Notes: a model not told the origin generated them from the letters alone. A DNA stretch of 64,000 nt from Deltaproteobacteria bacterium ADurb.Bin207 (GCA_002070115.1 MWCO01000012.1:1-64000), one strand, 5' to 3'. Positions 1 to 64,000 are shown, numbered from the stretch's first letter. Numbers and translations: made by a program.

Positions 1-99
1 ACGAAGGGTACGAAGGGTACGAAGGGTACGAAGGGTACGAAGGGTACGAAGGGTACGAAGGGTACGAAGGGTACGCAGGATCCGGGGGATCCGGGGGAT
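1..99. repeat. 9-bp tandem repeat at the window edge
   Basis: Eight perfect copies of ACGAAGGGT fill positions 1-72. Three diverged 9-mers follow in the same phase: ACGCAGGAT at 73-81, then CCGGGGGAT twice at 82-99. The array starts at the window edge, so its full length is unknown. Nine bases equals three codons, so the array can be translated without frame loss. In frame 1 it reads Thr-Lys-Gly repeated, then Asp-Pro-Gly units. Confidence 0.95.
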
Positions 100-114
100 A
101 ATCGAGGAGTCTAG
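1..114 (+). CDS. Possible C-terminal tail of an upstream gene (TKG repeats)
   Basis: Frame 1 is open from the window edge to a TAG at 112-114. It reads (Thr-Lys-Gly)x8, then TQDPGDPGDNRGV. A basic, low-complexity C-terminal tail is plausible because the repeat unit is a multiple of three and ends in an ordinary stop. The start and body of the protein lie outside the window. It could equally be non-coding variable-number repeat DNA; the downstream gene begins only 31 bp later. Confidence 0.35.
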   Translation, partial: TKGTKGTKGTKGTKGTKGTKGTKGTQDPGDPGDNRGV

Positions 115-145
115 AGTCAACGACAGGCTTTCGAGCCTTCTTGTC

Positions 146-3100
146 ATGATCTTCCGCAGGTTCTCCCCTTCCAACCTATTTGTTTTTTTTCTGTTATGGG
201 TTTGCTTTGCCTACTTTTATCAAGGTGGCTTCGACAATCAGAATTCGCGTTTCGATTATTCTCTGGCCCTAGCCTTCGATCATCGGCTTTCCATTGACTC
301 CTTTCATGAAAACACGATCGACAAGGCAGCTATCGACGGACATTATTATCTCGAGAAATCTCCTGTCGTTTCCTACCTGACGCTACCTGTGGCGTGGGTG
401 GGTTCCATTTTCTGGACGACCGAAGACCTTCAGGCGCAGCATTGGCGGGGGGATATACTACTATATTTCGCGGGAATCCTCATTCTCGCGCCCTTGTCGG
501 CGGGAGCGGGGGTATGTTTTCGTCAACTGCTGCGGGTCTTGAATCCCACGTTGAGTGAAGGCAAGGCAACGTTGCTGGCGGTGTTGGTATTCCTATGCAC
601 TCTCGCCTGGCCGTATTCAACGATGTTGTTTGGGCATCAGGTGGCTGCCTCGTTGCTGATCGTTGGTCTTTATTTGGGACTCACTGAGGCCCGTACCAAG
701 TTATTATCCTATTTTCGGATGGCTGCGGCGTTCGCATTGCTTGGGCTTGCGGTTTGCACTGAGTATCCGACGGCTATTCTGGCGGCGTCTTGCGCTTTAA
801 TCATTCTATTTCGGGCGCGGCGACGGGGCATGGTGATGCTTGTCGGGGCGGCGTGTGCTTTGCTTCCTTTCGTCCTTCTGTTGTTGCATAATTGGATGAT
901 CTTCGGCAGTCCTTGGGCGCTAGGGTATGGCAAACTGCAAGGAAGCCGTTTTGGTGCTGGGATGTCGACGGGATTGTATGGCGTGGCGCTGCCTTCGTGG
1001 CCCAATGCCTTACAGCTATTATTCGGGCCTTATCGTGGCCTGTTTTTTTATTCCCCTCTTCTTTTGATTGGTTGTGCGGCCTATGCCCTGTGGCCTCGTC
1101 GAGCCTTCTTGCAGGTAGCAATCCCTTCGATCGTGGCATCTTTCGGACTCGTACTCATTATTTCTGGCTATTCCTATTGGCAAGGCGGCGTTTGTTTCGG
1201 GCCTCGACACCTTGTCCCTTCGATACCGCTCATCGCTCTTGGCCTGGCTCATATACCGCAAACATGGCTATCCAAGCCTTGGTTCTGGGTAGTTGCCTCG
1301 CTATCCTTCGGTGTCAACCTGCTTGGCGTGGCGACCACCCCTTTCATCGCGGAACGGCAAACTGCTCCTCTCTCCCTTTATCTCAAACTCGCCAAAGAAG
1401 GTGCTCTGGCCCTCAATCCCTCCGGGTTCATGGCCCCATCGTCGGAGCGACGCTGGCGCTGGGCCGCCATGGCCAAGGACGGCACTGGGGCTTTCAATCT
1501 AGGGGAAACTCTAGGATTGCAAGGCTGGTGGTCCCTGCTGCCCTGGCTGTTGGTTGTCGTCATTCTCATGGTGGTCTTTGTTTACATCGTAAAACCACGT
1601 GGAGATCAGGACGAGCATCGGAACCGGGGGTCACTCAGTGTTGCTTTCATTCTAGAATTTTTTTCCCTACAAATGCTCAAAAATACCATAAAATCATCAA
1701 TTTCCTTTCGAACCAAGAGGGGCCAGGGCGGTGTGCTCCGCATCGCGTCGGCGGCGCTGTTTTTTTTCAGCTTGCTGCTGTTACGGTTTCAGGTGGTGCA
1801 GGATTTGGGAACAGGGGTGCGGCAAGCCTTCCATCAGGGGTTGATTACCGGTATTTTCGCCGATTTTTTCCTTACGCTTCTGGTTTTGGCAGGAGCTTGG
1901 TGCGCAGCGTGGATGGTGGTTCCCGAGTTATTTTGGCTCGCTTTTATCGCATTGGGGGTGGTGGTATGGAGCGCGGAAATTGCCGGTGTGTTGTATTACA
2001 GCTTCTTCGGCGAGCCCCTTGAATGGTGGATTGTTGTGCGCCAAAGCGCTGAGATCCCCTTGATCGTCGACTCGGCACTAGCGTTGGGACGCACACCATT
2101 CATCGTGGGCAGCGCCCTGTTGCTGTTGTCTTCGCTCGGTTTGTCTGGATTCTTCCTCCTGCGGGCGTGGCGGATATGGAGAAAAAGCGCTTCTCCTCCG
2201 ACGGAAGAGAGCCCTATCCCCGCGGTCCCGGCGAAAACCTCCTTATTTCCTGGTCTCCTCTTGGGGATGATCAGTGTGTTGTTCATGAACTCGCTGGCCT
2301 CCTCTTCGGCAGCCAGGGGTTTGCTCGACGAGTCAACGGTGACCCGATGGTGGCGTCAGGCGTCGGGCCATGACAAGGAGGCATCCCGTTGGCCCAACGT
2401 GCGAAATCCCGCCCAACAACTAATCATCTTCCGGCAACTGGAGTCAGGGACCGAGCCACAAAACTTGCTTCCCGCGGCGTGGCTTCAGCCCACGGTAGAG
2501 GCAAGCTCTTCGGAGGGGAATCCATGGCCGCTTGCTCGAAGGCTATCGTTCGAACCCAAAGATATTGCTGAAATGCGTGAGCCCCTGGGCATCCCCACGG
2601 GTGCCATGGTCAATATGATCGTAATATTCGTGGAGTCCTGGCGAAGCTTCGAGTTCGAGCACCCGCGACTGGGACCGCTGGTTTTTCCGCGTCTACGCGC
2701 ACGTTTCGCGCAACAAGCCACGTATTTTCCTTTCACGTATGCGAGTATCTATCCCGAGGCAAGTACGGCTCGCGGTCAGTACAGTGCCCTATGCTCGAGT
2801 CTTCCCAATCTCGGTGGCCCACCGGTATTTCTGCGTTTCACCGGAATCAACGTGCAGTGTCTGCCCCAACTGATGGGAAACGGCGGATACCACACGGTTT
2901 TGATGAGCGCCGGCGCCAACGAATTTCACAAAACCAAGGCATTTTTCTCGACACACGGGGTGCAGACTTTTGTCGGCCGTGAGTATTTCCGACAATTCGA
3001 TGATCCGGATCGCGTAGGCACGTGGCCCCAACAGGTCCTGTCGGATCGCCCTTTTTTGCACGAAGCTTTGCAACTTCTCGAACACCCCAATCAAGAACAG

Positions 3101-3781
3101 CCCATCCGCAAACCTTTTTTGGCCGTGTTGGCTACGCTCAGTTCTCATCATCCTTATGTGGGAGTGTTGCCGGACGTAGACCTGCCCGGGGCAGACCGCG
3201 ATTATCTCGGCTATCTCGCTACTCTGCATTATGTCGATGAGGCTCTCGATCTTTTTTTGTCGGAGCTTTTTTCGACTCAGCTCGCCGACGACACACTGGT
3301 GGCGCTTATCGGAGACCACGGGATCCGGCTCCCTCCCGTCGAATCACTCACGAAATTGCAGCAACTCGAGCTTATCTCACGGGTACCCATGGCGCTCATC
3401 ACGGCCAAACCCCAGAGTTCACGACGAATTCCCGCTCCGGTACACCAAATGGATCTAGCCCCGATCCTTACCGCGATTGCTGGCGTGCCTGGAAAGGTAT
3501 CCTGGATCGGTCGCAACGCCTTACTCGGCAGCGGATCTCCTTGGGTGAGTTCTCGTCATGACTCTTTCGCCTACCGCCTTGGACCCCACGAATGCTTTGG
3601 AAATCCCAATGAACGACCGCGTTGTTATCACCTGAAGCCGGGCCAAGACCCCCTTTTCGACCAGAACCTCGAAGAAACCGATGAAGTCCCTACGTTGACG
3701 TCGTTTATGCATCGGGTGGTCAAGGCTAACCAACGGTTGATTCAGTATGATTTATTGGCTCCACCCGATGCAGAGCCTTAA
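146..3781 (+). CDS. Two-part membrane protein: glycosyltransferase-like N-half, LTA-synthase/sulfatase-like C-half
   Basis: This 1211-aa protein has many membrane segments. The N-half (about 1-490) begins with a hydrophobic helix near residues 9-29 and carries a KSP motif and repeated helices, like the polytopic GT39/mannosyltransferase-type proteins. A polar linker (about 490-535) leads to a second block of about five helices (540-760). A soluble alkaline-phosphatase-fold domain follows from about 821: VESW near 827, a possible Thr nucleophile at 874 in ASTARGQ, and GDHG with Asp1057-His1058 as metal ligands. The second half alone has the architecture of lipoteichoic acid synthase-like phosphoglycerol transferases. 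An in-frame ATG at codon 510 (1673) would allow a separate product. A cell-envelope polymer role is inferred; the substrate is unknown. Confidence 0.7.
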   Translation: MIFRRFSPSNLFVFFLLWVCFAYFYQGGFDNQNSRFDYSLALAFDHRLSIDSFHENTIDKAAIDGHYYLEKSPVVSYLTLPVAWVGSIFWTTEDLQAQHWRGDILLYFAGILILAPLSAGAGVCFRQLLRVLNPTLSEGKATLLAVLVFLCTLAWPYSTMLFGHQVAASLLIVGLYLGLTEARTKLLSYFRMAAAFALLGLAVCTEYPTAILAASCALIILFRARRRGMVMLVGAACALLPFVLLLLHNWMIFGSPWALGYGKLQGSRFGAGMSTGLYGVALPSWPNALQLLFGPYRGLFFYSPLLLIGCAAYALWPRRAFLQVAIPSIVASFGLVLIISGYSYWQGGVCFGPRHLVPSIPLIALGLAHIPQTWLSKPWFWVVASLSFGVNLLGVATTPFIAERQTAPLSLYLKLAKEGALALNPSGFMAPSSERRWRWAAMAKDGTGAFNLGETLGLQGWWSLLPWLLVVVILMVVFVYIVKPRGDQDEHRNRGSLSVAFILEFFSLQMLKNTIKSSISFRTKRGQGGVLRIASAALFFFSLLLLRFQVVQDLGTGVRQAFHQGLITGIFADFFLTLLVLAGAWCAAWMVVPELFWLAFIALGVVVWSAEIAGVLYYSFFGEPLEWWIVVRQSAEIPLIVDSALALGRTPFIVGSALLLLSSLGLSGFFLLRAWRIWRKSASPPTEESPIPAVPAKTSLFPGLLLGMISVLFMNSLASSSAARGLLDESTVTRWWRQASGHDKEASRWPNVRNPAQQLIIFRQLESGTEPQNLLPAAWLQPTVEASSSEGNPWPLARRLSFEPKDIAEMREPLGIPTGAMVNMIVIFVESWRSFEFEHPRLGPLVFPRLRARFAQQATYFPFTYASIYPEASTARGQYSALCSSLPNLGGPPVFLRFTGINVQCLPQLMGNGGYHTVLMSAGANEFHKTKAFFSTHGVQTFVGREYFRQFDDPDRVGTWPQQVLSDRPFLHEALQLLEHPNQEQPIRKPFLAVLATLSSHHPYVGVLPDVDLPGADRDYLGYLATLHYVDEALDLFLSELFSTQLADDTLVALIGDHGIRLPPVESLTKLQQLELISRVPMALITAKPQSSRRIPAPVHQMDLAPILTAIAGVPGKVSWIGRNALLGSGSPWVSSRHDSFAYRLGPHECFGNPNERPRCYHLKPGQDPLFDQNLEETDEVPTLTSFMHRVVKANQRLIQYDLLAPPDAEP

Positions 3782-3994
3782 CCCTGCGCGGCCAGACGTC
3801 CAACCACCCTTGTATAAGCGTTCACTATCCTACTATCACCGATGGCACGGGCCTCGCCTTTCGATGCCCTGTAAAATCACATAAACTCAAACACTTACCC
3901 ATCTCATCCGCTCCTGCTCCTTGCCCTCCGGCCCGAAAACGCGCCAACAGGTTCGCCCCTTCCCCTGTCGCTCCGATGGGGCAGACTCGCAGGC

Positions 3995-5068
3995 TCATCG
4001 TGGACGATTGGGTCTTTTTCCGCCCCCCCGCCGGGTGGAACGAAGCAATTGGGTATGGGTCGACACTCCGAGATCGAAGTCATGTCGGGTTCCGCGGGCC
4101 AGTTCCAGCGCCCCGGCGTAACCGATCATGGCACCATTATCCGTACAGCGCTTGGGTGCGGGCACCACCAATTTCAGCCCGTATTTCTCACAAGCTTGTT
4201 GGAAGGAACGTCGAAGCCCACGATTCGCGGCCACGCCACCGCCGAGCACGACGGTGTCGATCGTTTCGGCCCGCGCGGCGAGCAGCGTTTTTTTGACCAG
4301 GGTTTTGATCACGGCAGCTTGAAACGAGGCACATAAGTCAGCCAATTGGCGTTCGTTGGCGGGCCGTCCGGCCGTGGCTACATGAGACGCCACAAACGTT
4401 TTGATGCCGGAAAAGCTCATTTCGAGCGATTTTCCCCCATACATGGGTCGCGGAACGTCGACCGCCTCCGGATTGCCCTGGGCCGCGAGCTGGTCGATGA
4501 TGGGGCCTCCCGGGTAGCCTAGCCCAAGCAGCTTGGCGACCTTGTCGAAAGCCTCTCCCACCGCATCGTCGCGGGTACCTCCCAGTTCGCGCATCTGCTC
4601 CGGGAAAGGGCCATCCACTCGGTACAAGGAGGTATGCCCGCCGGAAGCAAGCAAAGCCACATAGGGGAACGTGGCCTGGGTGTCGGGCGCATGGTCTTTT
4701 TCAAAAAGAAACGAAGCAAGCAAGTGACCCACGAGGTGATCGACGCCCACGAAAGGCTTGTTGGCACCCCAGGCGAGCCCTTTGGCGGTTTGTACTCCCA
4801 CGAGCAACGCGCCCATCAATCCAGGACGGCAGGTGACCGCGATACCATCGATTTCGCTGAGTTTCAGATGGGCGCGAGACAGGGCTTCGCTTACGACCGG
4901 GAGGATACCGCGAATATGGTCGCGGGATGCCAGTTCTGGCACCACGCCGCCGTACGGAGCGTGCAACGACACCTGGCTACGAACCACGTCACTGTGGATG
5001 CAACCGTCATGGGAAACTACCGCGGCGGCGGTTTCGTCGCAGGAGGATTCAATACCTAAAATCCGCAC
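3995..5068 (-). CDS. tsaD: tRNA N6-threonylcarbamoyladenosine transferase TsaD
   Basis: TsaD transfers the threonylcarbamoyl group from TC-AMP to A37 of ANN-decoding tRNAs, with TsaB and TsaE. The 357-aa length is normal for the family. The start MRILGIESSCDET is the classic N-terminus. The metal ligands are His111 and His115 in VDHLVGH, and the nucleotide-binding glycines appear as GGxxAN and TDNGAM near the C-terminus. The start overlaps the end of an upstream lipoprotein gene by 13 bp, so the two are probably co-transcribed. The convergent gap to the upstream large gene (3782-3994) shows no clear terminator. Confidence 0.97.
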   Translation of the reverse strand: MRILGIESSCDETAAAVVSHDGCIHSDVVRSQVSLHAPYGGVVPELASRDHIRGILPVVSEALSRAHLKLSEIDGIAVTCRPGLMGALLVGVQTAKGLAWGANKPFVGVDHLVGHLLASFLFEKDHAPDTQATFPYVALLASGGHTSLYRVDGPFPEQMRELGGTRDDAVGEAFDKVAKLLGLGYPGGPIIDQLAAQGNPEAVDVPRPMYGGKSLEMSFSGIKTFVASHVATAGRPANERQLADLCASFQAAVIKTLVKKTLLAARAETIDTVVLGGGVAANRGLRRSFQQACEKYGLKLVVPAPKRCTDNGAMIGYAGALELARGTRHDFDLGVSTHTQLLRSTRRGGGKRPNRPR

Positions 5069-5571
5069 GAATTCGATTGCCTTGTGAGAGGGAAAACGCC
5101 GAATAATTCAGGGCCGAACCAACCAACGGGCACGGCTTCGATGTCGGTAGGCGGCGCACCACGCAACACACGAGCTTCCACATCTTCGTTGTCGAGCAGC
5201 GAAAGGATGACATACGCGACAGCCCCTTGCGTGGGTTGGGCGCCATACAGCAGATTGCGCACGCGCCCCTCGCCGAAATTCAATGTGGAAAGGGAATCGT
5301 GGGCGAGTTGTGGAATGGGACGCAACGGCGCATCGGCAAAGAGGCCATCATCGGTAGCGACATCTCCCGGAGCATCGTAGAGATGATCCGCATCGAGATG
5401 AACGCGCATCGTCACCCCGGGAGAAAAGCCTTCCCGTACGAACCCACCGGGAACGATACGACCGCAATAGCTCTGCCCCGGCCCGGTTCCAAACCGCGAG
5501 ATATCCTGACAACCCGTTGTACCCAACGAAAGCAAACCGATCGACATCAACAAGGTGGCAACGCGCGTCAC
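5056..5571 (-). CDS. Putative lipoprotein, co-transcribed with tsaD
   Basis: A 171-aa protein with a short basic N-terminus, a hydrophobic stretch and a Cys at residue 21 (LGTTGC), which fits a type II signal peptide although Thr at -3 is not the best lipobox residue. The mature part has no family I recognise; it contains several Asp/Gly-rich turns and ends in SNSCGF. Its 3' end overlaps the tsaD start by 13 bp, implying translational coupling, although a periplasmic lipoprotein has no obvious link to tRNA modification. The intergenic space to the divergent rimI gene (5572-5699) presumably holds both promoters. Confidence 0.7.
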   Translation of the reverse strand: MTRVATLLMSIGLLSLGTTGCQDISRFGTGPGQSYCGRIVPGGFVREGFSPGVTMRVHLDADHLYDAPGDVATDDGLFADAPLRPIPQLAHDSLSTLNFGEGRVRNLLYGAQPTQGAVAYVILSLLDNEDVEARVLRGAPPTDIEAVPVGWFGPELFGVFPLTRQSNSCGF

Positions 5572-5699
5572 GAACAGAACCTAGCGCATCGTCGGCTCGC
5601 GCTCCACCCTGGAAACGCATTCATCCCATGCAAACCAATCCAATGGATTTCCAAGGAAAGAAGCTGGTTGGACAGCGAATCCCAGGGTAGGCTGCCGCC

Positions 5700-6266
5700 G
5701 TGTTTCGCCGTCTATCCTCGCCCCTCGATGTCACCATCAGGGCGCTACGCTCCACCGATAGTGCCGTGCCACGGGTCCAGCAACTCGACAACCGCTGCTT
5801 TCAAGGCGGGGAGCGCTCGGATATCGTCGCCGAAATCGATAGACCTTTCACATACTTATGGATAGCCGCGCTATCCGCTGACCCCCAATGCGTCGTGGGC
5901 TATATCCTGACCTGGCATGTCGCCGACGAATTGCATATTTTGAATGTGGCCACGGACCCCGATCATCGTGGGTTGGGTGTCGGCCATGCGCTCGTAGCCC
6001 AAGCGATCGCATGGGCAGGTCAGCATCACGTGCAGTCGGTGTTGTTGGAAGTACGTCGAAGTAATCTCGCGGCGCTGCGTCTTTATCGCTCCTTTGGTTT
6101 TTTTCTTCGGGGGCTTCGCAAGGAGTATTACGGCGATGGGGAAGACGCCGTGGAGATGGGGCTTGTGCTCGATCCAAAAACAGGGGACATCGTGGCAAGC
6201 CGTGACGAAGTGCGGCTCGAGGAGGTTTCGTGGAGCAATATGACAGGCGTCCTGCACGACAAGTGA
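5700..6266 (+). CDS. rimI: GNAT acetyltransferase, RimI-like
   Basis: RimI acetylates the N-terminal alanine of ribosomal protein S18; related GNATs modify other N-termini. The 188-aa protein has the GNAT fold signature: an acetyl-CoA loop RGLGVG at 90-95, the EVRRSNLAALRLYRSFGF block at about 118-134 typical of RimI (Glu118, Asn122), and a Tyr pair further on. There is no ATG at the 5' end; the GTG at 5700 is the best start, without a strong Shine-Dalgarno site. About 40 extra residues extend past the usual C-terminus, and this tail overlaps pyrK by 37 bp. Substrate specificity cannot be read from sequence. Confidence 0.85.
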   Translation: MFRRLSSPLDVTIRALRSTDSAVPRVQQLDNRCFQGGERSDIVAEIDRPFTYLWIAALSADPQCVVGYILTWHVADELHILNVATDPDHRGLGVGHALVAQAIAWAGQHHVQSVLLEVRRSNLAALRLYRSFGFFLRGLRKEYYGDGEDAVEMGLVLDPKTGDIVASRDEVRLEEVSWSNMTGVLHDK

Positions 6267-7024
6267 CGGTTCCCCTCGTTCGGCGAGATTCGATCGGGGC
6301 GAGCCATCACGTTCTCACGTTCGAGTACGACACGCCGTTGGAGGCCCAGGCGGGGCAATTCGTCATGGTGCGGGGAACGAACTGGGGACAATCACCTTTT
6401 TTGCCCCGTCCCATGAGTTTGCTTCACGGGGGAAAGCGCCCTTCCATCCTGGTCAAGGTCGTGGGTGAGGGCACCCGGCGTTTGGCCAATGCCGAGCCTG
6501 GGGACCTGTTCTCGGTGCTAGCTCCTCTCGGACGCCCCTGGTCGCCATGCTCATCGCATCGAGTCCCGATATTGGTAGCCGGTGGTGTTGGCGTATGTCC
6601 CCTTTTATTTCTCGCGCGAACCTTGAAACAGCAAGGGATACGACCCGTTGCTTTGTACGGTGGACGATCGAGCGGGGATCTGGTTTTGTACGAAGAGTTG
6701 CAGGCCGAAAGCGATCTTCGTCTTGCCACCGAGGATGGCAGTGCGGGTGTGAAGGGAAAGGTGACGGCTCTTTTGGACGAAGCGCTCATGGAGGCCGATG
6801 GACGCGCCACCGTATATACCTGCGGTCCTCGGGCCATGATGGCATCGGTGGTGGCTGCGGCTCGGAAGGCAAACGTTCCCTGCGAGGTATCTTTGGAAAC
6901 GGTCATGGCATGTGGATACGGCGTATGTTTGGGCTGTGCCGTTCCCAGGTTCGACGGTGGGTATGTCTACGCCTGCTCGGAGGGCGCTTGCATCGATGGA
7001 CGGGTCATTGATTGGAAGAAGTGA
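6230..7024 (+). CDS. pyrK: Dihydroorotate dehydrogenase electron-transfer subunit PyrK
   Basis: PyrK is the FAD/[2Fe-2S] subunit that passes electrons from the PyrD flavin to NAD+ in class 1B dihydroorotate dehydrogenase, in de novo pyrimidine synthesis. The protein has 264 residues. The FAD-binding RPMS motif is at 60-63, the NAD-binding GGVGVCP loop at 118-124, and the cluster ligands are Cys228, Cys233, Cys236 and Cys249. The GTG start at 6230 sits 4 nt after an AGGAGG ribosome-binding site at 6220-6225 inside the 3' end of rimI, so the overlap is real coupling. pyrD follows 12 bp downstream. Confidence 0.96.
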   Translation: MEQYDRRPARQVTVPLVRRDSIGASHHVLTFEYDTPLEAQAGQFVMVRGTNWGQSPFLPRPMSLLHGGKRPSILVKVVGEGTRRLANAEPGDLFSVLAPLGRPWSPCSSHRVPILVAGGVGVCPLLFLARTLKQQGIRPVALYGGRSSGDLVLYEELQAESDLRLATEDGSAGVKGKVTALLDEALMEADGRATVYTCGPRAMMASVVAAARKANVPCEVSLETVMACGYGVCLGCAVPRFDGGYVYACSEGACIDGRVIDWKK

Positions 7025-7036
7025 GGAGGCAGGGAC

Positions 7037-7945
7037 GTGGATTTGCAGGTGAAGATTGGGGAGTTGAGCCTATCGAATCCCGTGCTGACGGCATCGGGGA
7101 CATTTGGCTATGGTATTGAATTTGAAAGCTTTTTTGACATATCGCGGCTCGGAGGTATTTGCACGAAAGGGTTGAGTCTTTTGCCGCGCGTGGGCAATCC
7201 ACCACCTCGTATTCGCGAGACGGCATCGGGCATGCTCAATGCTATTGGTCTTGCGAACATTGGTGTGGAGGCGTTTTGCAAGGACAAGCTTCCTCGCTTG
7301 CGCGAGCTTGGGGCAACGGTCATTCCGAATCTCTATGCATCGAGTGTGGAAGACTTCATCGCGCTCGCGGAGCGTCTGGATCGAGAAGAGGGAATCGCCG
7401 CGGTGGAGGTCAATGTATCTTGTCCCAACGTGACGAAGGGGGGGCTTGCGTTTGGGGTCGACCCGGTTGCTGCGGCGGGGGTTACGGCAGCGGTCTGCAA
7501 AGCGACGCGTTTTCCCGTATGGGTCAAGCTTTCACCGGAAGCGGGTCGAATCACCGATGTGGCGTGTGCATGCGAAGAGGCGGGAGCGCAAGCTTTGTCG
7601 GCCATCAACACGATTCGTGGGTTTGCGATCGACACCGAGACATGGCGTCCATTGCTTGCGAATCGAACGGGGGGGTTATCGGGTCCAGCCATCAAGCCGA
7701 TAGCGGTGCGAATGGTGTGGGAGATATGCCAGGCGGTACGCATTCCTGTCATCGGCGTTGGGGGGATAGCTTCGGCGGAGGATGCGATCGAGTTCATGCT
7801 TGCGGGGGCATCGGCGGTTCAAGTGGGGAGCGCGAACTTTCGAGATCCGATGGCGTCGATGACGGTATTGGAAGGTATTTCTGCGTATTGTGAGCGAAAA
7901 GGGCTTGCGGCGAAGGACCTCATAGGTAAGGTCGTGTTGGACTGA
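7037..7945 (+). CDS. pyrD: Dihydroorotate dehydrogenase catalytic subunit, class 1B
   Basis: PyrD oxidises dihydroorotate to orotate using FMN; class 1B enzymes use a Cys base and pair with PyrK. The 302-aa protein keeps the N-terminal PVLTASGTFGYG region, Asn68 in the MLNAIGL segment, and the catalytic Cys129 in NVSCPN. The phosphate-binding GGI (VGGIASAEDA) lies near 240. The start is GTG at 7037, preceded by GAGGAGG. The immediate pyrK neighbour confirms the 1B assignment. A lipoprotein gene begins 1 bp after the stop. Confidence 0.97.
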   Translation: MDLQVKIGELSLSNPVLTASGTFGYGIEFESFFDISRLGGICTKGLSLLPRVGNPPPRIRETASGMLNAIGLANIGVEAFCKDKLPRLRELGATVIPNLYASSVEDFIALAERLDREEGIAAVEVNVSCPNVTKGGLAFGVDPVAAAGVTAAVCKATRFPVWVKLSPEAGRITDVACACEEAGAQALSAINTIRGFAIDTETWRPLLANRTGGLSGPAIKPIAVRMVWEICQAVRIPVIGVGGIASAEDAIEFMLAGASAVQVGSANFRDPMASMTVLEGISAYCERKGLAAKDLIGKVVLD

Positions 7946-7946
7946 A

Positions 7947-9281
7947 ATGCTACGCGAATCATTCATTGTTGGGACCCTGGTGTTGAGTTTCACGATGTTG
8001 GGATGTCCCAGCCAGGACCCTGTACGCCCGAAAGAGGAAGCGGGAAAAAGCCCGAACACCACGCAACTGCCGTCACCTTTGTCGTCGATTTCTACTCCGA
8101 CACCGCGAGATGCGGGATACGAAGGCCCCGTGGGTATTCCCGCGGACTCACGGGGGCGTTTGGTGATTCGCGATGCGCAGCCTCAAGAGCCTACGCCGCT
8201 GGTTCCTGCGAGACCGCTCGACGCCGATCGTCTTGCCAACCGGGAAATGCAAGGTCTTACCATGACCGCGGAGTGGACATGGGAGGGAGTAGCCGCGGCG
8301 CCGGGGGGAGCCGAGGTGAATCAGCCGGGCATCAAAGCGGCGCGTGCGGCCACTCGTCATCTATGGCAAATCGAGCTTCTCGAAGCAGGACGCCTGCGTA
8401 TCGTTTTCGATTCCGTATCCTATCCGCTCACCAAGTATACGGAGCTTCGCGCTCGTCACGATGCTTATGGTCATATTTTGGTGTGGCCGGAGGCGGACAA
8501 CTACCGTGTCATTCCCTCGGGAGCCTTGCGAGCGTTGTTGGATGAACGGCGTGTGGATACGAGTCCCTTGGTGGCGGGACGAACGGATAAGGAGCAACCT
8601 GGGCGTCCCTATTTTGGGTTTCCGACCCGTAGCGTGGGAGTATCCACGCCTTGGGGCAAGCTCGATTTGGTGCAGGCGCGGACGTCCAACGCGGGTTCTG
8701 GCGGAGTTTTGTTTTGTCGTTTGCTTTTGGAACTCATTGGCGCGCGGCCCGACTCGCCCGTATGCGAAGAGGGTCGAGTCCCTGTTCGCGCTTCTTATGC
8801 TTGGAAAGACGGTGGAAAAGTTGTGCTGGAAGTGAGTACGCTGATGATTCGACCGGACTTTCAGCCCACGATGTTCATGATTCCGCCTTCGCGGGCAACA
8901 TTCACAGACGTGGGTTTACCGCCTGATGCGACGGGTTTGTTTTTGACACGGGAGCAAATGGAAGCGTTTCGGTCGCGTCCGATCGAGCCTGCGACTCGTT
9001 CGGATCGAGAAAGCAAGGGGGCGCCGGGAGAAGGATTTTTCGCGGTGAATCGTACGGATGCGCTTCGATTTCTTTGCATCGACGGTGTGCCTGTGACCTG
9101 GGTTCCGGCCCACGGCGAGCAATATGTCATTGGGTCACGGCCTGGAAAGTACACGGCACAGTGGCGGTCTTTTTTGGGGACGAGCATCGAGCCACCCACG
9201 GAGGTTCTCATCCCCGCGCGTATTGTCTTGGGTGAAGAGCCGGAAGAGGCAGGAGCGCCGGAAGTGGACGCGGCTCTCTGA
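7947..9281 (+). CDS. Lipoprotein of unknown function at the end of the pyr operon
   Basis: A 444-aa secreted lipoprotein. The signal peptide ends in TMLGC, with the lipidated Cys at residue 20, followed by a Pro/Ser/Thr-rich linker to about residue 75. The rest looks like a globular domain rich in Arg and Trp, with a single Cys pair near 254-274 (LFCRLL, SPVCEE), and no family I can name. The ATG follows the pyrD stop by one base, so it is translated from the rimI-pyrK-pyrD message although its location is the envelope. An acidic tail (EEPEEAGAPEVDAAL) ends the protein. Confidence 0.75.
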   Translation: MLRESFIVGTLVLSFTMLGCPSQDPVRPKEEAGKSPNTTQLPSPLSSISTPTPRDAGYEGPVGIPADSRGRLVIRDAQPQEPTPLVPARPLDADRLANREMQGLTMTAEWTWEGVAAAPGGAEVNQPGIKAARAATRHLWQIELLEAGRLRIVFDSVSYPLTKYTELRARHDAYGHILVWPEADNYRVIPSGALRALLDERRVDTSPLVAGRTDKEQPGRPYFGFPTRSVGVSTPWGKLDLVQARTSNAGSGGVLFCRLLLELIGARPDSPVCEEGRVPVRASYAWKDGGKVVLEVSTLMIRPDFQPTMFMIPPSRATFTDVGLPPDATGLFLTREQMEAFRSRPIEPATRSDRESKGAPGEGFFAVNRTDALRFLCIDGVPVTWVPAHGEQYVIGSRPGKYTAQWRSFLGTSIEPPTEVLIPARIVLGEEPEEAGAPEVDAAL

Positions 9282-9292
9282 GGTTTCGCATG

Positions 9293-9320
9293 AAAAAGGG
9301 CCGGATATAGGACCGACCCT
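9293..9320 (-). terminator. Intrinsic terminator of the M20 peptidase gene
   Basis: Read on the minus strand, AGGG-T-CGG pairs with CCG-G-CCCT (one internal mismatch, 8-nt loop) and is followed directly by a run of five T. It lies 20 bp past the stop of the minus-strand gene. The plus-strand operon that converges here has no T-run after the same hairpin. Confidence 0.6.
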
Positions 9321-9340
9321 CCTTAGGCACACACGTAAGA

Positions 9341-10543
9341 TTACTTGGCCAGGCGACGCGCCAAGGTTTGAGGAATCAACGCTGCCCCAGCGACCGCATC
9401 GACCAGGTCCGCGACGTTGATGTATTCGTCCGTCGTATGGGCCAGTTCTTCCAGTCCAGGAGCAAATCCGATGGTGGGGATACCCAAGCGTCCCATGGTA
9501 GCCACACCGTTGGTGGAAAACACCCAACGAGATACCTTGGGTTTGGTCCCACGGGCCGCTTCGATGGCTTCGACGGCCGCTTGCACGAGCACGTGTTGCT
9601 CATCGAGCACCCATGTTGGAAAGTACTTGTCTTGCTCTACTTTTTTGCCGGTCCAGGCGGTCGCTTCGTATTGCAAAATCTCCACCTCGGCGTCGCCCAT
9701 GCTTGGTAGCGCACGGATTTCTTCGAGTGCGCTTTCTTTGGTTTCGCCGACCGTGAGGCGACGGTCCAAGTAGATGATCGCCGCGTTGGGAACCGAATTG
9801 AGGGAAGCAGTTTTCACGTCCATGAACGAAGCGGTGATGGTTCCCTTGCCCAAGAAATCGTCGTGGGCGAGTCGATCATTGAGTTTTTCGATATCGAGCA
9901 GAATACGAGCTGCCTTGTACAAGGCGCTCACACCTTTTTCGCAATGGGCCGCGTGCGCCGAACGCCCTTTGATCGTGATGATCATCTCCACGCGTCCACG
10001 GTGCCCGCGATAGACGTTGAGGTCCGTCGGCTCTCCCAGCACCACGTAATCCGGGCGAATTCCCTCGTTCTGAATGAGATGCAGTTGCGTCAACCCATCA
10101 CAATCCTCTTCGATGGCGGAGCCCACCACCCACACCGTACATTGGTCTCCGAGTCCAAGTTCCTTGATGATCTTGGCAGCGTAGACCGTGCTTGCCATCG
10201 CCGCTTTTTCATCGACGACACCGCGGCCCCAAATTTTTCCGTTTTCAAGCTTTGGATCGAAAGGATCTCGTCCCTTCCAAGAGGCAGGATCGCCCACGCC
10301 TACGGTATCGATATGGTTGTCGAACATGATCTTCACAGGGCCATTGCCCATGCGACCGATCACATTGCCCACCGCATCGATTCGGACCTCATCGAAGCCG
10401 ACGGTTTCCATTTCTTTGGCGATACGTTTGACGACATTCTCCTCTTGGGTGGAGAAGGAAGGAATGGCAACGATGTCCCGAAGAAACTGCACGACAGCAG
10501 CTTCATCGCGTTTCGCAAGCTCTCGAACCTTATCCGCGTTCAT
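9341..10543 (-). CDS. M20 family metallopeptidase/deacylase, YgeY-like
   Basis: A 400-aa M20 hydrolase, closest in pattern to the YgeY/selenium-metabolism-linked hydrolases. Zinc ligands and catalytic residues are His77 and Asp79 (DNHIDTV), Asp111 (GRGVVDEKA), the Glu145-Glu146 pair (SAIEED) and a C-terminal HTTDEYI. I chose the ATG at 10543 because GAGGTGA stands 7 nt upstream and the protein then begins MNADKVRELAK, as in the family; the frame stays open upstream to 10786 but reads poorly. M20 enzymes cleave small peptides or acyl-amino acids; the substrate is not evident. Nothing nearby supports a selenium pathway. Confidence 0.85.
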   Translation of the reverse strand: MNADKVRELAKRDEAAVVQFLRDIVAIPSFSTQEENVVKRIAKEMETVGFDEVRIDAVGNVIGRMGNGPVKIMFDNHIDTVGVGDPASWKGRDPFDPKLENGKIWGRGVVDEKAAMASTVYAAKIIKELGLGDQCTVWVVGSAIEEDCDGLTQLHLIQNEGIRPDYVVLGEPTDLNVYRGHRGRVEMIITIKGRSAHAAHCEKGVSALYKAARILLDIEKLNDRLAHDDFLGKGTITASFMDVKTASLNSVPNAAIIYLDRRLTVGETKESALEEIRALPSMGDAEVEILQYEATAWTGKKVEQDKYFPTWVLDEQHVLVQAAVEAIEAARGTKPKVSRWVFSTNGVATMGRLGIPTIGFAPGLEELAHTTDEYINVADLVDAVAGAALIPQTLARRLAK

Positions 10544-10796
10544 CTGATTCACCTCACACATAACCATGGACTCATCGTCCATTTCTCGCTTGTACTCGGA
10601 GAGCCACCTGGCTCGACCGGCGAAACAACGGTTCGCGCGGCCCCAGAAGACCATGGTCTCCAAGCTTCCGTTCGTCAGGAATACGCCGAACACCACGTTC
10701 GGCTCCGGCCCGGTCTTGTACACGCAAGCGAGCGAAATCACAACGGATCGATTGGTCTTCCCCCCTGCCGAAAAACGGTGAAGCAATTGAATTTGT

Positions 10797-11723
10797 TCAC
10801 CATTTAGGCCAAATCATGAGACTCAAGAAGACGAAAGCGCCATAGACGGCATGGACTTTGGCAGTTCGTTCCACGACCATGCGTTTGCCGAGTTCCAGAC
10901 CATCGGTGCTGGTCACGAGATCTCGCAATACCCCCACCGCGGGCACCATGGCGGCGAGTCCCAAAACCACGGACCAGGGCGTCACACCAGTCAGGACGAT
11001 CCCCAACGTGACCGCAAACGCCAAGACAAAAAGCATCATGACATACCGTCGGGCCCAGCGGATCCCCATGACGTGAGCCAGCGTTCGAATGCCCGCTTCG
11101 GCATCGTCGTGGAAGTCACGAACGTTGTTGGCCGCAAGAATCGCTGTCACGAGCAGGCCAAGAGGCACGGAAGCGGCCAGTGCCCGCAACAACACGCTCG
11201 CTTCGGTGACGCCCGTGAGTGCGTACAAGGAAAAGACCACGAGCAGGGGGCCCATCAGAGCAAATACTCCCAGATCCCCGAGAGCTTTGTACTTGTACCC
11301 GGGGCCGGCGGTGTAGGCATACCCACCCAATGCGCCCAACAAGCCCATGACGAGCACGGGCCAGCCCCGTACCATGATCACAGGAATGCCAACCAGGGCT
11401 GCCAACACCAAAAAACCCATGCCCACACGAAACACGGACTTGGGATCAAGCGCTCCGTTGGTCAACATCCCGCTACCGCCGGTCGTGCCCGGCCGGTCCA
11501 CGCCTTTCCATAAGTCCACGGCATCATTGATTAAATTCGTTCCCAGGTGCAACGACAGGGCCGTGGCCACAACCAAGCCCGCAAACCATGGGGAAACGTC
11601 GAGGTCCAGAGCCCGCGCCAATCCCACCGCGAGTAGCACGGGCATCACCGATGCGGTCAATGAATAGGCCCGAAGCGCCAACAACCACGCATGGAGTCCC
11701 GTGGGCACCGTTATTTCTTTCAT
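10797..11723 (-). CDS. menA: 1,4-dihydroxy-2-naphthoate polyprenyltransferase (UbiA family)
   Basis: MenA joins a polyprenyl chain to dihydroxynaphthoate in menaquinone synthesis, in the inner membrane. The 308-aa protein has about eight membrane helices and both UbiA Asp motifs: NLINDAVDLWKGVD in the N-half and NNVRDFHDDAEAG in the C-half, plus GYKYKALGDLGVF typical of MenA. The ATG at 11723 is preceded by AAGGG and overlaps the stop of the prenyl synthase gene as ATGA, so the two enzymes that make and use the polyprenyl diphosphate are translationally coupled. A TTG 18 bp upstream is less likely as start. Confidence 0.93.
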   Translation of the reverse strand: MKEITVPTGLHAWLLALRAYSLTASVMPVLLAVGLARALDLDVSPWFAGLVVATALSLHLGTNLINDAVDLWKGVDRPGTTGGSGMLTNGALDPKSVFRVGMGFLVLAALVGIPVIMVRGWPVLVMGLLGALGGYAYTAGPGYKYKALGDLGVFALMGPLLVVFSLYALTGVTEASVLLRALAASVPLGLLVTAILAANNVRDFHDDAEAGIRTLAHVMGIRWARRYVMMLFVLAFAVTLGIVLTGVTPWSVVLGLAAMVPAVGVLRDLVTSTDGLELGKRMVVERTAKVHAVYGAFVFLSLMIWPKW

Positions 11724-12829
11724 GGCAATTCCCTTTTGCAATCCTGGACGTCATGCTGTCCCGCCGATCGCCACACGAGCAGTTCGACGAGGGTTTCGAG
11801 CGCACGACGTTCGGTCGAGGGCTGGAGTTCGAGCAAGGCGTCGAGCGAGCGGTTGCCGTAGGAACGAACCAGGTTGCGGCAACGGTCGAGCACACCCGGC
11901 TGATGAGCTATTTCGAGCAACCGGTGGCAGATCCAGGGGGGCAAGGGTTCTTGGGGTGTGGCGCTTCGATGGTCGGAAATGGCAATCCGCAAGGCGGGGT
12001 CGCGGTTGAGCACATCGGATACGGGCAGAGTCACCGAACCGGTCGAAAGGTCTTGCCCCACGGCTTTGCCAATGGCTTCAGGTGTGGAACATAAGTCGAG
12101 CAGGTCGTCGTCGAGTTGAAAGGCGAGTCCGGCCGCGCAGGCGAATTGCCGGAGATGATCGAGGATAGGCTGGGAAGCACCTGCTAAAAACGCGCCTCCT
12201 ACGGCACCCAATACGAAAAGGGATGCCGTTTTTCGATGCGCGATTCGCTCGAAGGTATCGATATCCATCTCGAGCTTTCCCCGACGTTCGAGTTGTTCGA
12301 CTTCTCCCATCACGAGTTCCTGCAGAGTCTGCACCGTCATCCTATCCAAAAACGGTTTGCCCAGGGCGTTGATGACATTGAGCGCACGCACCATCAGCAA
12401 GTCCCCGCCGATGACGGAAACAGGGTTCCCCCAAAGCATTCTTGCCGTGGGTTTGCCTCGTCGCAACGGGGCCTCATCGATCACGTCATCATGAAGGAGC
12501 GTGGCCGTATGAAGCATTTCTACGGCTGCAGCGAATCCAAGGACCTGGTCGGAACGAATATCGGCTCCGCAAACGAGTCGGGTAGCCAACAGAACGATCG
12601 AGGGGCGCATTCTTTTTCCGCCGGCGCGAATCAAGTCCGATGCGGCGATGGAGCAACTCGACTCCCGCGCCATGGCGTCTTTCAACCACAACTCGACCGA
12701 TGCCAGTTCGCCATGAACGAGTCGTGTCACATCGTCGAGGCGAGGTGTCGCGTGCTTCGCTCCGGGATTGCGTCTGGAGATCGAGGAGAGGTGTTCGATG
12801 GCCGTGGTGGGATCGAAGGAGGTCGCCAT
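11720..12829 (-). CDS. ispB: Trans-polyprenyl diphosphate synthase
   Basis: This 369-aa enzyme extends farnesyl or geranylgeranyl diphosphate with isopentenyl diphosphate to make the quinone side chain. Both aspartate-rich motifs are intact: DDVID at 114-118, followed by EAPLRRGKPT, and FQLDDDLLD at 238-245. GGKRMRP at 71-76 binds IPP. An N-terminal extension of about 30 residues precedes the family core. Chain length (C35 to C45) cannot be read safely. It overlaps menA by 4 bp, tying it to menaquinone. The AT-rich stretch just upstream (12843-12870) may hold the promoter. Confidence 0.93.
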   Translation of the reverse strand: MATSFDPTTAIEHLSSISRRNPGAKHATPRLDDVTRLVHGELASVELWLKDAMARESSCSIAASDLIRAGGKRMRPSIVLLATRLVCGADIRSDQVLGFAAAVEMLHTATLLHDDVIDEAPLRRGKPTARMLWGNPVSVIGGDLLMVRALNVINALGKPFLDRMTVQTLQELVMGEVEQLERRGKLEMDIDTFERIAHRKTASLFVLGAVGGAFLAGASQPILDHLRQFACAAGLAFQLDDDLLDLCSTPEAIGKAVGQDLSTGSVTLPVSDVLNRDPALRIAISDHRSATPQEPLPPWICHRLLEIAHQPGVLDRCRNLVRSYGNRSLDALLELQPSTERRALETLVELLVWRSAGQHDVQDCKRELP

Positions 12830-13082
12830 GCGCCAAAACTTTCATAAATTATTGAAACTTGTAAGATGAAAGAAGCGCTTACTTTCGTTTTCTTCGTCGT
12901 GGCCGTCGAAAGGCGGGTGCTGTGAGTCTATGCGGCGGGATGGTATGGCTGCGGGGAAGAAGCAGCGAGACGGCTGGGGGTATGGGTGGCGACCGCCGCT
13001 TTTCGGGGTGGCGGCCGCCAGTCATAGATAATCCATTGAAATATAAACTAATTTTTATAGCCCAGCGCAGAAAAGGCGGTCC

Positions 13083-13925
13083 ATGGGGTGGCGGAGCGTC
13101 AGGGGTGTCAGCAGCCAATCTCTTGAAAAATCAACGGATTACGTTGGCCCGGGGGATGCATTGCACCAGGGAATGCGCTGTAGAAAAACCAATCATCACG
13201 TTTCTTGGTCAACGTCGCCATTTCATCCGAGTCTGGTATCGGACGAGGAATTGGTGGCCTGCTTGCTTGCTTTGCGCCCGGGGGGGGGTTCGCGCCAACG
13301 GGCGGCTACTTTGTTGAAGCAGGTGGGGGGATTGGCGGGTTTGGCGCGGATCGGGCCTTGTTATGCCCCAATGACGGGAGTGACCGCGAATCAGGTTTAT
13401 CGTTTGGCGGCGGCTCTCGAGCTTGGATTACGCTGTGCGGAGCCGAGTCTCACGCCCACGTCGGTGGTTACTTGCGCGGAAGATATCGTGGCGATACTGG
13501 GTCCTCGTTTCCGGCTTTTGCAGCACGAGCAGGTGTGGTTGTTGGGCATGAATGCGCGAAACGTGGTGACGTCCCGATGGCAAGTAGCGAAAGGGGGGCA
13601 GCATGGCTGCGCGCTTCTCGCTCGCGACGTATTGCGTGTGGCCGTGCAGGCGGGGGCGCAATGTTTCGTTCTTGCGCACAATCATCCTGGAGGGGATCCA
13701 AGACCGAGTGTGGAGGACGTAACGTTGACGGAAAAGCTGGCGGTAGCGGCGTTATGTATTGGGATCCCGCTTCTGGATCATGTGATCGTGGCACAAGGGG
13801 GTCATGTGTCGATGTTGCAGATGGGATTGATTCCGGAAGTGGAGCAGGAGGCAACCCGCGGTGCCGTTCCGCGCCATGCATCTTTTCGGATGGATCATGA
13901 CGAATCCGTGCATGGGGCCGATTGA
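13083..13925 (+). CDS. radC: RadC/JAB-domain protein
   Basis: A 280-aa protein with a C-terminal RadC/MPN (JAMM) domain. The metalloprotease-like motif is complete: His199, His201, Ser209 and Asp212 in HNHPGGDPRPSVED. The N-terminal helix-hairpin-helix region (about 52-115) is shorter and more divergent than in Escherichia coli RadC, and the first 50 residues do not resemble the family, so the start may lie downstream (for example ATG at 13173). RadC proteins lack a settled biochemical role; some occur on mobile DNA, but no mobile signals are seen here. The following unknown gene begins 35 bp later. Confidence 0.8.
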   Translation: MGWRSVRGVSSQSLEKSTDYVGPGDALHQGMRCRKTNHHVSWSTSPFHPSLVSDEELVACLLALRPGGGSRQRAATLLKQVGGLAGLARIGPCYAPMTGVTANQVYRLAAALELGLRCAEPSLTPTSVVTCAEDIVAILGPRFRLLQHEQVWLLGMNARNVVTSRWQVAKGGQHGCALLARDVLRVAVQAGAQCFVLAHNHPGGDPRPSVEDVTLTEKLAVAALCIGIPLLDHVIVAQGGHVSMLQMGLIPEVEQEATRGAVPRHASFRMDHDESVHGAD

Positions 13926-13960
13926 CGTCGCGGATACAGATTTCCATACGCTATGGAAGG

Positions 13961-14656
13961 ATGAGTCCGAACGATTCAGAGTATCGCTTTTCACGGGACT
14001 TGCCGCAGAGCAGGCGTGGCAATCCTCGTGGGCAGAGCCCGGATAGTGAGCGACGATCACCGGTATCGTTTCGGACCTCGGCGTTGGCGTTTTTGGATGG
14101 GGCGCTCGAGCGATGGGGAATCCACCACTTGGTGACGTGGATGGATCAGTGTTTGATTCGTCCGGGCCGATTGCTGACGCGCCACCCTTTTCCTCGGGTG
14201 ACGGTGTGGGAGCGCGGACTTGGGGAATTGAGTTATGGTAATCTCAGTGGCCACGCGGATCCAGCGTTGTATTTGCCCCATGGCAAGGCATCGACGCTCA
14301 TCGATGCGACGCGGGCCCGAGTCTTCGACACGCTGTCGGGATTGCATGATGGCACACCAGACGACAGGTTCGTGCAAGCGGCCATCTACGACGGTCGGGT
14401 GGTTCGGCGTCGTCAACCCAGCGGGCAGCGGAGTTGGGAAGTGATGCTGACGGAACGTCATTCGCTGAGCGATCAAATTCTTGCCCTGCTGTCCGCGGAT
14501 TTTCTCGATCACCGGCAGGACTATGAGCATGACTTAGTTTTGTGCGGCGTTTGCAAGCGAATCGAGTTCTGGCCCGAGCGTCTGTCACGGCGAGCCTGTC
14601 ATCAGCATCCGGAAGAACTGTTCAGCGTTGCTCATCGAAAGACTGGCTCCCCGTAA
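13961..14656 (+). CDS. Unknown protein with a C-terminal Cys/His cluster
   Basis: A 231-aa protein without a family I recognise. The N-terminal 40 residues are basic and polar. The middle carries aromatic segments (VTWMDQCL, FPRVTVWERGLGELSYG). Near the C-terminus CGVC, about 15 residues, then CHQH could form a zinc ribbon-like site. The frame is also open from a TTG at 13922 that overlaps the radC stop; I prefer the ATG at 13961, though GGAAGG sits too close for an ideal ribosome-binding site. Same orientation and small spacing suggest co-transcription with radC. Confidence 0.6.
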   Translation: MSPNDSEYRFSRDLPQSRRGNPRGQSPDSERRSPVSFRTSALAFLDGALERWGIHHLVTWMDQCLIRPGRLLTRHPFPRVTVWERGLGELSYGNLSGHADPALYLPHGKASTLIDATRARVFDTLSGLHDGTPDDRFVQAAIYDGRVVRRRQPSGQRSWEVMLTERHSLSDQILALLSADFLDHRQDYEHDLVLCGVCKRIEFWPERLSRRACHQHPEELFSVAHRKTGSP

Positions 14657-14706
14657 CGAGGTCGTGAGAGACTGAGAATAAAACAGTTCAAGGAGTGACA
14701 GACGAG

Positions 14707-14946
14707 ATGATCAAAGGTGTGGTCACGATCGATCCGCTCTATGCTTCACGAAGGAGGCAGAAGCAGATCGCCGAGGTATTGGAAGCTCACGGTTTTCGGT
14801 GTGAGTTGCGGGAGCGTTTCGACAGGCTACATATCGTGGCTTTTGAGATCGAGGCGTTGCCAGGAGATCCGAACGAAGAGATCTATCGCATCGTTCATGA
14901 GTCGAACGGATGGCATGAGAAAGACTGTAAGATTCGGATTTTATAA
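14707..14946 (+). CDS. Small conserved-looking protein, unknown function
   Basis: A 79-aa protein starting MIKGVVTIDPLYASRRRQKQ. AAGGAG at 14690-14695 lies about 11 nt before the ATG at 14707; a GTG at 14695 overlaps that site and is a poorer start. The sequence alternates strand-like and helix-like segments, compatible with a compact alpha/beta fold, and ends in a CKIRIL strand. No catalytic motif is visible. It may be the last gene after radC, 50 bp downstream of the preceding gene. The gap to the next gene (14947-15138) shows nothing convincing. Confidence 0.55.
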   Translation: MIKGVVTIDPLYASRRRQKQIAEVLEAHGFRCELRERFDRLHIVAFEIEALPGDPNEEIYRIVHESNGWHEKDCKIRIL

Positions 14947-15138
14947 GCTATTTTACGATTCGGAAACCTGAAGAGACGTCTAGCGAGCAGCCTGGGAAGC
15001 CATGCGTTCGGGGTGAAGGTAAGGAATGTCTTGCCATGAGTGCGAAGCCGTTTGGCAAGTGCAAAGGGGGATGATGCGGTTCGATAGGCGTATTCGAAAA
15101 AGGCCATTGTCGGCAGGCATCTGGCCTCGGACGATCCG

Positions 15139-16995
15139 TTAGCGCAAGCGACTCGTTTGGGAGTTGAGCAGGAAGCGCAACAGGTCGGCGAAGTCTCCCG
15201 AAGCGGAGGGCAGAGCATCACGAGCGGCTTGGATCAACCTTGGCCCGCAGGATCTGATCCATGAGTCAATGAGGGAGCGTTCGGAGGAACCGACTTGTTG
15301 AAGCACGGAAAGCATGAATTCTGCAGCCTCTTCGGTATCCACCATGGCGAGGGCAGCCAGGGCGGCCTGTTGGGCAGACAGGTCGGTGGACTCGCGATAA
15401 ATCCGCGCCAGGGGGTCAAATGCATGGGGAAAACGAAGCTGGCGAATGGCGTTCCAGGCTTGGGTTCGAACAGTAAGCTCAGGGTCCAATAACGCACGTC
15501 GCAGCGTGATGAAGGATCGTTTGAATAGGAAACGACCAAGCGCTTTGATAACGGCGGCGCGGATTTCGGGTTCGGGTCGACGATACATTTTTTCGAGAGG
15601 TGCGATGGTTGCATACAGCTCGGTTTGAGCGAGGTTTTCGGTAACCTGAAGCCACGCCCCGATGGGTGCATGAGGAGCCATTTCGCATGGCAACGCGGTC
15701 ATTCGTGCAACCATGGCGCGACGTCGGATGACTTCGGACCATGTGGCTCGATCGAGCATGACATCGGCACACACTTCCGAAACGACTCCCCTTTGCTCCC
15801 ATTCGATCACGTCGACATGCCAAACGTCGGGGAATTCCGAATCCCCACGGACGGCATTGGGTAATTGACCCAAGTCGATCGAGGTATCCTGTGCATTTTG
15901 ATAGCGTTGGGCCGCTCGGGCATAATGGTTCCGTCGTGATGGCTCGAGGGGAAGGTGAGCCAGTTCCACATAAACATTGCCCGCGAGTTTGAACTGGCCG
16001 AGTTCGGCGTAGGACAAGACCGCGGCAAGCAGTGCGTTTTCGGCAATTTCAGGCCCCTGTCCGCGCTGAACGACGGTCGTTGCAAGCTCACGCCACATGC
16101 CTGCTTGGTCGATGATTGCCCGGTTGGCGAGGGGAAGGAGCCCTTGACGGCGGGCGTAGTCTGCCATTTCCCGGCAGAGGGTGGCGGCAGCGGCGATCTC
16201 CGAGCGTTCTCGTAAGAACTGGATCGCGGCTTGGTATTCTTTCAAGGCATAGGTTCGGAGATGGTCCTCTCGAAGGATACGCGTAAGGTTCACATATCCT
16301 TCGAGCACATGCTCGATGGTTTCCGTCTCTCGTCCAATGGCGACCAGGACTTGGTAACAATCAAAAGCGCGTTCCCGTTGTCCTAGCTGTTCAAATCGGT
16401 CCGCGGCTTCTTCCAACAAATGAACCGAGGTTACCGTCGCCGCCTGCGCTTCTTTCTGGTTACCATCGCGTTTGGCAGTTCTTGCGAGGTTGAAGTACGC
16501 GAGTCCCGCGGCGTAGATATCATCCTCATCATGCAAGGCAATGGTGTGGCAGAGTCGAAGCCATAAGGGATGAGCGTCACGGAACAAACCAGCTCGTTCC
16601 AGGTTGACGGCTGCTTGTGCGAGGCAACCTACGGACTCGAACTCCCGCGCGGCGTGGGCGAAGAGTTCGGCTCTGCGGCTGTTTCCCGATGGCCATCGCA
16701 ACGCTTGCGCGATGTACGTTCGAGCCCGATCTTCAGCGGTTACTCTGGGCATCAATGACTCTGCGAGTCGATCGTCGTCCAGGTACCACGCGCATGTGAT
16801 AGCCCTGCGGGCATCACCCAGGCGGCCGAAAACATCGACGAGGTGTCTTAGCGCGAGGATGTAGTCCTGATCCGTGACGTACGTTTGATTGAGCGATTGA
16901 AGGAGTATTTCAAGGGCTGCGCTTAAATTTCCGACTCTGATATCGTGCTGGGCCTGCGCGATCGTACGGGCAACATCGGGATCTCCACCTATCAT
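15139..16995 (-). CDS. TPR/HEAT-repeat scaffold protein
   Basis: A 618-aa cytoplasmic protein without signal peptide. About residues 1-400 are helical TPR-like pairs (for example GNLSAALEILLQSLNQ, LAQAAVNLERAGLFRDA, ELGQFKLAGNVYVELAHL). Residues 460-610 read as HEAT-like repeats (EIRAAVIKALGRFL, LTVRTQAWNAIRQL, SAQQAALAALAMVD). Such proteins bind partners. Its ATG overlaps the stop of the VWA-protein gene as ATGA, so the two are translationally coupled and likely form a complex. It belongs to a larger cluster with a PP2C phosphatase and an OmpA-like lipoprotein. Confidence 0.75.
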   Translation of the reverse strand: MIGGDPDVARTIAQAQHDIRVGNLSAALEILLQSLNQTYVTDQDYILALRHLVDVFGRLGDARRAITCAWYLDDDRLAESLMPRVTAEDRARTYIAQALRWPSGNSRRAELFAHAAREFESVGCLAQAAVNLERAGLFRDAHPLWLRLCHTIALHDEDDIYAAGLAYFNLARTAKRDGNQKEAQAATVTSVHLLEEAADRFEQLGQRERAFDCYQVLVAIGRETETIEHVLEGYVNLTRILREDHLRTYALKEYQAAIQFLRERSEIAAAATLCREMADYARRQGLLPLANRAIIDQAGMWRELATTVVQRGQGPEIAENALLAAVLSYAELGQFKLAGNVYVELAHLPLEPSRRNHYARAAQRYQNAQDTSIDLGQLPNAVRGDSEFPDVWHVDVIEWEQRGVVSEVCADVMLDRATWSEVIRRRAMVARMTALPCEMAPHAPIGAWLQVTENLAQTELYATIAPLEKMYRRPEPEIRAAVIKALGRFLFKRSFITLRRALLDPELTVRTQAWNAIRQLRFPHAFDPLARIYRESTDLSAQQAALAALAMVDTEEAAEFMLSVLQQVGSSERSLIDSWIRSCGPRLIQAARDALPSASGDFADLLRFLLNSQTSRLR

Positions 16996-18476
16996 GACGT
17001 TTCTCCCATCGAGTGAGAGACGGCAACCATTGGTGATTGGGGCGACTGGCTACCGATTTGTCCAAGGATATCTCGGGCTTTTTCGGCGCGTGCTCCTCGA
17101 GAGGCAAGGGTGTCATGGTCCACCACGAAGTGGGCATGGAGCAAGTCGAGGTAATCCAAGTCGAGCGAGCCTCCGGAAGGCAGAATGAACACAATGCCGA
17201 GTTGTGCGATACGAACGAGGTTTTCTACGATTCGTCGTGGGATATACAAGGCCGCGTGGGTAAAAACGTGCAGCACGACATCCCGTTGGTCACGGATTTT
17301 TTCGATGGAAAGAGCCGTGATGAGGTCGGAAAACACGCGTTGGGGATTGCGTCCTCGTTCGCCTTTGAACGAGAGGATGAACGGTGTAGGCAGACGTCCT
17401 GCTCGCGCCGATTGCGGCTCGTACAACCGTGCGTCGAAAAACCGAAGGGAGACGTCTTCTCCTTCGAGCACCAGTTTTTTGGCTGTGGCAAGTGCCATGC
17501 CTCGTGCGAACACTTGGCGCTCTCCGCGCATGGAGGCGGAAGCATCGATGAGAAGGATATGACGACGGCCCGCGGGTTCTCGTTCTGTTTCTTTCGTGTA
17601 ATAAAGGACTTCGTTATCGATGACACGTCGTGTGAAGTCATCGGCGTCCCAGGCAAGCTCGGTGAGAACGAGGTTGTCGATGCTACCGCGGGTGCCAAGG
17701 CCACCGCAGCCGAATCCAGCGCGTTCTGAGGCGCCTGGACGGGTTTTGGACTCCAAGACACTTGGCAGGATATCAAGGGAGAAGTTGACGACATCGTGAG
17801 CTGCGGGTGTAGCCATGGCGGACAACAAGTCGACTTGAAGTCCTGCTTCGGTTCCTGCCTCTGCTCCCAACACGCCAAGCAATTGCAACGTATCCAAATC
17901 CAGCGCGTCGGCAATGGTCAGCAACAGCAATCGCGAATTCGTCAATCGATGCAACGTCTGCAACTCGAAAGACCGATCGAATCGTCGATACAACTCCACA
18001 AGACCATCCTCGATCCTTTCGAACATACTGGCGTCGGGCACGAGATCCGTTGGGTATTTTGGTTTGAACGACGGGTTTGCCGACAACGAAAAGAGTAGTT
18101 TCGACAGCAGGACGCTAACCATATCATCCGAAAGATGCAGAGAAGCGGCACGTCGAGCTGCCTCGCAAGTCGCCATTTCGCGGATCAAGGAAACGTACGT
18201 ATTGGACAAATCATAGCGTTCGGACAATATGCCCAGCAGCATTTGGGGGGCACATCGTGGGCCGATGGCATAATGTTCGCTTCCCGCGGCGAACAACAAT
18301 CCCATGTCATGAATGACAAAGAACGGCAAACGGAGCCCAAGGCGTTCCAAGTCACGGAACCATCGCAATGCACGAAGCGCCAGTGTCGACGAACCTGGGC
18401 GTATGGCAGACAAGGCCAACGATCCCAACACGCCTGAAATGTTGGGAGGCTCCTGATGGGCGGAAGGATGGGACAT
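16992..18476 (-). CDS. VWA-domain protein with intact MIDAS
   Basis: A 494-aa protein. The C-terminal von Willebrand factor A domain starts near 305 with HILLIDASASM; the metal-ion site DxSxS is Asp311, Ser313, Ser315, and later segments (SLRFFDARLY, VLHVFTHAAL, GIVFILPSGG) fit the Rossmann-like fold. The N-terminal 300 residues are helical, with no known domain; a Gly/Cys-rich loop (GFGCGGLGTRGS) precedes the VWA part. CoxE-like and TerY-like VWA proteins work with phosphatases, kinases or MoxR ATPases; here a PP2C gene lies 73 bp upstream. No kinase or MoxR ATPase is adjacent. Confidence 0.8.
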   Translation of the reverse strand: MSHPSAHQEPPNISGVLGSLALSAIRPGSSTLALRALRWFRDLERLGLRLPFFVIHDMGLLFAAGSEHYAIGPRCAPQMLLGILSERYDLSNTYVSLIREMATCEAARRAASLHLSDDMVSVLLSKLLFSLSANPSFKPKYPTDLVPDASMFERIEDGLVELYRRFDRSFELQTLHRLTNSRLLLLTIADALDLDTLQLLGVLGAEAGTEAGLQVDLLSAMATPAAHDVVNFSLDILPSVLESKTRPGASERAGFGCGGLGTRGSIDNLVLTELAWDADDFTRRVIDNEVLYYTKETEREPAGRRHILLIDASASMRGERQVFARGMALATAKKLVLEGEDVSLRFFDARLYEPQSARAGRLPTPFILSFKGERGRNPQRVFSDLITALSIEKIRDQRDVVLHVFTHAALYIPRRIVENLVRIAQLGIVFILPSGGSLDLDYLDLLHAHFVVDHDTLASRGARAEKARDILGQIGSQSPQSPMVAVSHSMGETS

Positions 18477-18549
18477 GGCTGGAGAAGTGTACCGAAAAAC
18501 GCTTCACGACGGTGGTATCAAGCGTTTGATTCTCCAACAAGTCGTACGG

Positions 18550-19557
18550 TCAAACAGGGAGCGTCGTTCGATCACGCAATCCCGAGTCTCCTTCGTGGTT
18601 CGAAGGGGGTAGTTTTTCCATGCGGATCAACACGGCGGTGATATTGTCCTTGCCCCCTGCATCCTTGGCCTTGGCGATCAAGGCATCGGCCGCGACGTTC
18701 AAGTCAGGATGATCCATCACGGTAGCGCATATCTGGTCATCGGCGACCATTCGGCTCAGGCCATCGGAACATAGGAGCAAAATATCGTCGGGTTTCGTTC
18801 GATAGGTCATGATATCGACCTCGACATTCGGCTCGATTCCGACGGCGCGGCTGAGCAGGGAGCTTGTTTTTCCCAAGACGCCCACGCTGCCCAAGGTATG
18901 GTCCGTGGTAAGTTGCGTGAGTTGCCCGTCCCGAATGCGATAGCAGCGGCTATCTCCGACGTTGGCGATGAACACATAGCGTTTGTGGACGGAGAAATGA
19001 GCCATCACGACCGTGGTTCCCATGCCACGGTACGCTTGTACTTCGTTGGACATGGTCCAGACGATTTGATTGGCGCGTTCGAGGATTCGAACCAATCGCA
19101 TTTTCCTGTGGGAAGGTTGTTCTGAGCTTTCCGCGGAAAGGTACCGATTGTGCTCGAAGGCATCACTGATGGCTTCGAGAGTCAGCTTGCTCGCTACTTC
19201 CCCTGCGGCATGGGCTCCCATGCCATCGGCAAGCGCGTACAACTCATGTTCTGGAAGGCAGACAAACGCATCTTCATTGAGTTTTCGCCGTAATCCCACA
19301 TCCGTGCGTCCGACGCCGAAGATTCGCAGCTCGTAGTCCGTGGGCGCTATTTCTTCTGCTTCTTGTTCGAGTTGTTCATGGGGAATGACAGACAATACAG
19401 CTTGTGGCTGGAGCGACTTGGGAGGTTCGTCATGGCGCGTATCGGCAGCGGTGCTGCGTTTTCGGGTGAAAACGAAGATCGCCAACGCCGTTCCGAGAGC
19501 GAATAACACAATCAGGACGACGACAGTGGGAGACACGGCAAGAGCAGTTGCGGTCAA
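18550..19557 (-). CDS. Membrane-anchored PP2C-type Ser/Thr phosphatase
   Basis: PP2C phosphatases remove phosphate from Ser/Thr using two metal ions. I place the start at TTG 19557, which overlaps the upstream stop as TTGA and gives a 335-aa protein with one N-terminal membrane helix (about 10-29) and a linker before the catalytic domain. Motifs are intact: NED at 94-96, ALADGMG with Asp111, a long HxxxN helix region, GDSRCYRIRDG, CSDGL and DNITAVLI. An upstream in-frame ATG-less extension to 19644 would overlap the neighbour by 90 bp. The catalytic domain should face the cytoplasm; its substrate may be a partner encoded in this cluster. Confidence 0.88.
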   Translation of the reverse strand: MTATALAVSPTVVVLIVLFALGTALAIFVFTRKRSTAADTRHDEPPKSLQPQAVLSVIPHEQLEQEAEEIAPTDYELRIFGVGRTDVGLRRKLNEDAFVCLPEHELYALADGMGAHAAGEVASKLTLEAISDAFEHNRYLSAESSEQPSHRKMRLVRILERANQIVWTMSNEVQAYRGMGTTVVMAHFSVHKRYVFIANVGDSRCYRIRDGQLTQLTTDHTLGSVGVLGKTSSLLSRAVGIEPNVEVDIMTYRTKPDDILLLCSDGLSRMVADDQICATVMDHPDLNVAADALIAKAKDAGGKDNITAVLIRMEKLPPSNHEGDSGLRDRTTLPV

Positions 19558-19997
19558 GGTCCCGGAAACGGTGCTCCGCCAGGGGCGCCAAACGGGACGG
19601 GTGGATAGTTGGGTGTAGCGATGAGGTGTCCGACAGGAGACCACAGCGAATGAATGAGGTAGTCACGCTGTTGCACGAAGTTGTTGTGAGCCACGAAGCC
19701 AAGGACGATAGCGACGGGGAAAAAGAAGAACCAGGCGAGGATGAAGGCAATGATCCCGTTGCCCTCGACATCCGCAAATACGCGAATATCAAGGAAAAAT
19801 CCTTGTTGCGAGGGATGTGCGTTGATATGGATTTTTGGCACGAGTCCCCAGGACGGCACGGTGCCACGCCCGGACCAGGAGGTGGCGCCGGTTTGTTGCA
19901 GGGGGATACCTTGGGAATGGAGGACACGCTGCAGGGGCGTGACAACCCCTTGAACATCTTGCCCAGCGAAGAACTGACGGTCCGTCCTATCGAACAC
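19554..19997 (-). CDS. Small membrane protein of the VWA-PP2C cluster
   Basis: Up to 147 aa. A polar N-terminal half is followed by one strong membrane helix (GIIAFILAWFFFFPVAIVLGFVA, split here for description) near residues 83-105 and a Pro/Gly-rich C-terminal tail (PVPFGAPGGAPFPGP). The reading frame is open upstream to the OmpA-like gene with no good ATG; GTG at 19997 is the listed start but has no Shine-Dalgarno site, so the true 5' end is uncertain. The stop overlaps the proposed PP2C start. No family recognised. Confidence 0.5.
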   Translation of the reverse strand: MFDRTDRQFFAGQDVQGVVTPLQRVLHSQGIPLQQTGATSWSGRGTVPSWGLVPKIHINAHPSQQGFFLDIRVFADVEGNGIIAFILAWFFFFPVAIVLGFVAHNNFVQQRDYLIHSLWSPVGHLIATPNYPPVPFGAPGGAPFPGP

Positions 19998-20072
19998 GTG
20001 GTGATTGTAGGACCATCTCGGGGGAAATGCATCCGTTTGTGGGGAGCCAGGAAAGAGGGTTGGACAGAACCG

Positions 20073-20966
20073 TCAAGGCACGGCCGTGAGTGACTTTAGA
20101 TCGAGCATTTCCTCGACATTGGGCATGACGATGAGTTCGACGCGACGATTTTTTTGCATGTTGTCTGGGGAGTCGTTGGCGGCGACGGGGTCGGTTTCGC
20201 CGTATCCTGCGGCGCTCCAGCGGGATGTGGGCAAACCGCCGCCGGGTTCGATTCGGTTGGCGCCGTAGCCGGAGGGTTCGATATCGGTTGGGGTAACGAG
20301 AAAGACGAGCACGGTTCGCGCTCGCATCAAGCTCAGCCCCCAGTTATCGAGATAGGGTCCTCCTTTGAGGGGTTTGTTGTCTGTATGTCCTGCGACCTGG
20401 AAGTCGCGAGCGAGCAATGTTTGGTCATTTCGGACGACTTTGGCGACTTCACGCAGCACGTTTTTTCCTTCTTCTTTGAGTTCGGTTTTGCCCGAATCAA
20501 ACAGGATGTCGCCGGGAAGGGAGATGATCATTCGATTTTTTCGAATGTTGACGTTGAGGCCGAGGCGAGTGAGTGACTCGAGTTTTTTTCGCAAGGTGAG
20601 CATACGCTCTTTGATTCGTTCCAGGGTTGCCGCCCTGGCTTGGTATTCGGTCAGCGCTTTGCGCATTTTGTCCATGTCGGCGTTGAGGTCCGCGAGAGCC
20701 TGGCCTCGATCCGCCAAAGCGGTATTCAACTTGTTGATGTCCAACCCCATGGCCTCGAGTTGCATTTCGAGTCCGGCGACGCGGTTTTTCGAGGCTTCGA
20801 GTTGTTGCTCCAGATCGGCTACCCGTTGGTTGGCGGCCTTATTTTTCGCCACTTCGGCATTGTATTTCGCAAGTTGCGCCTGCCATTCATCTTCTGAATA
20901 GCCACAGGCGGCCATCGCCAAACCAAGCGCTACCACGGATGAGAAAGCTACTAAATTGCGCTTCAT
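20073..20966 (-). CDS. OmpA-family lipoprotein with coiled coil
   Basis: A 297-aa lipoprotein. Signal peptide MKRNLVAFSS... ends in LAMAAC with lipidated Cys21. Residues 30-140 are a long heptad-rich coiled coil (VADLEQQLEASKNRVAGLEMQ). The C-terminal OmpA/MotB-like peptidoglycan-binding domain (about 160-290) has SGKTEL, VAGHTDNKPL and NRRVELIVMP. I chose the ATG at 20966 because AAGGAG lies about 10 nt upstream and the lipobox then fits; the frame extends to 21071 without support. Its direction and spacing suggest it heads the minus-strand cluster, linking the cytoplasmic proteins to the cell wall. Confidence 0.9.
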   Translation of the reverse strand: MKRNLVAFSSVVALGLAMAACGYSEDEWQAQLAKYNAEVAKNKAANQRVADLEQQLEASKNRVAGLEMQLEAMGLDINKLNTALADRGQALADLNADMDKMRKALTEYQARAATLERIKERMLTLRKKLESLTRLGLNVNIRKNRMIISLPGDILFDSGKTELKEEGKNVLREVAKVVRNDQTLLARDFQVAGHTDNKPLKGGPYLDNWGLSLMRARTVLVFLVTPTDIEPSGYGANRIEPGGGLPTSRWSAAGYGETDPVAANDSPDNMQKNRRVELIVMPNVEEMLDLKSLTAVP

Positions 20967-21134
20967 TTCCTCAAAACTCCTTATCGACGACTCGACGAGG
21001 CGAGTCATTTCGGACGCATTCCATGCACGCACCGGATGGTTGAGCATTCGATAGCCTTTGCGCAAGAACAAAAATGGCGTTCGCTTTGGCGGAGGATGGC
21101 CCGAGGCAGCTTGTCAGAGTAGACTTGCCAAACC

Positions 21135-24100
21135 GTGAGCATTCTGAAACGAACGAAAACGATCATCGGGCATGTATTCCTCGTGGTCATGGCGTATGGC
21201 TCGACGGCTCACGCTTTTTTACCGTCAGACTTCAATCCCGAGGGACGACGAACTCCTCGCCCCGGCCCGCCTACCCAACGTCCGGCGTCTTCGACGCCTC
21301 GGGCTTCGTCGGACGCGGGGGTGGGAACCGATGCCTTGATCAAGCGGTACTTCGCCATCGTGATGGCTCGTCCGGACGAGGTTTTTCCGTTGCGTCGTTT
21401 GGCGGATTTGTATCGTCAACGGGACGGGAATCTTGCGCAACTCATCACGGAATTGGAGCAACGGGTAGCGGCGGGCGGTACGGAAGCTTGGTCGGCACGG
21501 GTTGCGTTAGCTGGGGTATACCGGCTTGACAACAAGAAGGCGGAAGCGATCCGGCTGTATCGTGAAGCGGTTCAGCAGCGGCCCAATGCTTTGGGAGCGG
21601 TTCGTGCCTTGGCGGAAGCGGTACTCGACGATGGGGATTTGGCCGAAGCGCGAGGTTTGTTCGATCAGGTATTGGCGAATAGCACCGAGCGAGTGGATAA
21701 GGAAGCCGCGCTTCGGACGTTGATTCGCATCAGTCTCGATCAGAAAGACCATACGGCGGCCAAGCGCTACCACGAACAGCTTGTCAGTCTTGCCCAAGGC
21801 TCCATTTTCGTTCGTGCGGAACTCGGGCGGGAGTATTTGCAACGGGATGAATTTGCCTTGGCTGAAGCTGAATATCGCCAGCTCGTCAAAGCGGCTGCCG
21901 GTGACAATCGAGCGCTGGCACCGGCGTTACGGGATTTGGGCCAAGTTCTCGTTCGACAACGAAAAACAGCGGAAGCGATCGAGGTTCTCCGAAGAGCGCT
22001 CCAAGTCGCGGGCCAGGGCGCAGGCGTTCGTCGTGAGATCCATGCGCTCATTACCGAAGCGTATCGTGCGGAAGGAAAACTCCCTGAGTTGATTGTCCTG
22101 CTCGAATCGTCACGGACCCACGACTTCGATGAAGTCGTTACTCTCGGTTTGCTTCTGGAAGAGACGGGGCAAGTCGATCGTGCGCTAGACGTATATCGAC
22201 GCGCCTTGCATTTGAACCCGCGACACATCGACACGCACCTCAAGATCATCCATTTGTTGCAGGCCCAAGGGGAACTCGATCAAGCCATTCGTCAGTTCGA
22301 AGCTCTCATTCGTGCGGTGCCTGGCAACCCGGACTTTTCTCTGGAACTATGTGAAATCCTTATTCAAAGGGGCGATCGGGCCAAAGCACTCGCCTTGCTG
22401 ACTCGTTTGGAGCAACAGATTCGCGACGAGGACCAGCTAGGTCGTCTCGCTGACTTTTATGAACGTATCGAGGAGAAGGACCGTGCGACACGCTTGCTGC
22501 AGCGGCTCGCACAAGGCGGAGGCAGGGACCCTCGATATATCATCGATCTGGGCGATCGGTATTTTCAGCAAGGCGACAAGAAAAAGGCCATGGAAACATG
22601 GGCGCGTCTTCGCACGGTCATCACCAACCGCGCGGAAGCGCTAGCCACCTTGGGTGAGGTTTATCTCGACCACGACATGACGAACGAGGCGTTGGAGGCG
22701 CTACGGGAAGCGGTCTCTTTGGAGCCGAATCAGCTTCGCTTTTTGAAAACCCTTGCGATCGCGCTCGAACGGACTGGCTCGACGATGACGCGACGTCGTG
22801 TGTTGACGGGAGCGCATGCGGAAGCCCTTCAAATCTGGGGGAAGATCCTCGATATGGCGTATCGCGCTCAGGACGAGGCGCAAGCTCGTGAAGCGCGCGT
22901 GCATATCGTTTCTCTTTGGGCGTTGTCGGATCAACTGGGCGCGCAAGTCTCTCCGTTATCCGCGAAATTTTCGGCAAATCCACCGGATATTCAAGCGGGA
23001 CGTATGTTGGTGGAGGTCCAAATCCGTTTGCGTCAGCTTGCCGAAGCCGAGCAGACCTTGTCGCGTCTCACGCAGCTTCGTCCTGGGGAAGCCGATCTAT
23101 TTCTCACCCTCGAGCGGGTATATGTGTTGCAGCGTAAGATCGATGAAGCGATCGATGTGCTTGCCAAGCTCACCAGCATCGATCCCAAACGAGCGCGCCA
23201 GTATTATCAGCGGATGGCCCAATACGCCGCGGAATTGTACCGCGACGACGATGCGGTCAAGTATGCTGCCCAAGCGGTAGCGTTGGCGCCCGATGATGCG
23301 GAAGGCCATCGAAAGCTTGGGGAGATGTATCGCAAGCGACAAGACACGGAACAAGCGGTCGCTGAGTTTCGTGCGGCCATCACCAAAAACGATCGGCTTT
23401 TCCTCGTCTACTTCGACCTTGCGGAATTGCTCTTGTCCAAGGGACAAACCGACGAAGCGGACCAGCTTTATCGTCGTGTGGTGCGGTTATGTCCCGACGA
23501 AGAAATGGTGGCAAGAGCGGCTCGTCTGTCGATGCAGATCAATCTTGGGAAAAACAGTCTCGAAGTGTTGGAACGTGAGTTGTTGCCTACCGCCTTGGGA
23601 AACCCGCAGAAGCGTGTTTATCGGCGTTTGCTGGTGGATTTGTATGGAGTGATGACGTTTCCTTTGGTGCAAGACGTGCGATATGGGTCCAAGGCATCGT
23701 CTTTGGCAGCGCGTGAGCAATTGAGTAAGATCGGCGCGCGGGCCGTCAAACCATTGCTCGATGCGCTTGCGGATGAAAACGAAGCGCAGCAACGCATAGC
23801 CATCGAGGTGTTGGCTTTCGTGCAGAACCGTAGTGCTGCTCCAGCGTTATTTGCATTCGCCACGGGGTCAGCGGAACCGGAATTGCGCTCCCGAGCCATG
23901 CTTGCCTGCGGCGCGTTGCGAGATCCCGGACTTCTGCCACGATATGCTTCCATTCTGTCGCCCACGGACGATTCTTCCGTGTTGCTGGGAGGATCGATTG
24001 CGTTGGCGGCCACGTGGGGCGTTGCGAGAAGCGGTGATCCTGGCGCACGTCCTGTTCTTCGGCAATTGGCCAAGCAAGGTTCTCCGGAAATCCGTGCTTT

Positions 24101-25208
24101 GGCTTTGCTCGGTCTGGGTTTCGACAAGGGCTCGCAATCCGCGGCATTGCTTGCGGAGACGACTCGTTCCGTGGAAGCGGGAAACGTGGCAATCGCTGCT
24201 GCTGCGCTCGGCCTTTCCGAAGCTGGAGCCACGGATCGAGCTTCGGCGCTCGTGGCTGTCTATCGAAGCTCCGACCCGCTGCCTCAACAAGCCGCCTTGG
24301 TGGCGTTGGCGCGTCTTGCGCCCGAGCGCGCTCGACCTCTGCTCACGGGTTTTTTCGATCCCAACGTGGCAACACGCAAAGCGACTTTGGCAGCAGCTCT
24401 CGTCGTGGCGACCGGTCAGTTCAAGCGCTCCATCGACCCTTGGGAAGTACCGGCCGGACAGCTCGACGTGCATGCGCTGCTCGATCATCTCATGCCCTCT
24501 GGCTATGACCGTTCGGACTATGCTCGGGTGTTGGTGGAACTCGAAGAGCAAGTGGGCGCCTCTGCCTTGCAAGCAGTACGATCATCGGCGGAAGGTGCTC
24601 GTCTCGTGGCAGATGCGTTGTTGTCGTACGATGGGGATTACGCTTTGGCGCCGTTTACCGATGGTGTGGACAAGCTCGATCCGGATTTTCGAAAGAGGGT
24701 ACGAGCGGCGGCGCAACGGGTTACCGCACGCGTGGAGCCGGCATTTCTATCTCTTGTTCGGCATCCTTCGGTGGACTTGCGCACGCGAACCATTCGCGTG
24801 TTGGCGCGTCAGAACACTGCCCAGTCGCGCGCGGCGGTCATCGATGCGCTTGAAGATGACAACGAACTCGTTCAGCGCGCTGCCTTGACCGCGTTGGGAG
24901 AGCAGGGTGCGGATGAAGGGATACAGGCATTGTGCAAGACGTTGTTGGAGGGTTCTTCATGGTCTTTGCGGCTCCGCGCGGCCCGTGCTCTCGGCTTGCT
25001 CAATCCTGAAAATACTTCTTCTCAGGCTGTTCAGGCGCTATCTCGCGCAGCCAGGCAGGATTCTTTTGCCTTGGTTCGGGAAGCTTCTCTCACAGCCCTT
25101 GTTCGTATCGCCCATTCCCAAGCCCAGCCCATTGTCCGTGAAGCGGCGGCTTCCGACCAAGAGCCAGCGATTCGGAAGTTGGCTTCTCAGTTATTGCAGT
25201 CGTATTAG
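21135..25208 (+). CDS. Giant exported TPR/HEAT-repeat protein
   Basis: A 1357-aa protein with a signal peptide that ends at AHA-F (about residue 28), then a Pro/Arg/Ser-rich linker. About residues 60-840 are tandem TPR units (AEAIRLYREAVQQRPNALGA, ALDVYRRALHLNPRHIDTHL and many more). Residues about 870-1350 are HEAT/PBS-lyase-like repeats (IRALALLGLGFDKGSQSAAL, ELVQRAALTALGEQGADEG). The GTG start at 21135 is taken because it includes the whole signal peptide; no strong ribosome-binding site is seen. It is divergent from the OmpA-like gene with a shared 168-bp promoter region, suggesting a joint function in the periplasm or outer membrane. Confidence 0.85.
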   Translation: MSILKRTKTIIGHVFLVVMAYGSTAHAFLPSDFNPEGRRTPRPGPPTQRPASSTPRASSDAGVGTDALIKRYFAIVMARPDEVFPLRRLADLYRQRDGNLAQLITELEQRVAAGGTEAWSARVALAGVYRLDNKKAEAIRLYREAVQQRPNALGAVRALAEAVLDDGDLAEARGLFDQVLANSTERVDKEAALRTLIRISLDQKDHTAAKRYHEQLVSLAQGSIFVRAELGREYLQRDEFALAEAEYRQLVKAAAGDNRALAPALRDLGQVLVRQRKTAEAIEVLRRALQVAGQGAGVRREIHALITEAYRAEGKLPELIVLLESSRTHDFDEVVTLGLLLEETGQVDRALDVYRRALHLNPRHIDTHLKIIHLLQAQGELDQAIRQFEALIRAVPGNPDFSLELCEILIQRGDRAKALALLTRLEQQIRDEDQLGRLADFYERIEEKDRATRLLQRLAQGGGRDPRYIIDLGDRYFQQGDKKKAMETWARLRTVITNRAEALATLGEVYLDHDMTNEALEALREAVSLEPNQLRFLKTLAIALERTGSTMTRRRVLTGAHAEALQIWGKILDMAYRAQDEAQAREARVHIVSLWALSDQLGAQVSPLSAKFSANPPDIQAGRMLVEVQIRLRQLAEAEQTLSRLTQLRPGEADLFLTLERVYVLQRKIDEAIDVLAKLTSIDPKRARQYYQRMAQYAAELYRDDDAVKYAAQAVALAPDDAEGHRKLGEMYRKRQDTEQAVAEFRAAITKNDRLFLVYFDLAELLLSKGQTDEADQLYRRVVRLCPDEEMVARAARLSMQINLGKNSLEVLERELLPTALGNPQKRVYRRLLVDLYGVMTFPLVQDVRYGSKASSLAAREQLSKIGARAVKPLLDALADENEAQQRIAIEVLAFVQNRSAAPALFAFATGSAEPELRSRAMLACGALRDPGLLPRYASILSPTDDSSVLLGGSIALAATWGVARSGDPGARPVLRQLAKQGSPEIRALALLGLGFDKGSQSAALLAETTRSVEAGNVAIAAAALGLSEAGATDRASALVAVYRSSDPLPQQAALVALARLAPERARPLLTGFFDPNVATRKATLAAALVVATGQFKRSIDPWEVPAGQLDVHALLDHLMPSGYDRSDYARVLVELEEQVGASALQAVRSSAEGARLVADALLSYDGDYALAPFTDGVDKLDPDFRKRVRAAAQRVTARVEPAFLSLVRHPSVDLRTRTIRVLARQNTAQSRAAVIDALEDDNELVQRAALTALGEQGADEGIQALCKTLLEGSSWSLRLRAARALGLLNPENTSSQAVQALSRAARQDSFALVREASLTALVRIAHSQAQPIVREAAASDQEPAIRKLASQLLQSY

Positions 25209-25333
25209 CCAAGGATCTGACGGATCCGTCTGGGAACTGGGGACTCCCCGACCTAGGCATTTTTCCTCGTAAATAGGGGATAAGGACGAAGCCTGCCCAC
25301 GAATTCTCGGGCGCGCGGGGGTGTGGGACAGTT

Positions 25334-25359
25334 CACTGCATGGCATGACCCATGCAGTG
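25334..25359. promoter_or_regulatory. 10-bp perfect inverted repeat upstream of the sigma factor gene
   Basis: CACTGCATGG at 25334-25343 and its exact complement CCATGCAGTG at 25350-25359 enclose a 6-nt loop, 54 bp before the ATG of the sigma-70 gene. There is no T-run after it, so it is more likely a leader hairpin or an operator than a terminator. A 12-bp palindrome (GACGGATCCGTC) also lies nearer the preceding gene, around 25219-25230. Confidence 0.5.
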
Positions 25360-25412
25360 ACATCCACGCCGAATGCATCCTGGAATGGGTGCCTTAATCA
25401 CGTGGGTTTCTT

Positions 25413-26930
25413 ATGCAGTCCATATCGAATCTTCCATGTCAAGCACCTGCCGACCATCGATCCACGAACCATGAAGCTTGCGTATCGACCGCGTTCGATG
25501 CGTGGTTTCAAGTTCTTGGGGATCGTCCGTTGTTGAGCCGTGAGGCAGAGGTGGCGTTGGCTCAGCAGATGGAAAACGGCGAGCGGGTCATGTTTCATGC
25601 TTTGCTTCGCACGAGGCTGGTGGGGCAGGAGTTGGCTCGCCTTCTTGAACGACTGGAAGGGGGAAGGGTTCGACTCAGTCGTGTGTTGCGTGATGGCGAT
25701 GACAATGACGAGGCGGCTCGAAAGCACTTGATGAGCGTTCTCAAGGCGTTTTCCGCACTCCACAAAGCACGTGAACAAGGCTTGAAAGCCCATCGCACCG
25801 TGGGATCCAGCGGGATGCCGTCAACCTGGGACGACCAGATGGTGGCCATATTTGAAGACATCCGATGGGATCGGCAACAAATTGATCGTCTGGATCACAA
25901 GGTCACCACGGTGCAACGTCAGATTGAGGATGCAAGGCGTGGTATTCGTGCGTGTGAAAAGATGGCTTCCATGCCTTACCAAGAGGTAATAGCGACCGTT
26001 CGCGCCTGGAAAGCGCAAGCCGATGAGGGATGCATTCTCGGACGTCGGGGCATGAGAATGGATGAGTTGTCATCGATGAGCGACACCATTCGCCATGCGT
26101 TGGAGGTCATTGAAGCTGGGAAGCGATCCCTGGGGGTGAGTGAAGAAGTCCTCGAGCAGATCATGGCGGAGGTAGCAAGAGGGCGAGCCATCGCCCAGCG
26201 TGCCAAGGTGACTTTGGTGGAGTCCAGCTTGCGGCTTGTTGTGCATACCGCGAAGAAATATGCTGGAAGAGGCGTGGATCTTCTTGATCGTGTGCAAGAG
26301 GGAAACCTTGGTTTGCTACGGGCTGTCGACAAGTTCGATTATCGTCGAGGCTATCGTTTTTCCACGTATGCATCCTGGTGGATTCAGCAAGCCGTGGCTC
26401 GTTCCATCGCGGATCAAGGTCGCACGATCCGGGTTCCCGTTCACATGTTCGAAGCCTTGACTCAACTCCGACGTCTTCAAAAACAGATAACTCATGAGCA
26501 TGGTTACGTGGCAACCGCTGATGAATTGTCACAACGCTCTGGCATCCCCCTCGATCAAGTTCACAAGGCTCTGAGCGTCGTCGAAGATCCGGTCAGCCTC
26601 GATGCGCCGGTTAGATCGGAGGACGATCGGCTTTTGGTTGAATTCGTACAAGACGCGCGGAGCGAATCTCCGAAAGATGCGTTGGTGCGGGACCGACTCG
26701 GAGTTGTCACGCGACAGATGCTTGCGACGTTGACGCCGAGAGAGCAGCAGGTGTTGCGATTACGATTCGGAATCGATGAGCAACAGGATTGGACGCTGGA
26801 AGAGATTGGCAAGCGGTTCGATGTGAGCCGCGAACGAATCCGTCAGATCGAGGCGAGGGCGTTGGCCAAGCTTCGTCATCCCAAGTGTGCCGCACAACTT
26901 GAGGCTTATCTTACGGGGTCGGTACTGTGA
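25413..26930 (+). CDS. RNA polymerase sigma-70 family factor (RpoD-like, no region 1.1)
   Basis: A 505-aa group 1/2 sigma factor. Region 1.2 is near 40-60, a non-conserved helical insert spans about 80-230, region 2 about 255-335 ([40 protein letters not shown]), region 3 about 340-420 and region 4 about 440-495, ending in the DNA-recognition helix [19 protein letters not shown]. The acidic region 1.1 of primary sigma factors is absent, so it could be a primary factor of unusual form or a group 2 alternative. The window does not contain dnaG or rpsU next to it. A strong hairpin precedes the gene. Confidence 0.85.
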
Positions 26931-26960
26931 CGTGTGCTGAACGAGCCGTCGTGCGTGAAG

Positions 26961-28016
26961 TCATCCGAGTTTGATTTCGTATCGCCACGAGAATGGATCT
27001 TCTTCCGTGGCGGTTTGGATGCCGACGAGTTTGTCGTAAAGTTTTTTCCACCGTTCATCAAAGGGGAATTGCCATTTGCGATCCGAGTCATGGATTTCTT
27101 GGATCCATGTGATCACCGCGGCGGTTCCGCAGCAGGCTGCCGCATCGATTTCATCGAGTTCGTCGAGGGCGATTTTTCGTTCTTCTGTCGGCCATTGGAA
27201 TAGATCGGAGGCAATCCGCATCAACGATCGCCGGGTGATGGAGGGAAGCACGCTGGTTGATTTGGGCGTGAGCAACGTATTTTTTTTGAGGGCCAGGAAG
27301 TTCGCGGCCCCGATTTCGTCGATGTACTTATGCTCTTGTGGATCGAGATACAGCGCTTCTGCGTAGCCCTGGGATTTGGCATCTCGACCTGGGAAAAATG
27401 AGCACGCGTAGTTGCCACCAGCCTTGATGTGACCGGTCCCATGCGGCGCCGCCCGGTCATACTGGCTCACGCGGAATTTTTGGCCTTTTTCTGGGCCAAA
27501 CCCACCTTTGAAGTACGGTCCCACGGGGCTTACAAAGATACGGAAGACGTAGGATGAGGCCGGTTTGACCCCCACGTTGTCTCCTATGCCCAGGTAAAAC
27601 GGACGAACATACAGGGATGCTCCTGTCCCGTAGGGGGGCACATAAGGAGCGTTGGCTTGTGTGACTTCTTCCACTCCCCGGAGAAACAGTTCTTCGGGGA
27701 CTGGCGGACCACAGAGGTAGTCCGCGCCCGCATTCAAACGTCGTGCGTTATCGAGGGGACGGAAGGCATATAGTTTTCCATCGGCACCGGTTTGCACTTT
27801 CATTCCCTCGAAAAGTTCCTGGCCGTAGTGCAAACACTGACTGCCTTCGGGCAAGTGCATGGTCGTATCTTCCACGATGCCACGCACGCGCCATATTCCA
27901 TGCTGGAACACGGCTTCGAACCGCCACGGGCAAGCCAAATAATCGAAACCCATGGTGGCGAAGTCGAGCGACGCATGTTTGCGTTCGTTGATGAAATAGT
28001 ATCTCGGCTTGTTCAT
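26961..28016 (-). CDS. ilvE: Branched-chain amino acid aminotransferase
   Basis: A 351-aa fold-type IV PLP enzyme that interconverts branched-chain amino acids and 2-oxo acids. The PLP lysine is Lys198 in GHIKAGGNYA. GQELFEGMK at about 65-73, the RPF motif at 138-140 and the GTAAVITWI segment near 298-306 match the BCAT type II group. AGGA stands about 8 nt before the ATG at 28016. It stands alone, divergent from a glycosyltransferase gene across 282 bp that contain one 7-bp hairpin (28202-28227, CGTGCGA/TCGCACG) and no other recognisable element. Confidence 0.94.
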   Translation of the reverse strand: MNKPRYYFINERKHASLDFATMGFDYLACPWRFEAVFQHGIWRVRGIVEDTTMHLPEGSQCLHYGQELFEGMKVQTGADGKLYAFRPLDNARRLNAGADYLCGPPVPEELFLRGVEEVTQANAPYVPPYGTGASLYVRPFYLGIGDNVGVKPASSYVFRIFVSPVGPYFKGGFGPEKGQKFRVSQYDRAAPHGTGHIKAGGNYACSFFPGRDAKSQGYAEALYLDPQEHKYIDEIGAANFLALKKNTLLTPKSTSVLPSITRRSLMRIASDLFQWPTEERKIALDELDEIDAAACCGTAAVITWIQEIHDSDRKWQFPFDERWKKLYDKLVGIQTATEEDPFSWRYEIKLG

Positions 28017-28298
28017 GCTGACGTCCTGTGAACTCGAGGATGCATTTCAAACACGGAAAACGAAGTTTCCCATGACACCAAGGCTGCTCACGCTCGACAC
28101 GGCCAGTCTGTCGCCAACGTATGGTTTGGAGACTTCACGTGAGCCAAAGGGACGATAGTCCTGCCTTGTGCTGGTTGCCAACCCCGGGATTCGACGACAA
28201 CCGTGCGACGGTCGCCCTCATCGCACGTTCGTGATTCTCGAAGCAAGAGGCAGTGGTTGTGCTTGTCCGTGGGGCCAGGGCGTACCTAAGCTTGGTTC

Positions 28299-29303
28299 AT
28301 GCTTCCGCTCGTGAGCGTTTTGTTTCCCTATCGCAACGCCGCGGAAACGGTCGAACAAGCCCTCGACAGCATTCTTTGCCAAACCTACGAGCATTTGGAG
28401 GTGTGTGCGGTTGACGATGGTTCGTTGGATGAGGGGGCATCGATCGTGGCGGCGCGGGCGAGGCGTGACTCACGCGTGAGGTGTTTGTCGACGGACGGCC
28501 GTGGGCTCGTCGCGGCGTTGCAACATGCGCATCGGTTTTCTCACGGTGAATATATCGCTCGCATGGATAGCGACGATATTTCGCTTCCCACGCGTATTGA
28601 GCGTCAAGTGCAATGGCTACGCGCCAACCCGAAGGTGGGCGTCGTGGGGGTTCAAGTCGAAGGGTTTCCTACCGATGATCTTGGGGAGGGGATGCGAAGG
28701 TACATCGATTGGCAGAACGCGTTGGTTACCCCGCAACAGCACGCCCAAGAGATTTTCGTCGAAGCTCCCCTCTGTCATCCCACGGCATTGCTTCGTCGTG
28801 AGGCTCTCGAGCAAGTCGGTGGATGGATCGACACGAAAGGGCCGGAAGACTATGATTTGTGGCTACGTCTTGATCAAGCGGGGTGGCAGCTCGCCAAGGT
28901 AACAGAAGTGCTCTTTCGATGGCGACACCATGCTGGTCGAGCGACATTTTCGGAGAGTCGATACGCCTTGGCGCGATTTCGGGAAACCAAAGCCAAGTAT
29001 CTTGCCCATCGCATTCGCAGCCTTGCCATGCCAATGGTGATATGGGGCGCGGGCCCCACGGGTAAACGGCTTTGCCGAGAACTCGAATCGCATGGATTGC
29101 GTCCGCGTTATTTCGTGGATATCGATCCGCGAAAAATGGGTCGGGAGGCTCGTGGAATTCCCATCCGCTCGGTGCAGGAACTCAGAAGCGGGCGTGAAAC
29201 TATCGTAGTCGCGGTGGGAGCCCGGGGCGCACGGAACTTGATCCGCGATTTTTTGATCCCTCGAGGGTTTGTCGAGGGAAAACATTTTCTATTCGCGGCC
29301 TGA
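28299..29303 (+). CDS. Family 2 glycosyltransferase with a C-terminal PglD-like N-domain
   Basis: A 334-aa protein. The first 230 residues are a GT-A fold: VSVLFPYRNAAETVEQAL at the start, VDDGS at 38-42, a DSDD metal motif at 90-93, and the acceptor-side EDYDLWLRL near 192. The last 95 residues (PMVIWGAGPTGKRLCREL, PRYFVDIDPRKMGREARG) look like the nucleotide-binding front part of PglD-type sugar acetyltransferases, an unusual extension. It probably adds a sugar to a lipid-linked or surface glycan in the cytoplasm; donor and acceptor are not known. No other glycan genes are adjacent. Confidence 0.85.
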   Translation: MLPLVSVLFPYRNAAETVEQALDSILCQTYEHLEVCAVDDGSLDEGASIVAARARRDSRVRCLSTDGRGLVAALQHAHRFSHGEYIARMDSDDISLPTRIERQVQWLRANPKVGVVGVQVEGFPTDDLGEGMRRYIDWQNALVTPQQHAQEIFVEAPLCHPTALLRREALEQVGGWIDTKGPEDYDLWLRLDQAGWQLAKVTEVLFRWRHHAGRATFSESRYALARFRETKAKYLAHRIRSLAMPMVIWGAGPTGKRLCRELESHGLRPRYFVDIDPRKMGREARGIPIRSVQELRSGRETIVVAVGARGARNLIRDFLIPRGFVEGKHFLFAA

Positions 29304-29316
29304 ACCGATCTTTCCC

Positions 29317-29763
29317 TCAGCCGTACTCTCCCCGAATATAGTCTCGCAAGTAGGTGGCTTCCGCTTCGATGGTCATCAATTGGGAGCGCACTACATCGCC
29401 AATCGATACGATTCCCACCAATTTTCCTTTTTGCATGATGGGCATGTGTCGAAATCGCTTATCGGTCATCACGCGTTTGGCGACCTCGACATCATCGGAA
29501 AACCTTCCCACGACAATGTCGCGGGTCATGACCTCGGATACGGGTTTGTTCAAAAACCCCTCCCCTTGCGCGGCTTGGCGCAACACATCGCGTTCGGTGA
29601 CGATTCCCGCGGGTCTGCCTTCCGAGGTGATCACGAGAGCCCCAAAATTGTTGGTCGCCATCATTTTGACGGCTTCCCGCATCAAGGTGGACTCGTCGGC
29701 CGTAACCACACCGCCTTTGGTTTTCCCTTGTAGCACGTCTTCTAGCGTCATTTTCACACGCAT
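29317..29763 (-). CDS. Stand-alone CBS-pair protein
   Basis: A 148-aa protein made of two CBS motifs (about 15-70 and 80-140), with the signature repeats FGALVITSEGRPAGIVTERD and FRHMPIMQKGKLVGIVSIGD. CBS pairs bind adenine nucleotides and regulate partner proteins; a free-standing pair often acts as a nucleotide sensor. The N-terminus reads MRVKMTLEDVLQ. It converges with the glycosyltransferase gene across 13 bp and has no visible partner. The gap 29764-29980 shows no clear element beyond presumed promoters. Confidence 0.9.
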   Translation of the reverse strand: MRVKMTLEDVLQGKTKGGVVTADESTLMREAVKMMATNNFGALVITSEGRPAGIVTERDVLRQAAQGEGFLNKPVSEVMTRDIVVGRFSDDVEVAKRVMTDKRFRHMPIMQKGKLVGIVSIGDVVRSQLMTIEAEATYLRDYIRGEYG

Positions 29764-29980
29764 GGCCGTTCCCTCCTGACGAGCAATTGGTGAACATATC
29801 GTTGGTTCGCACGATTGAAAGTGTCAAGGGTTTGGCGTGATAGGGGGAAAGAAGGAAGCGGAGATGGTCCTGGGGAGGTTCCAAGCGAACGGAGGGTAAG
29901 GAGTTGTGGGCGAGGCAAACGTTGGGGTCACGTGAAGGCGGTGGGTCTGGCATGATGGTGGCGCAAGCCAAGGACCCAGC

Positions 29981-32548
29981 ATGTCGGATACGTCATTTCC
30001 TTTGGTACGAATACTGTCCCGCTTGAGCCAGCGTGGAAGCAACGTGGATCGGGACGAGCTATTGAGCTTGTTTCTCGACTACGTGAGCGAGCTTGGTTTT
30101 GATTTATACCCTGCGCAAGAGGAGGCGATTCTTGAGTTATTGCAGTGGCATCATGTGATTTTGAACACGCCCACGGGGTCGGGCAAGTCGCTGGTGGCGA
30201 TGGCGTTGCATTTCCAGGCGCTGGCGGAAAATCGGGTGTGTTATTACACATCGCCGATCAAAGCGCTCGCCAACGAAAAGTTTTTTGATTTGTGTGAGAC
30301 GCTGGGTCCAGAAAACGTGGGGTTGATGACGGGCGATGGTTCGGTCAACCGGGATGCGCCGATTATTTGCTGTACAGCGGAGATCCTAGCCAACCGAGCG
30401 CTTCGAGAGCCTGACTTTCCCGTGGATTACGTGGTGATGGATGAATTTCATTACTACGGGGATCGGGAGCGGGGGATGGCGTGGCAGATACCGCTCATCA
30501 CACTACGGGACACGGTTTTTTTGCTCATGAGCGCCACGTTGGGGGATGTGAGTGAGATTGCGAAGCGATTGGATGCGTATACGGATCGGCAGGTCTCGGT
30601 CATTACGGGCGCGCAGCGTCCGGTGCCTTTGACCTTTTCGTATCGGGAGGCGATGACGCACGAGACGGTTCAGGAGCTATTCGACAGCAACGAGGCGCCG
30701 ATTTATCTTGTGAACTTCACGCAGCGTGCTTGTGCGGAGCAAGCCCAAGCCCTCACCAGTCTATCTTTTCTCTCCAAGCAGGAGCGTCAACAGATCGCCG
30801 CGGAGCTGCAAAGTGTTCGTTTCGACACACCGAACGGCAAGGAACTATCCCGTTTTTTGCGTGCGGGGATTGGAATTCATCACGCGGGGTTGCTTCCCAA
30901 GTATCGCCTTACGGTCGAAAAGCTATCGCAAGCCGGGTTTTTGAAAGTGGTAAGCGGAACCGACAGTCTGGGGGTGGGGGTCAATATTCCCATTCGATCC
31001 GTGGTGTTTCGCCAGCTTTGCAAGTTCGATGGGGATAGGACGGCGATCCTGACTGCTCGAGAGTTTCATCAGATAGCTGGACGCGCAGGTCGTCGCGGAT
31101 TCGATGATCACGGCCTGGTCGTCGTGCAAAGCCCCGAGCACATCGCGGAGAATCGTCGGCTCGAAGCGAAAAGGATCAAAAACCCGCATCTGAAAAACAA
31201 ATTGGTCAACAAAAAGCCTCCCATCAAAGGGTACGTTCCTTGGGACGAGAAGACCTTCGACCGACTGCGCGAAGCTCCTCCCGAACCGCTCGTCCCGCAG
31301 TTCAGTGTCAACCACGGCATGCTCATTCAAGTGCTCCAGGCCTACGCCCATGTTCCTGGAGGCGGTTACCGAAGGATCGTGGAAATCATCCAACGAGCCC
31401 ATCTTCGGGATGCGGAAAAACGGATCCAGCTTCGTCTTGCCGCCAAGCTATTTATGTCTTTGCGTCAGGTGGGTGTGGTGCAAGTCGAGTGGGAGGACAA
31501 CGAACCGTTGCGATTCGTTCGCGTCCGTGAGGACTTGCAGAAGGATTTCTCGCTGCATCAAGCGCTGTCGTTGTTTTTGGTGGAGGCGGTGGAGTTGATC
31601 GATCCCACGACGGAGACCCACGCGCTCGACGTGCTGACGCTGGTCGAGTCGATCCTCGAGAATCCCACGGTGGTGTTGCTCAAACAGGTGGACAAGCTCA
31701 AGGGAGAATTGGTGGGCAAGCTCAAAGCCGAAGGCGTCGAATACGAAGAGCGCATGGAAGCCCTCGAGCGTGTGGAGTATCCCAAACCCAACGCCGAGTT
31801 CATTTACGAAACGTTCAACCTATTCGCCAAAGGGCATCCTTGGGTGGGAGCCGAAAACATCAAGCCCAAGTCGGTCGCTCGTGACATGGTCGAACGAGCC
31901 GTGACGTTCAACGAGTATGTGCGAGATCTTGGTCTCGCTCGCTCGGAAGGCGTGCTGCTCCGGTACCTCACGCAAGTATACAAAACGTGCGTTCAAAACG
32001 TTCCGGAGACGTTGCGAACGGAGCCGTTCGACGATGTCATCTCTTTTCTTCATACGATGATCATTCGTACGGATTCGAGCCTCATCGAAGAGTGGGAGCG
32101 AATGATGCGCGGCGAGATCGTGCGTCCTAAGGATCGGTTCCAGCCTCCGGAACCCACTTCCCCCACTCATCTTGCTTCAGACTTCAAGGCGTTCGTCCGT
32201 CGCATTCGTAATGAGATGTTCATGCTTCTCAAATCCCTGTCGGACCGCAACTGGGAGGATGCGGTGACGTGCATTCGCGACGATGGGGACGAACCGTGGA
32301 CAGAAAAACGATTCGAACAAGTGATGGCGCCGTACTTCGATGCTCATGCGTTCATCGATGTATCCCCTTCGGCACGGGGAACTCGAAATACCGAAGTGCA
32401 ACAACAAGGCGAGCAATGCTGGAGCGTGCTTCAGCGAATCATCGATCCGGAAGGCGACGAAGACTGGTTCATCGAAGGATGGATCGATCTGGATCTCATC
32501 CGTGATCAAAGCGAACCGTTGGTATCGTTGCGTCGCATTGGCTCGTGA
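29981..32548 (+). CDS. DEAD/DEAH-box helicase, Ski2-like with DUF3516 C-half
   Basis: An 855-aa superfamily 2 helicase. Walker A TPTGSGKS is at 63-70, the DEFH Walker B at 154-157, the SAT motif follows (LLMSATLG), and motif VI reads HQIAGRAGRRGFD. The C-terminal 480 residues correspond to the DUF3516 region that in bacteria accompanies Ski2-like helicases. The likely task is ATP-driven RNA (or DNA) unwinding in the cytoplasm. The ATG at 29981 is the only reasonable start. The gene stands alone between two divergent or unrelated units. Confidence 0.92.
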   Translation: MSDTSFPLVRILSRLSQRGSNVDRDELLSLFLDYVSELGFDLYPAQEEAILELLQWHHVILNTPTGSGKSLVAMALHFQALAENRVCYYTSPIKALANEKFFDLCETLGPENVGLMTGDGSVNRDAPIICCTAEILANRALREPDFPVDYVVMDEFHYYGDRERGMAWQIPLITLRDTVFLLMSATLGDVSEIAKRLDAYTDRQVSVITGAQRPVPLTFSYREAMTHETVQELFDSNEAPIYLVNFTQRACAEQAQALTSLSFLSKQERQQIAAELQSVRFDTPNGKELSRFLRAGIGIHHAGLLPKYRLTVEKLSQAGFLKVVSGTDSLGVGVNIPIRSVVFRQLCKFDGDRTAILTAREFHQIAGRAGRRGFDDHGLVVVQSPEHIAENRRLEAKRIKNPHLKNKLVNKKPPIKGYVPWDEKTFDRLREAPPEPLVPQFSVNHGMLIQVLQAYAHVPGGGYRRIVEIIQRAHLRDAEKRIQLRLAAKLFMSLRQVGVVQVEWEDNEPLRFVRVREDLQKDFSLHQALSLFLVEAVELIDPTTETHALDVLTLVESILENPTVVLLKQVDKLKGELVGKLKAEGVEYEERMEALERVEYPKPNAEFIYETFNLFAKGHPWVGAENIKPKSVARDMVERAVTFNEYVRDLGLARSEGVLLRYLTQVYKTCVQNVPETLRTEPFDDVISFLHTMIIRTDSSLIEEWERMMRGEIVRPKDRFQPPEPTSPTHLASDFKAFVRRIRNEMFMLLKSLSDRNWEDAVTCIRDDGDEPWTEKRFEQVMAPYFDAHAFIDVSPSARGTRNTEVQQQGEQCWSVLQRIIDPEGDEDWFIEGWIDLDLIRDQSEPLVSLRRIGS

Positions 32549-32657
32549 ACACGAGGGGCAGCAGAAGAGAATCGTGGAGACAATCAGGATAGTCTAATAA
32601 TTTCACATAGATACGACTCAACCGCCCTGGGATTTTTCCGCGGTTTTGGAGGCTCCG

Positions 32658-33224
32658 ATGCCCTGGTGGAGTCAGTTTTTTCCACAACGATCATTGAAGG
32701 GGATAACGACGGCGACCAGGGTATCTTTGCAAGCAACGGTGGGCGGTCGTCATCTCGTGACCAGTTTTTTGACCGGAGTTCGTGCCGTATATTTTCAGTA
32801 CACCTTCTTTCGCGAAGTGGTCGCCAAAGACGCGGCGGATAAAGTCATGTATATCGACATCGGCACACAATCGCATGGAACGAACATGCAGCTCGAGTGT
32901 GACGATGGGATCGTGGAGATCGATCCGAATCGAATGATCGTCGCGTTCGTGGGAGCGCAGGGTCATGGGGTATTGCTGAACCAACCGCTACCGGCGTCGA
33001 TGGCCGCGATCAACGAAAAGATTGGCGTATCGGGGCAGGTTTTCGTGCGGGAAATGAACCTTACGGTGGGTGAGGAGGTAACTTTCCGGGGAATCGTTGA
33101 ACCCTTGAGGGGCGATTCACCCCAGGGTCCATTTCGGCAAGCTCCCCATGATCTACGTCCACGATTTCGGGTGTGTGGGAAGCGCGGTCCGGCTCATCTC
33201 ACGCAGAAGCTGCGGTTGGGATGA
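32658..33224 (+). CDS. Unknown beta-rich protein, possibly frameshifted
   Basis: A 188-aa frame starting MPWWSQFF, with TTGGAGG at 32646-32652 upstream. Residues 30-150 are beta-rich (VYFQYTFFREVVAKDAADKV, VGEEVTFRGIVEPLRG) and recall the GIDE/SMP-like beta domain found in some myxobacterial membrane proteins, without a confident match. The last 35 residues read poorly. Another frame from about 33110 to 33330 has higher GC at third positions and protein-like content (VPYGKPARFGFVLEV), so a one-base frameshift near 33110 is possible. The next gene begins 77 bp later. Confidence 0.5.
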   Translation: MPWWSQFFPQRSLKGITTATRVSLQATVGGRHLVTSFLTGVRAVYFQYTFFREVVAKDAADKVMYIDIGTQSHGTNMQLECDDGIVEIDPNRMIVAFVGAQGHGVLLNQPLPASMAAINEKIGVSGQVFVREMNLTVGEEVTFRGIVEPLRGDSPQGPFRQAPHDLRPRFRVCGKRGPAHLTQKLRLG

Positions 33225-33301
33225 GGATGTGCATTTCTTGATGGCCGTGCCGTACGGCAAACCGGCTCGGTTTGGCTTCGTATTGGAGGTATCATGGGGG
33301 G

Positions 33302-34036
33302 ATGGTTCAACCGATAGCATTGTGCATTGAAAACCTGGACGCGCACACGCCCAAAGACCGTTATGTATGTTGTGTTGCGACGCCCGGTTATGACATTGCC
33401 CTGGGTTTGGATGAAAAAGGGGGCGTGATTTGGCGGGAAGAGGAGCGCTTGGCGCATGAGTTATGGGTTTCGGCGGACCAGCAACTCATGCTCGTTCGGC
33501 GTACGGGTCGGCCTGCGATCGTGGTCACGCGTGCCGGCCGCAGTTTGTCACTTCCGTATGACAAGCCTGTCGTATTGCTCGATTGCGATCGAATAGACGT
33601 GCAAGGCGTGCATCTTCGGATTCACATCCATGGCGAAACCGATCAGGTGGTCGCCCCTTCTTTTTGGGAGCCGGAGCGGTCGGCGGGGACGGTGGCAGCG
33701 ATCGCGACGGCGGTAGCGATCAGCGCGTCGGCCCTTGGATGCAAGTCTTCCTCGACGAGCACCAGCGAACTTACGCCCGCCACGGTGATTCACGAACCCG
33801 AGGCACCCCAACAGGCACCACCGGTCGAAACGGGTGAGGCAGCCATGGGGGAGCCAGAAGACGCGGAGACAGGGGAGAACCCCGATGGTTCGCAGGAAGA
33901 AGGTCCTGCCGCGGCGGCCTCTTCCGCATCAACCGCGGTTCCGACGCCTACCACCGTGCCAACGCGCAAGCCACCGATTGAGGTTCGGGTTCATCCTCCC
34001 AAACCGGTTCCACCAAGGCGTGACGGGGGTTATTGA
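33302..34036 (+). CDS. Membrane protein with N-terminal beta domain and Pro/Glu-rich tail
   Basis: A 244-aa protein. The first 120 residues are beta-rich (LWVSADQQLMLVRRTGRPAI, SLPYDKPVVLLDCDRI), similar in rhythm to an FHA-like sandwich but without its Ser/His/Asn signature. One membrane helix at about 130-150 (GTVAAIATAVAISASALGC) is followed by a Ser/Thr/Pro/Glu-rich tail to the end, as in envelope-spanning adaptor proteins. GGAGG lies about 12 nt before the ATG at 33302. It follows the unknown beta-rich gene in the same direction and is probably co-transcribed. Confidence 0.6.
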   Translation: MVQPIALCIENLDAHTPKDRYVCCVATPGYDIALGLDEKGGVIWREEERLAHELWVSADQQLMLVRRTGRPAIVVTRAGRSLSLPYDKPVVLLDCDRIDVQGVHLRIHIHGETDQVVAPSFWEPERSAGTVAAIATAVAISASALGCKSSSTSTSELTPATVIHEPEAPQQAPPVETGEAAMGEPEDAETGENPDGSQEEGPAAAASSASTAVPTPTTVPTRKPPIEVRVHPPKPVPPRRDGGY

Positions 34037-34078
34037 TTCGACGGACTGGAGCAGGTTTTCAACAAGGTGCCCGTTCGA

Positions 34079-34603
34079 TCATGAGCGGCGAAAAAACGTA
34101 TGGACGAGTTCGTCGCCACGCACATCGCTATAGGTTGCGTACCCCTTTTTCTCCGCCATATCCACGAGCGGAGCGGGAACGAAGGGAGTGATGAGAAGGT
34201 ATACCTGTCCCGGAGCGAGTTGATTCAGCGCCGAAAGGACTGGTTGCATGGGATGGCCGCCCGCATCGAGCAGAGGACGAGCATCGAATGATGCGGTAAC
34301 TTGTTCTGGATTGGCCCAGGGGGGAGCGGGCAGAGGTTCTTGTTGAGGTTGCGCATCGGTGGGTTGTTGTTCTTGGCCGACGGCTTCTCGCAGGCGATTG
34401 ATCAAGATGCCAAGGCCAATGCCCCCGACGGAAGCAACTTGTCTCAAGGTGGCGACCTTGGCCACGGTACGACGAAGTACTGGATTTTTCAGGGCTTGAA
34501 AGGTGGGAGACAAGCTCACGAGGACGGCTTCTAGTTCGGGGTATACCTCGAGCAGTTGAGCCACACGAACATCGGGAGTGATGAGCAACCGTTCATTCGC
34601 CAT
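34079..34603 (-). CDS. DUF1858/DUF2249 protein
   Basis: A 174-aa protein starting MANERLLITPDVRVAQLLEVYPELEAVL (here split): residues 5-65 match the DUF1858 helical domain seen in ScdA/YtfE-like and related repair proteins, and the C-terminal 70 residues (FDARPLLDAGGHPMQPVLSA ... DELVHTFFRR) match DUF2249. A Pro/Gln-rich linker joins them. The start is placed at 34603, where it overlaps the DUF438 gene by 11 bp. The pairing suggests shared work in nitric oxide or oxygen response, or iron-sulfur repair, but no substrate is shown. Confidence 0.75.
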   Translation of the reverse strand: MANERLLITPDVRVAQLLEVYPELEAVLVSLSPTFQALKNPVLRRTVAKVATLRQVASVGGIGLGILINRLREAVGQEQQPTDAQPQQEPLPAPPWANPEQVTASFDARPLLDAGGHPMQPVLSALNQLAPGQVYLLITPFVPAPLVDMAEKKGYATYSDVRGDELVHTFFRRS

Positions 34604-35846
34604 GCTCGACCTCACGTTCCCAAGTGAGGAGGCGCTGTTCACCTTGCAGTGCCCGTTTGTCCGTGAGGTCTTGGCTGACTTCGATACATCCGAGGTATTG
34701 ACCATCGGCATCGCGCATGGCGAAGTATTCGATGGAGATGAAGCGTCCTTTCATTTCGATCCAGAAGGCCGCCCGATCTTTGTTACCGTTGCGGAATTGT
34801 TCGAGAATTTGTTCGACCGTATGAACGCTCGAGGGCGGATGGCAATACTGGACTTTGCGTCCGAGGATGGCGCGCGTGCGAGCGAAGATACGTTCTGCGC
34901 CTTGGGTGAAGTAGCGAACGGTATCCTTGGCATCCACGAAGGTGATGTCGAAAGGAATGGTATTGAGCATGGCTTCTAGTTCAGCCAGGTCGAAGCTTCC
35001 CGATTTGAGTTGAATACGACCGCTTTGCGATTCTTGCGCGAGAGATTCGGGCAGATCGTCAGGGCGCCATTCACTCGGAGGATCGTAAAGACAAAATCCG
35101 ATCTCGGAACTCTGGCGTGCGATTTCAAACCATTCCTGGGACGACAACGTATCGAGGCACATGGGAAAAAGAATTTGTTCTTCTTTATCCGTCATGTCGG
35201 TGATGGCTTTGCATGCGGGAGCAAGAACGAGGTCGATCACTCCTTTGGCTTCGCCCGCGGTGACGGTGCGAGTGGAGGCCAGGGCTTCGGCGGCGGACTT
35301 GAGCAACGCGCGGGTTTCGTCGTGCTTGCCCCACATGATTTTGGGTGGACCGGTGATGCCGTGTTTTTCGAGGAAGGGGAAGAGCAGATGTTCTTTGCGA
35401 AGGTAGTGTTTCTCGACATCCATGAGGGCGTTGAAACGGAGTCGTAAGGCACTCCACACGGAGGAGACGTCTTGTTGAGGGTCGGCGACGGTGAGATCGG
35501 CACTGAGTTTTGCGACTTGTTTGACTTCGAGGCGCAAGGCTTGGTTTTCGGCGGCAAAGGTGTGGACGGGGTGTCCGGTGGGCAGTGGTTTTTTTGGTTT
35601 TCGGATTTGCACGAGACCGGAGAGGGCTTCGGCATGGACATCGCATAGTTCGAGCACTTCTTTTTCGGGAAGTCCCTCGGCCATCAACTCTTGTTCGACC
35701 TCGACGACATCCCCATAAGGAACTTCGCCCAAGAGGCGAGCAAGTTGCGCCCGCACCGCTTGTGGCGCCGTACCGTCGTGAAGCTGGCGAATCATGTGCT
35801 TGAGCAGTTCTTTGCGACGCGTGGCGTTGTCGATCACCTCACTCAT
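34593..35846 (-). CDS. DUF438-hemerythrin-PAS protein
   Basis: A 417-aa soluble protein in three parts. Residues 10-80 are a DUF438 domain (helical, RRKELLKHMIRQLHDG). Residues about 95-240 are a hemerythrin-like four-helix bundle with candidate di-iron ligands in EKHYLRKEHLLFPFLEKHG, WGKHDETR and KEEQILFPM. Residues about 280-400 are a PAS fold (NTIPFDITFVDAKDTVRYFTQ, GQYLGCIEVSQDLT). Such proteins bind O2 or NO through the di-iron or haem centre. The gene overlaps the DUF1858/DUF2249 gene by 11 bp. Upstream 35847-35999 separates it from a phosphatase gene in the same orientation. Confidence 0.85.
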   Translation of the reverse strand: MSEVIDNATRRKELLKHMIRQLHDGTAPQAVRAQLARLLGEVPYGDVVEVEQELMAEGLPEKEVLELCDVHAEALSGLVQIRKPKKPLPTGHPVHTFAAENQALRLEVKQVAKLSADLTVADPQQDVSSVWSALRLRFNALMDVEKHYLRKEHLLFPFLEKHGITGPPKIMWGKHDETRALLKSAAEALASTRTVTAGEAKGVIDLVLAPACKAITDMTDKEEQILFPMCLDTLSSQEWFEIARQSSEIGFCLYDPPSEWRPDDLPESLAQESQSGRIQLKSGSFDLAELEAMLNTIPFDITFVDAKDTVRYFTQGAERIFARTRAILGRKVQYCHPPSSVHTVEQILEQFRNGNKDRAAFWIEMKGRFISIEYFAMRDADGQYLGCIEVSQDLTDKRALQGEQRLLTWEREVEHGE

Positions 35847-35999
35847 CGTGCTGATCTCCTGGGGTTGTGGGTGGGAGCAGAAAGACCAATCCGGGCGTTA
35901 CTATGCGTCGATCTCGTGCAAGCGCAACCGTCGCGCAAAGATCATCCATAAGGGCAACGGCAAGGCGCATGGTTCGAGCAAGCCATCGTATCGGATCAG

Positions 36000-36752
36000 C
36001 TATCGGGAATCGTAGATATTCATGGCCGGAAGCTCGAGAGCGGAAAGGTACCCCCCGTGTCCACATCCCGTATCGATCCCGATGGCGTCGCCGCAACGCC
36101 AGATGCCAATCTGATCGTTCATGACACCTTTGGGGATTTCTTGGGCGAGGTATTCAGTCCCCGTGTGGCCAAAAACAACCAGCTTTCCCGTATAGTTAGA
36201 AAAGAATTCCTCATCTCGACCCCACAGCAGGCTCATGGAGTCGGTCACTTGTCGAGGGTGATAAAACCCTCCATCCGGATGCTGTGGCAGCCCCGCATGA
36301 ACATAGATGGCGTGCTCATCTTCGTACCACAGGGGCAATTGCCGAAACCATTGCACCACATCGTCGGGAAAAAAAGCCCCTGTCTGAATCATCATCCGTT
36401 CATCGGCCCGGGGTAGTTCGTTTTCGGAGGGCACCGGTCCGTCGACAAAAGATCGGAACGCGGCGAGGCATCCGTTGAGTGGCGGCATGACGAATTCGTC
36501 CCATCCGTGGTCCACGACCCGAAGCCAAGCGTCTTCGTGATTTCCGCGCAAGGCCACCACGTTCGCGCGGGTCATCGACGGAAGATTTCTAATATAATCA
36601 ACAACTTGCGCAGACTTGGGACCACGATCCACATAGTCACCGATGAACACGAGGGTGTCTTCCGCATCGAGTTCGGGAAAGCATGAAAGGAGACGAAACA
36701 ACTGGTCGAGGCCACCGTGTAAGTCTCCGACAGCGAACGTTCGGCCGGCCAT
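36000..36752 (-). CDS. PPP-family metallophosphatase
   Basis: A 250-aa calcineurin-like phosphoesterase of the PPP type. The three core motifs are complete: GDLHG at 9-13, GDYVDRG at 38-44 and GNHE at 70-73, with later His ligands in YVHAGLP and VFGHT. This size fits bacterial Ser/Thr phosphatases of the PrpA/PrpB or ApaH-like group; it could act on phosphoproteins or diadenosine polyphosphates. The region upstream holds the terminator of the next minus-strand operon, so this gene has its own promoter. Confidence 0.88.
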   Translation of the reverse strand: MAGRTFAVGDLHGGLDQLFRLLSCFPELDAEDTLVFIGDYVDRGPKSAQVVDYIRNLPSMTRANVVALRGNHEDAWLRVVDHGWDEFVMPPLNGCLAAFRSFVDGPVPSENELPRADERMMIQTGAFFPDDVVQWFRQLPLWYEDEHAIYVHAGLPQHPDGGFYHPRQVTDSMSLLWGRDEEFFSNYTGKLVVFGHTGTEYLAQEIPKGVMNDQIGIWRCGDAIGIDTGCGHGGYLSALELPAMNIYDSR

Positions 36753-36830
36753 TGGAGCGCATCTTGACAGGTGGGGCGGTACAAGGGAAGCGCAAGAGGC
36801 GATGGGTCGATAGCATCCATCGGATAGACA

Positions 36831-36881
36831 AAAAAGCTGTCGCGCGGAGAGCCTCGGGGGGGGCAGTCATCCGCGCGACAA
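36831..36881 (-). terminator. Strong intrinsic terminator of the KAS III/sulfotransferase operon
   Basis: On the minus strand a perfect 11-bp stem (TGTCGCGCGGA at 36871-36881 complement with TCCGCGCGACA at 36839-36849) encloses a 21-nt C-rich loop and is followed by GC and six T (plus-strand A-run 36831-36836). It lies about 175 bp past the sulfotransferase stop. The 303-bp space 36753-37055 holds this hairpin, a G-rich stretch, and presumably the promoter of the phosphatase gene; no gene was seen there. Confidence 0.8.
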
Positions 36882-37055
36882 GCAAAAGCGCGAAAGGACA
36901 GAGGGGGGGAGGGAGGGGTATGTCTCTCTCGCGCCGATGTTGGGATAGCATATCGTGGGGGGAAAAACCAAGATTTGGTTGCGTGGGCGCGTTGGCAGCA
37001 GCGAGGCGGCAAGGGACTAGCTTGCCGTCTTGGAATTTTCGCGACTTACGACGGT

Positions 37056-38165
37056 TCAGGGGCAAGCCAGGTCGAAGTCATCGATGACGAAGGCGAGGTC
37101 GGAACGAATTTTTTCTGCGGTCAACCCGAATTTTTCGAGACTGTACGTATGAGGGCTTTTTCGTTGTCGTTGCACGATCGCTTGCTGTTGCACCCGAGTC
37201 CGGAACTGGGTGGGGGGTTCGATTTCGAGAAAGTCGACAATGTCGCGCATGGTGGATTCGAGGTCGGCCATGAGTTGGGGATAGCGCACGATGAGTAGGT
37301 TTTTTTCCGGGATGGCGCCTTGTTTCCACACCTCGTGGAAGTACCGGAACAAGTAACAGGAAGCCTGATAAAGATTATCGAGATATCGTTTCCGGTCTTG
37401 CTCCCGGGTGCTGTGAAATACGTCGTAGGATTGCTCGAGCACGCCGGTAATCATGGACATGCCGCTAGGGATCGTTTCGACGGGATCGCGGACGACATAC
37501 AGCAGTTTGCAGTCCGGATAGCGATGCAACAGCGTTTTGATGCGCAAGGTGTAGCTGCTTGCTTTCACCGCGATGCGCGATTTGTTTTTGACGAGCAGGT
37601 TTCTTCGCCAACAACCTTCCATATAGTGGAAGTGTCGTTCGATGTTTTCGGCTGAATCTTGGTCGAGTTCGAACAAGGCCCGGGCAGATTCGCTTCCCCA
37701 ATGGTCTTGCCAAGCGAGGAAGTAGGTCCACAAAAACGCGCCATCGACGAAGCGAAACAGGGCGAGGGCGTCGTCCGTTTCCACGTCCCGCAAGCTGGTT
37801 TCATGAGCAGCGGCGCTGTGATAACGGGCTGGAGAAAGAGGCGCAAGTCGATCGACGAACGGTCCGATGGTGCGACGAGCGGTGATGGCGGGAAAGAGCA
37901 TTTCCCACAGTTCGAAAGCAGCCAAGGAGTCTGTGTGGAGCAAGAATCGGTGCAGGAACGTGGTGCCGCTGCGTGGGTTACCGAGGATGAACACGGGGCG
38001 ATCGATCGGTTGTCGAGTGAAGGACGGCGACCACAGATGGTCGGCGGCGAGCGTTGCGGCGTTGACAACGGAATGGGCTTGTTTGAGAGCGAAGGTACCG
38101 ATGGGGCGAAGTCGGAAGCCGAAGGTTTTCAGGATGATCCGGTAGATTTGGAGGTAACGATTCAT
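37056..38165 (-). CDS. PAPS-dependent sulfotransferase
   Basis: A 369-aa sulfotransferase-fold protein. The 5'-phosphosulfate loop FILGNPRSGTTFLHRF is at about 59-74 and the 3'-phosphate segment VRDPVETIPSG near 243-253, both intact. It should move a sulfuryl group from PAPS to a hydroxyl. The ATG at 38165, with GGGAAG upstream, begins 1 bp after the stop of the KAS III-like gene; an upstream in-frame start would overlap it. The N-terminal 55 residues form basic helices that could touch the membrane. Operon context suggests a lipid or long-chain acceptor, but this is inferred. A strong terminator follows. Confidence 0.88.
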   Translation of the reverse strand: MNRYLQIYRIILKTFGFRLRPIGTFALKQAHSVVNAATLAADHLWSPSFTRQPIDRPVFILGNPRSGTTFLHRFLLHTDSLAAFELWEMLFPAITARRTIGPFVDRLAPLSPARYHSAAAHETSLRDVETDDALALFRFVDGAFLWTYFLAWQDHWGSESARALFELDQDSAENIERHFHYMEGCWRRNLLVKNKSRIAVKASSYTLRIKTLLHRYPDCKLLYVVRDPVETIPSGMSMITGVLEQSYDVFHSTREQDRKRYLDNLYQASCYLFRYFHEVWKQGAIPEKNLLIVRYPQLMADLESTMRDIVDFLEIEPPTQFRTRVQQQAIVQRQRKSPHTYSLEKFGLTAEKIRSDLAFVIDDFDLACP

Positions 38166-38166
38166 C

Positions 38167-39192
38167 TTACGCTTCCCAGACGCCGGCCAGGCTAACCATG
38201 CTGAAGCCCGCTGCTGCAGTGCCAAGCACGAGTTTATCTCCAGGACGTACGCGCTTTTGTTTCAGCAACTCATGCAAGGCCAAACTCACGGTCGTGCTCA
38301 CGGTATTGGCGTAAAGATGGTGCGTCAGAAGCCCCTTGCTTCGATCCACACCGAGGTCATCGAGCACTCCAAGCAAAATGCTCTCCGACGGTTGATGGAA
38401 AACGAAATGGTCCACGTCGTCGACTTTCCATCCCACTTGCGCCACCAGTCTTTCGACTTCCGGGGCCACGTGTTCATTGAGTTTGAATAGATCCGTGGAC
38501 AGGGACGTGAAGGTTCCATCGATTGGGGCGGAACACAGATGCCAATGGGTGGGCATGGAGTGATTGCGGAATCCGAGGAGTCTCAGACTTCCTCCCGCAA
38601 AAGGCTGACGGCCGAGCAACCATGCGCTTGCCGCATTTCCGATGGTCAGACCCGCCGCCTTCGTGAGAAGGTCTTTCACCGTCTGAATATCGAAACAAAG
38701 AAAGTTTCGCGTGAGTTCGGCGGAACCAATCAAAGCCATTCGATACTCATCATGCATGGAAAGATAACTGGCGGCGATGTGAATGCCTTCGAGCTGTCCC
38801 GCGCATGCGCTGGTGACGTCGAAAGCGTGGACATGCCGTAGCCCGCACTTGGCGGCGACTTCCATGGCCGTAGCTGGCTCGAAGTATTCGCGCGCCACAC
38901 CACCGTAAATGAGCAAACTGATGTCCGAGGATGCAACGCGGTGGGTTTGCAGGCATAGGTTTGCCGCGCGAGCGGCGTAGTCTCCGACCCGAGCCTCATG
39001 ATCTTCCTCGAAATAGCGAATGGAGGTGCCACAACGTTCGAGCACTCTACGCATGGCCGCTTCGAGCAAAGGCCACTTGATAGGGTTTCCACGATAGTTT
39101 TCACGAACGCGAGCGATCACCTGCTCGTTGGTAAGCCGCGTGGCAGGGAGAAGCACCGCGGGAGGTGACAAGTACAAAGGCGGATGCGGCAT
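38167..39192 (-). CDS. Ketoacyl synthase III-like enzyme (FabH/OleA-type)
   Basis: A 341-aa thiolase-fold enzyme. The KAS III triad is intact: Cys130 in DVTSACAG, His266 in FVFHQPS and Asn296 in LYANTVSTTVS. KAS III enzymes condense acyl-CoA with malonyl-ACP, and OleA-type relatives join two acyl chains. The N-terminal region is longer and less FabH-like (SPPAVLLPATRLTNEQV), closer to the stand-alone synthases of special lipid pathways. It lies 8 bp after the ASST-like gene and 1 bp before the sulfotransferase gene. No acyl carrier protein or reductase is adjacent, which argues against routine fatty acid initiation. Confidence 0.85.
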   Translation of the reverse strand: MPHPPLYLSPPAVLLPATRLTNEQVIARVRENYRGNPIKWPLLEAAMRRVLERCGTSIRYFEEDHEARVGDYAARAANLCLQTHRVASSDISLLIYGGVAREYFEPATAMEVAAKCGLRHVHAFDVTSACAGQLEGIHIAASYLSMHDEYRMALIGSAELTRNFLCFDIQTVKDLLTKAAGLTIGNAASAWLLGRQPFAGGSLRLLGFRNHSMPTHWHLCSAPIDGTFTSLSTDLFKLNEHVAPEVERLVAQVGWKVDDVDHFVFHQPSESILLGVLDDLGVDRSKGLLTHHLYANTVSTTVSLALHELLKQKRVRPGDKLVLGTAAAGFSMVSLAGVWEA

Positions 39193-39200
39193 GAGCTAGG

Positions 39201-40568
39201 TCACCAGTCCGTGAAAAAAGATCGCGGCACGTTCACGGCCTTGTAGATCCAGTAATACTTCTGTACCAAAAATTCCCACGCCTTGTGCTTGTCCCGCGTA
39301 ACTTCCACCACCCTTCCGTTGATGCCGTCGGTCACAAGGACGTTGCCATTGTCCAAGGCTTGTGCCGAACCGAGAGCAAACGAATAAAAATCCGGTGTTT
39401 CACGGTACTCCCAGACGATTTGTGCCTGTTTCTGTTCGGGATCGAATTCCACCTCGATCACACGTGAATACTGGGGTTTTGGGCGACGATATCCATTGTC
39501 GAAGATCAACACGCGGTGGTCAGAAAGAAATTGTGGATCATGGCAGTGGTCCCAGATCCCAGCGCCGAAATCTCCCCCATCGCCCATGATCCAATCCACC
39601 TTCTGGGTTGCCACATCGATTTTGTAAATTCGATTGAGATTCCGAACGTTGAGCAACACCTTGCTGCCGGTCTCATCGAAGGTAATCGCGTTGGAGTGTG
39701 TCCAATCCTGTCCGAGTCCAAGCTCGTTGGAGGCCAAGTCCTGTTCGTTGACGTCAGTCCACGGAATATGATCTCGTCCCGCCCACTTCCACTCCACTGC
39801 CGTGCCTTGCTGATTGAGTATCACAATCCCATCGCCCAACCGCGTCTTGCCATCCACCTCGAACGGATCGAAAAATAAAAATGCCCAGCGACCGTCGGAT
39901 AACCGATCGATGTCATGCCGCGCCGTGGTCTGCGTCCAACGAAACAACTCCGAGCCATCCAGATCGATGTGAACCAGATACTGATTCTGACCTGTCGCTA
40001 TCGTTCCATCCGCAAGAGGCTGCACCTCCGTAATCGGTCCCCATTCGTACGTGACATATTCCCAGACGATCGATCCCGTTCGATCCACGGCGGCCATTCG
40101 ACCTTCCCGAAATAGCTCCGCGGCAATTCGATACACGCCAAAGATGGCAACGTCATCGGATGAATTCACCGCCGGCACCGTGGTTTCGATGGAGGGAAAG
40201 CCGCTTTCGGGAGTCGAGACAGACCCGGTTTGAAACGGTGGTTCACAAGAGTCCTGGTGACACAAGGTCAACCGATACGAATACGAGGACTCCGGCTCAA
40301 GGGCGAGGTCGAGAAACCGACCGTGGCTCGCTGGCTTGCGCCCCACTTCCTGAACCTTGTTCCCGGAAGAAATCCGATGAATGATGACCTGTCCGTCTTC
40401 GACCGGCTGCCAACGAAGGCGCACATTGCGGGGACTGACAGCAGTGATTTCGATACCTTTGAGCGACGATACGCCTTCGACCGTAGGGTCATCGCCACTG
40501 CAGCCCAACGGGAAGCAAGCCGCCACGAGCGCGGCACCATGAAATAGAGCAAGAAGACGAAGATGCAC
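39201..40568 (-). CDS. Arylsulfotransferase (ASST)-like lipoprotein
   Basis: A 455-aa exported protein. With the GTG at 40568 it begins with a signal peptide ending PLGC (Cys23); a longer frame to the ATG at 40628 also exists, so the start is uncertain. Residues 35-125 look like a fibronectin III-type domain (RWQPVEDGQVIIHRISSG). The rest is a beta-propeller like PF05935 arylsulfate sulfotransferases, with HDIDRL, DWTHSNAI and HDPQFLSDHRVLIFDNG, which include the conserved His residues. ASST enzymes act in the periplasm and use phenolic sulfates, not PAPS. It heads a three-gene operon with KAS III-like and sulfotransferase genes. Confidence 0.8.
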   Translation of the reverse strand: MHLRLLALFHGAALVAACFPLGCSGDDPTVEGVSSLKGIEITAVSPRNVRLRWQPVEDGQVIIHRISSGNKVQEVGRKPASHGRFLDLALEPESSYSYRLTLCHQDSCEPPFQTGSVSTPESGFPSIETTVPAVNSSDDVAIFGVYRIAAELFREGRMAAVDRTGSIVWEYVTYEWGPITEVQPLADGTIATGQNQYLVHIDLDGSELFRWTQTTARHDIDRLSDGRWAFLFFDPFEVDGKTRLGDGIVILNQQGTAVEWKWAGRDHIPWTDVNEQDLASNELGLGQDWTHSNAITFDETGSKVLLNVRNLNRIYKIDVATQKVDWIMGDGGDFGAGIWDHCHDPQFLSDHRVLIFDNGYRRPKPQYSRVIEVEFDPEQKQAQIVWEYRETPDFYSFALGSAQALDNGNVLVTDGINGRVVEVTRDKHKAWEFLVQKYYWIYKAVNVPRSFFTDW

Positions 40569-40659
40569 GGGTGGCAGGATAGCGCCCGAATCCCGTGGAA
40601 CAAGGCAGTTCGTGCAACAAGGAGGCATGGGAAGAAAAGGGGCTTGTGACGGAAGATAC

Positions 40660-41334
40660 CTATTTGTCCAGGTTTAGCATTCGAAATTGCAGGACGATGA
40701 ACCAAACGAAAACGGCATGGGACAGGATGGAGGGAAGGAGACGCTGGGTTTTGGCCGCGAGATAGCTCCACGTGCAACCGCATAACAATGCCGCCCCAAC
40801 CACGAATGGATTCGGTCCGGAGTCCGAGCGTAGCCACCAAACGGTAGGAAGAAACGCAACGGCATACAACAGGCCCGTCAAAGGCCAAGCTAGACGAGTC
40901 CCATGGCGCTGCTCCAACATGGGCAACACCCAGCCGCGCCACCCCAATTCCTCGATGATGGCGATAATGCAAACACCTACCAACACGAGCATCCAATGTT
41001 TTTCCAAGGCGTCCGATGCCCCGAGTTGCGCATAGGCTCGCGCAAGCCATTGCGTTCTCGCCGAACCATTCGGAGCCATCACGGTTCGGCCCATCCACGA
41101 CGCTGCAAAAAGCAACAGGGCCGAGCCCATTCCCAAGGAAATATCTCCCCAGCGAGGGCCCAGCCGATCTTGTAACTCATTGTTTTTTATTATATTTTTT
41201 AGCGAATAGGCAGCGATCGGTAGCTGGGAACCTCCCAGCGATACCCATACCCACGGCGACCCGGACAGGCCCGGATAAAAAGCCACGGTCACACCGACCA
41301 ACGACAGAACCAGGGCCGCGACGATCCCAATCAC
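40660..41334 (-). CDS. CPBP-family intramembrane glutamic protease
   Basis: A 224-aa membrane protein with about seven helices. The CAAX/CPBP signature is present: EELGWRGW (Glu-Glu...Arg) near 134-141, an FLPTVWW helix in place of the usual FxxxH, and LPSILSHAVF with the late His. CPBP proteases cleave within or near membranes and include Rce1-type enzymes and bacteriocin-immunity proteins; no substrate is evident. The GTG start at 41334 is 1 nt after the coaBC stop, with GAGG upstream; a TTG start at 41361 would overlap coaBC. It appears co-transcribed with coaBC. Confidence 0.8.
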   Translation of the reverse strand: MIGIVAALVLSLVGVTVAFYPGLSGSPWVWVSLGGSQLPIAAYSLKNIIKNNELQDRLGPRWGDISLGMGSALLLFAASWMGRTVMAPNGSARTQWLARAYAQLGASDALEKHWMLVLVGVCIIAIIEELGWRGWVLPMLEQRHGTRLAWPLTGLLYAVAFLPTVWWLRSDSGPNPFVVGAALLCGCTWSYLAAKTQRLLPSILSHAVFVWFIVLQFRMLNLDK

Positions 41335-41335
41335 G

Positions 41336-42568
41336 TCAACCTCGCCCGGATCGAAGGCCAATCACACGGTCAAGAATCCGATCGGCAAGCTCATCTTTCG
41401 TCATTCGAGGTAAGCGTTCGATATCATCGCTACCCACGAGGATGGCCTCGTTGGATTCGCCACCAAAGCCGATCGAAGCGCTATTGGCCACGATGAAGTC
41501 CACACGCTTTTTGGAAAGCTTGCCGCGGGCATGCTCGATCAAGGTAGGTTCATCGGCAGTTTCGACCGCGAATCCGACGAGCAGCGGTGACGAACCCGTA
41601 CGCATGGAACCGAGTTCTGCGAGGATGTCCGGGTTGGCGACAAGCTCCAACTGAATCGGTTGGGCACCTCGTTTCATTTTTTCGTTGTGGATATGCGCGG
41701 GACGATAATCCCCCACGGCCGCGGCCATCACCAGTGCGTCCGCGCCGCCGAGCGAAGGACCCAGCACATCGTGTAGCGTGCTTCGCATGTCGCTTGCGGA
41801 CCGCACATCGCGACGTTGCACCCCTGCGGGTGTGGTCAATTCCGTGGGACCGGCGATCAAGGTAACGCGAGCGCCCCGGGCGGCGGCTCTTCGCGCCACG
41901 GAAAAGCCCATGCGTCCCGTGGATCGATTGCCGAGAAAACGTACGGGATCGATGTCTTCCACGGTAGGTCCAGCCGTTACCACGATATGCCAATCGTTCA
42001 AGTCAGGTGGTCTGAGACGCGCCAGCACGGCGCTTACGATATTTTGTGGTTCTGCCATGCGCCCCAAGCCGATTTCGCCATTGGCTACCGGGCCAACAAC
42101 AGGTCCAACCCACTCGATTCGCGCATCTCGTTGGAGCGTTTGGACGTTGCGTTGGGTGGCGGGATGGGCCCACATCCGTGGATGCATGGCAGGGGCGACG
42201 ATGACATGCCCACGGGCGCAAAGGGTCAGAGCGGTCAGCAAGTCATCGGCACGTCCTTGCGCGAAGCGAGCGATGATATCCGCGGTTGCGGGAGCGACGA
42301 GCACCACATCGGCCTGAGACGCCAGCGCTACGTGCAGTTCTCCGGAGAAGGAAGGATCCCACATATCCATGCGTGAAGCTTCGCCGCAAATGCCGGTGAA
42401 AGTGACAGGACCCACGAAGCGTGCGCCGGATTGGGTCAACACGGGCAAGACGCGGATATGGTGTTGAATCAGCAGACGGGCGATTTCGATGGACTTGAAG
42501 GCGGCGATGCTTCCTGTGACGCCAAGCACCACGGTTGGGCTATGGGGGGTTGTGACGGGCTGGTTCAT
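41336..42568 (-). CDS. coaBC: Bifunctional phosphopantothenoylcysteine synthetase/decarboxylase
   Basis: CoaBC makes 4'-phosphopantothenoylcysteine (CoaB, C-half) and decarboxylates it to phosphopantetheine (CoaC, N-half), for coenzyme A. The 410-aa protein has the flavoprotein start GVTGSIAAFKSIEIAR, active-site His in GELHVALAS, PAMHPRMW in place of the common PAMNxxMW, and GEIGLGRMAEP without the Escherichia coli Cys, as in several other phyla. The CoaB part has TAGPTVEDIDPVRFLGNRSTGRMG and a Lys in ARGKLSKKRVDFIV. It is an ordinary housekeeping enzyme; the CPBP protease gene follows directly. Confidence 0.96.
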   Translation of the reverse strand: MNQPVTTPHSPTVVLGVTGSIAAFKSIEIARLLIQHHIRVLPVLTQSGARFVGPVTFTGICGEASRMDMWDPSFSGELHVALASQADVVLVAPATADIIARFAQGRADDLLTALTLCARGHVIVAPAMHPRMWAHPATQRNVQTLQRDARIEWVGPVVGPVANGEIGLGRMAEPQNIVSAVLARLRPPDLNDWHIVVTAGPTVEDIDPVRFLGNRSTGRMGFSVARRAAARGARVTLIAGPTELTTPAGVQRRDVRSASDMRSTLHDVLGPSLGGADALVMAAAVGDYRPAHIHNEKMKRGAQPIQLELVANPDILAELGSMRTGSSPLLVGFAVETADEPTLIEHARGKLSKKRVDFIVANSASIGFGGESNEAILVGSDDIERLPRMTKDELADRILDRVIGLRSGRG

Positions 42569-42640
42569 GGCGGCGGGCAGCCTAGCGTGAATCCCATGGC
42601 AGCGGCCAGGTTTGGTGAACGGTTGTCTCGTGAATGGACC

Positions 42641-45238
42641 TTAGGCTTCCGCCGGATATCGCTGCCGCGTCCATCCTGCCCATAAGATAGCGGCAAGGTA
42701 GATCGCAGCGGCAAATAGCGTGATGGGCGTGCGGCCCATGGCAAAGCAAATAGGAACGAAAAGCATCGAACCAAGCACGTTGAAAGCGGAAGATACCGCC
42801 CACATCCACGCCAAGCTTCGCGCATCACTCGTTTTGAGGGAACTCATGTACCAAGGGACAGGAACGCCAAGCAATGCACCAAGCGGCAAGGTCAGAACGA
42901 TGGACGCGAACACACGCAATCCCCAACTCGTTCCGATGAGGTGAGGCAAACCGAATCGAATGGCCGATGCGTACAAAACAGCACCCAGAACGAATAACCC
43001 CACCATGATTCCGAAACTACGCGAAGAACGAACCAGGTACTTTTCCGTGGCCAGGCTTCCGAAGGCGTAGCCGATGAGCACGCTCGGCAAAACGATGGAT
43101 AGCGAATACAGCGGTCCGCCCACAAACAAGGTCAAGTTCAAAAACGCAACGTTTTCTACCAACATGAAGGCGAAACCGGAGAGGGCGAAAAAGGGCAAAG
43201 CGGCGACGACCTGCTTTCGCGCCGTGGCGTTTCCACCTTCGAGCTTGGCTTTGCGCCGCACCAGGATCGGCGCGGCCACCAATGCCGCGGAAGCAAGCAA
43301 CGCGCAGAGGAACATCCATCGCACGGCGGGCTGGGGATAGACGAACGCGCCATCGATGGCGCTCAACCACGTGTGTTGGTTGGTACCGACGAAGTAGAAA
43401 TAAGGACGTTCGTCGGTGGAAGGTCGTACATCCCAGCGCATCTGGCTTAGGATTTTTTCTCGCTCTTCGGCGTTGGCAGCCCGTGCCAAAGGAATGAAAG
43501 GAAGGTCTTTTTGCGTCACCGTCTCGCGCAAAGGATCGATGAACGGTGCGTAATACTTGGCAAGCTCATCGTAGGTGGCGTCGTCGAGCTTGGAAAAAGC
43601 ATCGCCCAGAGGACGAACGGGAGGCGTATCGTCGGGTTGTAAGGGGTGATAGATGAAGCGATAGTGGTTGGCGGCGGCGTACGCTTCGAGTCGAGCGATC
43701 TCGTCTTTGGTGAATGCGCCTTTTTTGAGAAGCCCGTTTTCCCAATAGCTATCGAAAATGAAAACGAGGCTATCACCGGGGCGTTGCACTCCGTGTTTTT
43801 CCAAAAAAGTCAAATAAGTCACGAACTTACGTAGTGTCAGCGAAGCGGGGGACGAGTAGCCATGAGACAGCGACAGGATGCCTCCCGGCTTGAGCAAACG
43901 GTAGTAATCGGCCACCGCATCCTCGGTATACAAGAAGTTTTCCGATAGCGCGTTGGCAGCGGATCGAATCGCGGTAAGAGTGTCGACACCACTGGCTTCG
44001 ATCACGTCATAGGTTTCTTCTCCTCCGAGGGTGTGACACCAATGCCGCGCTTCGGTATTCAGCAAGTTCACCGAGGTGCGTTCATCGGATAAAATCCAAG
44101 GACTATAGCGATCTCGCATCGGGTCTTGCGGCAGACCGAGCAACACACGGTAGGTGTCGGGATTCAACTCGATGGCATCGACATGCTTGGTTCCGAAGGC
44201 TTTGGCGACGAGCACATCGACGCCACCACCGGCACCGATGACGAGTGCCTTTTCGGGTGGGGAGTCGGCAGAGCGCGGGACATAAGGTGCCGCCCACAAC
44301 GAGTTTTTTAGAAATTCCTGCTCGGGAGCCGGGGCGTGGAGAGCGAATTGACGCGTGCTGGCACCTCCGTCCACCAAAATGAAGCGACCAGGAAGATCCA
44401 CCGTATCGAAGCGATGGGCAATGCCTCCCCGGTACGATCGCTCCCGAGAGTCTCCCGTCTTGCTCACGTCGATGCGCGCGATGGCGTTCCAGAAGGACAT
44501 TTCGATACCTTGGAAATCGACCAACAGAGCCTTACGCAGCAGCCCATACTTCATGGAAAAAATGTCATGCCCGTAGATTCCGCGCGCCAAGCCCGGATAG
44601 GCGAGCACGCCGACACAAAGCGCGATCGCCAGGGGAATGCGCCATGGCAACGAATACTTCCAGGGCAGGGAGCCGGTGGCATGCCAATAAAACAAGGCAC
44701 CCGCGACACCGAGCAGGGCCACCATCACGGTGGCGCCATAACCCGTCAGAGAACTGATGGCCGATGCGGCGACGGCGGCACCAAGCCCCGCACCGAGCAA
44801 GTCCCAAAAGTAGATGATGCCGGGCCCTTGTTTGGCAGCGATCAACGTGTAGCTCACGCAAACGCCCACAAAGAAAAAGGGCAGTGCAAACATCAGAAAA
44901 AACAGCGGAAGAGCGATCACACCTCGCCAATCCGCAAACAACGGATCCACCGGCAGAAAACAAAACACCGGAATGACAATCAAACAGGATAACGCAAACC
45001 AATAGGCGTATCTGCCCAACACCTTCGGGGAAGGGCCGTCGTCGGTGGGAAAAGAGCCGGGCCGAAGGTGAACGAACACACCCGCACTGCCAAAACCCAG
45101 CATTGCCGTGCTGATGATGGCAAACGTGTAGTGGTGCTCGAGTTTCGAGCCGAAGAACTTCGTGAGAAGAATCTCGAACAGCAACGAAGCCGCGCTGACG
45201 AGAAACAGTCCTATCAGGATCGCGTTGCGACGAATCAC
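42641..45238 (-). CDS. Membrane spermidine-synthase-like methyltransferase-fold protein
   Basis: An 865-aa protein: about six N-terminal membrane helices (1-215), a central Rossmann methyltransferase/spermidine synthase-like domain (about 330-500, with ALVIGAGGGVDVLVAKAFG and HVDAIELNPDTY), and a C-terminal block of about six helices (660-860). The GGGxG loop and the acidic Glu of ELNP are intact. Such two-block spermidine-synthase-like proteins are widespread in deltaproteobacteria without a proven substrate. The polyamine pocket residues cannot be judged by eye. It stands alone between coaBC and an ATP-grasp gene. Confidence 0.8.
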   Translation of the reverse strand: MIRRNAILIGLFLVSAASLLFEILLTKFFGSKLEHHYTFAIISTAMLGFGSAGVFVHLRPGSFPTDDGPSPKVLGRYAYWFALSCLIVIPVFCFLPVDPLFADWRGVIALPLFFLMFALPFFFVGVCVSYTLIAAKQGPGIIYFWDLLGAGLGAAVAASAISSLTGYGATVMVALLGVAGALFYWHATGSLPWKYSLPWRIPLAIALCVGVLAYPGLARGIYGHDIFSMKYGLLRKALLVDFQGIEMSFWNAIARIDVSKTGDSRERSYRGGIAHRFDTVDLPGRFILVDGGASTRQFALHAPAPEQEFLKNSLWAAPYVPRSADSPPEKALVIGAGGGVDVLVAKAFGTKHVDAIELNPDTYRVLLGLPQDPMRDRYSPWILSDERTSVNLLNTEARHWCHTLGGEETYDVIEASGVDTLTAIRSAANALSENFLYTEDAVADYYRLLKPGGILSLSHGYSSPASLTLRKFVTYLTFLEKHGVQRPGDSLVFIFDSYWENGLLKKGAFTKDEIARLEAYAAANHYRFIYHPLQPDDTPPVRPLGDAFSKLDDATYDELAKYYAPFIDPLRETVTQKDLPFIPLARAANAEEREKILSQMRWDVRPSTDERPYFYFVGTNQHTWLSAIDGAFVYPQPAVRWMFLCALLASAALVAAPILVRRKAKLEGGNATARKQVVAALPFFALSGFAFMLVENVAFLNLTLFVGGPLYSLSIVLPSVLIGYAFGSLATEKYLVRSSRSFGIMVGLFVLGAVLYASAIRFGLPHLIGTSWGLRVFASIVLTLPLGALLGVPVPWYMSSLKTSDARSLAWMWAVSSAFNVLGSMLFVPICFAMGRTPITLFAAAIYLAAILWAGWTRQRYPAEA

Positions 45239-45247
45239 GTCGCGAAG

Positions 45248-45457
45248 CTAGTTCCGAGCGGGCGGACTGTATAGCGGGTTTCCCATTTCCGACCGATAAC
45301 ACTCATATTTTTGGGGAATCGCGAAAGGGGAACCCGTGAGGCGACAGTCCATATTGGCGATGACGTTGCGGGAAGGGCAATCATCGACTCGTCGAATCAG
45401 TTTGGTGATCTCAAATTTCGGACTCCGCCGTCGAGCCCAGCAGCCATTCGATGTCAC
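45248..45457 (-). CDS. Possible small protein, weak evidence
   Basis: A 69-aa frame from a GTG at 45457, ending MGNPLYSPPARN. Composition is balanced and contains two Cys-containing segments (VDDCPSRN, YECYRSEM). There is no Shine-Dalgarno site, and the frame can be extended into the end of the ATP-grasp gene. It fills an otherwise empty 250-bp gap. It could be a chance frame. Confidence 0.25.
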   Translation of the reverse strand: MTSNGCWARRRSPKFEITKLIRRVDDCPSRNVIANMDCRLTGSPFAIPQKYECYRSEMGNPLYSPPARN

Positions 45458-45489
45458 CGCTTGTGGGAGGAATTCGGCTGCTCGGTATT

Positions 45490-46524
45490 TCAACAAACGG
45501 ATGGGGAAGAAAATGCCGCGCGAAGCACTCTTGCCTGACCCGCAATCGCCTTGTCTTGGCATCCCAAGTCATGCAGTTGCACAAGCGCTGGCGAGGCATT
45601 GACCTCGATAATGACTGTTTTATCCGGGGAAACCTCCCGCCAGTCCTCGTCCTCCCCCGCGGGAACGCGAAGATCCAATCCGAAGTGCCGCAATCCCGTC
45701 ACCTCAGCCACGGACAGACAAAATCGAAGCCACCGATCCGGCACACCGTCCAACACCTCCGCGGTAGCCCAGCGGTTCAAGTTCAACACCGGGTTTTCGA
45801 AAGACACTCGTTGTCCACGAGCCAGCACGGTGTTCTCATCCCATCCTCGCGATAGCACCACTTGCTTCCAAATGGGTTCGGCCTTTCGACGACCAAACGT
45901 CTCGTCGTCGGCAAATCGCCGATCCAACTCGACAAGCAAAGCCCTCAAGCTGCTTCGTCCATCCCCCACGATACGGATGGGATGACGTCGATAACCGGCC
46001 AGGAAAGTTCCATCGAGAAAGTCGAGCCGAACGTCGGCACCCCAGGCCACGCGCTGGACGAGGGCGAGATAGTCACCTTTCCACACGGTTTCGATGGCAC
46101 GTAGGAGCGAGGATTCGTCGTGGACCGCTACGACATCACGCCCAAGAGCCATTCGATTCGGCTTGACGATGACGGGATATCCCACACGGTTGGCAAGGTC
46201 GATTCCAGGTTGGGGACCGGCACGATCGGAGAAGTCGTCGACACGAAAGTAGTCCGCGCGAAGACAGCGAACGCCTTGCACGACGCGAAACCCCCGGTCT
46301 GCCAGCAGCATGGAGGTGTAGTACTTGTCCTGAGCAATTCGCGCGGCGACCGCATCGTTCAGGGGAGACATCCCCCCCACAAAGCAGCGTTTTTCGACCC
46401 CGTTATCGACCTCGAAAAGGTATCCATATTCCGGGTCGAGAATACGTGTTCGATAACCGAGGGATTCCGCGGCACGCAAGGAAAGCTGAACGATACGAGG
46501 TAATCCTGAATTTATTCGTGGCAT
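45490..46524 (-). CDS. ATP-grasp ligase, cyanophycin-synthetase-like
   Basis: A 344-aa ATP-grasp protein resembling the ATP-grasp part of cyanophycin synthetase and RimK/GshAB-type ligases, without the Mur ligase half. Core features: SPLNDAVAARIAQDKYYTSM at about 52-71, GYPVIVKPNRMALGRDV with the ATP-binding Lys near 122, a long loop, and the metal site VIIEVNASPAL near 306. The ATG at 46524 is used; a GTG/ATG further upstream (46554) is also in frame. It should join a carboxylate to an amine with ATP. No peptide-precursor gene is adjacent. The gene starts 65 bp from the end of adk, same strand. Confidence 0.8.
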   Translation of the reverse strand: MPRINSGLPRIVQLSLRAAESLGYRTRILDPEYGYLFEVDNGVEKRCFVGGMSPLNDAVAARIAQDKYYTSMLLADRGFRVVQGVRCLRADYFRVDDFSDRAGPQPGIDLANRVGYPVIVKPNRMALGRDVVAVHDESSLLRAIETVWKGDYLALVQRVAWGADVRLDFLDGTFLAGYRRHPIRIVGDGRSSLRALLVELDRRFADDETFGRRKAEPIWKQVVLSRGWDENTVLARGQRVSFENPVLNLNRWATAEVLDGVPDRWLRFCLSVAEVTGLRHFGLDLRVPAGEDEDWREVSPDKTVIIEVNASPALVQLHDLGCQDKAIAGQARVLRAAFSSPSVC

Positions 46525-46588
46525 CGAGCACGATGCTACTCGTGCGCCGACCATGGGGGAAGGGTGGGTAGCAGCGCTCCAGCGAGGA

Positions 46589-47269
46589 TCAGAGCTTGGC
46601 GAGAATGGATTCGGTCACCTCACCAATGGTCTTGGAACCATCGACGGAGATGACTTTGGGGCCTCCTGCCATTTTGAAGTGCTGAATGGCTGCCATGGTG
46701 CCCGTCACCTCGTCGTAATAGATGTCGTGACGCTTGTTGATGGCTGCTTCATCTTGATCATCGGCACGTGTCTTGAGATCACCGCCGCACACGCGACATA
46801 CGAGTTTGCCGTCCTTCTCGACAGGCTTGATCGCATCGAACGCGATGTGGTTGGGATGGTTGTTGTCGTTGACGCACAAGCGCCGCCCCATGATTCTGAG
46901 CTTGGCGATCTCGCGATCGAGAATGATTTCGATCACGTAATCAAGCGCAATGCCTGCCTTGTCGAGGCTTTCCGCGAGGCTGATGGCCTGGGCTTTGGAA
47001 CGAGGAAAACCGTCGAGCAGCCAGCCATCCTTGCAATCTGGTTTTTGCAGGCGTTCGATCATCATAGGGATGGTGATGTCATCGGGAACGAGGTCACCTC
47101 GATCGATATAGGCCTTGGCTTTTTTTCCGAGGTCGGTTCCACCGCTGATGTGCTCACGAAAGATGGCACCAGACTCGATATGGGGCACATTGACTTTTTT
47201 CTGGACGATGGCTCCTTGCGTTCCCTTTCCGCTTCCATTCGGTCCAAAGATGAGGATGTTTTTTCCCAT
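46589..47269 (-). CDS. adk: Adenylate kinase, metal-binding Desulfovibrio type
   Basis: Adenylate kinase keeps the AMP/ADP/ATP balance. The 226-aa protein has the P-loop GPNGSGKGTQ at 9-18, the AMP-binding segment GAIFREHI and DGFPRSKAQA at 86-95. The LID carries Cys132, His141, Cys158 and Cys161 (LCVNDNNHPNH, VCRVCGG). This Cys/His/Cys/Cys set matches the metal-binding adenylate kinases described from Desulfovibrio, unlike the usual four-Cys or Cys-free LIDs. The ATG at 47269 begins MGKNIL; an upstream start at 47302 lacks support. AT-rich DNA with promoter-like boxes lies about 110-160 bp upstream. Confidence 0.95.
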   Translation of the reverse strand: MGKNILIFGPNGSGKGTQGAIVQKKVNVPHIESGAIFREHISGGTDLGKKAKAYIDRGDLVPDDITIPMMIERLQKPDCKDGWLLDGFPRSKAQAISLAESLDKAGIALDYVIEIILDREIAKLRIMGRRLCVNDNNHPNHIAFDAIKPVEKDGKLVCRVCGGDLKTRADDQDEAAINKRHDIYYDEVTGTMAAIQHFKMAGGPKVISVDGSKTIGEVTESILAKL

Positions 47270-47375
47270 GGGCAGACTCCGCGTGAAGATGGAGCGGTGC
47301 AACGGCGACCGCTAGCGGGGGGCATTGTGGACGCACGGAGCGTGAAGGGAAACCGGAACCGTCGCCAATGGGGGA

Positions 47376-47404
47376 TTCGATGGGGAAGCGGGGGAGCTGT
47401 CAAG
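47376..47404 (-). promoter_or_regulatory. Candidate sigma-70 promoter of adk
   Basis: On the minus strand TTGACA (47399-47404) is followed after 17 nt by TCGAAT (47376-47381, four of six matches to TATAAT), giving a leader of about 100 nt. A perfect TATAAT box lies just upstream (47423-47428) in a 39-bp AT-only-like stretch that could serve as UP element or second promoter. The rest of 47303-47612 contains no gene. Confidence 0.4.
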
Positions 47405-47612
47405 ATATAATTATTTGTATTTATTATACAATTTTATCATGCGGACGAATGGGGTGGAAGGCGTTGGGGTACCAGAGGGATGAAGGGAAAGGGATTGGGA
47501 CGGAAGGCGAGTCGAAGCGGCTTGACGAAAACGTGCAGGTGCTGTCAATAAGCGTCGAAGGTCACACGGTGGTGTTGTTGGCCATGGTGTGGCTATTGGT
47601 AAGGAGAGCCGC

Positions 47613-47694
47613 GCACGAGTGGCGGAATTGGCAGACGCACTGGATTTAGGTTCCAGCGCCGAGAGGCGTGAGGGTTCAAGTCCCTCCTCGTGCA
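47613..47694 (+). tRNA. tRNA-Leu (anticodon TAG)
   Basis: An 82-nt class II tRNA. Acceptor stem GCACGAG pairs with CTCGTGC and the discriminator is A. The anticodon arm is CTGGA-TTTAGGT-TCCAG, anticodon TAG (Leu, CUN). The variable arm CGCCGAGAGGCGTG is short but stem-forming, and the T arm is GAGGG-TTCAAGT-CCCTC. CCA is not encoded. Its 3' half is the attachment site of the genomic island that follows. Confidence 0.98.
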
Positions 47695-47696
47695 CT
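47646..47696. repeat. attL: 3' half of tRNA-Leu
   Basis: These 51 bp, from the anticodon loop to two bases past the tRNA, recur at 55962-56012 with two mismatches (49/51 identical). The intact tRNA gene is on this side and the integrase gene begins 69 bp further on, the usual layout of tRNA-integrated islands. Confidence 0.9.
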
Positions 47697-47764
47697 TAGT
47701 GGAGAAGCTTGGGAGGATCGGTCGGTAGGCTGGGTGCGTCGGGTTTCCGCGGCCCGAAGCGGGG

Positions 47765-48439
47765 TCACGTTGGGGCCACGAACTCGGGAATCGACTGGTC
47801 CATCGGTGCGAGCGCATGCAGCCCGAGTTCGGCGAAGGTTCGCGCCTTGCGGTAGTAGCGGCGGATCATCTCGCTGGACTTGTGGCCCGTCCGATCCGAG
47901 ATCCACGTCTCCGACTTGTCCGACGCGAGGGCCAGGGTGACGAATGTGGCCTGCAGGTTATGAGCACGGAGAGCCTGCCGATGCTTATTCGACACGAACA
48001 ACTCTTCGCGGGTCACCCCGGCCAGCCGGAGATGTGCTCGCAGCACTTCGGCTGCGTGCTCTGCGTTCAGCCGACCGCCGTGTTCCCCCGGAAACACGGG
48101 CTCGTTTGGCTCGACCTTGCCGCGTATCGCGTGCCAAAGCCTCAACGCTGCAAGTACGTCCTGTGAAAGCACCCATGTCCGTGGGTCGTCCGTCTTGTTC
48201 GTGTCCAGACGGACCAAGCCCCGGTCAAGGTCGATGTGGCACCAATCCAGGCTTACGCCTTCATCGCGCCGCATCCCTTCGCGTGCCAGCACCCCCCAAA
48301 ACATTCGCCAAACCAGGGGAACGCGACAGCAGCCGAGCAACTACCGTTCTTCGTCGGGGTAGAGCAGGCTCTTTGCCTTGGCGGAACCCAGCGACGGCAG
48401 GAACCCGCGAGGGAGGGGGTTCGCAGCGATCAACCGTGC
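47765..48439 (-). pseudogene. Tyrosine recombinase (integrase) broken by TAG, N-terminus missing
   Basis: The 3' part (47765-48340, 191 codons) is a tyrosine-recombinase catalytic domain: Arg in EGMRRDE, Lys in NKTDDPR, HNLQATFVTLAL, the His of RTGHKS and Tyr in RRYYRKA. The family HxxR motif reads HNLQ, so the second catalytic Arg is absent. Directly upstream TAG at 48341-48343 interrupts a frame that continues as family-like sequence (NPLPRGFLPSLG, KSLLYPDEER-stop-LLGCC) up to about 48439. The SAM-like N-terminal domain is not found. It cannot make a full enzyme. Confidence 0.85.
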
Positions 48440-48511
48440 TGGATAGGCGGGGTCGGATGATCGGGTCGTTCAGCTCGAAAGCAATGCCGCAAGTCGATTG
48501 GGTTGCGGCAG

Positions 48512-48745
48512 TCAACGACTGCCGACACGGACGATCGGGTCTACCAGCTCATAAGCGACACCACGGCCGTCTTCCGGTGAGCGCGACGGGAGCAAAGCCT
48601 GCGCCTCTTTATGCGCATCTTCTTCACTCATGATCGCGATCATAAGTTGATCGTGAAGAGCTGCTTCGTCGATTCGATCGGCCCACTTCCTGGGCGGCTG
48701 CTTCCCATCGCCCACGTGCTTTTTTCTCTTCCCGGTCTTTGCCAT
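48512..48745 (-). CDS. Small island protein, unknown
   Basis: A 77-aa protein from the ATG at 48745, with AAGGTG five bases upstream. It starts MAKTGKRKKHVGDG, is basic at the N-terminus and helical in the middle (RIDEAALHDQLMIAIMSEED), and ends VAYELVDPIVRVGSR. A second, broken copy of that ending (IAFELNDPIIR) is encoded just downstream at about 48456-48490, as if the 3' end had been duplicated. It sits upstream of the integrase and could be its directionality factor, but no excisionase motif is visible. Confidence 0.5.
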   Translation of the reverse strand: MAKTGKRKKHVGDGKQPPRKWADRIDEAALHDQLMIAIMSEEDAHKEAQALLPSRSPEDGRGVAYELVDPIVRVGSR

Positions 48746-48862
48746 GCCACACCTTGATGCTGAGCGTAACACCGGTTGTCGGCTCACGCCATGGATCCCC
48801 GCCGTCGTAGCTTCAGAGCCGAACAGCTCGAACGCGCCAGGCAAATCCACAGGCGACGGCAT

Positions 48863-49217
48863 CAGGGGTACGCATTGGCAGCACGACGATGTAGGAGCCC
48901 GAGCCGGTAGCTCACCTGATGAAATACCACGCGTCGCGAGATGCTCTGCTCTACCGAGCCTGCGAAAAACCCGTCACGAACGCCGTGCTCCATCGCACCG
49001 TTCCGCCGGGGCAAAGCAAACGTATCCATGCCGGCCCGCAGACGGCCCAAGGTCGCGTCCATGCGCTTGGGTCGGACCCCGAGTACTGTCGACCCCGCCA
49101 AGAGCGCTCCAAGTGGCAGGGACGGGTTGGGGAGCGTCCATCTCGGCTGGTGCAATGGGATGCGACGGGCGCGTGGGCTCCTGGCTGGCGCACCCCCTCG
49201 CGGACGGTCACGTCGTC
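48863..49217. other. Island spacer with no supported gene
   Basis: Frames exist on both strands but none has a convincing start, ribosome-binding site or recognisable content. A minus-strand frame (about 48865-49060) is the most protein-like, with a RRNGAMEHGVRDGFFAG segment, and may be debris of an older gene. Confidence 0.4.
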
Positions 49218-49243
49218 GCTTTTCAGTGCGTTGGCTGAAAAGC
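49218..49243. repeat. 9-bp perfect hairpin after a small island gene
   Basis: GCTTTTCAG at 49218-49226 and its complement CTGAAAAGC at 49235-49243 enclose 8 nt, 10 bp past the stop of the minus-strand gene at 49253. It has no T-run. It contains two of the nine CTGAAAA/TTTTCAG heptamers clustered between 49220 and 49848. Confidence 0.6.
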
Positions 49244-49252
49244 CCTGTGGGA

Positions 49253-49630
49253 TCACTTCCGCTTGCGCTTGTTCTTGCGCGAAGGCCGCTGCGGCGAAGG
49301 TCGCCCGTGCTGCCGGGCGATGCTCATCACGCGGTGCCGCTGGTACTCGATAATCTTTTCAGCGAGCGGATGATCGAGTGGCGGCACCAGGTGCGTGATG
49401 GAGACAACGAGCTGATTTTCAGTGTCGCTTGCGCGAAGTCCAGCAAGGATTCCCCCTTCGTCGCCCGCGTAGAACGTCTTCTCGACGAGCACCGGCGCAG
49501 CGGTGTCGATTTTCAGTCCCTTGCTTTTCAGCAGGGTTTTCAGCTCGGCACCGATCATCATCGGTATGGGCAGCGAAGCGTCCAGAGCATCGAGCAGCGC
49601 AGCAGTTTCGTGTGGATCGTCGATGGGCAT
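49253..49630 (-). CDS. Small island protein, unknown
   Basis: A 125-aa frame beginning MPIDDPHETAALLDALDASL, with a longer in-frame ATG at 49714. Segments such as PIPMMIGAELKTLLKSKG and VLVEKTFYAGDEGGILAGL look like a genuine alpha/beta domain, and the tail is strongly basic (PSPQRPSRKNKRKRK). No ribosome-binding site distinguishes the starts. No family recognised. Four of the local CTGAAAA heptamers fall inside it, in different frames. Confidence 0.5.
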   Translation of the reverse strand: MPIDDPHETAALLDALDASLPIPMMIGAELKTLLKSKGLKIDTAAPVLVEKTFYAGDEGGILAGLRASDTENQLVVSITHLVPPLDHPLAEKIIEYQRHRVMSIARQHGRPSPQRPSRKNKRKRK

Positions 49631-49926
49631 GTTGTGTTGCAGCGAAGCACGATAAGAAACGTGCTTCAACTCGCTAACTCGGCAAATGGCCGGGTGGTGG
49701 CGGAGATGAGCCATTTTCAGCTATTTTCAGTCACTGTAGCTCACTGCATTCGATTGACCTTGCCTTGCTGTCTCGCTTCGGGCGCACGATCATTCGGTTC
49801 ATCGTAGCTGCACGAGGATCGCCTTTCCCACCAGTGCATCACTGAAAATAGACTCGGCTATGTGGCAGGATCGGGCCAGGAGCTGGTGCGGTGGTGGGTT
49901 GGAGGGGCTCTATGATCAGTAGGCTC

Positions 49927-50190
49927 TCAAGTATTGGAATTTGAAGCAGTTGCGATAGCTTCGCTTGGCTCTGCGAGCCGCGTGTTACAGGGGGAAGAGT
50001 ACCGAGCGAGGGCGGCCACGAACTGCCTTGCAACACGCCGTCCAAGCTCGGGATCCTCTTCGACTTCCTTCACCAAATCCGCACAAATCCGGCGCAATAT
50101 CGCAGTGCCGTCGGCGGCTTCGAGCGGGTTCGTGACCGCACTGATGACGACTTGCCGATGGCAACGCGCAGCGTATGCCGCGATGTTACC
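49927..50190 (-). pseudogene. Remnant of an unknown gene, 5' end lost
   Basis: A frame without a proper start runs from after a TGA near 50190 to a TGA at 49927-49929. Its content looks coding: VVISAVTNPLEAADG, ILRRICADLVKEVEED, ARQFVAALARYS. An in-frame TTG would give about 57 residues. It abuts the broken transposase gene on the opposite strand, so its 5' part was probably lost when that element inserted. Confidence 0.4.
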
Positions 50191-50282
50191 TATATGTCCT
50201 TGTCATACACCGACCATCCAATTCGACGGCAATATCACCGGACACATGGGGTGTTCAGAATGCCGTCTTGGAGGATGGGAAG

Positions 50283-51510
50283 ATGGCCGCAACGTATACC
50301 GCGCAACAACGCACCGAGATTCTGCGTTTGGCACAAGAGGTGGGGCCACTCGAGGCCGCAAAACGCAAAGGGATGCCCCCGGGGACTGTGACGGCGTGGC
50401 GATGTCTGGAAAACAAAAGAGCAAAACTCGCCAAGCCCCCAGAGTCCCCAGAGCCACAAAAACCCTCGGCTTCGGCCCCCAAAAAACCACGTACCGGCAA
50501 AAAAGTCGCACGCCTGTACACGCCATCCGAAAAAGCAGCCGCTTTGGAGTTGGTGCAGCAGCTTGGGGTGTCCGAAACACACAGTAAAACTGGCATCTCC
50601 CGCTTTTCCTTGTACGAATGGGCTCGCATCCACGAAAAAGCCATGCAGCAAAAGCACATCTCCGACCCCCTCGCCGACCAGACCCCCGCCTAAAACGACC
50701 GCGATGCCCTGGTCTTAGCCGAGTGGAACAAGCATCCCGGATTGGGACCCAGCCAGATCCGCAACCAGCTTCGACGCGCCGGCACCAAGATATCCGTGCG
50801 CACCGTGCGCATGGTGATGGAAAATAACGGCTACGTGTTGCCCAAGGTCCAGCGCAAACAAGTTCATGACCAGCGCTACGAGGCCATTCGCCCTAACCAA
50901 TTGTGGCACATGGATTTTCTGCAAAGACATATTCATTAGCAGAAAATCAGCGTGCTTTTATCGTCGATGATTTTTACCTTTATATTCGATGGGTTGCCTT
51001 GTTGGGGGAGCAGTGCTCCGAGGCTGTGCTCGAATGCTTCGAGTAGGCAGTTAGTCGTCATGGCAAGTCCGAAGCCGTCATGAGCGATGGGGGAGCGGCC
51101 TTTTGGGCATGGCGTGGCGTAAGCCGTTTTACTCGTCTTTTAGAGGAATTGGACGTCGATCAGCTCATTGCGAAGGTGTCCCAGCACAACGGAAAGCTCG
51201 AAGTGCTCCACGCCAACATGCAAAAGGAATTGTTCAACCAGAAGCGTTTCTTCGACTTGGGGGAAGCGGCGGCCAGATTGCGGGCGTGGGTGGCGTTTTC
51301 AACTTGCGACGCACCCATCATGCCCTCGGAGGCCTTCTGGTTCCAGCAGACCGGTATTTTGGAAGGTCCGACGTGGTGCTGGCGCAGATCGAATCCGGCG
51401 CGGCTGCCGAGGGTATCGGTGAGCCCATTGCCGTGGGTGAGCGTATGCTGGACGTGGTGCGTGTCACGAGCCGGGCGGGCAAAGTCGAGTTGTGGATGAT
51501 GGGCCAGTGA
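50283..51510 (+). pseudogene. IS transposase (HTH + integrase core) with three stops and two frameshifts
   Basis: Joined across breaks, the product has an N-terminal helix-turn-helix (TAQQRTEILRLAQEVG, MPPGTVTAW), a second HTH (GPSQIRNQLRRAG), and a DDE/rve core: WHMDFLQRHI, FIVDDFYLYIRW, VMSDGGAAFWAWRG, QHNGKLEVLHANMQKELFN, NLRRTHHALGG. Stops lie at 50691-50693 (TAA), 50937-50939 (TAG) and 51044-51046 (TAG). Frame changes occur near 50955 and 51295. The first 136 residues could still be made as a short HTH protein. The element is dead; its terminal repeats were not resolved. Confidence 0.8.
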
Positions 51511-52628
51511 GTCTGGCTATAAAGCGGTACACCTTCAATCTCGAAGCCTGGGTCGATGGCGCCACGGCAGCAACCGTCGGAGCGGTGGTGTCTGCCACTG
51601 AAGACGCACAGGCTGTCGTCGATGCGTTTCACGATGGGCTTGAGACGGTGCAGGGACAAGTCCCGATGGCGGTAACGCTCGACAATCGCCCCTGCAATGA
51701 CACTGCCGAGGTGGTACAAGGCCTTTGTGGCAGCCAGTTGCTGCATGCCACGCCCGCACGAGGGCAAGCCAAAGCTCCTGTAGAGGGAGCTTTCGGCCTA
51801 TTTGAACAATCCTTGCCCAGCCCGATGGTTGTGCGTAGCGAAAACGAGCAAGACATTGCCGCAAGCATCGTCGAACTTGTATCGAGAGCCTATTTCCTTG
51901 GGAGAAACGGCAGGCCCTCGGCACGACTCGGAGGCCGCACGCCAGCACAAAGCTACATGGGTGCCAACCCAACAGAAGCACAAATTGAGCAGGCCAAGCC
52001 GTGGCTCTTGGAACTGCGGAGGTGTGAACAAGTGACACGCTCCACGCGGCTGCAACGCACCGATCCGATTCGACGCGAGCTTTTGCGCACGCAGTTGGCG
52101 CGATTTGGGATCGACGACCCGAACGATAAGATGGCCCTATCGCTTGCCGGCTATTCGATGGATGCAATTTTAGAAGGAATTTCGATATTCGAAGCCAAAC
52201 TCCAGCGTGGGACCTTGCCGAAAGACTGCCTGCCTGAACGGTATCTCGGTGGAATCATTCGAAATGTCGAACAGCGTGATTTTCTCGAGCAAATGGGAAG
52301 AAACCTGCTGGAACTTCGACTCGAGGTCAGCGACAGACAGCTCGATGCGTTGCGCGCGCGAGCCGCCGACATCGAAGCGGTGGCCACTGGTGCCGTGCAG
52401 CGGACCGAAGAATATGTGTTGCAAGCTTTGCAATCCGACTCCACCCTGGCGTTTCGCTTCTGGTCGCGCCGAGCCTTGGATGCCATTGGGGGTATTGCTT
52501 GGGCTGAAGTCAGGGCCGTATGTACCCATTTGCGGCGTATGATAGGGGCATCGTTTCGACTCGATTTCAAACGTCGCGAGTGTTTTCTGGCCGAGCTGAT
52601 GGCTGCGGCTGTGCCGGTGGCTGGGTGA
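51507..52628 (+). CDS. Second transposase, N-terminally truncated
   Basis: About 373 aa from GTG 51507 (a GTG at 51492 is also possible). Integrase-type acid residues are visible: Asp in LEAWVDGATAATVG, Asp in VTLDNRPCND and Glu in KAPVEGAFGLF, spaced as in a DDE core. The C-terminal 200 residues are helical, with IIRNVEQRDFLEQMGRNLL. The N-terminal DNA-binding part expected before the core is missing, because the end of the other IS transposase lies directly upstream. It is probably inactive unless made as a fusion. Confidence 0.6.
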   Translation: MSLAIKRYTFNLEAWVDGATAATVGAVVSATEDAQAVVDAFHDGLETVQGQVPMAVTLDNRPCNDTAEVVQGLCGSQLLHATPARGQAKAPVEGAFGLFEQSLPSPMVVRSENEQDIAASIVELVSRAYFLGRNGRPSARLGGRTPAQSYMGANPTEAQIEQAKPWLLELRRCEQVTRSTRLQRTDPIRRELLRTQLARFGIDDPNDKMALSLAGYSMDAILEGISIFEAKLQRGTLPKDCLPERYLGGIIRNVEQRDFLEQMGRNLLELRLEVSDRQLDALRARAADIEAVATGAVQRTEEYVLQALQSDSTLAFRFWSRRALDAIGGIAWAEVRAVCTHLRRMIGASFRLDFKRRECFLAELMAAAVPVAG

Positions 52629-52721
52629 TTGGGCAGCGCGGTGGCCGCCGCACTTGCGCACAGCCATGGTCATTGCCGGTTTTACGAAAATGGGTACGGC
52701 GATTGATCTGTGGCCGTGGCG

Positions 52722-53294
52722 TCAGGCCGCCTGCGGCTGTCCGGAGATTATTGGTTGGATGGTGCTTGACAAGGGCAGGTAGGCAGTCGTGCTGGCCCTG
52801 CGGACCACCAGATCCTTGCCGCCGTCACGCGTTTGCTTCGTTTGGTAAACGTCCCAGCCTTCCGCCCGAAAGACTTCGGCGACCAAGTCCTCGAACTGGC
52901 GCGGACTGACGACATCTTCCAAACACAACCCGCGAGCAAGCAAGTAGTTGTACAGCAGGCCAGGTGCCACACCGTCCAGTCGAACGCGCTGCTTCAGTTG
53001 GACAGTCAACCCGGCGCGCTCCTCGATGAGGTTTCCCAGAGCGCAGTTGACACCCACCGGAAACGTCCACACAGCGAGCCCCTTCCTTGCGGGGTGTGCG
53101 TGAGCGACTTTCTCCAACTGCTGCTGCACCCTGTAGGATTCGTCAGCGCACTGTCGGTGCTTCGCATGGCCCTCTTCGTCATGGATGCTCGGATAGAATG
53201 TGTAGGCTCAGGCCAAGATGCAGCGGCCCTCGAGAGTCAATTCCCACAGTCGGCGATGGAATGCCTCGCTGTTCGGTCTTGTCTCAAGGGTCAC
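52722..53294 (-). pseudogene. Mrr-like nuclease gene, broken by TGA and truncated
   Basis: The intact 3' frame (52722-53129 and back to 53207) ends in a piece of the Mrr/type IV restriction fold: SPRQFEDLVAEVFRAEGWDV and TRDGGKDLVV, the E...D-GGKD part of the PD-(D/E)xK site. The later QxK strand is absent; an unrelated tail follows. Upstream the frame continues as coding-like sequence (YTFYPSIHDEEGHAKH) through a TGA at 53208-53210 to about 53294 (HRRLWELTLEGRCIL). So it lost both start and end. An opposite-strand frame over 53218-53421 is likely its shadow. Confidence 0.6.
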
Positions 53295-53434
53295 CGACCC
53301 ATCATTGCTCGACGGGATGCATTCCGATCAGCAGATCGAAGCGCTCCTCTTGGGACGGGGGGACCGCAACGGCTACGGTCAGCTCGGGATGTGGGGACTT
53401 GGAAACCATCGAACATCATGATCTGAAGTCGAAC

Positions 53435-53746
53435 TTACTCCATAGCGCGCACCTTGGCGTTGATCGTGTTCCCCGCCCACAAGTCCCGACAAATCAGCCA
53501 AAGAGTGGCCGCATCCAGCTCGCCAAGCATGTCCGGGAACCCTTCGATGGAGTACTCGACCGATGATGCCAGCAACAGATCCTTGGTCATCACGCTCGCG
53601 ACCCACACCTCTTTTGCCGTCTGAGCCTCTTCGGCTGCGTTCCAGACATCGCGCGGAACGTTCTCGCCCTTCGAACGCGCGATGAGCGCCGCGTTCAGCT
53701 TGTCGATCGCTTCTTCAAGAGTATCCCATGCTTGTTCGTGACTCAT
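53435..53746 (-). CDS. Small acidic island protein, unknown
   Basis: A 103-aa, mostly helical acidic protein: MSHEQAWDTLEEAIDKLNAAL at the start (two short runs), then AAEEAQTAKEVWVASVMTKDLLL and a Trp-rich end (DAATLWLICRDLWAGN). No domain recognised. The ATG at 53746 is preceded by CTTTTCCC complement (GGGAAAAG) without a clear Shine-Dalgarno site. It stands alone on the minus strand of the island. Confidence 0.6.
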   Translation of the reverse strand: MSHEQAWDTLEEAIDKLNAALIARSKGENVPRDVWNAAEEAQTAKEVWVASVMTKDLLLASSVEYSIEGFPDMLGELDAATLWLICRDLWAGNTINAKVRAME

Positions 53747-53842
53747 GGGAAAAGACTACACGAAGCGAGACTCGATGGGCGCTACCGACACCGATCGCAC
53801 GTTCGACAAAAGACGCGGGGAGGTACGTCCGAGCTGCTCACC

Positions 53843-54172
53843 TCACAATACGTCATGTAGCGCCGCCGCGACCGACTGAACCGCCACCCAGACAACCGCG
53901 ATGGCACCGAGCAACAGAAAGCCCCGGTGCTCAACGATGATTTCTCGAAGTTGCCGGGCGGAGAGAGTGAAAAGGTCCGGTCGGATTGCGAACCAAGAGA
54001 GTCGGAGGGCCGCGACGACAGCCATCACGCTCAAGAAGACGCGAACACCAGCACCAAGGTCTGGGCACTGCCCATTTGCAACGGCAATCAACGCGTAGCA
54101 GGTGGATCCCGCAACACAGCAAACTATGGGAGACGGACACCTTGAAAGGAACGAACGCATAGCCGGCCTCAC
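53843..54172 (-). CDS. Small island membrane protein
   Basis: A 109-aa protein with about three hydrophobic segments: IVCCVAGSTCYALIAVANG near 16-34, VFLSVMAVVAALRLSWFAI near 45-63 and FLLLGAIAVVWVAVQSVAA near 85-103. A basic amphipathic stretch (RQLREIIVEHR) lies between the last two. No family recognised. It could be an immunity- or holin-like protein, but that is a guess. Confidence 0.5.
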   Translation of the reverse strand: MRPAMRSFLSRCPSPIVCCVAGSTCYALIAVANGQCPDLGAGVRVFLSVMAVVAALRLSWFAIRPDLFTLSARQLREIIVEHRGFLLLGAIAVVWVAVQSVAAALHDVL

Positions 54173-54467
54173 GAGGACCTTCAGAGCATGCAGCTCTCGG
54201 GTCTGTGCGAGTCGGGTGTTAGCCTGCGAGCTGGCCTGTCCGACGGTTTGGTTCAGGTGCCGGTGGTCCGTCTTGTCTCACAATTTTCGATCGCGACCGG
54301 CTGCGGTGCTTGCGCACGGCTTCGTGTTGATGGGTTACGCCCGAGACGTTCCAAAACAAAGTTGGATCGCCACTGTCCAACCGTCATGGCGAACGAGGTG
54401 ATCGTGGGGGGCGCTCGACCTACACTCAGAGTTGCCCACCGATCTCTCTTGCTCTACGCTCTGAAAC
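54173..54467. other. Spacer before the PIN module, no supported gene
   Basis: About 295 bp without a convincing frame on either strand. It presumably holds the promoter of the 293-aa protein/PIN gene pair. No inverted repeat long enough to call an operator was noticed. Confidence 0.4.
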
Positions 54468-55349
54468 GTGGGCCACGATCTTGTCGCATCCCGTGAATTT
54501 GCCATCCGGTTCCAACCAACCGGAGGGGGGCGCTTCGTTCCGCTCGACGGATACGTAGCCGCGCTCGCGGAACTGCGGGACGGCTTCGCGGGGTCACGTC
54601 ATGCGCTCGCGCCGAGCATCGCCGAGCGTGTACGTCGCCCGACATCCGAGCTGCGCACGATGCTTGAGCTTTCCGTGGGGCCTGCGGAGCCAGGTAGCCT
54701 CATCGTGCCCGTCGCCGTCACGTCGCCGATGGGTCAGCTCGACATCGAGTGGACGAAGATTGCGACGCTATTCTGGCGGATGACGGCCAACTCGCTCTGG
54801 CGGGCAGCGCGGGGTCTTGCCGTCGTCGGACTCACGGCAGCGTCCGCGCAGAGCTTCGCCAAGGCGGCTGCAATGGGTGGGAATCGAGGCTTCGTTCAGG
54901 TCGAGCTGGTAGAACGACGCGACGCCAGCAAGCCTTGGCGTACCAACGTCGACCTCACCGCGATCGAACGCGGACTTCGGCAGTACGTCAGCAAGAAGTC
55001 CGAGCCGATGGAATCGACCGAGCAACTCGTCGGCCGTGTCGTCGCGCTCGATTGGGATCGACCTTCGCTCACACTCGACGCTCCCGGTCGAAAGCTCACG
55101 GTACGGATGCCCGCGAAGCTGAGAAAGACCGCGCAGACGCTTTGGGGCAAGGAGGTTGCGGTCACTGCGAAGGCGAAGCTCACGCTGGATGGCGAGCTTC
55201 GGGATCCCATCGCTCTGCAGATCGAGGAAGCGGTTCAGGTCTCTGACTTCGTCGACGACTTCGACAAGTCCTTCGGCCGTTTCAAGGACGCGTTTGCGAC
55301 GTCGGAGGTCCAGGACTACTTGAGGGACCTTCGGGGTGAGTCGTCATGA
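54468..55349 (+). CDS. Unknown 293-aa partner of a PIN-domain protein
   Basis: A 293-aa protein from GTG 54468. The N-half (about 1-150) has strand-helix character with a segment that may pack as a short hydrophobic helix (LWRAARGLAVVGLTAASA). Residues 165-250 look like a small beta-barrel (VVALDWDRPSLTL, KLTVRMPAKLR, VAVTAKAKLTLDGEL). The acidic C-terminus (SDFVDDFDKSFGRFKDAF) could contact a nuclease. The stop overlaps the PIN gene start as ATGA, so the two proteins are made together. It is not a known antitoxin type: no AbrB, RHH or Phd pattern is visible. Confidence 0.65.
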   Translation: MGHDLVASREFAIRFQPTGGGRFVPLDGYVAALAELRDGFAGSRHALAPSIAERVRRPTSELRTMLELSVGPAEPGSLIVPVAVTSPMGQLDIEWTKIATLFWRMTANSLWRAARGLAVVGLTAASAQSFAKAAAMGGNRGFVQVELVERRDASKPWRTNVDLTAIERGLRQYVSKKSEPMESTEQLVGRVVALDWDRPSLTLDAPGRKLTVRMPAKLRKTAQTLWGKEVAVTAKAKLTLDGELRDPIALQIEEAVQVSDFVDDFDKSFGRFKDAFATSEVQDYLRDLRGESS

Positions 55350-55855
55350 TGCGCGCGCTGTATGACACCAATGTGGTGTCCTATTGGATGGCAGGGCAGC
55401 AGGAGTTCCACACGCCGTTGCGTAAGCTGCAGCACGATCTGCGTAGTCTGAAGGCGATGCTTTACGTTTCCGCCGTGACGATCCAAGAACTCGCTGTCGT
55501 CGGGCAAATGACTGGAACCTGGCCGGAAATGCACGACTTCATCCGCGAGCGGTTCAACACCGTGCCCTTCACATCTCTTTGCGCTGAGAAGGCTGCCGCT
55601 CTCCAAGTCGCAGTAGGGAAACCATCGAAGGGGACAAAGGCGGAACGCCGCGAAGCCAAGGACCTGTGGTTCCGAGACGCGGCAATCGTCGGGACCGCCA
55701 TCGCCGAAGGGTTCGAGATGGTCGTCACGACGGAGAAGTGGTTCATGCACTACACGAACCACTTCGAGGGTGAGATCCGAGTCGTCAAAGCCGTGGCCGT
55801 CGTGGGCGGCGCGTCCTCGAGCGAGGCTTCGCGACCCGCAAAGTTAGAAAAGTAG
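55346..55855 (+). CDS. PIN-domain protein, VapC-like
   Basis: A 169-aa PIN-fold protein. Acidic site residues appear as Asp7 (LYDTNVVSYW), Glu48 (VTIQELAVV), Asp111 (FRDAAIVGTAIAEG) and the TTE at 128-130. PIN toxins such as VapC cut tRNA or rRNA with Mg2+. It is longer than most VapC proteins and ends in an acidic/Ser tail. It begins inside the upstream stop (ATGA), and the upstream gene encodes a 293-aa protein instead of a small antitoxin. Toxin role is inferred. Confidence 0.75.
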   Translation: MMRALYDTNVVSYWMAGQQEFHTPLRKLQHDLRSLKAMLYVSAVTIQELAVVGQMTGTWPEMHDFIRERFNTVPFTSLCAEKAAALQVAVGKPSKGTKAERREAKDLWFRDAAIVGTAIAEGFEMVVTTEKWFMHYTNHFEGEIRVVKAVAVVGGASSSEASRPAKLEK

Positions 55856-55961
55856 GGCTGGCCCCGCCGTGGCCCCGCCCTGATCGCACCGCTCCCCGGG
55901 GGTCCGCACCCAATGCATGCCGTTCGCGACATCTGGCGCCCCCTGGCGACCCCTTCGGGGA

Positions 55962-56012
55962 TTAGGTTCCAGCGACGAGAGGCGTGAGGATTCAAGTCCC
56001 TCCTCGTGCACT
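55962..56012. repeat. attR: partial tRNA-Leu copy
   Basis: A 51-bp copy of the tRNA-Leu 3' half, differing at two positions. One change (G to A in the T stem) breaks a base pair, so this is not a second functional tRNA. It marks the right end of the island. Confidence 0.9.
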
Positions 56013-56295
56013 ACGTTGATTGGAAGGGGGTTGGACAGAGGGGGTCAGGCGAATCGAAGGGGCTCCGACGTTGTCCCGACGATTCGGGGTTCAGCGGCCC
56101 GCAGGGTTTTGTCCTCCAGCAGCACAAGCCGGAGGCGGTGGGCGAGCTTGGCAAAGCTCAGGGGAGGCGAGGCACCGAAGATATCGAAATCGCTCGACAA
56201 AACGCGGGGAGCGACCAGGTGCAGCGTGATCGTTGGGCAACGCGCACGAGATTGATGGATCGTGGTGGACCTCGGGATGGCGTATAGTGGTGCGG

Positions 56296-57771
56296 ATGAA
56301 TCACCGAACGGCTTCGAGCATCATCGTGGGCTGCCTTTTTGCGTGGGGTGCCATCGCGAGCGGTAGTACCTGGCTTGGATGTAGCAGTGATTCGCACGAA
56401 GACGATCGGGGCGGGACTTGGCCCTTGCAGGACGGGTCGGTGGAGGGCGCACAGCCAGATGCGCATCAAACCGACGCCGCCACGGAGAGCGCAGACACGG
56501 TGGTGGTGGAGCCCACGGAGATCGACACATTGTTTGCAAATCCTGGGATGGGTTGGCAAACGTTCCATCACGTAGCCACAGAAGACGATTCGTTGGAAGG
56601 CATCCCAAGCGGATCGGCGTATTACCGTTACAGATGGCTTCGACTGCAACCGACCCAAGAAACGATCGATCTGGAGGAGATTCAGAACACGCTCGACAAA
56701 GCGAGGGCAGCGGGGCAGACCCTAATGATACGGGTGATGACGGCGGGATCGGATAAGGAATACTCGCCCGATTGGCTTGCTGCAGCAGGGTGCAAAATCT
56801 GGGAGTACAAACGGGATGGTCCTACGATCCATGCGCCGGACCTCGACGACCCGGTGTGTTGGCAGTGGCATGAGAACTTGCTTCGAGCCATTGCCACGAG
56901 GTTTGCCTCGGAGCCTGACTTGCAGATGGACATCGGTTCGGTAGGACTGTGGGGCGAGTGGCACTTTTCGTCCACGACGCCCGAAATCCCGATGCCGTCG
57001 TTGGAAACCCGCAAAAAGGTGGTCGATCTGTACCGGGAGCTGTTCCCGGACCTTCCCCAGCAGGCGTTGATAGGGGATGTGGACGCGCTCGCATACGCGA
57101 CAAGCCAAGGGTCTGGATGGCGAGCGGATTGTCTGGGGGACTACGGGTTCTACTCACCCACCTGGAACCATATGGATGATATGTACCGTCAGCACGTGGA
57201 ACAGGCCAACGCGACACTGGCATGGCAGAATGGCCCTGTGGCGTGGGAGACCTGTTACGACATGAGTCGATGGGTCCAGGAGGGATACGATGTACATCGG
57301 ATCTTCCAGTATGCCGTGGATATGCACGGATCGTTTGTGAACAACAAGTCCGCGCCACTGCCAGAGGGCAGCCAGATTCGGCAGGAGATAGAGACGCTGC
57401 TTCGCAAGCTCGGATACCGATATGTGCTTCGAAGGTTGGAACATCCGCGACGAGTCAGCGGCACGCTGCCCGTGAGCATGGACTGGGACAACGTTGGGGT
57501 AGCTCCCGCCTACGGACCTTACTCTCTGGCCGTGCGGCTTACTTCGCAAGCAGGCGATTCAGTGGTGTTGAGTGCCTCTTCCAAGCCCAAAGCATGGCTT
57601 CCGGGATTGACGCATGTGCAGGAAGACCTTGTCCTTCCCGCGTCGATGTCAGCCGGAACGTATCAGCTAGCGGTTGGGATCATCGACAAGACGGGGCGCG
57701 CAGTCGTGAAACTGGCGATTGCGGGAGAGCAATCAGGATGGTACCCGCTCAGTGAGGTAGTCGTACCCTAG
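56296..57771 (+). CDS. DUF4832 lipoprotein, putative glycosidase-like
   Basis: A 491-aa exported lipoprotein, lipobox TWLGC with Cys29, then an acidic, Ser/Asp-rich linker to about 75. The rest matches the DUF4832-type TIM-barrel proteins related to glycoside hydrolases: NPGMGWQTFHH at the start of the domain, a YYRYRWLRLQP strand, GLWGEWHF with a likely catalytic Glu near 215, and a C-terminal beta domain (SLAVRLTSQAGDSVVLSAS). A role in degrading or binding a polysaccharide is inferred from the family. The ATG at 56296 gives a clean signal peptide. It lies just outside the island. Confidence 0.8.
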   Translation: MNHRTASSIIVGCLFAWGAIASGSTWLGCSSDSHEDDRGGTWPLQDGSVEGAQPDAHQTDAATESADTVVVEPTEIDTLFANPGMGWQTFHHVATEDDSLEGIPSGSAYYRYRWLRLQPTQETIDLEEIQNTLDKARAAGQTLMIRVMTAGSDKEYSPDWLAAAGCKIWEYKRDGPTIHAPDLDDPVCWQWHENLLRAIATRFASEPDLQMDIGSVGLWGEWHFSSTTPEIPMPSLETRKKVVDLYRELFPDLPQQALIGDVDALAYATSQGSGWRADCLGDYGFYSPTWNHMDDMYRQHVEQANATLAWQNGPVAWETCYDMSRWVQEGYDVHRIFQYAVDMHGSFVNNKSAPLPEGSQIRQEIETLLRKLGYRYVLRRLEHPRRVSGTLPVSMDWDNVGVAPAYGPYSLAVRLTSQAGDSVVLSASSKPKAWLPGLTHVQEDLVLPASMSAGTYQLAVGIIDKTGRAVVKLAIAGEQSGWYPLSEVVVP

Positions 57772-58066
57772 TCCTCGTCATACACCTACCCTCCGAAAAA
57801 TCCCTCCAAGGACCGGATACGTAGTCCGGTAAGGAGAGAGGTTGGAAGGACGCCACGGTACCCACAAAAAGCCATACAACCTCTCCCAGGAATATTTCGT
57901 GTTATTATTCGTTAGTTACAACACTGCCGACAAAATGACGGCTAAGCGTTTGCGCGCGAAAAAAACGCAAGCGCTGCCCGGAATCCACGCGTTCAACCCC
58001 AAATCCCCCGGCAAACTCCAGCCGCCGCTTGGCAAGGGATGGGTTCGCGCTTCTGCCCGAACGCTC
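57772..58066. other. Convergent spacer with two hairpins
   Basis: Two stem-loops are visible: ACCGGA...TCCGGT (57812-57830) and AGCGTTTGCG...CGCAAGCGCT (57945-57975, one G:T pair, A-rich loop). Either may end transcription of the converging DUF4832 and GH31 genes, but neither has a T-run on its 3' side. A frame over this stretch overlapping the GH31 3' end is not supported. Confidence 0.35.
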
Positions 58067-59923
58067 TCAGGGCCACAGAAAGCGAATATGCTGGGGCGAA
58101 GGCGACGGGGGCACTATGACCCAAACCGCTTGTCGCGCGGTATCCATCCACCATCCTGATGCAGCAACATCTAATGAATCCCGCGTTTCTCTCTCTGGAA
58201 CTGCCGCATCGCCAAGCTTCACCTGCCCCGGTCTACGGGTCATTCGCACCTGAAGCACTACGGCGCGAATCGCTCGAGAAAAGGTCACTTCCACCGTATC
58301 CTTCCCCGCGATTGCATGAAACGTTGTGACAACATCATCTGTATCCTGAAGGTCAAAGCTCGTTGTCTTGGCCGAGGGATAGACCAGAACCGTCCACGCA
58401 TCCCGGCTGGCCGTCGTTCCCAAGCCGGTCACCTCATCGCTCACCTGAAGGGGTATGATCGCTCCCTGGCGCACGAATAGGGGAATCTGGCCTGGGGGCG
58501 AGTGGTAGGAGCGAAGGATGGTTCCCCCCGCGATATCATCATCTTCCGGATGCCAGAAATCATAATAGTCCTGTCCTTCTGGCAAAACGATATCGCGAAT
58601 CGCTGTGTCATCGAGGATGGGAGCCACCAGCAAGGCTTCCCCAAGCGAGAATCGGTAGTCTCCCAGCCAAGCGGAAGGCTCACCGTGGGCCGTGAGCACC
58701 GCAGCACCTCCCGCGCGGGCTTGATGGGCCAAGCTATAGAAAAACGGCACCAATTCATGGTGGAACGTCAGCCAGAACCGATGCTGGTCCAGCATTTTTT
58801 GCGCACAATCCCCTTCACAGCCCGGCATGGCCCACGGAAGCATGTCGCGGCTGCCTCGCCAATGCATCCACGGCATCAACGCCCCCACCGCAAGCCATCG
58901 CTCGAACACCGCCCGATCGAAGGGGATGGGATCGCCCAACGGATCGCCAGGATCGAATTCCAGCCCGCCCCCAATATCCGTTCCCACCACCGCATATCCA
59001 GCTCGGGAAGACCGAAACACATGCTCAAGGGCATCACTCAAACCACGCCAATCACGACGCTTTTCCCCGACATACGCCACGGGGGCGTGTTCGGGACGAG
59101 CATGAAAGCGAGCCGAACGACCGTATGGTTGGTCCCAGGCCCGGGCCAAGGTGACGAATTCGTTCAATCCGCCTTTGCGATGGGCCCCATAAGCAAAAAA
59201 ATCCCGATAATAGGCTTCTGAATACTCTTGATGGGATATCTGCCCCTGGGCGGTCTGCACCGGATCCGAACGAACGAAAGCGTCGCCCACATCGAGTTTC
59301 CACCCGTTGATCCCCAGGTCGAGCAACGCGTTTTGCTGCTCATGCCACCACGCCCTGGCTTGTGGATGAAAGAAGTCCACAGCCGCCCCGCCCCCTTTCC
59401 ACCACGAATAGGTTTGCCCCTCGTCGACAAAAAAACCGCATGTCTTTGCGAATTCGAAGTTCGGCGACGGCCCGACCACCCAATCGCCTCCCTTCTCATC
59501 GTGATACCAGCGATTGACCATCTGGGTCATCCAGAGCACGACTCGCACCTTTTGCGCGTGCAAGTGGGCCACCAATTCCCCGAGCTTCGGATAGCGTCGG
59601 TCACTCGGAACGAACGTATTATAGTGCGTTTCCCACGGACTATCGATCACGACTACCCCCGCGGGCAGTTGTCTTTCCGCAAAGCCCGACAGAAGGGCGC
59701 GAATCCCCTGTTCATCCGAAACCCCTTGCGAAATCCAGGGTTCGAAGGCCCATCGCGGCGTAAACACAGGCGGTGCGGAGATCTCGGGCTCGAAGGCAAC
59801 GACATCGCAACCGTCTTCTGAAGCATCGGCCAAAGGCCCCGGTGGCTCGTCTTTGGCGCACGATATCCCGATAACGGCGCATAAAAGAGCCGGTCTTGAC
59901 CATAGCAAGCGCGCAGCGGGCAT
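58067..59923 (-). CDS. GH31 family glycosidase, exported
   Basis: A 618-aa exported protein. The start at 59923 gives a signal peptide ending GISC (Cys22), a weak lipobox. The GH31 barrel covers about 55-420: nucleophile Asp211 in GWKLDVGDAF, acid/base candidate Asp316 in VVGTDIGGG, and MPWMHWRGSRDMLPWAM. A C-terminal beta domain follows. The N-terminal mutarotase-like domain of alpha-glucosidases is absent. GH31 includes alpha-glucosidases, alpha-xylosidases and sulfoquinovosidases; the substrate is not decided by what I see. An upstream in-frame stretch to 60061 is not part of the protein. Confidence 0.85.
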   Translation of the reverse strand: MPAARLLWSRPALLCAVIGISCAKDEPPGPLADASEDGCDVVAFEPEISAPPVFTPRWAFEPWISQGVSDEQGIRALLSGFAERQLPAGVVVIDSPWETHYNTFVPSDRRYPKLGELVAHLHAQKVRVVLWMTQMVNRWYHDEKGGDWVVGPSPNFEFAKTCGFFVDEGQTYSWWKGGGAAVDFFHPQARAWWHEQQNALLDLGINGWKLDVGDAFVRSDPVQTAQGQISHQEYSEAYYRDFFAYGAHRKGGLNEFVTLARAWDQPYGRSARFHARPEHAPVAYVGEKRRDWRGLSDALEHVFRSSRAGYAVVGTDIGGGLEFDPGDPLGDPIPFDRAVFERWLAVGALMPWMHWRGSRDMLPWAMPGCEGDCAQKMLDQHRFWLTFHHELVPFFYSLAHQARAGGAAVLTAHGEPSAWLGDYRFSLGEALLVAPILDDTAIRDIVLPEGQDYYDFWHPEDDDIAGGTILRSYHSPPGQIPLFVRQGAIIPLQVSDEVTGLGTTASRDAWTVLVYPSAKTTSFDLQDTDDVVTTFHAIAGKDTVEVTFSRAIRAVVLQVRMTRRPGQVKLGDAAVPERETRDSLDVAASGWWMDTARQAVWVIVPPSPSPQHIRFLWP

Positions 59924-60087
59924 GCGGGATAGCCTAGAGCACTTTGCCCCAAGAGCAAACGGATGTTCGAATTGGCAGCATAATCCTTGACGGCCACGAT
60001 GAACCGGATGGCCGCCCCTTTCGACCTCCCCCCTGGAACCATCCTCCCTCGGGCTTGCCACCCTGCACGCGGGCCCTACGAATCTTC

Positions 60088-60111
60088 ATACCCCCACCAT
60101 GGTGGGCGTAT
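60088..60111. promoter_or_regulatory. 24-bp palindrome upstream of a Cys-rich small gene
   Basis: A perfect 14-bp palindrome CCCACCATGGTGGG (60093-60106) is extended on both sides by ATAC/GTAT arms with one mismatched pair, so 22 of 24 bases are symmetric. It lies 18 bp before the ATG at 60130 and next to AAGGAGG. G/C-rich palindromes flanked by ATAC/GTAT are typical of CsoR/RcnR-type metal-sensor operators; no such regulator gene is in the window. Confidence 0.55.
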
Positions 60112-60129
60112 CCGCAAGGAGGCAGAACC

Positions 60130-60345
60130 ATGAAACCCATGAATGACTGCCCTATTCAAGAGGACAGTGGAATGCCATGCACGGCAGCCGTCGTTCCGTT
60201 CACACTGCAAGGAATGTCCGCGGGAATATGTAGCCGATGCGGAGAGATCGTTGCCCAATCCGACCGCAGAGCAACGAAAAAACTAGCAAAAACAACAACT
60301 TTAATCTCTCTGCGTCGCGCCAGCCAACGCCACGACGACACCTAA
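60130..60345 (+). CDS. Small Cys-containing protein behind a palindrome
   Basis: A 71-aa protein with AAGGAGG (60116-60122) 7 nt before the ATG. Four Cys occur early: Cys7, Cys17, and the pair in ICSRCGE near 34-37. The C-terminal half is basic and helical. The Cys pattern could hold a metal ion. No family recognised. The excellent ribosome-binding site and the near-perfect palindrome just upstream make it a real, regulated gene rather than a chance frame. It runs opposite to both neighbours. Confidence 0.6.
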   Translation: MKPMNDCPIQEDSGMPCTAAVVPFTLQGMSAGICSRCGEIVAQSDRRATKKLAKTTTLISLRRASQRHDDT

Positions 60346-60424
60346 CGTTGTGGTATCATGTCTTCCGGATCCGGGCGAAAAAGCAAGCTAAGAATCATGG
60401 TATCGTGACGGTTTTCGGGAAAAC

Positions 60425-61561
60425 TCATCCGTTTTCCGATTGGAGAAGTCCTTCAACGATACCATCGAGCATGGCATCGAAACGCGCGGCATCGAAGCCC
60501 GAAAGGGAGGAAAGCCAATCCACATGGTCCTTGGAATCCCGGTCATCGCTGAAATGGCCGACCACATCCAAATGGTCGCCTCGTCCCGCCCACACCAGGT
60601 CGCCCCAAACCTGAGAGCGAATGGGTACGACCCCATCATTGGCGAGATCGGGAAGGGGTTCGGTGAAATAAGCCCGCAATTTGTCATCGGCTTCGGTGCC
60701 CGGGGGCTTGCACGGATACCGGGCATGCTCGAGGCCGGAAAGACGATTCAGCATGGCAAACACGGGCAAGGAAAGGGCAGCCCATGGACGTACCACATAT
60801 TTTGCCCAGGAAACCACACCCGGACTGGGCGCATAGGAAGCCACCGATTGGTAATACACGCGATCACTATTTTCGACCCCCGCCTGGAATAAATCCATCG
60901 ATTCGGGAGAAAGCTGAATGACCGCGCCCTGATCTTCCCGAATCAAGCGCAAAAACTGCGCCGTCTCATCCGCTGTCGCACTGTCCAATACCCGAACGAG
61001 CTTGTCGGTCAGCGTATCGATGAGCCGAAGCTGCACCCCCACCGCCTTTTCGATCCCCGAAAACGCGGCCACCAGCGATGACGTCAGCGCAAGCGGCGGA
61101 CGACCAAGCTTCAGAACCGCAACGGTAAGTGCTGATAACGCATACAGCAAACGTTGCCCCGACAACGTAGCAAAAAAACTCGCTAGAGGCGTCCCAAAAT
61201 GCGGCGTGTTCATCGTCGTCACCGAACGAATCGCTCCAGCCCAACGCGGCGTCGTCAACGCCCCACTCACGTTCATCGTGGGGGAGGCCACCAGCCGCGC
61301 ATCCAACCCCCCCGTCGAATGCCCCACCAAGTGGATCGCCCCATGCCCATCGTACGTCTCATCTATCACCTGCACCAGCTTGCGTCCCCGACGACGAATG
61401 GAAGCGGTGGGATGAACGTCGATGATATGCACCTGAACGCCTTTGCCCACGGCTTGATAGCGTCGACGGAGCCCTGCCTCCACATGGCAAAAATAATGGT
61501 ACGAACCCAACGTCGAAAAACCGAACAACCCGGGGGATAAGTAGATTCGCGACACACCCAT
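60425..61561 (-). CDS. Alpha/beta-hydrolase, triacylglycerol-lipase-like
   Basis: A 378-aa protein with the nucleophile elbow GHSTGG (Ser about 82) and segments of the lipase family: HLVGHSTGGLDARLV, SVTTMNTPHFGTPLASFF and DGVVPIRSQVWG with a late acid/His pair (GRGDHLDVVGHF). The N-terminus VSRIYLSPGLFGFSTLG resembles bacterial PHB/triacylglycerol lipases. There is no clear signal peptide, so it may be cytoplasmic or leave by another route. The ATG at 61561 is preferred over a TTG at 61570. Confidence 0.8.
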   Translation of the reverse strand: MGVSRIYLSPGLFGFSTLGSYHYFCHVEAGLRRRYQAVGKGVQVHIIDVHPTASIRRRGRKLVQVIDETYDGHGAIHLVGHSTGGLDARLVASPTMNVSGALTTPRWAGAIRSVTTMNTPHFGTPLASFFATLSGQRLLYALSALTVAVLKLGRPPLALTSSLVAAFSGIEKAVGVQLRLIDTLTDKLVRVLDSATADETAQFLRLIREDQGAVIQLSPESMDLFQAGVENSDRVYYQSVASYAPSPGVVSWAKYVVRPWAALSLPVFAMLNRLSGLEHARYPCKPPGTEADDKLRAYFTEPLPDLANDGVVPIRSQVWGDLVWAGRGDHLDVVGHFSDDRDSKDHVDWLSSLSGFDAARFDAMLDGIVEGLLQSENG

Positions 61562-61644
61562 GCCCAACAATGTTCATGAGACGGCGCCGATCCGCAAGGA
61601 CTACATGCCCATCCCTTCGAATCATCGGACCCGGATCGTGGCGA

Positions 61645-62172
61645 TCACGGCCCCGCCATCCCGCAGGTACTCATCGAATCCAAAACCTGATCCAACACCT
61701 GCGCTTCATGGTCGGGACCAAGCACATAACGAACGACCCCACAACGATCCACCACGAACGTCACCGGCAGGTCCGACACGCGAAAACGACCTGATAAGAC
61801 ATTATCACGATCGTGGATGACCGGAAATGTCAGCCCGTAGGCACGAACGAGCTGCTGCGCATCGGAAACCATCTCATCCTCGGAAATCCCAACGAAAAGC
61901 ACATCCCCCCGACGAACATGGCTGCGTTGCGCCGAGGGAAGCGTGCGCTTGCATGGCTCGCAATATTTGGCGAAAAACTTGATGACGACCGGGCGGCCTT
62001 GCAGATCCTGCGGTTTCATCGTCTCGCCACTCACCGTATTTCCACGTACCGAAGGTAGTTCCTTCCCCAGCAACGGGCTTGGAAAAGAGGCGGGGGGAGG
62101 TGCCGTCGTTGCGCATCCCACGGCGATCCACACCATCAACGAGCATCCCAACCACATCCCGCGCCGTACCAT
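61645..62172 (-). CDS. TlpA/ResA-like thioredoxin-fold lipoprotein
   Basis: A 175-aa exported thioredoxin-fold protein. From the ATG at 62172 the signal peptide ends AVGC (Cys20). The redox motif is CEPC at 71-74, and the cis-Pro appears in SDLPVTFVVD. An extra Cys pair (DRCGVV and STCGMA) lies near the C-terminus. TlpA-like proteins reduce disulfides in the periplasm, for example for cytochrome c maturation. Other in-frame ATGs (62196, 62232) are possible. It stands alone, divergent from the kinase gene. Confidence 0.85.
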   Translation of the reverse strand: MVRRGMWLGCSLMVWIAVGCATTAPPPASFPSPLLGKELPSVRGNTVSGETMKPQDLQGRPVVIKFFAKYCEPCKRTLPSAQRSHVRRGDVLFVGISEDEMVSDAQQLVRAYGLTFPVIHDRDNVLSGRFRVSDLPVTFVVDRCGVVRYVLGPDHEAQVLDQVLDSMSTCGMAGP

Positions 62173-62374
62173 CGTGACCAGCCGTCCTGAATCCATCGAA
62201 TAGGCATACTCGCAGTTCGTGACAAACGCCACGTCGGCTTCGCTCCCCCCTGCCCGAACGATTCTTCACCCTATATGCACACGTTGCTTCATGAAAAACC
62301 CGTGGCGGAGCGTTTCCCCCAAAGACAACTTTCACCCCTTGTCGAGGTGGTAGCCCATGGGGTTGCAGCGTACC

Positions 62375-64000
62375 ATGCCCTCCGTGACTCTCTCCCTACG
62401 TTTGCTCCTTGCATTTGGTTGCGTGGCGGTCTTGTCGACCTCCTTGCTCGGAGCGCTCGTGCGCTTCGAATGGCGACGTACCGAAAATGAACGTTTCGAT
62501 GCCCAGGTGCAGGGGGCAAAAGATGGTATTTCTCTCGAAATACGCGCGGAACACGATGCCGTGCAAGACATCCTTCGACCCTTGTGCAAACACGACGCGT
62601 TCGTGGACCGCACACTTGTCGACCTCGAGGCCGGACGATTGGATGGGGGACGCCGCCTCGCCCTTGCCCAACTCGTGCCCGAAGAAATGAAAGCGTTGCG
62701 CCTCGATGAACTGGTCATGGTCACCGGCACGGGTGAAGTGCTCGGTGCCGGGCATGATCCTTCTCTGCTCGGAACGCGTCGTAACGACTTCGCAAGCATT
62801 CTGTCATCGAAAAACCCCACCGGTAGGGTTCGTCCGCCATCTTTATACGATGGCAAACCCGTTTCCGCCGCTCTCACGGGAACGTGTGCAGCGCACGCGG
62901 GAAATCGGACGGTCGGATTGCTCGGCGCAAGACATATCCAACCCGTGCTGGAAAGACTGAGCAAAGCCTATGGAGTACGCCTCGCCCTCGAAGGCACCCC
63001 CGACGCCACCGTGTTGCCCAACGAAATCGCACAACAAATCGTGATCGATGAAGCCGCGGGGTTACGCGTCATCGTCGCAAAATCCCGTCTCGACCTCGAC
63101 CGTCACCTCGAAACCCTCGACCATTGGATACTCATGACCGGCGGCGTCACCCTTGCCGTCGCCATTTTGCTCGCCTTCGTTCTCGCAAGAAGCCTCGCAA
63201 AACCTTTGGCCGCCTTGTCCCACGAAGTCGGTGAAGTCGTCGCTGGCGAACCCAGACCCGTCACCGTCCGGGGAACCCCGGAAATGCGTCGCCTCGCTCA
63301 TGCGTTCAACAAAACCTTGCATGATCTCGCTGCCTTACGTCAACGCCACGCCGCCCTCGAACGAATCGCGGCATGGCGCGAAGTGGCGCGTCGTGTCGCC
63401 CACGAAATCAAAAATCCCCTCACCCCCATCCGATCCTCCGTCGAAACGTTGCGACGGCTCAAAAACCGCGACGATCCGACGTTCGATGAATTTTTCGACG
63501 AGGCGACGAAAGGCATTCTCGACGATGTGCATCGCATTGCCACCATCGCTTCCGACTTTGCCAAATTCGCTCGACTCCCGGCTCCTCGTCCCGCGCCTTT
63601 GGATCTGGAAGACCTCGTTCGTACCGTGGTGTCGATGCATAGTGTCCAAGGAATGACGATCGAATTGGTGTTGACCCCGTGTCCCATCGTGCGGGCCGAT
63701 CGAGATCAACTCGGGCAAGTGCTGACCAATCTCATCCAAAACGCCGTGGATGCGGCACAAAGCGTGACAACGACCCCTCACGTATGGGTCATCCTTGAGC
63801 CCGAGGGAAACGAATACATCCGTCTTCGTGTCAAAGACAACGGACCGGGCGTGGCCCAGGACTTGATCCCGAAGCTCTTCGAACCCTATGTCACCACCAA
63901 GATGCACGGAACCGGATTGGGCTTGTCGATCGTACAGCGCATCGTCATCGAGCACGGCGGCGAAATTGCCTATGAACCCCAACCCACCGGAGCATGCTTT
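62375..64000 (+). CDS. NtrY-type sensor histidine kinase, cut by the window end
   Basis: A frame open from ATG 62375 to the end of the window (542 codons, no stop). One N-terminal helix (about 6-27), an extracytoplasmic sensor region to about 245 (DELVMVTGTGEVLGAG is typical of NtrY-like sensors), a second helix (about 248-268), a HAMP-like linker, then the kinase: phospho-acceptor His343 in AHEIKNPLTPI, NLIQNAVDAA (N box), DNGPGV (G1), LFEPYVTTK (F box) and GTGLGLSIV (G2). It probably signals nitrogen or envelope state to an NtrX-like regulator that would lie outside the window. No ribosome-binding site is obvious. Confidence 0.92.
   Translation, partial: MPSVTLSLRLLLAFGCVAVLSTSLLGALVRFEWRRTENERFDAQVQGAKDGISLEIRAEHDAVQDILRPLCKHDAFVDRTLVDLEAGRLDGGRRLALAQLVPEEMKALRLDELVMVTGTGEVLGAGHDPSLLGTRRNDFASILSSKNPTGRVRPPSLYDGKPVSAALTGTCAAHAGNRTVGLLGARHIQPVLERLSKAYGVRLALEGTPDATVLPNEIAQQIVIDEAAGLRVIVAKSRLDLDRHLETLDHWILMTGGVTLAVAILLAFVLARSLAKPLAALSHEVGEVVAGEPRPVTVRGTPEMRRLAHAFNKTLHDLAALRQRHAALERIAAWREVARRVAHEIKNPLTPIRSSVETLRRLKNRDDPTFDEFFDEATKGILDDVHRIATIASDFAKFARLPAPRPAPLDLEDLVRTVVSMHSVQGMTIELVLTPCPIVRADRDQLGQVLTNLIQNAVDAAQSVTTTPHVWVILEPEGNEYIRLRVKDNGPGVAQDLIPKLFEPYVTTKMHGTGLGLSIVQRIVIEHGGEIAYEPQPTGACF

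Follow-up and report, generated by a model that had tools for sequence, protein, structure and literature searches.

A candidate lipid-sulfation cassette encoding an OleA-like thiolase, a PAPS-dependent sulfotransferase and an ASST-family lipoprotein

Related systems in the literature

In caprazamycin biosynthesis in Streptomyces, a triketide pyrone is sulfated by the PAPS-dependent Cpz8 and then serves as the donor for the ASST Cpz4 (Tang et al. 2013, as described in PMC4257720, PMC6731281, PMC12142624 and PMC13426309). A thiolase-superfamily condensing enzyme (Cpz6), a PAPS sulfotransferase and an ASST act in one pathway, and sulfate is placed first on a small ketide and second on the final acceptor. 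The active-site residues of the E. coli ASST are His356, Asn358, Arg374 and His436, and His436 is transiently sulfated; the natural acceptors of most ASSTs are not identified according to a 2026 review (PMC13426309). The adipostatin cassette clusters a condensing enzyme (AdpPKS), a dedicated sulfotransferase (AdpST) and PAPS synthesis genes and yields a sulfated end product; its type III PKS forms resorcinols, and the five-gene operon is reported without an ASST (PMC12135136). OleA, of the OleABCD olefin/beta-lactone pathway, is a thiolase-superfamily enzyme with a Cys/His/Asn triad that joins two acyl-CoAs without decarboxylation. Its position 117 is the catalytic Glu, with Pro next to it in nearly all OleA proteins, a feature unique to OleA among characterised thiolases; OleA, unlike FabH, is also active on p-nitrophenyl hexanoate (PMC7064751). 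DUF1302- and LolA/DUF1329-type proteins are part of a hydrophobe efflux system, AmeABCD (PMC6394551).

The 64,000-nucleotide stretch of DNA analysed here (the window) encodes a condensing enzyme, a PAPS sulfotransferase and an ASST together, as does one relative (G338) and, with a different KAS III, another (G446). The original prediction knew of no pathway with this exact set. That statement stands for these enzyme families, and caprazamycin Cpz6-Cpz8-Cpz4 supplies a functional parallel to the set. Cpz6 is a type III PKS, whereas the Pfam and NCBIfam matches of the window's condensing enzyme are to KAS III and OleA models, and the nucleoside antibiotic context in the cited accounts belongs to caprazamycin and not to the trio. 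The results of a literature search included no description of OleA combined with a sulfotransferase, and the OleA survey paper makes no use of the word "sulfotransferase".

Layout of the locus and its enzymes

The features of the locus, in the order of transcription, are:

40660..41361, minus strand, CPBP/Rce1-like membrane protease gene (Pfam), 31 bp upstream of the ASST ORF
39201..40628, minus strand, ASST-family (Arylsulfotrans, PF05935) beta-propeller lipoprotein gene (Pfam, 5e-35)
38167..39192, minus strand, OleA-like thiolase of the KAS III superfamily, called KAS below (ACP_syn_III_C, 7e-20)
37056..38165, minus strand, PAPS-dependent sulfotransferase, called ST below (Sulfotransfer_3, PF13469; Pfam, 6e-26)
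37953..37982, minus strand, 5'-phosphosulfate binding loop of ST, GNPRSGTTFL
37461..37490, minus strand, 3'-phosphate binding segment of ST, RDPVETIPSG
36826..36882, minus strand, intrinsic terminator 3' of ST, a hairpin followed by T6

The three intact minus-strand ORFs are separated by 8 bp (ASST/KAS) and 1 bp (KAS/ST), and their coordinates agree with the three closely spaced genes first described from the sequence. The Pfam matches are strong enough that the ORFs are not chance reading frames. ST starts with an ATG at 38165 and runs to 37056. The single strong terminator that had been predicted is borne out by its fold, with a free energy of −26.8 kcal/mol (z −5.0) that none of 200 shuffles equalled; the hairpin lies about 170 bp past the ST stop and carries the T6 tail. 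A search upstream of ASST for a sigma-70-like promoter found none that was prominent. The CPBP gene, which overlaps coaBC and stops 31 bp short of the ASST ORF, is possibly on the same transcript as the trio. CPBP and coaBC upstream and a metallophosphatase gene downstream were considered as pathway parts and set aside, since they are unmatched next to the KAS genes of relatives. Genes for a reductase, a cyclase, OleBCD or PAPS synthesis do not adjoin the trio in the window.

Alignments show intact active sites in all three enzymes. The KAS triad (Cys130/His266/Asn296) is present as predicted and invariant in nine orthologues. A Glu105-Pro106 pair, the OleA signature, occurs in 35/35 KAS family members and in canonical OleA and is missing from the FabH of the same order. 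The top PDB match of KAS is 3row (5e-22), and its closest solved relatives, 3row among them, are Xanthomonas OleA structures. KAS scores 133.7 bits on the NCBIfam model PRK09258, below the equivalog threshold of 285, which the canonical OleA of a genome in the same taxonomic family (G007) passes with 431 bits. The fabH model gives 94.3 bits and its cut-off of 292.1 is not reached. In a 69-protein tree, the KAS family forms its own clade (branch support 100/99) apart from canonical OleA, FabH and the FabH-like K1 group, in a tree whose deep joins are unsure because the program warns of long branches. OleC is above its cut-off (478 bits) in 0/9 KAS-positive genomes, so that an oleBCD context is lacking in them and an OleBCD pathway at the trio was rejected; the same model gives 720 bits in the oleA-B-C-D-like operon of the G007 OleA. 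KAS thus differs from OleA in its clade, its score, the missing oleBCD genes and its sulfotransferase partner. The Glu-Pro pair and the triad make OleA-like chemistry probable, but membership in OleA is not established given the separate clade, the score below cut-off and the lack of OleC. The sequence comparisons indicate that KAS is not a FabH. The original label of a KAS III-like enzyme therefore holds for the superfamily, and the narrower KAS III name gives way to an OleA-like thiolase on the strength of the Glu-Pro motif. An OleA-like thiolase does not require a nearby ACP gene. A related-locus scan of genome contigs returned distant Streptomyces KAS III enzymes as its sole matches. AlphaFold models built from single sequences without an alignment had a mean pLDDT of 41.8 for KAS and 37.3 for ASST.

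The ASST lipoprotein was aligned with HMMER to the E. coli CFT073 enzyme (3elq), a member of the same Pfam family, using a profile of seven relatives. His311, Asn313, Arg329 and His363 of the window protein correspond to His356, Asn358, Arg374 and His436 of 3elq; the codon of the catalytic His363 is at 39540-39542. His238 is conserved among relatives and is likely the counterpart of His252. Propeller His motifs had been noted earlier, and on alignment key residues are present in both KAS and ASST. The likely start is a GTG at codon 21, 20 codons after the beginning of the ORF, and is followed by the lipobox LVAAC, so the predicted N-terminus fits a lipoprotein. The protein differs from the E. 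coli enzyme in reading as a lipoprotein, in its very distant sequence and in its putative link to a sulfated-lipid pathway.

ST has both PAPS-sulfotransferase motifs (5'-PSB and 3'-PB). The intact PAPS loop GNPRSGTTFL of the original prediction is present, and the key residues of the loop and of the 3'-phosphate segment are invariant in orthologues. Solved structures related to ST by sequence are few and distant. The earlier remark that PAPS synthesis is not encoded nearby is correct within the window and does not extend to the genome, which has an ATP sulfurylase on contig G000:C90 and an APS kinase homologue on G000:C7. PAPS genes (CysD, CysNC, CysC) adjoin the KAS-ST pair or ST in five relatives. 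CysD-CysNC lies divergently beside the KAS-ST pair in G300, and in G339 KAS-ST is preceded by an APS kinase gene, an arrangement like that of the adipostatin genes. CysNC and CysD adjoin ST in G150, G151 and G485, together with CysH in G150 and G151.

Co-occurrence and gene order in relatives

The distribution of the genes was tabulated in a phylum sample of 379 genomes, with KAS in 29, ST in 55 and both in 26. Many of the relatives' genomes are fragmented and the gene calls are mechanical. ST is present in 26/29 KAS-positive genomes versus 29/350 KAS-negative genomes (Fisher p 9e-22), and this p-value and those that follow overstate independence because related genomes share ancestry. At the genus level, 12/12 KAS-positive genera carry ST (p 3e-11). 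An order sample of 184 genomes has KAS in 9 and ST in 12, and ST occurs in 9/9 KAS-positive versus 3/175 KAS-negative genomes (p 4e-13; p 2e-5 after removal of the six genomes that built the ST profile). ASST was found in 17/18 KAS-positive versus 1/13 KAS-negative genomes tested. Of the 17 KAS-positive genomes with an ASST, 11 have it no more than 10 kb from KAS, whereas chance would give 0.37. The trio genes do co-occur elsewhere, as a conserved-neighbour search had been proposed to determine, and the 2x2 tables reject coincidental adjacency.

Six genomes from four families (the source genome G000, G022, G113, G300, G339 and G338) have KAS and ST side by side on the same strand. G338 has the order ASST, a lipoprotein gene, KAS and ST, and this ASST is the only one of that genome. 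The ASSTs of G022, G113 and G300 lie on contigs other than that of KAS-ST, and ASST was not detected in G146 among the KAS-positive genomes searched for it; KAS-ST can therefore exist without a linked ASST. Many f41 genomes have KAS and ST on separate contigs. ST-positive genomes that lack the KAS family often have a FabH-like KAS III of the K1 group, without the Glu-Pro pair, adjoining ST, and locus L177 of G446 has the order KAS-ST-ASST with such a K1 enzyme. Since K1 can take the place of KAS beside ST, the recurring theme is a condensing enzyme plus ST, often joined by ASST. The partner chemistry varies: downstream of KAS, G240 has a KS-AT-ACP polyketide synthase gene and ST. Upstream of KAS, G022 has a radical SAM B12 gene, which was rejected as a pathway part because it is not beside KAS in G113.

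A possible sulfate relay and its alternatives

The co-occurrence, the operon order and the PAPS genes of relatives strongly support the view that acyl condensation, PAPS sulfation and external sulfate handling would form a linked pathway, which is the part of the original proposal (acyl product, sulfation, handling outside) that these comparisons bear out. The main reading is that the trio is a lipid-sulfation cassette with a two-stage sulfate relay, and the full relay is given a probability of about 0.5. Its logic would be that of caprazamycin Cpz6-Cpz8-Cpz4. In the first step, Cys130 of KAS would load an acyl group and condense it with a second acyl-CoA, with Glu105 as the base, to give a beta-keto or enolisable lipid. 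ST would then sulfate this lipid in the cytoplasm, a step strongly supported by linkage. It is quite likely that these two enzymes together yield one sulfated acyl product, and the trio probably points to new sulfolipids.

The later steps draw on relatives and on the known ASST mechanism. LolA-like, DUF1302 and FadL-type proteins may carry the sulfated lipid outward, and the ASST lipoprotein could move sulfate, via a sulfo-histidine at His363, from the activated ester to an extracytoplasmic acceptor. ASSTs move sulfate between phenols, and their usual donor is phenol- or enol-like. The relay is most doubtful at this point, the fitness of an OleA-type product as donor. By our reasoning, an enol sulfate or cyclised pyrone should serve an ASST well, unlike a plain secondary alkyl sulfate, and the plain OleA product would be suitable only as its enol. 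A broader and more tentative extension is that the OleA-like KAS makes a dedicated lipid carrier of sulfate, which is charged by PAPS inside and exported so that ASST lipoproteins can sulfate surface molecules that PAPS does not reach; that such a carrier pathway is also widespread and undescribed is a similarly speculative suggestion. If true, the lipid sulfate carrier would be the native ASST donor in these bacteria. With an ASST encoded alongside a specific condensing enzyme and a PAPS sulfotransferase in a conserved operon, there is a candidate for that donor. The operon would also mark a clade of OleA-like thiolases with products that depart from the hydrocarbon/beta-lactone route.

The tightness of the KAS-ST unit, which stands without a linked ASST in G022, G113 and G300, also suits another outcome, in which the pathway would stop at the sulfated acyl lipid, as an outer-membrane or secreted sulfolipid. 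The ASST would then have a side activity, adding further sulfate from phenol sulfates outside or removing sulfate. Adipostatin is a precedent, with a sulfated end product from a condensing enzyme, a sulfotransferase and PAPS genes and no ASST (PMC12135136). This outcome is nevertheless rather unlikely, because the ASSTs look like part of the system: they are near KAS in the majority of genomes that have both and are nearly confined to KAS-positive genomes in the sample.

Two further explanations concern the thiolase product. Cyanobacterial Ols/CurM enzymes activate a beta-hydroxy acid with sulfate, and decarboxylating loss of the sulfate gives an alkene. ST could act in this way on a thiolase-derived beta-hydroxy acid and replace OleB and OleC, which would fit the OleA-type Glu-Pro motif and the lack of an above-threshold OleC in the nine KAS-positive genomes, in contrast to the same-family oleABCD operon. 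Neither a thioesterase nor a reductase was found as a conserved KAS-ST neighbour, however, and the recurring ASST is left without a role, so alkene formation is very improbable. The match of KAS to ACP_syn_III_C would also agree with a thiolase that, like FabH, starts ordinary fatty acid synthesis and stands in a coincidental gene order. That idea is scarcely credible against the well-supported separation of the KAS clade from FabH, the absence of the Glu-Pro motif from FabH and the linkage of KAS to ST and ASST across the phylum, where the co-occurrence disfavours it.

Relatives also bear on the export step of the proposed relay. The LolA-like and DUF1302 proteins are comparable to AmeB and AmeA, respectively, of the AmeABCD hydrophobe efflux system (PMC6394551); the system differs in that these genes do not adjoin the window's trio and no RND pump was identified. 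DUF1302 and LolA-like genes follow KAS in G150, G151 and G485, with FadL and ASST genes near, a placement that fits lipid export because such proteins belong to hydrophobe efflux.

KAS genes and their surroundings in relatives

In other families of the phylum, a FabH-like KAS III that does not have the OleA glutamate (K1) adjoins the same type of sulfotransferase. K1 genes are located beside the sulfotransferase at loci L162, L163, L164, L168, L170 and L177, and the gene order at L177 is KAS (K1)-sulfotransferase-ASST. Operons resembling oleABCD are found at L182 7053-11793 and L183 2399-6952; the genomes that carry them come from the same taxonomic family and do not have the window-type KAS.

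In one relative, G240, the genes after the OleA-like KAS encode a KS-AT-ACP polyketide synthase of 1651 aa, the sulfotransferase and FabF-like ketosynthases (L119 9573-17913), a candidate biosynthetic cluster. A B12-binding radical SAM gene is immediately upstream of the KAS-sulfotransferase pair in G022 (L034 909-3110) and was not found next to the pair in G113.

Neighbors of other ASST genes

A second ASST in the window's own genome (G000:C1:255113-256462; L058 7111-8496) has 48% identity to the window ASST. A 639-aa membrane protein adjoins it, and its neighborhood contains neither a KAS nor a sulfotransferase. The ASST genes of relatives are repeatedly adjoined by one family of putative lipoproteins without a Pfam match:

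L120 9495-10442, putative lipoprotein beside ASST
L124 10500-11618, putative lipoprotein beside ASST
L043 17119-18279, putative lipoprotein beside ASST
L045 8064-9134, putative lipoprotein beside ASST

Other genes in the window

42641-45238, minus strand, 865-aa protein without a Pfam match, resembling a membrane domain fused to a spermidine-synthase-like domain
34079-35846, minus strand, two genes that overlap, one encoding a DUF438/hemerythrin/PAS protein and the other a DUF1858/DUF2249 protein

The latter two proteins are possibly a sensor pair for oxygen or nitric oxide.
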